Shown: positions 1 through 33,328 of the stretch, in pieces
How positions within the stretch are numbered: the first letter of the stretch is position 1
Layout: the number at the start of each line of letters is the position of its first letter
Translations under genes and position numbers: made by a program
Notes under the pieces: model-generated
What the model saw: only the letters and a program-made list of their open reading frames with translations
The model's database searches: none
What the model was told of the DNA's origin: nothing
Source: Clostridia bacterium
Lineage (GTDB): Bacteria; Bacillota; Clostridia; Christensenellales; UBA3700
Length of the DNA: 33,328 nt
Reading direction: 5' to 3'
Assembly (NCBI GenBank): GCA_013316135.1
Contig: WSNH01000002.1
Coordinates: 1 to 33,328, forward strand

Positions 1-141
1 TCGCTCGAGGTGACAGTACTATTGTCATTTCGACCGAAGCAAAGCGTAGTGGAGAAATCTCTACAGTCCATATATAAGGATTGAGACCTCTCGACTTCGC
101 TCGAGGTGACAGTATATTGTCAAGGTGACAGTATTTTATTG
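1..141 (+). repeat. Left copies of 90-bp palindromic intergenic repeat
   Basis: The window opens inside a repeat unit (1-14). One complete unit runs 23-111, from TGTCATTTCGACC to CTCGAGGTGACA. Degenerate pieces follow (TTGTCA-AG-GTGACA, 118-131). Each unit carries GTAGTGGAGAAATCTC in its left part and CTCGACTTCGCTCGAG, itself a hairpin, at its right end. The right end of one unit and the left end of the next can pair (CGAGGTGACA with TGTCATTTCG, two G-U wobbles), so consecutive units form a longer imperfect palindrome. Short repeats with this wording occur dispersed between genes in many anaerobe genomes and have no accepted function; that is recollection, not a search. The same unit recurs in the same orientation at 760-1136. 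Confidence 0.85.
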
Positions 142-283
142 AGGTTACATTATGACAGAATTTTATCAAGTTGACGGAATATTATTGAAATATAAATATA
201 TACTGCTAGTGACATTGCATTATCGAAACAACGATATCGACATATATCTTCCAGAATAATTGTTTCATTTAGTATTATTTTGC

Positions 284-312
284 TTGATATAACAAGACTG
301 TTATGATATAAT
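284..312 (+). promoter_or_regulatory. Sigma-A promoter for the DGR template RNA
   Basis: TTGATA (284-289), a 17-bp spacer, and TATAAT (307-312) preceded by TG at 304-305 form an extended -10 promoter. It reads rightward, and the predicted start near 319 lies just before the template repeat. No Shine-Dalgarno plus start codon follows in a sensible frame, which fits a non-coding transcript. It is one of the best promoter matches in the window and the only one I accept on the plus strand. Confidence 0.75.
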
Positions 313-329
313 ACTTCTATTAGGGCGTA

Positions 330-535
330 AGTCTACTGGTTGAGCGGCCGTTACGATTGTTTCCTGGCTGCGTTCCGGCAATAACAATAATGCTCAGAAC
401 GCTAATTACCTGGACGCCGCTGGCAGTTAATATAATGCGACTGTCCCATCCACGACTGGCGCCACCGGCGTTTCGGGCGTGCTTCCCGGCGGCTCGTTAG
501 CGGTTCGGCCTGCGCTTCACTCACTTGCCTACATA
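330..535 (+). repeat. DGR template repeat (TR)
   Basis: The notional frame 350-538 reads ...SWLRSGNNNNAQNANYLDA... and later ...GGSLAVRPALH..., ending at TGA 536-538. This is the layout of the variable C-terminus of DGR targets with an FGE-sulfatase / C-type-lectin-like fold: a WLRS start, an Asn-rich diversified stretch and a VRPAL end. Codons 380-409 contain 14 adenines in 30 bases, mostly AAT/AAC, as expected for adenine-specific mutagenesis. In-frame stops at 341-343 (TGA) and 428-430 (TAA), and no start codon or RBS, show that it is not translated. It is clearly more GC-rich than its surroundings. The exact ends cannot be set without the VR. The 3' GC-rich part probably contains the initiation-of-homing sequence. 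Confidence 0.8.
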
Positions 536-570
536 TGACAAGTTTCCCGCTTCCGATTTATCCAAGGATT

Positions 571-641
571 GTCGGACCGATGTATTGAGTATGAAGGGGC
601 TTGCGTCCTGCCGTAGTCTTCTGCGGCGAATCTCGTCCGAC
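571..641 (+). other. Alternative RNA fold competing with terminator
   Basis: GTCGGAC (571-577) can pair perfectly with GTCCGAC (635-641), enclosing the hairpin GCCGTAG-TCTT-CTGCGGC (610-627, one G-U). The same right arm (636-643) is also the left arm of the terminator stem. The two folds are therefore mutually exclusive, as in an attenuator. This is seen directly as complementarity; the regulatory or cDNA-priming meaning is inference. Confidence 0.45.
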
Positions 642-698
642 TGTATTGCGACGGCTTCTTGCTTTTGCATTACTCGCCTTACGGCAGTCGGATTTTTT
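636..698 (+). terminator. Terminator of the template RNA
   Basis: TCCGACTG (636-643) pairs with CAGTCGGA (685-692), an 8-bp stem followed directly by six T (693-698). The loop is long (about 41 nt) and holds only weak internal pairing, so the terminator may be leaky. It lies after the template repeat in the direction of the 284-312 promoter. Confidence 0.55.
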
Positions 699-721
699 AT
701 TTCCATTGCCAAATTTTAATC

Positions 722-1136
722 AAGATAACAGAACTAACGTCTTTTCGACACTCACCTTTTGTCTTTTCGACTGAATCAAAGCGTAGTGGATAAATCTCCA
801 CAGTTTTATATATAAGGATTGAGACCTCTCGACTTCGCTCGAGGTGACAAAACTAATGTCATTTCGACCGAAGCAATGCGTAGTGGAGAAATCTCTACAG
901 TCCATATATAATGATTGAGACCTCTCGACTTCGCTCGAGGTGACAAAACTAATGTCATTTCGACCGAAACGAAGTGTAGTGAAGAAATCTCTACAGTTTT
1001 ATATAAGGATTGAGACCTCTCGACTTCGCTCGAGGTGACAGTACTATTGTCATTTCGACCGAAGCAAAGCGTAGTGGAGAAATCTCTACAGTCCATATAT
1101 AATGATTGAGACCTCTCGACTTCGCTCGAGGTGACA
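722..1136 (+). repeat. Tandem array of four palindromic repeat units
   Basis: Complete units lie at 760-849, 857-945, 953-1040 and 1048-1136, with a degenerate remnant at about 722-752. Units are separated by only 7 bp of similar sequence, giving a pitch of 95-97 bp. They have the same sequence and orientation as the units at the left edge. The array fills the space between the 3' end of the template RNA and the 3' end of avd, so its hairpins sit where the two convergent transcripts meet. Small reading frames across it are repeat translations with no support as genes. Confidence 0.9.
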
Positions 1137-1145
1137 GTTGGACTA

Positions 1146-1628
1146 TTACTTCTTCGACCTCATCCAGCCGTTAAGCATTTTTTTGATTTCATAAAGTTGT
1201 CTGGCTATTATGCCTGTTTGCCTTATGGTAATTGCCTGCATACATCTTGACGTTTCGCCATAAAAATCTATAAGCGAAAGACTTACCATTGCTTGCTTCT
1301 GATAATCACCGCGTTTTTCGCCCTGCTCTTGATTGGCTCTATATAAATTTTCTATCAATTCGACAGAAGAATTTTGCAATCTCGTTATTATGCTCCAACG
1401 CAGTTTTTTGGGAGACTTTTCTGTGATTACAAAAATATACTCCGACAGTTTTTTAGCGGCGGTAAAAACTGCCATCTCTCTGTCTTTGAGCGGATCAAAA
1501 TCGTGTATTACATAGGGCTTTCGCGCCGCTTTGTTGGCAGCCGCATAAATTTGCTCGCTGTCATCAGGATGATTGAGTTCTTTCCGAATCTCTTCATCCA
1601 TAAAATCTTTGTTGCTTTGTTCTTCCAT
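1146..1628 (-). CDS. avd: DGR accessory variability determinant (Avd-like)
   Basis: This 160-residue protein has a charged N-terminal part of about 55 residues. An all-helical region follows, with helices near residues 55-70 (AVFTAAKKLSEYIF), 75-100 (LRWSIITRLQNSSVELIENLY), 108-135 and 137-155. This four-helix-bundle pattern, with basic and aromatic positions, matches the Avd / 23S-rRNA-intervening-sequence-protein family. Avd forms a pentameric barrel that binds the RT and template RNA. Known bacterial Avd proteins are nearer 125 residues, so the acidic N-terminal extension is unusual. The gene starts 36 bp after the RT stop, with AGAGGAAA upstream of its ATG, and is probably co-transcribed with the RT. 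Identification rests on the helical pattern and the location rather than on a catalytic motif. Confidence 0.8.
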   Translation of the reverse strand: MEEQSNKDFMDEEIRKELNHPDDSEQIYAAANKAARKPYVIHDFDPLKDREMAVFTAAKKLSEYIFVITEKSPKKLRWSIITRLQNSSVELIENLYRANQEQGEKRGDYQKQAMVSLSLIDFYGETSRCMQAITIRQTGIIARQLYEIKKMLNGWMRSKK

Positions 1629-1664
1629 TTTGTTTTCCTCTTTTGTGTAATGTATATTTAGCGT

Positions 1665-2780
1665 TTAGGTAATATTTGACGTCTCATTGCGCTCATTCAG
1701 CGCAAAATCAAGTTTGTCTTTCAATTCTTTTTCCAACTTCCTACTTCTCGAATACTTCAAATGACCGTGAAATGCCGACAAAGACATTCGCACTCTTTCT
1801 CCGTTGATTATTTTGTCATAATACGCCTTTTTGAGAAGTCTTGCGCGCCATCTGAAACGACGCTTCGTCATTTTCTTGACAGTCTTGATTATTTCGCCGT
1901 TGGGACCTACGCAAAAGCGAAAGCCAAGATAAGTCACGCCGTTTTTCATAGGAAATATCTGCGTCTTGGAATTGAGCGAAAGTTTTAGTTTGTCCGCGAC
2001 CTTTTCTATCTCCGATTTTACATAGCGCAAATACTGCAAGTCTTCGTGCACCAATACAAAGTCGTCCATATATCTAGAATATACTTTTACTCTTAGTTTC
2101 TCTTTGACCAATCTGTCTATTGGGTCAAGATAATACATCCCAAAAAGTTGACTGGTTTGATTGCCTATCGGTATGCCCCTGCAAGTCGTTTTGCCCTCGC
2201 CGAGCGACCTTATTCCATATCTGTCAAGAAAATCTTTTTGGGTATGGTAGCCGTCTATTACTCTTTCAAGCATTGTCTTGAGCCTCTTGTCTGCAACTAC
2301 TGCGCAAATTTTTTGCTTGAGCACGTCGTGCGGTACGCTGGGGAAATATTTGAGAATGTCGCATTTGAGAAAATATCCCTGCGAGCCGTAACTCGCTATA
2401 TGCTCCCTCAACATCTTTTCAAATCTTTTCAATGCAAACAATGCGCCCTTGCCCTTTTGGCATACGCAATTGTCATAAATAACTTTGTTTTTAAAATACG
2501 GCATCAACAAATCGTCGCACAGCACTCGCTGAACAAGTCTGTCCGAATAAAATAAATTTTGTATTTCCCTGCATTTGGGTTCGTATACCAAAAAAGTGTT
2601 GTATCTGCCAAACTTATATGTGCCGTCATTGAGCCTCTTGTGCATATCGTAAAGATGCTCTAGCATTGCAGTTTCAAATTTGACGATGGGCTTTTTGCTC
2701 CTGCGCGACGCCCGACTCTTTCTATGAGCCGCATACAACGCCTCAAAAGTAAATAATTCTTCAAAGGTAGTCTCTATCAT
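1665..2780 (-). CDS. DGR reverse transcriptase
   Basis: This 371-residue RNA-dependent DNA polymerase copies the template RNA into adenine-mutagenised cDNA for homing into a variable repeat. Visible RT motifs are LKCDILKYFPSV with catalytic Asp141 (motif A), RGIPIGNQTSQLFG at 201-214, YSRYMDD at 234-240 with the catalytic Asp pair, and GVTYLGFRF at 281-289. IGNQTSQ fits the (I/V/L)GxxxSQ signature that separates DGR RTs from intron and retron enzymes. The C-terminus is a short basic helical thumb (residues about 300-350); there is no maturase or HNH domain. Start: ATG preceded by GGAGAAGAG. It begins 16 bp after trmL and is followed by avd. Full-length and apparently intact. Confidence 0.95.
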   Translation of the reverse strand: MIETTFEELFTFEALYAAHRKSRASRRSKKPIVKFETAMLEHLYDMHKRLNDGTYKFGRYNTFLVYEPKCREIQNLFYSDRLVQRVLCDDLLMPYFKNKVIYDNCVCQKGKGALFALKRFEKMLREHIASYGSQGYFLKCDILKYFPSVPHDVLKQKICAVVADKRLKTMLERVIDGYHTQKDFLDRYGIRSLGEGKTTCRGIPIGNQTSQLFGMYYLDPIDRLVKEKLRVKVYSRYMDDFVLVHEDLQYLRYVKSEIEKVADKLKLSLNSKTQIFPMKNGVTYLGFRFCVGPNGEIIKTVKKMTKRRFRWRARLLKKAYYDKIINGERVRMSLSAFHGHLKYSRSRKLEKELKDKLDFALNERNETSNIT

Positions 2781-2796
2781 CTCTTCTCCGCAAAGT

Positions 2797-3345
2797 TTAA
2801 TATTTGGTCAATTTGCCAGCTTCGCTAAGACCTTTGTATCCATACTGACGGTGATACTCGTAGATTATTATAGCAACGCTGTTGGCAAGATTGAGCGAGC
2901 GAGCCTCTGCGCGCATAGGTATGCGAATGCAGTCGGCGTAATTCTCGCGCAAGAGTTCTTCGTCAAGACCTTTTGTCTCTCTGCCAAAAAATACCCAACA
3001 CTCTTCGTCGTACTTCACATCGGTGTGGTTGTGGTCGGACTTGGTGGAAGCAAAGAAAAACTGCGCTCCGCTGACCTCTTTAGTATTCTTGAGCGCCAAT
3101 GCTACGTCGCAATTCAAATCAGCCTTGTCCTTGAAGTTAGCCAATAAAAACTCTTGCATATTTTCATAACGGTTGACGTCGGATATCTCCCAATAATCAA
3201 GTCCGCTACGCTTGAGATATTTGTCTTCCCAACTGAATCCGCAAGGCTCGATTATATGTAGTTTTGCGCCTGTCACGGCGCAAGTGCGAACTATATTGCC
3301 GGTGTTGTTGGGGATCTCGGGGTTTACTAATACTATGTTTATCAT
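2797..3345 (-). CDS. trmL: tRNA (cytidine(34)-2'-O)-methyltransferase TrmL
   Basis: This 182-residue SPOUT methyltransferase is predicted to 2'-O-methylate wobble nucleotide 34 of leucine tRNAs using SAM. Family hallmarks are NPEIPNNTGNIVRTC at residues 8-22, GFSWEDKYLKRSGLDYW, FFGRETKGL, and the C-terminal knot sequence RSLNLANSVAIIIYE. It is longer than the roughly 155-residue E. coli protein because of an extra segment before FFGRETKGL, rich in charged residues and His (KSDHNHTDVKYDEE). The ATG overlaps the stop of the acetyltransferase gene (ATGA), showing translational coupling. A GGTAGG sequence precedes the start. It is the last housekeeping gene before the retroelement. Confidence 0.93.
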   Translation of the reverse strand: MINIVLVNPEIPNNTGNIVRTCAVTGAKLHIIEPCGFSWEDKYLKRSGLDYWEISDVNRYENMQEFLLANFKDKADLNCDVALALKNTKEVSGAQFFFASTKSDHNHTDVKYDEECWVFFGRETKGLDEELLRENYADCIRIPMRAEARSLNLANSVAIIIYEYHRQYGYKGLSEAGKLTKY

Positions 3346-3812
3346 TTCCTACCTACCGTTAAAAATTTTTTCATTGTATTGTACTCTAAAATTCTGCCGT
3401 CATTGATTTCCAAAAAGTCTCTGCTGACGTTAATATATCCTCTCCGAATGTAAAACTGTTCTGCAACTAACGAACTCTCAAGGACGATTTCGTCATAATT
3501 TCGAGCGACTTCTCGTTCGACAAAGTCCATAATTTTGCTACCATATCCACGTCCTATATGAGACTTCTCCACAAAAACTCTCATTATATGATTTTCCGCC
3601 AAAGTTGCCGTAGCCAAGATTATATTGTCACATAAAAGTATGTATACAATTCCTTCTGCTATATCTTTTTCAATAGCCTCTTTGCTGTGTATGTCGGAAA
3701 AAAAGTCTATTTGATATTGTTTATATACATTCTTATATATAGCGCGTATAGTATCTTGCGTTAAATGAAATATCTCTTGCGAATCTTCCGTTGTTGCCCT
3801 TTTTATTTTCAC
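3342..3812 (-). CDS. GNAT family N-acetyltransferase
   Basis: This 156-residue protein has the GNAT fold. Motif A is HIGRGYGSKIMDFVE (about residues 85-99), whose RGYG part is the acetyl-CoA pyrophosphate-binding loop. Motif B reads VLESSLVAEQFYIRRGYI. The N-terminal MKIKRATTEDSQEIFHLTQD is the usual first strand and helix. The substrate cannot be told from sequence. A RimI-type role would be guesswork, although the neighbours modify tRNA. Overlaps trmL by 4 bp; AGGTAGGTAG lies upstream of the ATG. It is separated from dus by the palindromic region 3844-3958, so it may also have separate control. Confidence 0.88.
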   Translation of the reverse strand: MKIKRATTEDSQEIFHLTQDTIRAIYKNVYKQYQIDFFSDIHSKEAIEKDIAEGIVYILLCDNIILATATLAENHIMRVFVEKSHIGRGYGSKIMDFVEREVARNYDEIVLESSLVAEQFYIRRGYINVSRDFLEINDGRILEYNTMKKFLTVGRK

Positions 3813-3843
3813 TTACTACCTACCTTATAAAACCTACTTTAAG

Positions 3844-3958
3844 CGACTGCAAAGAGCGCTTTGATTTCGCTTTGGCAAAGGCGAACGGTATAGTCAAGGG
3901 GACTTGCCGTATACGTATATACCCGATTAAGCGAAAGGCGCGGCGCAATGCGCAGTCG
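3844..3958. other. Nested palindromic element / possible structured RNA
   Basis: Almost the whole gap between dus and the acetyltransferase gene folds on itself. CGACTGC (3844-3850) pairs with GCAGTCG (3952-3958), GCGC (3856-3859) with GCGC (3943-3946), and TTTCGCTT (3865-3872) with AAGCGAAA (3929-3936). ACGGTATAGTC (3885-3895) pairs with GACTTGCCGT (3901-3910), with one bulge and one G-U. Four collinear nested stems make chance unlikely. No T-run follows on either strand, so it is not a standard terminator. It could be a dispersed palindromic repeat, an mRNA-processing or stability element, or a structured leader for the GNAT-trmL-RT genes. Confidence 0.6.
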
Positions 3959-3962
3959 GCTG

Positions 3963-4886
3963 CTAATTGAAATGCTTTTCTATTACACATCTGATATCAT
4001 CTATATTACGACAGGCGTATGCGTCAAGTTTGATTTGCTTTTGACCGCGCATACCGCGACAGTAATACGCAAGATGTTTTTTAAAATTGCACGCCACAAA
4101 ATTTTGGTGATGGAATTCAAGCATTGTCTCAAGATGCGTCAATATGTCTTGCTTTAGAGAATAATTTGGCAAATCAATGCCTTTTAAGTCACTGAACAAC
4201 TTGGGATTGCCAAGCGCGCCTCTTGCTATCATTGCGCCGTCGCATCCGGTAGTATCCATTGCCTCGCGATAACTTTTGAAGTCCGCGATATCTCCGTTGA
4301 CGAATACGGGTATATTCACCGCTCTTTTTACCTTGGCAATTTCCTGCCAATTTGCTTTTCCTGCATACATCTGCTCTCTGGTGCGGCCGTGCACCGTGAT
4401 TGCGCTTGCGCCTGCGTCTTGCATTGCCTTGCCAAAATCTACGGCAATTATCTCGTCCGCGCTCACGCCTAAGCGATACTTTACCGTCACGGGCTTACCT
4501 GCCGCCATTGCCGCCTTGACAACTCGTTGCGCCAATGGGATGTTTTCAAGCAAAGCGCTTCCCTCGCCGTTCTTGACTATCTTTGGCACGGGACAGCCCA
4601 TATTGATATCTATTACGTCAAATTTCTCAAGCGCCTTATGCTCGACCGCCTTGGATATATAGTACGGCTCGCTGCCGAAAATCTGTACGCATTTGACCTT
4701 CTCGCTATCTGTGGTACGAAGTAGGTCTTGCGTTTTTTCACTGCCGTATACCAAGCCCTTCGCGCTCACCATTTCGGTATAAGTCATATCCGCTCCGCGC
4801 ATTGCGCTGACTTTGCGCGCGCCTACGTCGCTATAGCCCGCAATGGGCGCAAATACCACGCCCTTAAACTCAACGCTTTGTGACAA
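3963..4886 (-). CDS. dus: tRNA-dihydrouridine synthase
   Basis: This 307-residue FMN enzyme reduces uridines in tRNA D-loops. From the chosen start it reads SQSVEFKGVVFAPIAGYSD (FMN-binding strand 1). DINMGCPVPKIVKNGEGSAL follows, with the catalytic Cys98, then VTVKYRLG and ITVHGRTREQMYAG with the conserved His, and VFVNGDI and MIARGALGNP near the phosphate-binding end. It is closest in feel to DusB/COG0042. The reading frame stays open to 4982, but those extra residues lie in the mazG coding sequence and match nothing in the family. TTG at 4884-4886, preceded by GGGAGGAAG, is the likely start and overlaps mazG by 17 bp. Confidence 0.9.
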   Translation of the reverse strand: MSQSVEFKGVVFAPIAGYSDVGARKVSAMRGADMTYTEMVSAKGLVYGSEKTQDLLRTTDSEKVKCVQIFGSEPYYISKAVEHKALEKFDVIDINMGCPVPKIVKNGEGSALLENIPLAQRVVKAAMAAGKPVTVKYRLGVSADEIIAVDFGKAMQDAGASAITVHGRTREQMYAGKANWQEIAKVKRAVNIPVFVNGDIADFKSYREAMDTTGCDGAMIARGALGNPKLFSDLKGIDLPNYSLKQDILTHLETMLEFHHQNFVACNFKKHLAYYCRGMRGQKQIKLDAYACRNIDDIRCVIEKHFN

Positions 4887-6249
4887 TTTTTGCTTCCTCC
4901 CAAAGTTTGTTGAGTTCGTCAATGCTCTTGCTCTGCATATCCTTTCCGCACTTGTCTTCGACGTACTTAAACCTTTTGACAAATTTGTCGATGGCTTTCG
5001 ACAGCGCGATTTCCGGCTCGACGTTTTTCCACCTCAATGCGTTGACTGTTGCGATGAGTATATCTCCGCCCTCGTCTTCCAACTCGTCTGCCGTCTTTGC
5101 CTTGCAAAACTCGTCGACTTCTTCTATTATCTTGCCTACGACTTGCTCAAAGTCGTCAAATTCAAAACCAACCTTGCTCACTGCCTTTTGCACCTTGTAT
5201 GCTCTCATAAGTGCGGGTAATGCCCCTGCTATCTTGTCAATCTTATCGCTTGCGGACGCATAGCGCTTTTCCTTGGCTTTGGCGTTGTCCCAAGCCTTGA
5301 GCGCTTCTTCAGCAGTGTTGGCTACGACGTCGCCGAATATGTGCGTGTGTCTGTCAATGAGTTTTCTGCATATTCCGCTCAGACAGTCTTCCAAACTAAA
5401 CTCTCCGCAATCCTCGGCTATTACGCAATGGAAGATGCTCTGCAAAAGCAAGTCTCCGCTCTCTTCTATAATATTGTCAATATCGTCGTTGTTTATCGCC
5501 TCGACAAGTTCATAAGCCTCTTCTACGGCGTTTTGTCTTATACTCCCGTGAGTCTGTGCTTTGTCCCATTGACAGCCGTTCTCTCCGCGCAATATACGCA
5601 TAATCTGATATAGGTCTTCAAAGTTAAACCTGCTCTTGTCTACAAGATTTTTGGGCGAAATATAAAGCGTCGTCGCATAGTTGTAGCCGCTCTGCCTGTC
5701 AAGTTCGTATATGCTTATCTGCTTGCCGTTGAAATAAGCCGTCTCTTCGTCTCCCAAGATATTCTGCAAAATAAGTTTGACCTCGCCTGCAATAAAAGCA
5801 TTGTCAATATCGCTTACGCAAAGCGACATTCTCGTGTCGTAATTAAAGCCTTTCATTCCGACAAGTTCATAAGCGCTGATCAGTACTTTCGCCACGCCGG
5901 TCTTGCCGCCTGCTATTCCGAAGGACGCCGACGGAAGCACATTGATATCGCATTTCTGCTCCAACAACGCCACCGACCTATCTTCATATCCGCTGCCATT
6001 GACACAATATACTATATCGCCCTCTTGCGACAAAAGATAATTGGCAATCTCGCTGTCAAGTTCGTCAAAATTTTGGGATTTTTCATAGATAAAATCAAGG
6101 GTTACGCAATCTACGCCCTTGCATTTGAAATACTCGTATGTATCAGTCAAAGCCGTTTTGACAAAGACCTTATCGGCCTTGTCAATTGCCTCCGCTCCGG
6201 CAATGGTCAGTTGACCTTTTGCACACCCCAACGCCACTACAGTGATCAT
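4870..6249 (-). CDS. mazG: YabN-type tetrapyrrole-methylase-like / MazG nucleoside triphosphate pyrophosphohydrolase
   Basis: This is a 459-residue two-part protein. Residues 1-200 resemble the SAM-dependent tetrapyrrole methylase fold, with MITVVALGCAKGQLTIAGAEAI and PSASFGIAGGKTGVAKV. Residues 207-459 hold two MazG units. The first has EEAYE (243-247) and EESGD (262-266), the metal-binding EExxE...ExxD set. The second has IIEEVDEF (375-381) and EDEGGD (391-396). MazG hydrolyses (d)NTPs to NMP and pyrophosphate for nucleotide-pool cleaning; the role of the methylase-like half in YabN is unclear. Length is close to Bacillus YabN. AAAGGAG lies 10 bp before the ATG. It follows the SpoVB-like gene, as yabN follows yabM in Bacillus. 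Confidence 0.92.
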   Translation of the reverse strand: MITVVALGCAKGQLTIAGAEAIDKADKVFVKTALTDTYEYFKCKGVDCVTLDFIYEKSQNFDELDSEIANYLLSQEGDIVYCVNGSGYEDRSVALLEQKCDINVLPSASFGIAGGKTGVAKVLISAYELVGMKGFNYDTRMSLCVSDIDNAFIAGEVKLILQNILGDEETAYFNGKQISIYELDRQSGYNYATTLYISPKNLVDKSRFNFEDLYQIMRILRGENGCQWDKAQTHGSIRQNAVEEAYELVEAINNDDIDNIIEESGDLLLQSIFHCVIAEDCGEFSLEDCLSGICRKLIDRHTHIFGDVVANTAEEALKAWDNAKAKEKRYASASDKIDKIAGALPALMRAYKVQKAVSKVGFEFDDFEQVVGKIIEEVDEFCKAKTADELEDEGGDILIATVNALRWKNVEPEIALSKAIDKFVKRFKYVEDKCGKDMQSKSIDELNKLWEEAKIVTKR

Positions 6250-6281
6250 TATACGCTTGCTCCTTTTCTTTAGAGCGTCTA

Positions 6282-6317
6282 ATTAAGCGTAGGCGCACTG
6301 CTATCGCGTTGCTTAAT
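6282..6317 (-). other. Small inverted repeat between flippase gene and mazG
   Basis: ATTAAGC (6282-6288) pairs with GCTTAAT (6311-6317) across a 22-nt loop, directly after the flippase stop codon. No T-run follows, so this is at most a weak terminator or an mRNA-stabilising hairpin ahead of mazG. Confidence 0.3.
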
Positions 6318-7876
6318 CATACACTCTTGTAATATCCAGTCTTTTTTAATAACCGCGCGAGTTTGTTGCCAAGCGGTAGCATCTGTATCTCTTTTTGTTC
6401 CACCGCTCTCATTACAAGCAATGACACCATATATGCCGTCGCGCCGACGCATACCGCATAGACGAGAGCCCATATATTATTGCGTATCAATACCCCCGGC
6501 AACATTACTACTGACATTATAGCACCCGAAAGCGAAATTTTACTAATACTTTTGAAGAGTTTCGCATTTTTACCCACAAGTTTGTTGTAATATACGCCGT
6601 TGAGCGTAAGCGCAGTGAGATAAAAAACGATTGATGACACGCCGCTTGCCGCAATACCCCATCTCGGTACAAATATCAGTTCTATGAGTATCTTCAGCAA
6701 GCCGCCCACGGAAATGTTGATAAGCACCGGACGAAGTCTTCCCAACCCCTGTAATATCGCGTTAAGCGCTTCGAGCATAGAGAGCAACAACACGTTGATT
6801 GCCGTCAACGAAAGCAGATACGCCGTCAAATCCCTATGCGACTGACTTAGCGAGGGATAAAGTATTCCGACAACTTGACGCGACATTATCGCGCCGCCCA
6901 AAAAGAAAGGCATTGCTATCATAAGACACATCTTCAAGGTCGTCGCGGTCTTTTGCTTGACAGAAACAACGTCGTATCCCGCCATTGCGCTTGCCACCGC
7001 AGGTACGATTGCCACCGATATAGACATTGCAAGCACAATAGGCATATTTATCACAGACGCCACGGGTCCGGTGAGTATGCCGTATTGACTTACCGCATCG
7101 CTTACTCCGCCCTTGATAAGCAAGTTGACGACCATAACGCTGTCGATAAAGGCTATCAGCGGAAATATAAAACCGCTTGCCGTAATTGGCAAAAAAGTCG
7201 GGAAAAATTTATATTGGGTAGCCAACGACGGCAATCGTCTCTCGTCTTTTGCAGAAACGGCGTACCAAATAAAAACAGTCAAAAGCGAAACAAACTCGCT
7301 TATGCTTACTGCTATCAACGCGCCTGCTACGGCTTGCGTCAGTCCCCTTGGCATCAATAGATATGCAAATAGCAATCCAAGCCCAAACTTGACAAAAACC
7401 TCTACTATCTGACTTACGCCCGACGGCATCGTGTTGCCGTGTCCTAAAAACCATCCTTTAAACACTCCTGCCAGGGCAACAAATATAATTGCAGGCGCTA
7501 TTGCAATATAGCATATATAAACTTCTGCCTGCGACTGCGCGCTTGCCATAAGCCCGGAGAGCAACACCGTAACCGTTGCTCCCACTGCTCCCGCAAAGAC
7601 GGCGTAGAACGCCGCTTTTCTGACGATCGCCCGCACCGCGCCGCCCCTGTCTCGCGACAGTTCTGCCGATATCTGTCTCGACAACGTAAGCGGTATTGCG
7701 TTGCTTGTAATTGCAAGCAAAAGCGCAAAAAACGGAAAAACCAGTTGATAATAACCTATGCCTTCCGCGCCCATAACGTAGGTAAGCGCTATGCGATACG
7801 CTCCGCCCAACAACTTTGCAGCTATTGAGCATACCGCAAGCAATATTGCGCCTTGCGCTATCGTACGTCTTTTCAT
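6317..7876 (-). CDS. SpoVB/YabM-like MOP-superfamily flippase
   Basis: This 519-residue polytopic membrane protein of the oligosaccharide/polysaccharide flippase (MATE/MurJ/SpoVB-like) superfamily has about 14 hydrophobic segments. The N-terminus QGAILLAVCSIAAKLLGGAYRIAL is typical of SpoVB-like proteins, as is GAEGIGYYQLVFPFF. Members move lipid-linked sugar intermediates across the membrane; SpoVB acts in spore cortex synthesis, while the YabM branch next to spoVT is less well defined. Gene order (spoVT before, yabN after) argues for the YabM branch. It begins 1 bp after the spoVT stop with only a weak RBS, suggesting coupled translation. The last 25 residues are basic and soluble. Confidence 0.9.
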   Translation of the reverse strand: MKRRTIAQGAILLAVCSIAAKLLGGAYRIALTYVMGAEGIGYYQLVFPFFALLLAITSNAIPLTLSRQISAELSRDRGGAVRAIVRKAAFYAVFAGAVGATVTVLLSGLMASAQSQAEVYICYIAIAPAIIFVALAGVFKGWFLGHGNTMPSGVSQIVEVFVKFGLGLLFAYLLMPRGLTQAVAGALIAVSISEFVSLLTVFIWYAVSAKDERRLPSLATQYKFFPTFLPITASGFIFPLIAFIDSVMVVNLLIKGGVSDAVSQYGILTGPVASVINMPIVLAMSISVAIVPAVASAMAGYDVVSVKQKTATTLKMCLMIAMPFFLGGAIMSRQVVGILYPSLSQSHRDLTAYLLSLTAINVLLLSMLEALNAILQGLGRLRPVLINISVGGLLKILIELIFVPRWGIAASGVSSIVFYLTALTLNGVYYNKLVGKNAKLFKSISKISLSGAIMSVVMLPGVLIRNNIWALVYAVCVGATAYMVSLLVMRAVEQKEIQMLPLGNKLARLLKKTGYYKSV

Positions 7877-7877
7877 A

Positions 7878-8402
7878 TTAACCGATATTGTACGTCAGAT
7901 AACCTGCCATTGCATCGCAAAGCGCCATATCTACCGTGCCGAGTTTTTCTGCCGAAAGAATGATACCGCCGTATAAATCGCCGCTGCTGATAAGCGGAAC
8001 AATATACTGCTCTCCGCTTCTCTTGACTTGCATATCGTCGACAAGGCGCACGCTCCTGTCCTTGATAAGCCTGGACTTTCTATCGTCAAGCACACCGTAG
8101 AGTTCGTCGCTTATATCTTCGCCCTGCAAGCCCTCTTGACCGCCAACGTGCGCCAAAATACTGCTTGTGTCGCAAATTGCAACTTCTTTGCCGGTATTCT
8201 TATAAAGCACTTTGCTTATAGCGTCAAGCTGTTCTGGCGTAGCGCCTACTTCATTGTATTTCTTGAACACTAATTCACCGCTTTCGTTGGTGAATATTTC
8301 GAGAAGTTCCCCCTCTTTTAATTTGAGCACCTTCCTCAATTCTTTGGGGATAACGACTCTTCCCAATTCGTCGATTCTTCTTACTATACCTGTCTCTTTC
8401 AT
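7878..8402 (-). CDS. spoVT: Stage V sporulation transcription regulator SpoVT
   Basis: This 174-residue protein has an AbrB/SpoVT swapped-hairpin DNA-binding domain at residues 1-50 (MKETGIVRRIDELGRVVIPKELR...). A GAF-like sensor domain follows (about 55-174, with DAISKVLYKNTGKEVAICD and YIVPLISSGDLYGGIILS). In Bacillus (about 178 residues), SpoVT tunes late forespore gene expression. The reading frame extends upstream to 8474, but ATG at 8400-8402 has GGAGGT at 8407-8412 and gives the exact family N-terminus. Its presence suggests that the organism can sporulate or descends from a sporulating lineage. It heads the flippase-mazG-dus series. Confidence 0.95.
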   Translation of the reverse strand: MKETGIVRRIDELGRVVIPKELRKVLKLKEGELLEIFTNESGELVFKKYNEVGATPEQLDAISKVLYKNTGKEVAICDTSSILAHVGGQEGLQGEDISDELYGVLDDRKSRLIKDRSVRLVDDMQVKRSGEQYIVPLISSGDLYGGIILSAEKLGTVDMALCDAMAGYLTYNIG

Positions 8403-8418
8403 ATTGACCTCCGAGCAT

Positions 8419-8448
8419 AGTATAAGCAAAGCAAATCGTTTTATCCAA
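8419..8448 (-). promoter_or_regulatory. spoVT: Possible spoVT promoter
   Basis: On the minus strand, TTGGAT (8443-8448) and TATACT (8419-8424) are separated by 18 bp, a few bases upstream of the GGAGGT and ATG of spoVT. The match is fair for the vegetative sigma factor. Bacillus spoVT uses sigma-G, and I cannot tell the two apart here. The terminator at 8473-8502 makes a separate promoter necessary. Confidence 0.4.
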
Positions 8449-8472
8449 ATGTTAAAAATATTATCGCAATAC

Positions 8473-8502
8473 AAAAATGCGCCTCTTTTTACAGGCGCAT
8501 TT
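8473..8502 (-). terminator. Terminator of the BspA-like gene
   Basis: AAATGCGCCT (8475-8484) and AGGCGCATTT (8493-8502) form a perfect 10-bp stem with an 8-nt loop. On the minus strand it runs into a short T-rich tract. It is 27 bp past the stop of the leucine-rich-repeat gene and ahead of spoVT, so the two are separate transcripts. Confidence 0.8.
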
Positions 8503-8528
8503 AAAGATTATTTTATTATGATTTAATA

Positions 8529-10196
8529 TTACTGCAATGGACCGCTATACGTTCTTGCCTCGATACCGTATTCGCCAAGCATACGCATAAATTCCTCTAA
8601 GCCTGCGGTATTCTTGAGAAGCAATACCTCGATTTCAGGATCACCGTCAATAGTCTTGCTAAAAGTGTTCTTGGTCAATTCCCAAGGTACTGCCGAAGTA
8701 TAGCACGCCGAGATTTTGCTTCCGAAGAAAATATAATCGCCCACTTCCTTAATCGTCGTAGGAAGTTGGATATACTCAAAATCCACTCCTGCAAAAGCGT
8801 ACGCCTTAATCAACGTAATGCTCGTCAAAAAGTTGCCTTCTACGTCCAAAAATCTAAATGTTCTGCCCATAGAATTCGTCGACGCCGCATCATAAGAACC
8901 GTAATATGCGTATACCGTCGAGCCGTCTGTATCAGTGAGCAAACCTTGCTGATATGTCGAAGTCGTGTTGCCGTCTCTTCTGTTATCTTCAAGTCTGGTT
9001 ATTACAAAGTTCTCGTTTTCTTCGTCGACTTTCAACACGTATCTCGAATAAGTAGTTACATTTATGTTGGTGCCTCTGCCCGTGTAGATTGCAAACGCGC
9101 CGTCTCCGATAGTCTCAACGCTCTTGCCTATAACAAAGTCGTTGTTGTACAGAAGCCTATAACAGCCCATAAATGTTTTTGCTGGTATCTCTTTTATTTC
9201 CGTAGGCAAAGTTACGCTCGTCAACTGCGTGCAGCCTTCAAATACTCCCTCGCCCATAGTCTCGAGTTGAGCGTCCTCTGCCATTGCAAACTTGCTCATA
9301 GAAGTACATTCTGCAAATGCGTTCGCGCCTACGTTCTTTATTGACTTTGGCAAAGCAAAATACGAGAAGTTGGTCTTGACGCTCTTAAATGCGCTTGCGC
9401 CAACCGAAACGAGATTTGGGAAAGAAAGTTTATTAGACTCAGTTGATCTAAGCATAGTGTTATGGAAAGACCACTCACCGATATTTGTCACTTCGTTGTC
9501 TTTCTCAATTTCTAAATCGCTAAGTCTCGTGCATCCGCTAAATGCGTAGTCGCCTATTTTTTCCAAGTCCTTTGCCAAATGCATTTCTACTATTGCAGTG
9601 CATCCGTCAAATGCGTGCGCTCCGATCTCAAGCAAAGATTTTGGGAAATATAATGAGTCGCTCTTGATTGCCCCGTCTCCCTCAGTGGAATAGTCCTCGG
9701 TGTTGTATATAAAGTTTAACGAAGTGCACTCTCTAAAGGCATTTTCGCCAATCTCGGTTACTCCGCTGGGCATAATCACGCTCTTGAGCGCTTTGCAGCC
9801 TCTGAATGCTCCGTCGGGTATTACTTTCAAATTGGATGGCAACACGACCTTTTCAAGCGCGGTCAAGTCCTTAAATGCCTCGCTTGCGATTTCAAAGGAA
9901 GAATACGTGCATTTGAATTTAATTGACTTGATTGAACCTGCCAAATCCTTAAAAGCGTCTCTTTCTATTCCAACTACTCTGTTGCCTTTGACTCTATCGG
10001 GTACTACGACGTCCGTATCGCTCCCCTCGTATCCAACGATAGTTGCTCTTGATCCGCTCAAATTGTATCTAAATCCGTCTGAATACTCGGACATCTGTCC
10101 GGTGTTGACCAATAGTCCGATTACCGTACCCAGCGATGCCAACGCAATTGCGAATACTGCGACCACAACTATTATTTGTCTTGTCCTGTTTGTCAT
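8529..10196 (-). CDS. BspA-type (LRR_5) leucine-rich-repeat surface protein
   Basis: This 555-residue protein has one N-terminal membrane segment (residues 8-30) and no lipobox or clear cleavage site, so it is probably anchored as a signal anchor facing outward. From about residue 43 on it has repeated units of the Treponema pallidum/BspA LRR type. Examples are LKVIPDGAFRGCKALKSVIM, VTEIGENAFRECTSLNFIY, LEKIGDYAFSGCTRLSDLEI and IKNVGANAFAECTSMSKFAM, with a break near 390-450 and a final unit near 465-500. Such proteins often mediate binding to host or neighbouring cells; no ligand can be read from the sequence. It has its own promoter (10273-10301), a TGAGGTA ribosome site at 10199-10206, and a terminator, so it is monocistronic. 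Confidence 0.9.
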   Translation of the reverse strand: MTNRTRQIIVVVAVFAIALASLGTVIGLLVNTGQMSEYSDGFRYNLSGSRATIVGYEGSDTDVVVPDRVKGNRVVGIERDAFKDLAGSIKSIKFKCTYSSFEIASEAFKDLTALEKVVLPSNLKVIPDGAFRGCKALKSVIMPSGVTEIGENAFRECTSLNFIYNTEDYSTEGDGAIKSDSLYFPKSLLEIGAHAFDGCTAIVEMHLAKDLEKIGDYAFSGCTRLSDLEIEKDNEVTNIGEWSFHNTMLRSTESNKLSFPNLVSVGASAFKSVKTNFSYFALPKSIKNVGANAFAECTSMSKFAMAEDAQLETMGEGVFEGCTQLTSVTLPTEIKEIPAKTFMGCYRLLYNNDFVIGKSVETIGDGAFAIYTGRGTNINVTTYSRYVLKVDEENENFVITRLEDNRRDGNTTSTYQQGLLTDTDGSTVYAYYGSYDAASTNSMGRTFRFLDVEGNFLTSITLIKAYAFAGVDFEYIQLPTTIKEVGDYIFFGSKISACYTSAVPWELTKNTFSKTIDGDPEIEVLLLKNTAGLEEFMRMLGEYGIEARTYSGPLQ

Positions 10197-10272
10197 ATTT
10201 ACCTCATAACAAATTACTCTGTTTATAACGAAGAATGGCGCATAGTGATTATTCCCATATCTCCGTTTTTAT

Positions 10273-10301
10273 ATTATAACATACCAAAAAGCAAATTACA
10301 A
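10273..10301 (-). promoter_or_regulatory. Sigma-A promoter of the BspA-like gene
   Basis: On the minus strand, TTGTAA (10296-10301), a 17-bp spacer and TATAAT (10273-10278) with an upstream TG (extended -10) lie about 75 bp before the start codon. The surrounding gap (10197-10375) is very AT-rich and shows no strong terminator for the oxidoreductase gene upstream. Confidence 0.65.
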
Positions 10302-10375
10302 TTATTTAAATATACTATATATTATAAGAAAAGCCAAAATTATGTAGGTATCGCATTGCTTTTTGAGACTATGAA

Positions 10376-11968
10376 TCAGCAATTAAATAACTTGCGAATA
10401 TATTTGAGCGCGATATTTACACCGTCTACGCTCGCAGACGTAATTCCGCCTGCATACCCCGCACCCTCTCCGCACGGCATAAGTCCCTCTATAGAACTGT
10501 CCCCCATATCATTGCGGATTATTCTTATCGGACTTGAGGAGCGACTTTCCACGCCGGTCAAAAGTGCGTCGCCGTCGGCAAACCCTTTGAGTTTTCTGTC
10601 AAAGACTTTTACCGCTTCCGATATACTGTCGGTTACGTAATCAGGCAGACACGCTCTCAAATCTGCCTGTTGTACGCCTATGGGATACGTCGGCAATACC
10701 TGTCCGAAGCCTTTGCTTTCTCTGCCTTTTACCAAGTCTTCGTATCTTTGGCAAGGCGCCTTATACGACCCCGACAGCGAGTAGGCAAGTCTTTCATATT
10801 TGCGTTGAAATTCCACTCCTGCCAAAGGATGTGCAGAATCAAAGTCCTGAGGTTGCACTCCAACAAGCAAAGCGCTGTTGGCGTTGACGCCGTCGCGAGC
10901 GTAATAACTCATACCGTTGGTAACGACGGCATTCTCCTCCGAAGTCGCAGGCATCACGTAACCCCCCGGACACATACAAAAAGTATAGCACGACCTGCCG
11001 CTGTCAAGATGACAGGAGAGAGAATAATTTGCCGGCGGAAGTCCCTTTTGCTCGCCGTACTGCCCCCTATCTATCGCGCTTTGAAGGTGTTCGATACGCA
11101 CGCCGACAGAAAAAGGTTTTTGTTCTATCGCCACCTTTGAAACAAGCGTCTCAAAGGTATCTCTTGCGCTATGTCCTATCGCAAGTATGCAACAGTCGCA
11201 ATCCACACTCCAACGTCCTTTATCTTTTGTATCAACAACTGCCGCAACGAGTTTATTCCCATTCGTCTTGATGTCAACTAGACGGCTGTCAAAATAAACT
11301 TCTCCGCCGAGAGAAAGTATCTCATTACGCATATTTTTGATGACGTTCCTCAATTTGTCCGTACCCACGTGCGGTTTTGCGTCGTAAAGTATTTGCCGAG
11401 GCGCGCCAAACTTGACAAATTCGCCGAAAACTACGCTTATAAGCGCAGAGCCTGTCCCGGTGTTAAGTTTTCCGTCTGAAAACGTACCTGCTCCGCCCTC
11501 GCCGAACTGCAAGTTGCTTTGCGTGTCGAGTACGCAGGTCTCTATAAAATCATTAACGCTCTTTTCTCTTTCGTCAACGCTTTTGCCTCTCTCGATAATT
11601 ATAGGCTTTAGACCTGCTTTTGCAAGCGTCAATCCGGCAAATAGCCCTGCAGGTCCCAAGCCCACAATCACCGGTCTTTTTGACGGCGAAGGTATATCCT
11701 TCGGCATTATGCTCTCAATTTGACGTTCAGGCGGAGTATACGCCTTTACATTGGGATGTCTTGAAAGGTATTTCTTTTCGCCGTCCAAAGTAGCCGCAAC
11801 ACTCAATACGTATCTTATACGGCTCTTATCTCTGCTGTCGATAGATTTTTTAATTATCTCAATATCTTTAATGTCTCCAACGCTTACGCCAAGCGTCTTG
11901 GCGGCGCCTTTTTTAACGTCGCTGTCAGTAAAATCTATAGGAAGTTTTATTTGATCTGCTCTAATCAT
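10376..11968 (-). CDS. FAD-dependent dehydrogenase, COG2509 type
   Basis: This 530-residue flavoprotein has an N-terminal extension of about 95 residues (a small alpha/beta domain starting MIRADQIKLPIDF). The FAD Rossmann motif VIVGLGPAGLFAGLTLAKAG (100-119) follows, with IIIERG ending the ADP-binding strand. LQFGEGGAGTFSDGKLNT and the C-terminal MPCGEGAGYAGGITSASVDG are characteristic of the uncharacterised COG2509 family. CMCPGGYVMPA and the several Cys residues are family-typical. Substrate unknown. Its ATG overlaps the stop of the next oxidoreductase gene by 4 bp (ATGA). The two families are often adjacent in Clostridia (from memory), which suggests a shared, undefined redox role. Confidence 0.9.
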   Translation of the reverse strand: MIRADQIKLPIDFTDSDVKKGAAKTLGVSVGDIKDIEIIKKSIDSRDKSRIRYVLSVAATLDGEKKYLSRHPNVKAYTPPERQIESIMPKDIPSPSKRPVIVGLGPAGLFAGLTLAKAGLKPIIIERGKSVDEREKSVNDFIETCVLDTQSNLQFGEGGAGTFSDGKLNTGTGSALISVVFGEFVKFGAPRQILYDAKPHVGTDKLRNVIKNMRNEILSLGGEVYFDSRLVDIKTNGNKLVAAVVDTKDKGRWSVDCDCCILAIGHSARDTFETLVSKVAIEQKPFSVGVRIEHLQSAIDRGQYGEQKGLPPANYSLSCHLDSGRSCYTFCMCPGGYVMPATSEENAVVTNGMSYYARDGVNANSALLVGVQPQDFDSAHPLAGVEFQRKYERLAYSLSGSYKAPCQRYEDLVKGRESKGFGQVLPTYPIGVQQADLRACLPDYVTDSISEAVKVFDRKLKGFADGDALLTGVESRSSSPIRIIRNDMGDSSIEGLMPCGEGAGYAGGITSASVDGVNIALKYIRKLFNC

Positions 11969-13128
11969 ACCAAATCCTTACTTGCCGCCATTGCGCTTGC
12001 CCAAGCCCAATGAAGATTGCATCCGCCGCAAAGTCCGTCGACATCTACGCTTTCGCCAATGCAATAAAGTCCGCTGTGAAGTCTGGACTGCAAAGTACGC
12101 GTATCCAACTCATTGAGCGAAACTCCTCCGCACGCTATTTGCGCGTTTGCTCTTGAGCCGACTCCAAGTATATTTACATCAAACGCTTTGCACGATTTTG
12201 CAATGTCATTGGATTTTTTACGCGACATAATCCACGATCTGTCCATAGGAACTCGCGACAGGACATTTTGAGCGATAGCCTTATGCAGTATACCCTCAAG
12301 TGGAGCAAAAACACTGCAATTGGAGTATATAAAATCTGCAAGCTGATCTTGTTGAATATCCGGCGCAAAGTCTATCTTCACTTTGCAACTCTCAACCCTT
12401 TGGCTATATCTTGCAAGCGCAGAAGAAAGACGAAATGCAAGTATTCCCGATATCGCGTCGTCTTTGAAAAGAATTTCTCCGCGCTCGCCCATTATCTCTT
12501 TTCCGTTGATAATTATCGACGCGTGTACTTTGGCGCGCACGCCGCCCATACCCTTAATTCCGTCGCACGTCAACGGAGCAATCGCATATCTAAATGGGGT
12601 CACGCTGTGTCCCAGGCTGCTTATTAAATTTAGACTGTCAATCCCGCTCGTAGCATTGCTGCCGCAGGCAAAAATTGCTTTATCGCCAATATATTCGCCC
12701 TTGGACGCAATTGCTTTCCATTTGCCGTCAATCGGCGTAATCTTGTTGACAAAAGCGTCGCAAATTATCTTTACGCCGTATTCTTCGAGTTTTCGCAACA
12801 ACACGTTGAGAACGGTATTGGCGCTTTCGCTGTATGGATATACTCTACCCTCCCCGTCGACTTTTGTCATAAGTCCCATTGAAGCAAACTCATCAATCAC
12901 CTTGTTCGGCGTAAACTCGTCTAATATATCTTTTATAAGAGCGGTGTTGTAATCATCAAGCGTGAGATTGACGTTGGTAAGATTGCACTTACCGTTGCCG
13001 GTAGCAAGCAACTTCTTTCCGACACGGTCGTTCTTTTCCAATACCGTGACCGCCTTCCCGCCCTTTGCGAGCAAGTATGCGCACATAAGTCCGCTTGCGC
13101 CCCCGCCGATTATCAGGATATCGTCCAT
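11965..13128 (-). CDS. BaiN/HI0933-like flavoprotein, COG2081 type
   Basis: This 387-residue NAD(P)/FAD-dependent oxidoreductase begins with ILIIGGGASGLMCAYLLAKGG and VTVLEKNDRVGKKLLATGNGKCNLTN, the exact signature of the HI0933/YhiN/BaiN family. YPYSESANTVLNVLLRKLEEYGVKI, ITGGVSLNELD-like sequence (IACGGVSLNELDTRTLQSR) and the final LCGGCNLHWAWASAMAA complete the FAD site. BaiN was linked to bile-acid 7-dehydroxylation in one gut clostridium, but most members have no proven substrate, so the name is not evidence for bile-acid chemistry here. AAAGGAG sits 6 bp before the ATG. It is translationally coupled to the COG2509 gene downstream. Confidence 0.92.
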   Translation of the reverse strand: MDDILIIGGGASGLMCAYLLAKGGKAVTVLEKNDRVGKKLLATGNGKCNLTNVNLTLDDYNTALIKDILDEFTPNKVIDEFASMGLMTKVDGEGRVYPYSESANTVLNVLLRKLEEYGVKIICDAFVNKITPIDGKWKAIASKGEYIGDKAIFACGSNATSGIDSLNLISSLGHSVTPFRYAIAPLTCDGIKGMGGVRAKVHASIIINGKEIMGERGEILFKDDAISGILAFRLSSALARYSQRVESCKVKIDFAPDIQQDQLADFIYSNCSVFAPLEGILHKAIAQNVLSRVPMDRSWIMSRKKSNDIAKSCKAFDVNILGVGSRANAQIACGGVSLNELDTRTLQSRLHSGLYCIGESVDVDGLCGGCNLHWAWASAMAASKDLV

Positions 13129-13166
13129 ACCGTTCTCCTTTTCTCACTTGAAGTATCTTTATATTT

Positions 13167-13195
13167 ATTATAGATTATAGGACACCGATTTGCAA
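13167..13195 (-). promoter_or_regulatory. Sigma-A promoter of the flavoprotein pair
   Basis: On the minus strand, TTGCAA (13190-13195), 17 bp, and TATAAT (13167-13172) lie about 40 bp upstream of the COG2081 ATG. A second TATAAT lies inside the spacer, giving CTATAATCTATAAT, but its distance from the -35 is too short. It sits just past the terminator of the giant-gene operon. Confidence 0.65.
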
Positions 13196-13210
13196 GTGAA
13201 GAAACAACTG

Positions 13211-13250
13211 AAAAAAATACCGACGCGGATTTAACCTGCGTCGGTATTTT
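13211..13250 (-). terminator. Terminator of the giant surface-protein operon
   Basis: AAAATACCGACGC (13214-13226) and GCGTCGGTATTTT (13238-13250) form a perfect 13-bp stem with an 11-nt loop. On the minus strand the stem ends in a run of seven T, making it a strong intrinsic terminator 36 bp after the last giant gene. The opposite side of the stem also ends in TTTT, so it may work in both directions. Confidence 0.92.
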
Positions 13251-13286
13251 ATAAGATTGGACACCTCTCATATCCAAAACTTCAAA

Positions 13287-16200
13287 TCAATTGACTTTTA
13301 CGGAGATTGTCACGTTATAAGTAATTCCCGCGTTGACCACGTCGTAACTTACGTCCAACGTATTTAGACTCTCCTTTTGAGTGTTGACGGTGACGGACAC
13401 CTTGCCGTTGACAGCATTGCTTACTCCCAAGAATACGAGAGTTTCTCTAATATCTGCTTTAAACGTAGCGATATCGTCTTCGACCGTAAACTGCGAATTA
13501 ACAAAATACAAGTCATCGAATTCAAATCCTATGCCGTCGGCGCCAAACGCGATATTCGACACGTCGATTCTATCGTCGAAGGTCTCTTTGCCGTTTTCGT
13601 ACTTATACAATGATATTCCGCTCGATTTAACTTCAATAATCAAATCTCGCCGCTCGCTCTGACTGTCTGACTGATAAGACGCAATTCTATAAAGATCCGC
13701 CTTAGAAAAACCTCCGTTGTCCCCATCCGGCGTACAGCCTGCGAATACCGTCAAACATACAAGAACCACGGCTACTGCCATTACTAATATTTTGCTTACT
13801 CTCTTGACGGTGACGCGCTTTGACTTCTTGGGAGACACTTCTTGCTCGTCGTCTTTCCTCTTCTTTGCAAAGAACATAAGACCTGCCGCCAACATTCCTG
13901 CTCCGCTCATAGAAAGCGCAACCGTCTTTGCCGCCGAACCAGTCTTACCCGACTTTCCTACGGCAGTAGCGCCGACCTTTTGCGCGCCGGAGATTACCGT
14001 ACTTGCGCCGCGGAATAGTTGCTTATAGGAAGCCTGCAATTTAGCAAATTTGGCTTGGTCTATAAGCGCCAGATCCTCTTGAGATACAGAATCAATAAAC
14101 GCAAGGACTTTGCTCTCGTACTCGTCGACGTTAGAAAAGTCTATCTTGTCGAATTTATCAAGAGTATTTTTAATATCTATTATATCTATACCGGTGCGCA
14201 AATTGAGCGTAATCTCTTGAGATTGCTTATAGTTTGCGGTTTCGGCAAATCTCACCTTGACGACATAAGGAGTATTTGCGCTGAGATCGACGAAGGTATT
14301 TCTGTTGACGTAACCTGCGCCGTTAAAACTTACCTCCATTCCCTCGATAGCGCTTGAAAGCGTAATCTTGTTGTAGTTGACTGACACTTTGATGTCGTCG
14401 GCGCTGACTTGACGCTCAGCCTTGCTGATAGTAAAGGAAATTGTATCCGACACTCCCTCAAAGATTCCTGCTCCAGCGTCGGCTGGGGTGATATAAACAA
14501 AGTATTGACCGGCGTCTACAATCTTGTCGCTGACCGAGTCTCCGTTTTCCACTCTGCGGAAGAACTTCCTTACGTATGTTCCCGCTTCGTCGTCTCTCAC
14601 ATAGACAGTCTTACCGTCCTCTTCTGACTGAGTATACTTGCCGTAAGCGTTTGCCAAAGTATCTGCCTCCGACTTAGACAGGCTTGAAATAGCGACGTAC
14701 TTGAATACGCTAAACTTAAGCGCATTTGCGATATTCTCATTCGACGTAAGAACTTTGAAGTCATCGTATCTGTCCTGACCGTTGTAAACTTGCTCGTAAC
14801 TGCGCAAACTTACATATCTCTCGACATCTGACAAATCTCCGCCAAGCACGTGCAAGTCTCCGAAATTGATTATTATATTGTAGTTGCGATATCCGCGGAG
14901 AGTTACAACTCCGTCATTCTCCTCTTCTCCAATGCTCCAATCGCCGTTTGCGTCGACGCAAGACTCGTCTTTTACAAGACCGTCAAATCTCAACTTGACG
15001 GCGCCTCTCTTGACGCCGAGTTCTTTGTAATACTCGTCGATATACATCGTGGCTTTGAGATCCTCTTTGTCTTGCACAAATTTATCTACGGAGTCTTGAG
15101 CGTATTTATAAGGTTTATAGAAGTCTTCGCCGTAAATTGCCTCAGCCTCATCTTTTGTATAATAGTGATAGCCGTCTTCTTCGTGAATTTCTCCTCTCAT
15201 AATAGGAGTCAACGAACCCGTGACGGAATAAATTCTATATGCCGGCAAAACGTCTATCTTTACCTCTCTCTTGGTTATGTTCATCACGACGTTGCCGCGT
15301 ACGTAATCCTCGCCAAATACAACCGTATAGTTGGGGTTGGACGCGTCTGCAATAAACACTCTATAGGAGCCTGCATATTGCGGATTTTCCGTTGCTTCGG
15401 TGGACATTACTCCGTCAACTATCTCAAAATAGTTATAATTGAACTCTATCTTATCGTCGCCGACCACTTGTTCTGCAAACGTCGGAATTACGCTTGGCTT
15501 GTGAATCTCACCGTCAAACTTAAAGTCTGTATCTCCTACAACTTCAGCGTCTATTATCGTAAGCGTTCTCGGAGTAATTTCAAATTCTGCCTCTTCTATA
15601 TCAAGCGCATAATTTGCGTGCATACCGTTGGGCATTTCTTGGATTCTCACAGACACATAATAAGTTCCGACCGGACTTCCCACTTTAACGCCGTCCCATA
15701 ATTCTATAAGTTGAATACCGTCATTCTCAAAGAACCCCTTTTCTCCTACGACTTGCGCTACGACATCTCCCGGCAAAGCGTCGCCGTAAATTACGCTGTT
15801 GGTATTGAGATACACCTTGATCTTAACTTTTCTTGGCGTAACGGTATATTTTCCTATTGAATTGACGTGTATATCGTAATTGTCCACCTTATTGTACGTC
15901 TCTAAATCAGGATCGTTAAGATGATCCAAGTCCGACATATGAGCCTTGTCATCACTCGTCTCTATGGTATACAAACCTCCTGCATACGCAAACTGATCGG
16001 TATTGCTAAGATAAGGCAATATTACGATATTATCGCCGGGGAAGAAATAGTTGTCTTCTCCGATATCCGTTGAGTACCGCCAAGCCCTTACGCCGTCAGC
16101 AGCATTGGCATTGCCTATCAATTCCGGCAAAGCGCTGCCGTACTCTCTGCTGTAATCCTTAATATCTATATATACGGTCTTCTTTTCTATCGTGACCATA

Positions 16201-19200
16201 TAAAAGTCGTATAAGACGGTATAGTTATCTTTAGTGGATTCGTTTATCTGCCAACCGGTAGAAGTCGTACCTACCTTGAAGTCTACTCCGACTTTGATTA
16301 AATAACTTCCGGCGTCGACGGCTTTATCAACCCATATATCCGTAGGCTTCCAAGTTCCGGGGCTAATCTCCTCCAATCTATTAAATTCAAAAGTTGCAAA
16401 ACTTGAACTGTATTCATAGGCAATAATACCGCCCTCGCCCATCTGTCTGTTCAACTTAACGCCGACTTCTTCTACGGAAGTTCCGTACGGAACTACCAAG
16501 TCTTGATTGTTTCCGTCAATATACGTTGCATAAACTTCTCTCTTTTTTATTGTCACGTCAACTGTGATAGACGCGTCGTTATAGTTGGTATACGAAGCAT
16601 TGAGGAAATCGAACTTTATGCGATAGTTTCCGGCGTCAAACGGCTCGGAAGGCGTCTGCTCAAATACACCAGGCTCTATCTCTTTATAATATGTTACGCC
16701 GTCAAACGTCAAATTCGTTCCATCCACGCCTGTAACCGTCACTGACGGCTCGACTCGATCCTTTACAAGAAAACCGTAAGGATATGAGAAACTCTTTTGC
16801 GTGCTCAACGTAGCGTCGGCAGGAATAATTTCAACAAGGAACGTCGTCACTTCCGGCAAAATATAGTTACTTGAGTTTATACCGCCTAGCAAACTCATTT
16901 CCATCTCGAATTGACCTACGTTGCGCATATTCAATTCCCCGTCACCGTGAGCGCTATATTCAAACTTAATAATATTTTTATCTTTATTAAGTATATTGTA
17001 AAGAACCAATCTTGATCCCGAAGCATTCGCCTGCGACTGATTGGGATAGATTTCTATCTCACTTGCCAAATCTATATCGCGCGCTTCGTATGGAACTTTG
17101 ACGTAATATTTACCGTCTTGCAATTCTTGGGTTACCTTATTGATAATACCGATTTGACGCTGTTCAATGACAAAGTCAATGCAATACTCGACCTTCCCCG
17201 CTCCTGCAAGCGCGTAATTATCGTTAGACAACCCCGTAACGACAACCTTATAAGTACCGGCGTTGACGCAACTGTCTACCTTATAATATTCTTTTTCATA
17301 ATCGTTCCACATCCTATACTCGTAATTTGCCGTACACGTCTCGTTGTTGATAAGCGTACCTTTGGGAATAGAAATATCGAACACGACCGGATCTCCGTCA
17401 TACGTCGTCTTAAATTTGCCGTAAGAAATTATTTCGCCGGTTGCAGGATCGCTTTCGATATCATCTGTCTTGGTAATATCGTTAGCGTATCCCCAATCTA
17501 TCGAAGTCAATTTAGGCTCTACTGTCTGAATAACTCTTTGCTGCCAATCTATAAGTTTCTCGTTGGCCTTGACAGGCTCGTAATCGGGATATTTCTCCTT
17601 ATAAGCATTGAAAACCGGATCGTCATATATATACGATACGTATCTATATGTCGAGTCGACAAATTGAATATAATTATAATTGCGACCTTCTGCGCTCTCG
17701 ACGTATAGGAATGACTCGTAAGTATCAGGAGATACAATAGCGTCAGACATTCTCACAAGCACATTGCTTTTACTGCTTCTCGATACCCAATAACTCTTTT
17801 CTGTAAGTCTTCTTATAAATTTAGTATGCTCTTTGTCATAATATAGATTCAAATTGGGTGCAGTCAGACCTGCGCCGTATCTTACCGACGAGAGCACGAC
17901 TCTATCGGGATTTGACTCGTCCAATGCGTTGTCATAAGACTTGGTGAAGAAGACAGCCTTTCCGTGAGTATATTTTATGAGGTAATTTTGATTTTGATTA
18001 CGAGGTATCTCCGTATGCGTAACGTCGAACTTCTTAGCGTCCTCTATGGACGTGGCTTGGTCGTAATAATACTCAAGATCGGTTCTGTTTGTATAAGCAT
18101 TCGTCACAGACTTTGACCAAAGAATACCTTCGTTGTCCTTGATATCATACACCGCCCACAACGGAGAACTTGTCTCCGTGCCGGCAAATGCAAGATATGC
18201 GTGCGTATCGGACGCCGTAGTATAATTTTCTGAGCCGTCGGGCTGAGACAGAACGTCCTGCATCAAAATATTTGTCGAATAATATCTGCCTTTATTGACT
18301 CCGTTGGTACCCTTTGCCGTTGTATAGTCGAACGCAACCGAGAACGTAGTACCTGAATACACGTCTTTATTCATAAATATATTAGTTACGTTGGAGTTGG
18401 TACTGCTTATCATACCCGCAACGCCGATAATAAGATACCGAATTGAATTATCGGTTACGTTGGTCGGAGAATATTGAGTATCAAAAGTCAAAAACTTTGC
18501 GTATCCTGTCCAATTATTGATTACGCCGTTTATTGTTCCGGAAGAGCCAATCAAACCGGCGAGAGAATTTTGTCCTCCCGAACCGTCGCCGCCGGAAATG
18601 CCTGCGATTATTCCCGAGAAAGAGCGTCCTCTTTTAGGACTTGCTTGGTCGTTGACGCTTCTTGCGTCAAGATCTCCGCTGCCTTCGGTAACGATATTGT
18701 ATGCCTGCGCGCTATTTGCCATCCAGCCGACAATTCCGCCCGTCCAACATCTTGAATACGGATCGTGATATGCAGTGCCTCCGCTCTTATTTCTTGCGTT
18801 TATCGACAACTCAAAATTGTTATTGAGCGTAATCTTACTGTTAGAAACTCTTGCGGTAGCGGACGTCATCGTACCTACAAATCCGCCCAATGCAAACGAG
18901 TGTTGCGTTCTGCTCTCTGCGCCGTAATCAGCCGTTCCTATATTACCATTCCAAGTGGTATCACTGTAATATTTGATTTTTCCGTTGACAGTGAGACTGC
19001 AATTATCTATTGTACCCAAAGAGAGCGCCGCAATCAATCCCATCGTTCCCGAACAGTTCGTCGCATACGACGTGTCAATATTACCGCTATAAACAAAATT
19101 ACAATTCTTAATCGTCTGATAATTCCTAAGAAAACCTATCAATCCTCCGTGAAGATCGACGTAATTGGTATACTTAGTATTTTCACCTGCAAAGAACGTC

Positions 19201-19664
19201 GACATAAACATCGTCCAACTAATGCTACCCTTATCGCCTGCGGTAAGATCTGTATCTATGTGCTTTGAAGGATTAGATGCAACATTAGTTGCCGTCAAAG
19301 TGATTTTATATCCATTGCCGTTGAGTTCCGTCATATTTACCGACGAAAGAGTACTTGTAAGACGATTGTCATCCCAAAAGAAATTGTTTATATCATTGGT
19401 TAGATAACCCTTGCCGCTTCCTGACGACAAGAAATCCCTCAATTCGGCAGGGGTGGAAATTGGAGTTCCGTCATTACTTATATTACCGTGCACTTCGCCG
19501 TTAGACATAATACTATTCAACTTATCTTGCGTGGCATTGCGCGCGGAAGCCGAATTTGCGCTTGCGACATCTGCGCTCTGCCCCACAAAGGATATAACAA
19601 AGCACAAAATCAATATTAAAGTTATTCCCAAAACAATTATAGTTTTCTTTTTTGTCTGCGTCAT
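13287..19664 (-). CDS. Giant MBG/GLUG surface protein with internal lipobox-like segment
   Basis: This 2125-residue exported protein has a signal peptide at 1-37 (KKKTIIVLGITLILILCFVI, then SADVASA). Residues about 68-430 hold GLUG-like turns (ELNGNGYKI, HGGLIGFL, LGGFVGTM, TGGIVGWM, LAGLIGSSGTI), suggesting a beta-solenoid. About 760-1880 is a string of MBG-like modules of 100-130 residues, with cores such as REYGSALPEL (about 1176) and VIYGDALPGD (about 1291), and linkers such as ITKREVKI. The C-terminus is odd. A transmembrane segment (about 1914-1933) ends in KKRK, a basic stretch follows, then a second hydrophobic segment ends LTVFAGC (Cys1977), like a lipoprotein signal. A further 148 residues look extracellular. 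GGAGGA precedes the ATG. Last gene of the operon. No enzyme motif recognised. Confidence 0.85.
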   Translation of the reverse strand: MTQTKKKTIIVLGITLILILCFVISFVGQSADVASANSASARNATQDKLNSIMSNGEVHGNISNDGTPISTPAELRDFLSSGSGKGYLTNDINNFFWDDNRLTSTLSSVNMTELNGNGYKITLTATNVASNPSKHIDTDLTAGDKGSISWTMFMSTFFAGENTKYTNYVDLHGGLIGFLRNYQTIKNCNFVYSGNIDTSYATNCSGTMGLIAALSLGTIDNCSLTVNGKIKYYSDTTWNGNIGTADYGAESRTQHSFALGGFVGTMTSATARVSNSKITLNNNFELSINARNKSGGTAYHDPYSRCWTGGIVGWMANSAQAYNIVTEGSGDLDARSVNDQASPKRGRSFSGIIAGISGGDGSGGQNSLAGLIGSSGTINGVINNWTGYAKFLTFDTQYSPTNVTDNSIRYLIIGVAGMISSTNSNVTNIFMNKDVYSGTTFSVAFDYTTAKGTNGVNKGRYYSTNILMQDVLSQPDGSENYTTASDTHAYLAFAGTETSSPLWAVYDIKDNEGILWSKSVTNAYTNRTDLEYYYDQATSIEDAKKFDVTHTEIPRNQNQNYLIKYTHGKAVFFTKSYDNALDESNPDRVVLSSVRYGAGLTAPNLNLYYDKEHTKFIRRLTEKSYWVSRSSKSNVLVRMSDAIVSPDTYESFLYVESAEGRNYNYIQFVDSTYRYVSYIYDDPVFNAYKEKYPDYEPVKANEKLIDWQQRVIQTVEPKLTSIDWGYANDITKTDDIESDPATGEIISYGKFKTTYDGDPVVFDISIPKGTLINNETCTANYEYRMWNDYEKEYYKVDSCVNAGTYKVVVTGLSNDNYALAGAGKVEYCIDFVIEQRQIGIINKVTQELQDGKYYVKVPYEARDIDLASEIEIYPNQSQANASGSRLVLYNILNKDKNIIKFEYSAHGDGELNMRNVGQFEMEMSLLGGINSSNYILPEVTTFLVEIIPADATLSTQKSFSYPYGFLVKDRVEPSVTVTGVDGTNLTFDGVTYYKEIEPGVFEQTPSEPFDAGNYRIKFDFLNASYTNYNDASITVDVTIKKREVYATYIDGNNQDLVVPYGTSVEEVGVKLNRQMGEGGIIAYEYSSSFATFEFNRLEEISPGTWKPTDIWVDKAVDAGSYLIKVGVDFKVGTTSTGWQINESTKDNYTVLYDFYMVTIEKKTVYIDIKDYSREYGSALPELIGNANAADGVRAWRYSTDIGEDNYFFPGDNIVILPYLSNTDQFAYAGGLYTIETSDDKAHMSDLDHLNDPDLETYNKVDNYDIHVNSIGKYTVTPRKVKIKVYLNTNSVIYGDALPGDVVAQVVGEKGFFENDGIQLIELWDGVKVGSPVGTYYVSVRIQEMPNGMHANYALDIEEAEFEITPRTLTIIDAEVVGDTDFKFDGEIHKPSVIPTFAEQVVGDDKIEFNYNYFEIVDGVMSTEATENPQYAGSYRVFIADASNPNYTVVFGEDYVRGNVVMNITKREVKIDVLPAYRIYSVTGSLTPIMRGEIHEEDGYHYYTKDEAEAIYGEDFYKPYKYAQDSVDKFVQDKEDLKATMYIDEYYKELGVKRGAVKLRFDGLVKDESCVDANGDWSIGEEENDGVVTLRGYRNYNIIINFGDLHVLGGDLSDVERYVSLRSYEQVYNGQDRYDDFKVLTSNENIANALKFSVFKYVAISSLSKSEADTLANAYGKYTQSEEDGKTVYVRDDEAGTYVRKFFRRVENGDSVSDKIVDAGQYFVYITPADAGAGIFEGVSDTISFTISKAERQVSADDIKVSVNYNKITLSSAIEGMEVSFNGAGYVNRNTFVDLSANTPYVVKVRFAETANYKQSQEITLNLRTGIDIIDIKNTLDKFDKIDFSNVDEYESKVLAFIDSVSQEDLALIDQAKFAKLQASYKQLFRGASTVISGAQKVGATAVGKSGKTGSAAKTVALSMSGAGMLAAGLMFFAKKRKDDEQEVSPKKSKRVTVKRVSKILVMAVAVVLVCLTVFAGCTPDGDNGGFSKADLYRIASYQSDSQSERRDLIIEVKSSGISLYKYENGKETFDDRIDVSNIAFGADGIGFEFDDLYFVNSQFTVEDDIATFKADIRETLVFLGVSNAVNGKVSVTVNTQKESLNTLDVSYDVVNAGITYNVTISVKVN

Positions 19665-19679
19665 AATTCTTCCTCCATA

Positions 19680-22600
19680 TTAAACAATGCCTGCTTTCTT
19701 TCTCTTCTTGACCACGATCACTGCGGTGATTGTCGCAGCCGCCATAAGTACCGCGACAGCGCCTATTGCCACCCAACCGACTGTAGAGATTTCAGCGCTG
19801 TTGATTTCGCCTACATCAACCGTCCAATATCTGTCGATATAGAAGTTATCGTTGGGAATTACAATCCACACAGTGTACCTTCCGTCGGCAATAATTCCGT
19901 TTTCGTCGGGCGTAACGATTTCGCCTTTGTCTTCGTTGCCCTTGAGATATTTGCGGTACTGCAATAAGCACTCGACGGAATTCCCGCCTGCGTCTACAAA
20001 ATAGCCTCTGTATGCGCTGAGATTCATTCCGCTCGGCACCTTGTTAGGCAATGTCTTGCTGATTTCTTTATATGGCAACAATGCCTGTCTAATTGTGATT
20101 TGAGTCTTGAGTACCAAGTCCTCATAGTTGGCTGATTTTAATGTAACCTCTCCGGTATAATAGGAAGGACCTACTCCCGGCTCGATATATACGTCGGTAG
20201 CATACGCGTTGCCTTCCGAATATCCGTCGCTGATAATGACAGGTTCGCCATTATAACTCATTCCGCCGTTGCCGTCATATTTAATTCCCAAGAAAGTTAC
20301 GTCGTGTCTCTTACCGTCATACGCTACGTCCACAAGACCTGCCGTCACGCCTTCCATCTTAGCCTTTTTGATAGTGACTTTCGTCTGGAGTTCCTTGGTC
20401 GCATATCCATCTTTAGAGATGGTCATTGTTACGTTGTAATCTCTTGCGTCTATGAACTCAAAACCTTTGATTGCCTCGTTGGCGTTGGTTCCGTCGCATT
20501 GAATTTGGCTGACGCCGTATCTAAATGTAATCTTCAATCCGGTATAATTAAACAATCCGCTTACGGTAGGCACGTGATTTTTTCCGTCGTAAACTGCTTC
20601 GACAGAGTTAAATGTAATACCTTTGAGTTCTGCTTCGTTGATTATCATAACTACGTCTAAAGAACTGGTATCGTAATCGTCGTTGCCTTTATAAGTTACT
20701 TTATATTCATATCTACCCGTCTCTGAATACCAGCCGCCGCCTTCATTAGGACTTGGAGCAACGTCTACAAAACTTCCGTTGGTGTCTTTATACTGCACCT
20801 TGACTATACCTTCCGCAGACATACTTGCAGACCAAAGTTGCTTGTTGCTCGAAGATACAACTTCTGCGACTGCGTCAACAAGGTCATAGGTAAACATCTC
20901 TGCCGTATAACTGTATTCCAATACGACTTTTTCTACGTTGACCGTCGTCGAAGCCTTTACTATGACAAGATAGCCCTCTGCATAATCGCTCTTAGGGAAG
21001 AAGTTAGGATTGTCTTTTGTGACAAATTCTACTCTTACAAGATACAAACCTCTTTCTTTCGGATACTCCGTCATAGGCTCATCGCTTACTTTACCGACAA
21101 TTTTTTGTTCAGCGGCATTATACACAGCGCCTTCGAGATACTCGTAATAAGTTACTTTCAAGTCACTGTCGGAATAGAGTCCTTGCTCTTTAGCCTCTTC
21201 GTCAATCACCAAATCATACTCCAATTGTTCCTCTGTATAATCCTTTATTCTCACACCCGTTTGGATATCCAACTGTCCTCTTGCAATACTGAACTTAAAA
21301 GAGTTCTGCCCTGCAATTACGTAATTGTTGTTGGACAAAGTGAGATTTACCGTATACAAGCCTACTGCGCTCAAAGTGCTGGCGGGCTTGTTGTTGAGAA
21401 TGTACTCAACATTGACTTTTTGAGCCTCGCCGTTGACATCTTGATACGTACCGGTGATATTATGCACCTTACCGGCTTTGATACCCGTAGGTATATTGCC
21501 TACGTCACCGCCGTCAAATCTCAAATCGACTGAAATCGGTCTCGGATTGATAACAATCGTCGTCGAATTGATACGGTATTCTATATTACCATATCCGTTG
21601 GGAGAGATGCCTTTGACGTCATATTCGTCTATATTTGCCGTCGAAGACGCTTTAGTATCAATCTTGACAGTCACGAATTCTCCGGTAGACTCCACGTATA
21701 CGTCTATTTCGGTAGGAATGCTGTCTCCGTAATAATACTGCTTACTACTGCTGAATGCCTCTTGCTCGCTAAGTTCTATTACGACTTCGCGTTTTGTGAT
21801 TTTGACGTCTACTTCTACCGTCTCCCAATACGTTCCCTCCTCGACCTCTACGTCCTCTTCAAAGTTGATGACTGACAAATCGGTAAAATAAACGATATAG
21901 TTATATCCGTCCACGCCGGTCAAAACAACTTGGAAAGACAGTTTTGAATCTCCCACTGCAGACGACTTATATCTCATCTCTACGGGAACAATACCGTTCT
22001 CGCCCAAGTCTATAGGATTTCTCATGAATATCCCCGAAGGAGAGTATATTACTCCCAAATGGTCGTTGGAATAGAATCCGTAACTATTGAGCAAAGACAA
22101 GTCCGTATAGAATTGATAGCCGTTCTTTCCCGCATACTCGTCCGTGCCGTCATACTGTTTGTCGAGATACCTGGATTTATCTTCTTCGCTTCTCAAAATC
22201 TCTTCGACGCTCAAAACTCTGCCGTTGTCATTGACAAAGATATTATTGAGATTGGTGTCAAGATATATATTCGCGACTCTCAACCATATTATATAGTTGC
22301 CGATGACGTCATTGGGAAGTCTATCTCCTTTTGCGTCCGTCGGAAAAACTTCTTCCTCATATAGCCCCGCTTCGTTGACCATCTTTATCTTAAAATCATC
22401 ACCGAGCCCGGTATTTATATTGCCCATATTCCAGTCAATAGTAAATGTCTTGACTGCTCCGCTATCCGTCAGAAGATCGGGGCTTGCAATCCAAATATCT
22501 TCACCCTGCGCGTCTCTTTGATAACTGTAATACATTCTCCAGCCCGACATACCGAAGTTAGCGACATAACGCACCGTGACGTTTTTGGTACTGTAGTTAA

Positions 22601-25382
22601 ATCTGCCTTCAGGTCTGTACGACGACCCGGAAAAAGAAAGTTTTCCTTCAATTCTGTCCACGTTGATTTGCAAATTTACAGGCGCAGTATGACCTCTCGC
22701 GTCGGTATACTCCAACACTATAGGTCTGCTATCGTTGATAGTTACGGTAACATTTCTATCGCCGTTGATATTGAGCACTTCTTCATCAATATTACTTCCT
22801 TTAGGTGCAATTGCAATACCCGACTTTCCATTGTCGCTTACGGAAAATTTTGCCAAAATCTGATTTTTTGTCCAGTGCTCTTGAATATACTCTAAGTCGT
22901 CTTCGGACAAAAGTCTCTCTACGCCGTCTTCGACCATATAATACTCTATTTCGCCGACCTCCGGAGCCTCTCTGTCAATACGAACGGTTCTGCTATCGCT
23001 GACTGCAACTACAACGTTTTCTTCAGTGACGGTGTCCCTCTTATAGGCATAGAAAGTATACGCCGTACCGTTTTTACCGGTAGTCTCTGTGACGGTATAG
23101 TACGCGCTTGCTCCTATTATTCTAAATCCGTCTGCCGAATCGCTTGGGAATTCGCCGTTACGTTGGAATTCTATACTGTCAAAGTCGCTTGCGCTATTCA
23201 TAGTCAGTTCAAACGTAACTTGATCCTGCCAACCGTCCGTAGTCGTGGTTCCGCTACCGAAAGCGAGTACGCCTTGCAAAATCGAAAAAACATAATCAGT
23301 CTTAGGTTGCCAAGCAAGCATCCTCTCCGTTTCGTTATAATATCCGTACGTACGCTCGCCAAGTTTAGTCTCAGCCTTCATTCTGTACGTGCCCGGCATA
23401 TACGCTTGAGAAATATTTACGGTTTTACCGCTACGCGAAATGTTCCATAGATTTTCATTTGCAAATACGCTCGTATCAAACGCAGGATAATTGGTCATAG
23501 TGACTGTCGGAAGTTTAAGCGGATCCGCTGTACCGTTATACGGTCTGACTCCGTTGTTTCCGTTGGTGTCGCTGTATTCCAAAATTCCCATACGTCCGAA
23601 TTCATAATTATATTTGCCGACATTTGTAGAAGCTATCATATAAATCTCGGCATAGATTGGATCGTCAAGTATAAGGCTGATGTGATTTGAAGAATCGTAA
23701 TCGTTTGAAAAAGTACCTGACCAAATAAAGCCGCCGCCTTCGCCTTCGCGCATCTTATATTGATAATAACGCGACGAGCCAGTCAAATTGACAGAGTCCA
23801 TTGCTCCGCTGTTTTTAAATTCGTCGTGTCCGTCCGCAACTATATGTAATCTTATATCATAGTTAGGATTATCCATATCAAACATAGCGGTTATAGTTCC
23901 GCCTTCGGACGCCGGATTAATCTCCAACCAATTTCTTAAATTACCGGAAGCGTCCAATACGAGTTTCCCATCAGGCGCGGTAGGTTTAAAAGCGTGATTT
24001 CCCGACGCATTATTGTCCATCAACGTCTCAAGATTAAATAAAATTGCAAGACTCTCTATTTCATCATCACTTCCCACAGCGTCAAAAAGCGACCCCATAG
24101 ACTCCTGCGGTCTGTTGTTGTAGTTGCTAAATCTACTACCGGTCCAAGATGAAATGATACCTTTTATTTGACCTACTCTTACGCGCACGTCTGTATCGCT
24201 GTTACAATCGGTTACGCTGGAGTCCGTCGCAATTTTAACACAACCTCCTGCGATACCTCCGGAATACGACTTGAATTTTCCGTCTTTTGCCGCTCTGTTT
24301 GCAAAAGCCTTGACTTGTCCGTTACCTGTCAATGCGCAGTAAGTAATTTGAGCAGTACCGGAGTCGATATTTCCCACGAGACCGCCTGCGACTGCCAAAG
24401 CGTTGTGATTGTCTGTCAAAGGATTTGAAGTGGCTTTTCCTTGCGCGCCGGCAAATACGCCTGCGCCGTTAGCCAAATCTACCCAACAGTTGTTGATCTT
24501 GCTGTTGTCTTCTATTCTACCCGCAATAGCGCCGGAGTATCCTGCATTTTCAAGATAAAGCCCCGACTTGCCGGCTCTTTTAATTACCGTAAAAGCATTT
24601 TTGACGCTTATCTTCAAGTTGTCGATCACACCGCCGTATCCATTGAGTCCCGCAACTATTCCCGCTGCAAATACGCCTTCCCTACTGGACATAAGTCTAT
24701 CTACGGTAGACATACCCAAGTCGCCCGTCTTATTGCCGGTCTCGCCCCATACTGCCTCAATTACGTTGTGGGGAGAAGTATAGTCAAGAGTAAAGTTGGT
24801 AATAGTACCGTAGTTTTGCGCTACTAAAAAACCGCTAAATTCGTACCAAATATCGATGTTGTCATATCTATCCGCGCCGTTTCTATAAGTTGATCTATAG
24901 CCTTCATTGTCTTTGATTTCTTCAGTTGAGTTCGCAAGACCAACGCCGCCGTAAATTTTTACGGTATAACCATTGCCGTCGAATATATCGTCAAATATAG
25001 CGGCAGAACTGCTTTGGTTGATAGTATCATACCCCTCTCTGGTGGCATTATAGGCTATCGCTACGTCGCAAGTAAGAAACCCTACTTTATAACTGCTGTA
25101 CTCCCCTGAGAGAAATCCGTATAGTTCTGCACCGGATGTGATGGAAAATACTTGGCTTGTAGAAACGCCGTATTTTGCGGCTATTGTATCGCGGTTGTAA
25201 TGCTGTCCGTTAGGAAGAGTACCGTTGTCACCTTGATACTCTGCCGTATAGAGCACGCCTGCCGCCGCTTGCGCCTTAGGTTGAGTATTTGTCAAAAACG
25301 TCACTGCAACCAAAGACAGCACAAGCGCCGCAATTATAAAAATCGATATTAGACTAATTTTCCTTAAAGTCTTCCCTTTCAT
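19680..25382 (-). CDS. Giant GLUG/Ig-like/MBG surface protein, C-terminal TM anchor
   Basis: This 1900-residue protein has a signal peptide of about 39 residues (KGKTLRKISLISIFIIAAL..., cleavage near AQA-A). A GLUG-like region spans about 85-450 (FSGFLVAQNYGTITNF, AAGIVAGLNGYGGVIDNL, AVAGGLVGNI, YSGGIAGG). Ig-like domains follow, one ending RTVRIDREAPEVGEIEY as in bacterial Ig-like folds. MBG-like modules come next, with YYYGDSIPTEIDV (about 1215), AVYDGKNHVPTVSG (about 1594) and VAYDGKRHDVTF (about 1685). A hydrophobic segment (about 1870-1891) and KKRKKAGIV end the protein, so it stays membrane-held with a tiny cytosolic tail. There is no LPXTG. GGGGGA precedes the ATG, 14 bp after the upstream stop. 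Its architecture parallels the 13287-19664 protein, suggesting duplication or partnership. Function unknown. Confidence 0.87.
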   Translation of the reverse strand: MKGKTLRKISLISIFIIAALVLSLVAVTFLTNTQPKAQAAAGVLYTAEYQGDNGTLPNGQHYNRDTIAAKYGVSTSQVFSITSGAELYGFLSGEYSSYKVGFLTCDVAIAYNATREGYDTINQSSSAAIFDDIFDGNGYTVKIYGGVGLANSTEEIKDNEGYRSTYRNGADRYDNIDIWYEFSGFLVAQNYGTITNFTLDYTSPHNVIEAVWGETGNKTGDLGMSTVDRLMSSREGVFAAGIVAGLNGYGGVIDNLKISVKNAFTVIKRAGKSGLYLENAGYSGAIAGRIEDNSKINNCWVDLANGAGVFAGAQGKATSNPLTDNHNALAVAGGLVGNIDSGTAQITYCALTGNGQVKAFANRAAKDGKFKSYSGGIAGGCVKIATDSSVTDCNSDTDVRVRVGQIKGIISSWTGSRFSNYNNRPQESMGSLFDAVGSDDEIESLAILFNLETLMDNNASGNHAFKPTAPDGKLVLDASGNLRNWLEINPASEGGTITAMFDMDNPNYDIRLHIVADGHDEFKNSGAMDSVNLTGSSRYYQYKMREGEGGGFIWSGTFSNDYDSSNHISLILDDPIYAEIYMIASTNVGKYNYEFGRMGILEYSDTNGNNGVRPYNGTADPLKLPTVTMTNYPAFDTSVFANENLWNISRSGKTVNISQAYMPGTYRMKAETKLGERTYGYYNETERMLAWQPKTDYVFSILQGVLAFGSGTTTTDGWQDQVTFELTMNSASDFDSIEFQRNGEFPSDSADGFRIIGASAYYTVTETTGKNGTAYTFYAYKRDTVTEENVVVAVSDSRTVRIDREAPEVGEIEYYMVEDGVERLLSEDDLEYIQEHWTKNQILAKFSVSDNGKSGIAIAPKGSNIDEEVLNINGDRNVTVTINDSRPIVLEYTDARGHTAPVNLQINVDRIEGKLSFSGSSYRPEGRFNYSTKNVTVRYVANFGMSGWRMYYSYQRDAQGEDIWIASPDLLTDSGAVKTFTIDWNMGNINTGLGDDFKIKMVNEAGLYEEEVFPTDAKGDRLPNDVIGNYIIWLRVANIYLDTNLNNIFVNDNGRVLSVEEILRSEEDKSRYLDKQYDGTDEYAGKNGYQFYTDLSLLNSYGFYSNDHLGVIYSPSGIFMRNPIDLGENGIVPVEMRYKSSAVGDSKLSFQVVLTGVDGYNYIVYFTDLSVINFEEDVEVEEGTYWETVEVDVKITKREVVIELSEQEAFSSSKQYYYGDSIPTEIDVYVESTGEFVTVKIDTKASSTANIDEYDVKGISPNGYGNIEYRINSTTIVINPRPISVDLRFDGGDVGNIPTGIKAGKVHNITGTYQDVNGEAQKVNVEYILNNKPASTLSAVGLYTVNLTLSNNNYVIAGQNSFKFSIARGQLDIQTGVRIKDYTEEQLEYDLVIDEEAKEQGLYSDSDLKVTYYEYLEGAVYNAAEQKIVGKVSDEPMTEYPKERGLYLVRVEFVTKDNPNFFPKSDYAEGYLVIVKASTTVNVEKVVLEYSYTAEMFTYDLVDAVAEVVSSSNKQLWSASMSAEGIVKVQYKDTNGSFVDVAPSPNEGGGWYSETGRYEYKVTYKGNDDYDTSSLDVVMIINEAELKGITFNSVEAVYDGKNHVPTVSGLFNYTGLKITFRYGVSQIQCDGTNANEAIKGFEFIDARDYNVTMTISKDGYATKELQTKVTIKKAKMEGVTAGLVDVAYDGKRHDVTFLGIKYDGNGGMSYNGEPVIISDGYSEGNAYATDVYIEPGVGPSYYTGEVTLKSANYEDLVLKTQITIRQALLPYKEISKTLPNKVPSGMNLSAYRGYFVDAGGNSVECLLQYRKYLKGNEDKGEIVTPDENGIIADGRYTVWIVIPNDNFYIDRYWTVDVGEINSAEISTVGWVAIGAVAVLMAAATITAVIVVKKRKKAGIV

Positions 25383-25396
25383 CTAATTATCCCCCA

Positions 25397-28300
25397 TTAA
25401 CCCATCTGATTGTCCAATACGTGGACTTTCATCGTGCAAGTTTGAGCAATATCTCCGCTACATATCGTCACTTCGATATTCATTGCGCAATCCTCAACTT
25501 GATCCGACTTAATGACTGTATTAGTCCTCAAATCGGTGATGACCATATTACCGTCAGCGCCATTGCTCCATCTGAGCGTAGCGGACTTAGAGTCGCTGTA
25601 CTGTATCTTTGTAAGATCAAGCGTAACTTCATAGACGCCCGACGTACCGTCATCGAATATGACCGTCTTGGTCAGCGTAAGTCTTTGAGTCAGCTTCGCC
25701 GTTTCGCTCAAGTTAGTGCCGCCAACCATAATGTACTGAACGCCGCCGGAAATAGTCAAAGCCTTCTTTGCTCTCACTTCGACGTCGACTTTGTACTCTT
25801 TGTTGAAAGCAGCGTCGGCAGCCTGTACTATCGTCTTTACGGTATAGGTATCCGCAACGCTGTAATTGATATCCCTCAAATCCCATACGATTGGTACGTT
25901 GAAGTATTCCCATACCTCTGCGGATATGACCGTAATAGAATCTATATTGTTTGCAATGAAGTCTTTGATATAATCTATATCTGTCTCCATAATGCTTTCT
26001 TGTCTGCCGTCCAACTCATAGGTAAGCACGTATTTCAAGAAAGTCTTGTAATCTTCGGATATGCTACCCGAGAATTGCGTTCTGCCCACTACGGCAAAGG
26101 TCTCGAGGTCAAACGTACCCACGCATTGATACAAGTTGATGTTGTCATTGAAGACATTGTATACTCTGTTGCCTCTCTCGTCAATGGTATATACGTACGG
26201 ATCCATAGACATCTGAGTCAAATCAGACTTAAGATTGCTTCTGTCGATAATCTCCACATCAATGTCAAACGAATATTCGTCGTTGAGTCTAAGCCTAGCC
26301 TTGAGGTTCTTCTTGCCCTTCAATGTAATAGCAAAGTTTCTCTCCCAATGCGCGTCCGACACTTCAAGTACAGAAGTCTTGCCGCTCATATATTTCACCG
26401 TCACCTTCTCCGGGAATGGATTCTGTCCGTAATAGAGCACCTGTATTGGATCGACATAATACGTTCCGCCGACAAGCGCGCTTCCGTCAACCATTATACC
26501 GCTAGGTATACGGTCTTCAACCTGCACGTTGACGAATTTCTCTTGCAAAAGCGTACCGTTGATAGCGCTGTAATCGACTATTTGCCCCGTGCTGTTATAT
26601 GCCGTAGGATCAAAACCAATTACTACTTCAAACTGTATGAACTGAGCCGGACTGTTTGGATTGATATTGAAGTTTTCAAGTCCTTTCCAAGCAATCGGCA
26701 TATAGTAAACCGCGCCGTTGGTGAACTGAACGTATGCGTAATCCGGGAAGTTTGCGGTTCCCTTACCGTTGATGAGATATTGGAAAGGATCTATGAAGAG
26801 CGCAGATTGCGTCAACGCTTCGTCAAAGTATATTGCTTCCACCTCATTTCTCATTACGGCAACTTCCGTCTTCTTGAAAGTCCAAGTAAACGAACTGTTG
26901 GGATACGCGCTGTTGTCCAAAGCCACGTCGACCTTGTTGACTGTATCGTTGTTGTTGTTCCAATCAAATATTACGTTGTCAAGGTTCTTCCATATCACGT
27001 TGACCTCTTCGTCATACTCGTCTCTGATGATTTTGGAATCGCCCTCTATATCAGGATTGTAATTTGGATTAGCATATTCATCCAAGTAGTTTGCCACAAC
27101 CGTGCTCGGGAAAGGATTTTCGTCGCTTTCGCCAATCATATACATATAGTACTTATACGGATCTATATTGATTGTATTTATCGCGCCGTTGATTGTCAAA
27201 GAATATACGTTCTTAGATTTGACTACAAAGGACAGTTCCACCGTCTGCTGAGCGCTACCGTCGTATGCCGCAATACTCGTCGTGATGGTAAATATACCGC
27301 CGCTTACGTCCGAAGAATACTTTCCGTCTACATCTATAGGTCTGCTAAAGAGATTATGCGTTGCTTCCGTAGTATCCCATCCGTTGAGTATGTCAAGTCC
27401 CACTGCCTTTCCGTCCGGGTACTTAAAGAATAACGTTGACGGAGTAAAGTCTTCTATCTTAGACGTCTTTAGGTCAAATTCATAGAGATTGACGTTGACA
27501 TTCGTACCTTCGGTACCGTCAATAATTATCTTAGTTACGGTACTGTCAAGATAGTGTATCGTCATTGGCAACGTAGTTCCGTTCTTAAACGCAACAGTAG
27601 CCTCTACGTCGTGCGCCTTATAATCTTTTGGTCTCCAATTAGATACGGACAAATATTCTGTATTTATCTTTCTTGACTTGCCGTCGTTTGTGTATATCGT
27701 CAAGAAGTCGGGCAACATATCGTCATAAGCGTGCATCTCGATGTCCTCAACGTATTTAAGACCGCCGCCGTCGTCTCTTGACTCTACGTCAATCGTAAGC
27801 GTGCGAGTAATTCCGCCCGAGAATTTGGCAATGGCTTTAACTTTAAATTCGCCTGCGACGCTTAACTTAGCCTTGAGATTTTCTTCTCCCATAGCCTCCT
27901 CATAGCCGTTGGCGTTGACGATTTTGAACTCTACGGTTGACCTCATTATAGTGGTACCCTTCTGATAAATAGCCACCTTATTTTCAAAGTTTGTCTTAAT
28001 CAGTTCTTTTACGCCGGCGTCAACCGAAGTGTAGATATAAGGCATAAATGTAATGTTAGTCGGAATATCTGCCCAAGTCACGATACCGTTATTTGTACCG
28101 TCGGCAGTGGATCCGCCCACACTGTTTGAGGAGTTGTAAATAAATATCTCCGTGAAGAAACCTTCCTTACCTCCGTCACTCGCATTTTGCCAAGAACCTC
28201 TTGCATCTTTTCCTTTGTCGTATGCAATCCCCTTATTTGGGTCATTGTCGATATAAATATGCTCGCCGTTATCCTGTCCTCTGAAATGAATATTGGATAT

Positions 28301-31300
28301 GGTTGCGTCGACGATATTAACTTCAAGCGTAGCGGTATTCCACACGGCAAAAGGCAATAATCCCGAAACAATATTTCTTATTTGAGAATAAACGCCGTTA
28401 AGCAGCACGTCTGTAAGCATCCAACTTACACCCGGTACAAAACCTGATACGATGTCTTTTAACATATCGGTAAGGTTGGCTTGCAAATCGCCCCAAAGCG
28501 TATTACTCTTTCCGTTTGCGCCGTAAGTTTCTCTAGTCCAAGTTATCATATCCAAATAACTCTTGCTGAACATATCAGGCGCCATTTCTTTAAGATTGAT
28601 AAGAGATTCGTGTCCCGTGCCTTTAGCAAAGACGTAACCCATTATATCATCCAACAATTTGTTGATAAGATATGGATTGAATTCAATCGTCACGTTGAAC
28701 GTACCGTTGGCTCTCAAATTGAGCATAATACCCTTTTCTCCAAGCAACTTAATTACATCGAGATCTGCAAATACTTTGTTGATGCCGGTTGGCTCTTCTT
28801 CTTGCATCGCAACGTCGTCACTGAGGGCTGCGGTTTCTGCCGACTGATTATTCAAGCCGTCGAGCGCGCCGTCTATGGTTGAGAACAAATCGTCGATTAC
28901 CGGTCCGAGCATACCGAGCAAATCAAGATCTATGTATTGTTGTCCTACCGTATCACCTATATCTACGACGAACTCTACCAAGCCCGAACAAATAGCCAAC
29001 ATCAATTGTCCGGACGTCTTTCTATGGTCAAGTACTATATATACAAGCGGTTTTATGCTTGCGTCCGTTGACTTATTATCATTGTACATTGCCTTGTTGA
29101 TATGAGCAAGAGTGACTACGAATGAGCCTTGCGCTGCTACCGGATTATTTTTGACGCCATTCAATCTCTTGCCGGAAGACGCAGTGACTTTTTCAATAAT
29201 AATTCTCGTATACATCTTGTAGTCGTCAATAAATCCATATTTTGTTTGTCCGTGAAGATTGACTACGTCGTTGGTATAGTTGGCGAGATCAATTGTAAAT
29301 CCTATATCAAGATTATTGAGCAACGTTCTTGCAAAATCTCTTCCGCTGGATGCGTCCCAGTCCGGCACATCGTCGAAGTTGATAGGTATAGTTACCTCTT
29401 TGCCAAGCGACAAACTCAAAGACAGATCCATTGTGATATCTTCTACTGTAAATCCAAGTTCGATACTGTCGCCAAACAAGTCGAATACGCCGTCAAGTCC
29501 AAGATTAAGTCCAAGATTGATGCCCACAAGTTCGTTGAGCATTCCGTTTATGATCGAAGAAGTGAAGTCAATGACAATTGCCGTATTCTCCAAATGGATT
29601 GCTTGTGTCAAATACTTGATGAAATCTTTGACTTCCAATCCTTCGCCAAGCGTGGCAACACTGCCGTCCGCAGCAACTTCTTCGCCCAATGCAAGTTTGT
29701 CTGATTCTTCGGGTTTTGTTCCGACGGTAGGCAAACCGTTGTTTTTCAACAAATCGTTGATTATATCGTTGAGATCGAGATCGCCTATGTTCTTTATAAG
29801 TCCGTCGATCATTCCGAATACCTTAGTCACGATATTTGAATTGACGATTTCTCCGCTGAACAATCCAAGCCCCGTAAGATCTACGATAATACTGTTACGA
29901 TGGATATACAATCCCATAATGACTTTTTGCTCGTATCTCAATTCAAGCATTATCTTACTGTTGGAGAATATCGTCAAATCAAGATCCCAAGCCAAAGCAA
30001 GTTGAACGTGCGCGTCCCAATCGTCAAGATCAAGAGATATAGGCAATTCGAGTTTTTTACCTACGTTTGCCAAAATCGCGTTGATAAGACGCGTGAGATT
30101 CATCTCGTTGTCAAGAGTATGGAGGTCGATATCAAGTTGTACCGAAGCTTTACCCACAGTGCTGACTATTGCCTCAATAAGATCTGACTTATAATCAATA
30201 AATTCTTGCGCTTTTTGTTCTATCGGATACTTATGCTCTCCGAGATTACCTACTATCACGCGGTGATCGTCAGTTCCCGCCGAGAATACCAGTTTCATAT
30301 CACTGCCGTAGTTATACTTCTTGGTCGTATAGTAGACAATGTTTTTGTCTATATTTTCGCTGCTTGCAGGCTTATCTTTGATGTTTCTGTAAATCTTACC
30401 CTCTTCTTTTACGATTTGATTACCTTTGTCGTCAAAGTAGTATACGCACTCGCCGTTGCTGTCGAGTTTTGGTATAAATTCGCCGCTAAAGGAGAAGATA
30501 AATCCGTCGTTTCTTCCCAACTCAACCGACAAATCGACTTCCATAAGGCTGAGCGCCTCTGCCAAGGTGTTGCCCATATCGGTGTTGGTTGCACTGAGTA
30601 CCGCAAGTATTGCGGCAAGCGAAATCGACGGTATGAACTTATCGGCATTGAATGCAAATATTATTGCCGCAGTCGGATTTACCTCTTGAGTTTGAGCGTA
30701 CGTAGCAAGGCGCGAAGTTGAATTCTGCGTTTCGCCGGCTTGCGCTACAACGCTTGACGTAAGACCAAGCAATTCCTTGAAATCAAGTTCAAACTTGAGA
30801 TCTCCGCCCTGCACGTTAATTTGCTTTAGCAAATCGCCTATCACATTGTCGAGAAGCGTGTATATCAAATCCGTAAAGTTGAGCGAAAAACTCAATTTAG
30901 GCAATACTATACCTGCAATATTGAAGTTAGAAATATCTATATAAATATTATTATTATATCCATATATACCGAGCAAGACTTGATCTTTTTCGATAATCTG
31001 ATGGTCGCCCACCTTTATACCGCTCTCAGTCTTCATCTCCAAGACTATCATAGATCTTGCAGTATCCGTTCTGTTGAGCGCAATTTGCAGATTGAGTGAC
31101 GCGTCCAATATAAAGTCATTGTCGAATGTCCACAATATTTGAGACGATTCTACTTCCGACACTCCGAATCCTGCGATAAATGGCGCAAGATCATAAGTTC
31201 CTGCCGAGAAGTTAAGCGAAAAGCCGCTGCTAAATCTAATACCGCCCAGCAAATGCTCTATCACGCCGTTAAGCGACGATAGATAATCGGTATTTTCAAT

Positions 31301-33310
31301 ATCTACTTTGCTGTCTATATAATCTGCAAAATTCTCGTCTTTAAAGCCTATTACAAACTGACCTATTCCCAGACGTATCGCAAACGCCGGATCAGTAATC
31401 GTAATGGTGCTGTCCTCAGGTCCAGCAACTTGAGACGTATTGTTGAGCACAGTTTCTACCGTGACGCTGTCAAGTCCCACTTCGGATGTGTTGATAGACA
31501 ATATTATATCGCCTATTTCGTCCGGCAAAGACACGTTTTTCAATTGCGGTATAAGACCGCCGAGCACTTTGAAGAAATTATCGTTGACTACAACTTTGAT
31601 ACTGGTGTCGTCAGTATATATATTTGGTTCTACTGTCACGACGCCGTTTTCTTTCACGCCTCCAAGACCCAAGAGATTTGCCAACATATCTACAAAATTT
31701 CCAATACCTGCCGAGAGTTTATAACTACCGTCGTTTTCTTTAGCAAGCGCAACCACGCTTGCGCTGGTTGAAGACATCACTTTCTCTACTGCAGACATAC
31801 TTGAAAGCGTCAAAGATCCGTTGTCATTTACTTGAATTTCGCTCTTGCGAAGTCCTGCAAAATCAAGACCGAATACGCCGTCAATAGCGTCGGTAATGAT
31901 ATCGACGAGTTTTGATACCAAATCGTCGAGTCCTGCGTCAAGTTTTATATTCAATCCGTTGAGATATTGAGGCAACATATTATCCGTATTGAGATAAAAA
32001 CTACCTTCTTTATAATAAATTCCCATTTGAGGCTTGAAGTTCTTATCCACAAGCGTGCCGTCAGTATTGATTAGATACAACTCTATTGCGACTTTGTTGT
32101 TGTCTTGCGGCAACTTATCGTAATTGAGATCCAAGTCCAACTTAAATGAGAGTCTCACTCCAGTACCGCCATTGAGAAGCAACAAACCTTCGGGGATTCT
32201 TATGGTCGTGGATTCTCCAAGAAAACTGTTGATCATCTTGCCAAGGTCAAAATTCTTATTATGACCGCTTTCGTCTTTGACGGAATCCACTATCAAGTCG
32301 ATGTCAAATTGCAAGTTTGTAAAACTAAATTCCGATATGGCTCTATCCGCCAAATTGCCGGGTAAACCTATATCAGTATCCGCCTCATCGCGTATATCTA
32401 TAGTTGCGCTCAAATCAAAGGTGTTTTTGTTACCATTTAATTCGACTCCGCTGACACCGACATTTTTAAGATTGCTATCGCTGTCAAAATCTGCCTTTAT
32501 ATATAATGTTTCGTCGGGAATTAAATCTGCTAAGTAATTTACGAGAGGTTTGATATCTATAGGGATATCAAAGGGCAAGAATGGTAGAAAAGTAGTAACA
32601 TTGCTCAAGAGACTTTTTAATCTCAACTCCATTGCAAGAGACTGAGAACCGTCTTCGCCGACTTTCACTTCGGGCACGCCGAATAAGACGTTAAACACAA
32701 GGTCTATCAGTCCCATATACTGCTCCAAAGAGCCCGTCAAGTCTGACACCATTCCGCCTGCGCCTTCGATAATCTGGATTATGTAATTAAAGTCGAAATC
32801 CGACAGATAAATAAGTGGAGTTCCGTCCGCTCTGTCTATATAAATCTTGTCATTTACTATGTAAACTGCAAAAACCAACTGCCGTTGCGAGTCAGCCTCG
32901 CCTTTTTGCTGTTGATAAACGGCTAAACACAGTTCGTTGCGAACTTCACTGTAGAAATTGCCCTTTAAATTAATTGTCGTCACCTGATCTTCATTCTCAA
33001 ATTTGACGTATACGTCAAGATTTAGAACCTGCTCCGGCACCTCCACCGATTCGATGATCTTATTGAGCATCTCTTTGGAGGTATATTTCGGAATCTCCGG
33101 CGTATTACCTCCGGGATTGCCCGAAGGAGTCGGCGGTTTCCATATGTCGTCATTACTACCGGACGGCGTTTCGTTGGGGTCTCCGCTTGGCGTATGATTG
33201 CCACTAATTCCCCCATCCGGTTTAGGCTCGCACGCTACAAGCGTAGCAAGAAACACCGTAGCCAACACGGCTAACAGCAAAAGAACCGTAATCAACTTAG
33301 TCTTTTTCAT
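25397..33310 (-). CDS. Giant lipoprotein with recurring beta-rich modules and Ig-like repeats
   Basis: This 2637-residue lipoprotein has a signal with lipobox LVAC (Cys27), then a Pro/Gly/Ser linker (28-75). The first half shows a recurring pattern at about 126-160, 406-442, 752-795, 1118-1148 and, weaker, 1420-1465. Each has amphipathic strands, a line like ELxL...GIYxxxxxIYIDL, then an amphipathic helix. The modules feel like LolA/LppX-type lipid-binding or clostridial DUF-type lipoproteins, but I do not recognise a named family. Residues about 1850-2480 hold Ig-like repeats marked by an ID-P-Y/F-x-Y start (2050, 2174, 2287, 2370) and a V-x-Y-x-x-G strand. GAGAGGG at 33315-33321 serves the ATG. 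First gene of the three-gene operon in this window; its promoter lies beyond the right edge. Confidence 0.85.
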   Translation of the reverse strand: MKKTKLITVLLLLAVLATVFLATLVACEPKPDGGISGNHTPSGDPNETPSGSNDDIWKPPTPSGNPGGNTPEIPKYTSKEMLNKIIESVEVPEQVLNLDVYVKFENEDQVTTINLKGNFYSEVRNELCLAVYQQQKGEADSQRQLVFAVYIVNDKIYIDRADGTPLIYLSDFDFNYIIQIIEGAGGMVSDLTGSLEQYMGLIDLVFNVLFGVPEVKVGEDGSQSLAMELRLKSLLSNVTTFLPFLPFDIPIDIKPLVNYLADLIPDETLYIKADFDSDSNLKNVGVSGVELNGNKNTFDLSATIDIRDEADTDIGLPGNLADRAISEFSFTNLQFDIDLIVDSVKDESGHNKNFDLGKMINSFLGESTTIRIPEGLLLLNGGTGVRLSFKLDLDLNYDKLPQDNNKVAIELYLINTDGTLVDKNFKPQMGIYYKEGSFYLNTDNMLPQYLNGLNIKLDAGLDDLVSKLVDIITDAIDGVFGLDFAGLRKSEIQVNDNGSLTLSSMSAVEKVMSSTSASVVALAKENDGSYKLSAGIGNFVDMLANLLGLGGVKENGVVTVEPNIYTDDTSIKVVVNDNFFKVLGGLIPQLKNVSLPDEIGDIILSINTSEVGLDSVTVETVLNNTSQVAGPEDSTITITDPAFAIRLGIGQFVIGFKDENFADYIDSKVDIENTDYLSSLNGVIEHLLGGIRFSSGFSLNFSAGTYDLAPFIAGFGVSEVESSQILWTFDNDFILDASLNLQIALNRTDTARSMIVLEMKTESGIKVGDHQIIEKDQVLLGIYGYNNNIYIDISNFNIAGIVLPKLSFSLNFTDLIYTLLDNVIGDLLKQINVQGGDLKFELDFKELLGLTSSVVAQAGETQNSTSRLATYAQTQEVNPTAAIIFAFNADKFIPSISLAAILAVLSATNTDMGNTLAEALSLMEVDLSVELGRNDGFIFSFSGEFIPKLDSNGECVYYFDDKGNQIVKEEGKIYRNIKDKPASSENIDKNIVYYTTKKYNYGSDMKLVFSAGTDDHRVIVGNLGEHKYPIEQKAQEFIDYKSDLIEAIVSTVGKASVQLDIDLHTLDNEMNLTRLINAILANVGKKLELPISLDLDDWDAHVQLALAWDLDLTIFSNSKIMLELRYEQKVIMGLYIHRNSIIVDLTGLGLFSGEIVNSNIVTKVFGMIDGLIKNIGDLDLNDIINDLLKNNGLPTVGTKPEESDKLALGEEVAADGSVATLGEGLEVKDFIKYLTQAIHLENTAIVIDFTSSIINGMLNELVGINLGLNLGLDGVFDLFGDSIELGFTVEDITMDLSLSLSLGKEVTIPINFDDVPDWDASSGRDFARTLLNNLDIGFTIDLANYTNDVVNLHGQTKYGFIDDYKMYTRIIIEKVTASSGKRLNGVKNNPVAAQGSFVVTLAHINKAMYNDNKSTDASIKPLVYIVLDHRKTSGQLMLAICSGLVEFVVDIGDTVGQQYIDLDLLGMLGPVIDDLFSTIDGALDGLNNQSAETAALSDDVAMQEEEPTGINKVFADLDVIKLLGEKGIMLNLRANGTFNVTIEFNPYLINKLLDDIMGYVFAKGTGHESLINLKEMAPDMFSKSYLDMITWTRETYGANGKSNTLWGDLQANLTDMLKDIVSGFVPGVSWMLTDVLLNGVYSQIRNIVSGLLPFAVWNTATLEVNIVDATISNIHFRGQDNGEHIYIDNDPNKGIAYDKGKDARGSWQNASDGGKEGFFTEIFIYNSSNSVGGSTADGTNNGIVTWADIPTNITFMPYIYTSVDAGVKELIKTNFENKVAIYQKGTTIMRSTVEFKIVNANGYEEAMGEENLKAKLSVAGEFKVKAIAKFSGGITRTLTIDVESRDDGGGLKYVEDIEMHAYDDMLPDFLTIYTNDGKSRKINTEYLSVSNWRPKDYKAHDVEATVAFKNGTTLPMTIHYLDSTVTKIIIDGTEGTNVNVNLYEFDLKTSKIEDFTPSTLFFKYPDGKAVGLDILNGWDTTEATHNLFSRPIDVDGKYSSDVSGGIFTITTSIAAYDGSAQQTVELSFVVKSKNVYSLTINGAINTINIDPYKYYMYMIGESDENPFPSTVVANYLDEYANPNYNPDIEGDSKIIRDEYDEEVNVIWKNLDNVIFDWNNNNDTVNKVDVALDNSAYPNSSFTWTFKKTEVAVMRNEVEAIYFDEALTQSALFIDPFQYLINGKGTANFPDYAYVQFTNGAVYYMPIAWKGLENFNINPNSPAQFIQFEVVIGFDPTAYNSTGQIVDYSAINGTLLQEKFVNVQVEDRIPSGIMVDGSALVGGTYYVDPIQVLYYGQNPFPEKVTVKYMSGKTSVLEVSDAHWERNFAITLKGKKNLKARLRLNDEYSFDIDVEIIDRSNLKSDLTQMSMDPYVYTIDERGNRVYNVFNDNINLYQCVGTFDLETFAVVGRTQFSGSISEDYKTFLKYVLTYELDGRQESIMETDIDYIKDFIANNIDSITVISAEVWEYFNVPIVWDLRDINYSVADTYTVKTIVQAADAAFNKEYKVDVEVRAKKALTISGGVQYIMVGGTNLSETAKLTQRLTLTKTVIFDDGTSGVYEVTLDLTKIQYSDSKSATLRWSNGADGNMVITDLRTNTVIKSDQVEDCAMNIEVTICSGDIAQTCTMKVHVLDNQMG

Positions 33311-33328
33311 AATTCCCTCTCTTATGAT

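Follow-up and report, generated by a model that had tools for sequence, protein, structure and literature searches.

The question raised by this locus is whether a reverse transcriptase (RT) gene, an accessory gene and an adenine-rich repeat in the genome of an uncultured Clostridia bacterium form a genuine diversity-generating retroelement (DGR) and, if so, what that element writes to. DGRs are bacterial systems in which a short RNA template is copied with deliberate errors into the gene of a surface protein. The window analysed here is the whole 33,328 nt stretch of contig WSNH01000002.1 (assembly GCA_013316135.1, Clostridia bacterium); a reading made from its sequence alone had considered a DGR nearly certain, with RT, Avd and template intact, and had seen no target. 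The features of the locus are as follows.

284-312, plus strand: sigma-70-type promoter of the template RNA, with -35 TTGATA (284-289), a 17-nt spacer and -10 TATAAT (307-312); consensus scan, 11/12
320-700, plus strand: template RNA unit (leader, template repeat, structured tail, T-run), by homology to tandem units in relatives; transcript ends inferred
about 360-521, plus strand: template repeat (TR), encoding the end (WLRSG...AVRPALH) of a putatively lectin-like domain of the target
428-430, plus strand: in-frame TAA within the TR, an adenine-mutable stop
516-693, plus strand: conserved structured RNA tail of 39 pairs, followed by the T-run; covariation, n = 22 homologous units
1146-1628, minus strand: Avd-like accessory protein, 160 aa; bAvd and PHROG matches
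1665-2780, minus strand: DGR reverse transcriptase, 371 aa; IGNQTSQ and YMDD motifs

The reverse transcriptase, Avd and template RNA of the window

Both motifs that had been read in the RT, YMDD and IGNQTSQ, are present in the 371-aa protein, which matches the Pfam RVT_1 profile (6.6e-17) and the PHROG reverse transcriptase family (9.4e-96). Its top match among solved structures is 8ub7 (9.3e-33), which we take to be the RT complex of the Bordetella phage DGR; the best group II intron RT reaches only 2.8e-9 and a retron-type RT 1.3e-4, and kinship with either of these, which would have refuted the original reading, is not what the comparison yields. Adjacent TR and VR (variable region) sequences in relatives likewise place the RT in the DGR class. 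A group II intron or retron identity was also rejected on the grounds that equivalog cut-offs are not reached, Rfam gives no match and the RT is far nearer to DGR RTs. The next gene, described beforehand as Avd-like, is recognised as such by bAvd (PF22296, 2.8e-10, slightly over the curated cut-off) and by the PHROG family 'Avd protein of DGR' (6e-15), with a further match to the NCBIfam model DivGenRetAVD (2e-13) that falls under that model's cut-off. In three relatives (G004, G013 and G014) RT and Avd are fused in a single open frame of 547 to 558 aa, with both domains identifiable in the G013 protein. The fusion frames are:

L043:8893-10536, minus strand
L044:17425-19098, plus strand
L045:2418-4094, plus strand

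The template unit is convergent with RT and Avd, which lie on the opposite strand. As had been proposed, it is a plus-strand, adenine-rich and stop-containing template, and the TR translates as WLRSGNNNNAQNANYLDAAGS*YNATVPSTTGATGVSGVLPGGSLAVRPALH. The TTGATA and TATAAT hexamers also precede A-rich templates in six relatives (G008, G001, G009, G004, G013 and G014). The stop TAA is common to the window and to the A-rich templates of G008, G001 and G009 and reads TAC in the G008 target; with an adenine error rate of 0.3065, taken from another enzyme, that of phage BPP-1 (PMC12875486), we estimate that it would remain a stop in about 62% of copies. The contig ends 283 bases past the template promoter, and a single A-rich template is seen in the window itself. 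Arrays of a ~95-base interspersed repeat (GACCTCTCGACTTCGCTCGAGGTGACA ... TGTCATTTCGACCGAAG...) flank the template at positions 1-150 and 760-1140.

The tail comes after every full template unit. Its structure is supported by covariation among the 22 homologous units, in which 95% of pair cells are paired and compensatory changes, altering both sides, occur in 24 pairs. None of 500 shuffles gave a pairing signal as high, without correction for relatedness among the units. Sliding the pairs abolishes the signal, a control that is biased in favour of the tail because the structure was derived from the same alignment. Rfam contains no match for the tail. Of 45 genomes searched with a covariance model (R1), the 12 family genomes with a close RT gave a hit and the remaining genomes, those without a close RT, gave none; since R1 was built from units of most of those 12 genomes, only the absence elsewhere is informative. 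At four loci (L103, L106, L111 and L116) the full tail is found on the last template only. A metagenome-assembled genome (MAG) labelled Corallococcus (Myxococcota; L163) also contains a member of this DGR clade together with the structured tail; probably the label is in error or the contig was mis-binned.

Variable regions in related genomes

The reported lack of a target extends to the whole assembly of the organism (226 contigs, 91% complete), in which neither BLAST nor A-masked patterns recovered a copy of the TR and a protein search recovered no close target homologue. The expectation that a copy of positions 330-535 differing at adenines should exist was therefore not met in this incomplete MAG, but it was met in the closest species, G008, whose RT is 97% identical to that of the window. 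The variable region (VR) of G008 differs from the G008 TR at eight positions in 156 nt, all eight at TR adenines, and over the compared stretch two positions distinguish the TR of the window from that of G008. Because a nearly identical template is thus paired with a target that differs from it only at adenines, the window template is real. With an RT that matches DGR RTs, this bears out the diagnosis made from the sequence: positions 284-2780 are the core of a real DGR, consisting of RT, Avd and template RNA. The RT is intact, Avd is present and the template is genuine, as had been suggested, while present activity of this copy has not been shown.

The G008 target is broken across two contigs precisely at the VR. 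The G001 target is interrupted there as well, with its first half on the same contig as two template units and the remainder on another. Given these breaks, and a window contig that ends near the template promoter, we infer that the simplest and best reason for the missing target is a gap in the assembly, the contig having stopped at the template array. Adenine-directed variation recurs in other relatives: L117 has 12 of 12 mismatches at adenines, and G003 (L048) has 12 of 13, the remaining one lying at the 3' end of the template. The two kinds of sequence have distinct 3' ends, CACTTAAATCT-like in the VR and CACTCACTTG-like in the TR. In known DGRs transfer is one-way, and its direction is set by the differing 3' ends of TR and VR.

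An initial TR/VR scan limited to short flanks detected pairs in distant relatives alone and missed those of the clade because the targets lie at least 2 kb away or in trans. A search pattern extending beyond the 3' end of the VR likewise missed targets that a shorter pattern recovered. As to the lectin-like assignment of the target, the DUF6273 match in the G014 target is barely over the cut-off (3.5e-5), and an AlphaFold model of the domain (pLDDT 43) is too poor to judge the fold.

Genomes of the genus (e.g. G002, G004 and G012) each encode up to 18 large paralogous proteins with the same lectin-like domain. G002, in which no close RT turned up, has such paralogues too; most of the paralogues are without a matching template and may be former targets. 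In the window, positions 13287-33310 on the minus strand encode three consecutive, very large proteins of 2125, 1900 and 2637 aa, predicted to be surface proteins and beginning with signal-like sequences; the first alone has a match, a weak one to MBG_2.

Multiple templates and stop-bearing templates

Several template units per genome or locus are found in relatives of the window: four in G001, G006 and L103, three in G009, L106, L107 and L116, and two in L111. The three units of G009 adjoin Avd. In G001, three lie at one contig end, and one more, with a partial further copy, is on a small contig. A 3-kb contig of G001 (L062:1-3002) contains the first half of the target, a stop-bearing unit of the kind described below and an A-rich unit, and is cut at both ends inside the repeat; the target of this genome is situated past the stop-bearing unit. 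Two of the four G006 units are far from the RT, so some templates of the clade are located in trans. The G001 target is a mosaic, with template A covering VR positions 0-85 and template B positions 75-149 and with mismatches at adenines only; more than one template therefore acted on one target. Three units, at L107:3463-3579, L107:3837-3950 and L061:9830-9979, are poor in adenine yet have an open frame and the full tail, as though a template were storing a fixed variant.

Six genomes (G001, G004, G006, G009, G013 and G014) contain a second kind of template, which is short, adenine-poor and stop-bearing, and which we refer to as null. Null templates keep the usual ends and place a TAG 2 to 6 codons after WLRS; they contain 3 to 10 adenines, versus 21 to 35 in A-rich templates, and in G001, G004, G013 and G014 their length also shifts the frame. 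Truncation at contig ends was rejected as an explanation, the short templates being internal to contigs and equipped with leader and tail. By consensus count only, their promoters score 7 to 10 of 12, versus 11 of 12 for most A-rich units. The null tails of G013 and G014 give low scores and contain insertions; the ~95-base repeat seen in the window is inserted in both.

In three genomes the null sequence is also found in a target. The G004 target has that genome's own null between the target's flanks, with 58 identical bases, and the protein ends in WLRSAC*; the G013 target has the different null of its own genome (63 identical bases) and ends in WLRSAV*. A G006 target (on C2) ends in WLRSGVTSV* and has 88 bases identical to the null of its genome. 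This broken target was found first, and a search of the genome with it then uncovered the null unit at position C3:204600, on the same contig as the RT but about 180 kb away, with a leader and a full tail (168.8 bits). Between any of these OFF targets and the null of any other genome, at most 23 bases are shared. The null-bearing targets keep the target-type 3' end (...TTAATCT) and not that of the template. Beyond the stop the frame is open for 1913 aa in G004, 1929 aa in G013 and at least 821 aa in G006, which suggests recent or reversible breaks rather than old pseudogenes. A second G006 target, on a separate contig (C11), is intact and is matched to another template, with 9 of 9 mismatches at adenines. 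Altogether, the null allele is present in three of the seven targets found in the null-bearing subclade. At another locus, L112 (TR 6300-6413, VR 7787-7900), the VR retains the in-frame TAA of an A-rich template while other adenines are changed, and 1593 codons beyond it are open in frame.

In the RT tree, all six null carriers fall within a ten-member group (support 99/96), and the window is nested between the null carriers and G008. Among 74 more distant DGR loci, retrieved with the same RT profile, no short template copy with both ends was found; each has essentially a single template, located on the strand of the RT. Neither the covariance model nor the target search detected a null unit or a target in the window's own assembly, and a null unit beyond the contig end in this genome is inferred, not seen. 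The data are single MAGs, one per species and without reads, in which mixtures of ON and OFF states cannot show.

A proposed ON/OFF system and its relation to known systems

We consider it probable that in this clade a multi-template DGR has two roles, diversifying a lectin-like surface protein and writing an OFF allele that can be reversed. A chromosomal DGR would employ one RT-Avd pair to serve several independently transcribed template RNAs. The A-rich templates would be reverse-transcribed with adenine errors into the VR of a large membrane-anchored DUF6273 (lectin-like) protein, and this rewriting would give rise to new binding surfaces. The subclade of the window would possess, in addition, a short, adenine-poor kind of template with a TAG, usually accompanied by a frameshift, between the same homology arms. 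Once written in, it would replace the VR by a stop and turn the target OFF, and a later write from an A-rich template could restore the frame and turn the target ON again. The identity of the DGR, the adenine bias of TR-to-VR changes in relatives, the multiplicity of templates, the null templates and their identity to targets in three genomes are established at the level of sequence; the template-to-target direction, the reversibility, the adaptive value and mutagenic retrohoming in vivo are inferred.

Three other explanations have to be weighed, and none is excluded in the absence of reads or experiment, although specific evidence speaks against each. The element might be an ordinary DGR with one working template per target, the short stop-bearing templates being duplicates in decay with internal deletions, and the OFF targets being accidental copies from dead templates. 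Duplicate templates are on record in DGRs (PMC6642488), the short units do lack the A-rich middle, deletion between short repeats is a common route of decay, and the altered tails of the G013 and G014 nulls would fit. Yet six species retain a null, with the TAG at almost the same codon despite turnover of the surrounding sequence, and the nulls keep the promoter region, the leader and the 3' initiation end, together with a full tail in G001, G006 and G009 (160 to 169 bits). The G001 and G009 nulls, moreover, look orthologous and occupy the same position, at the array's far end, and a null allele is present in three of the seven subclade targets. We regard decay as unlikely.

Still less credible is a flow from target to template, by which the null and adenine-poor templates would be captured variants and not donors. 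The adenine-poor open templates of L107 (units 2 and 3) and L061 do resemble mutated variants lodged in template units, but transfer in known DGRs runs one way, and the difference in 3' ends on which this depends is observed here; the G006 null contains sequence without an A-rich relative, and the TAG null recurs in six species. Very improbable, finally, is an origin of the null-bearing targets as assembly chimeras, in which the assembler would have passed from the target into the template and returned by way of ends that both possess. On each side 11 to 25 identical bases are common to templates and targets, contigs of G008 and G001 do break there, and at TR/VR repeats a chimera cannot be fully excluded without reads. 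Against it, the identical blocks span just 58 to 88 nt, within the reach of ordinary reads, the effect is seen in three assemblies from separate projects, the joined target retains its own flanks, the G006 donor is on a different contig from the target, and targets with an A-rich VR in G003, G014 and G020 assemble without any such effect.

Extending the OFF-allele reading, it is conceivable, though we hold this only tentatively, that the clade has an RNA-templated, programmed ON/OFF system, in which A-rich templates would yield new variants, stop-bearing ones silencing and adenine-poor open ones (L107, L061) the rewriting of a fixed variant, the array serving one or several surface proteins as a repertoire that is inherited and can be edited.

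The clade shares with the DGR of Bordetella phage BPP-1 (PMC12875486) a DGR-type RT with YMDD, Avd, adenine-directed variation, a target that is putatively lectin-like and a structured RNA after the TR. BPP-1, however, has one template, on the RT strand and in a phage, whereas the clade has several convergent units with their own promoters, a chromosomal location and short stop-bearing templates. More than one TR per system is also described for Stenotrophomonas SKA14, which has two (PMC6642488); the searched parts of that multi-TR survey contain no short stop-bearing template and no target with a copied stop. TR variants are known to differ between strains and between people (PMC4891356). The conversion of Borrelia vlsE from silent cassettes (PMC2632889) resembles the clade in its donor archive, single expressed locus and mosaic products, but the donors of the clade are RNA templates that an RT copies with mutagenesis at adenines, and one class of them encodes OFF. 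Surface proteins that are phase-variable by slipped repeats or inversion reach the same proposed outcome, a reversible and heritable loss of the protein; in the clade, by contrast, reverse transcription of a dedicated RNA template would write the OFF state.

DGRs are viewed as pure diversifiers, and their template codons are said to avoid stops (PMC10907252, PMC12875486). Among the open-access papers searched, subscription papers being outside the search, neither a template with a stop nor an OFF allele written from a template was reported. The structured tail offers a search model for template RNAs that is independent of finding the target. Self-contained template RNAs that have their own promoters and act in trans would show a natural form of a multi-template writing system. 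If the proposal is true, a DGR also silences its own target, on purpose and reversibly, which would amount to phase variation by reverse transcription.
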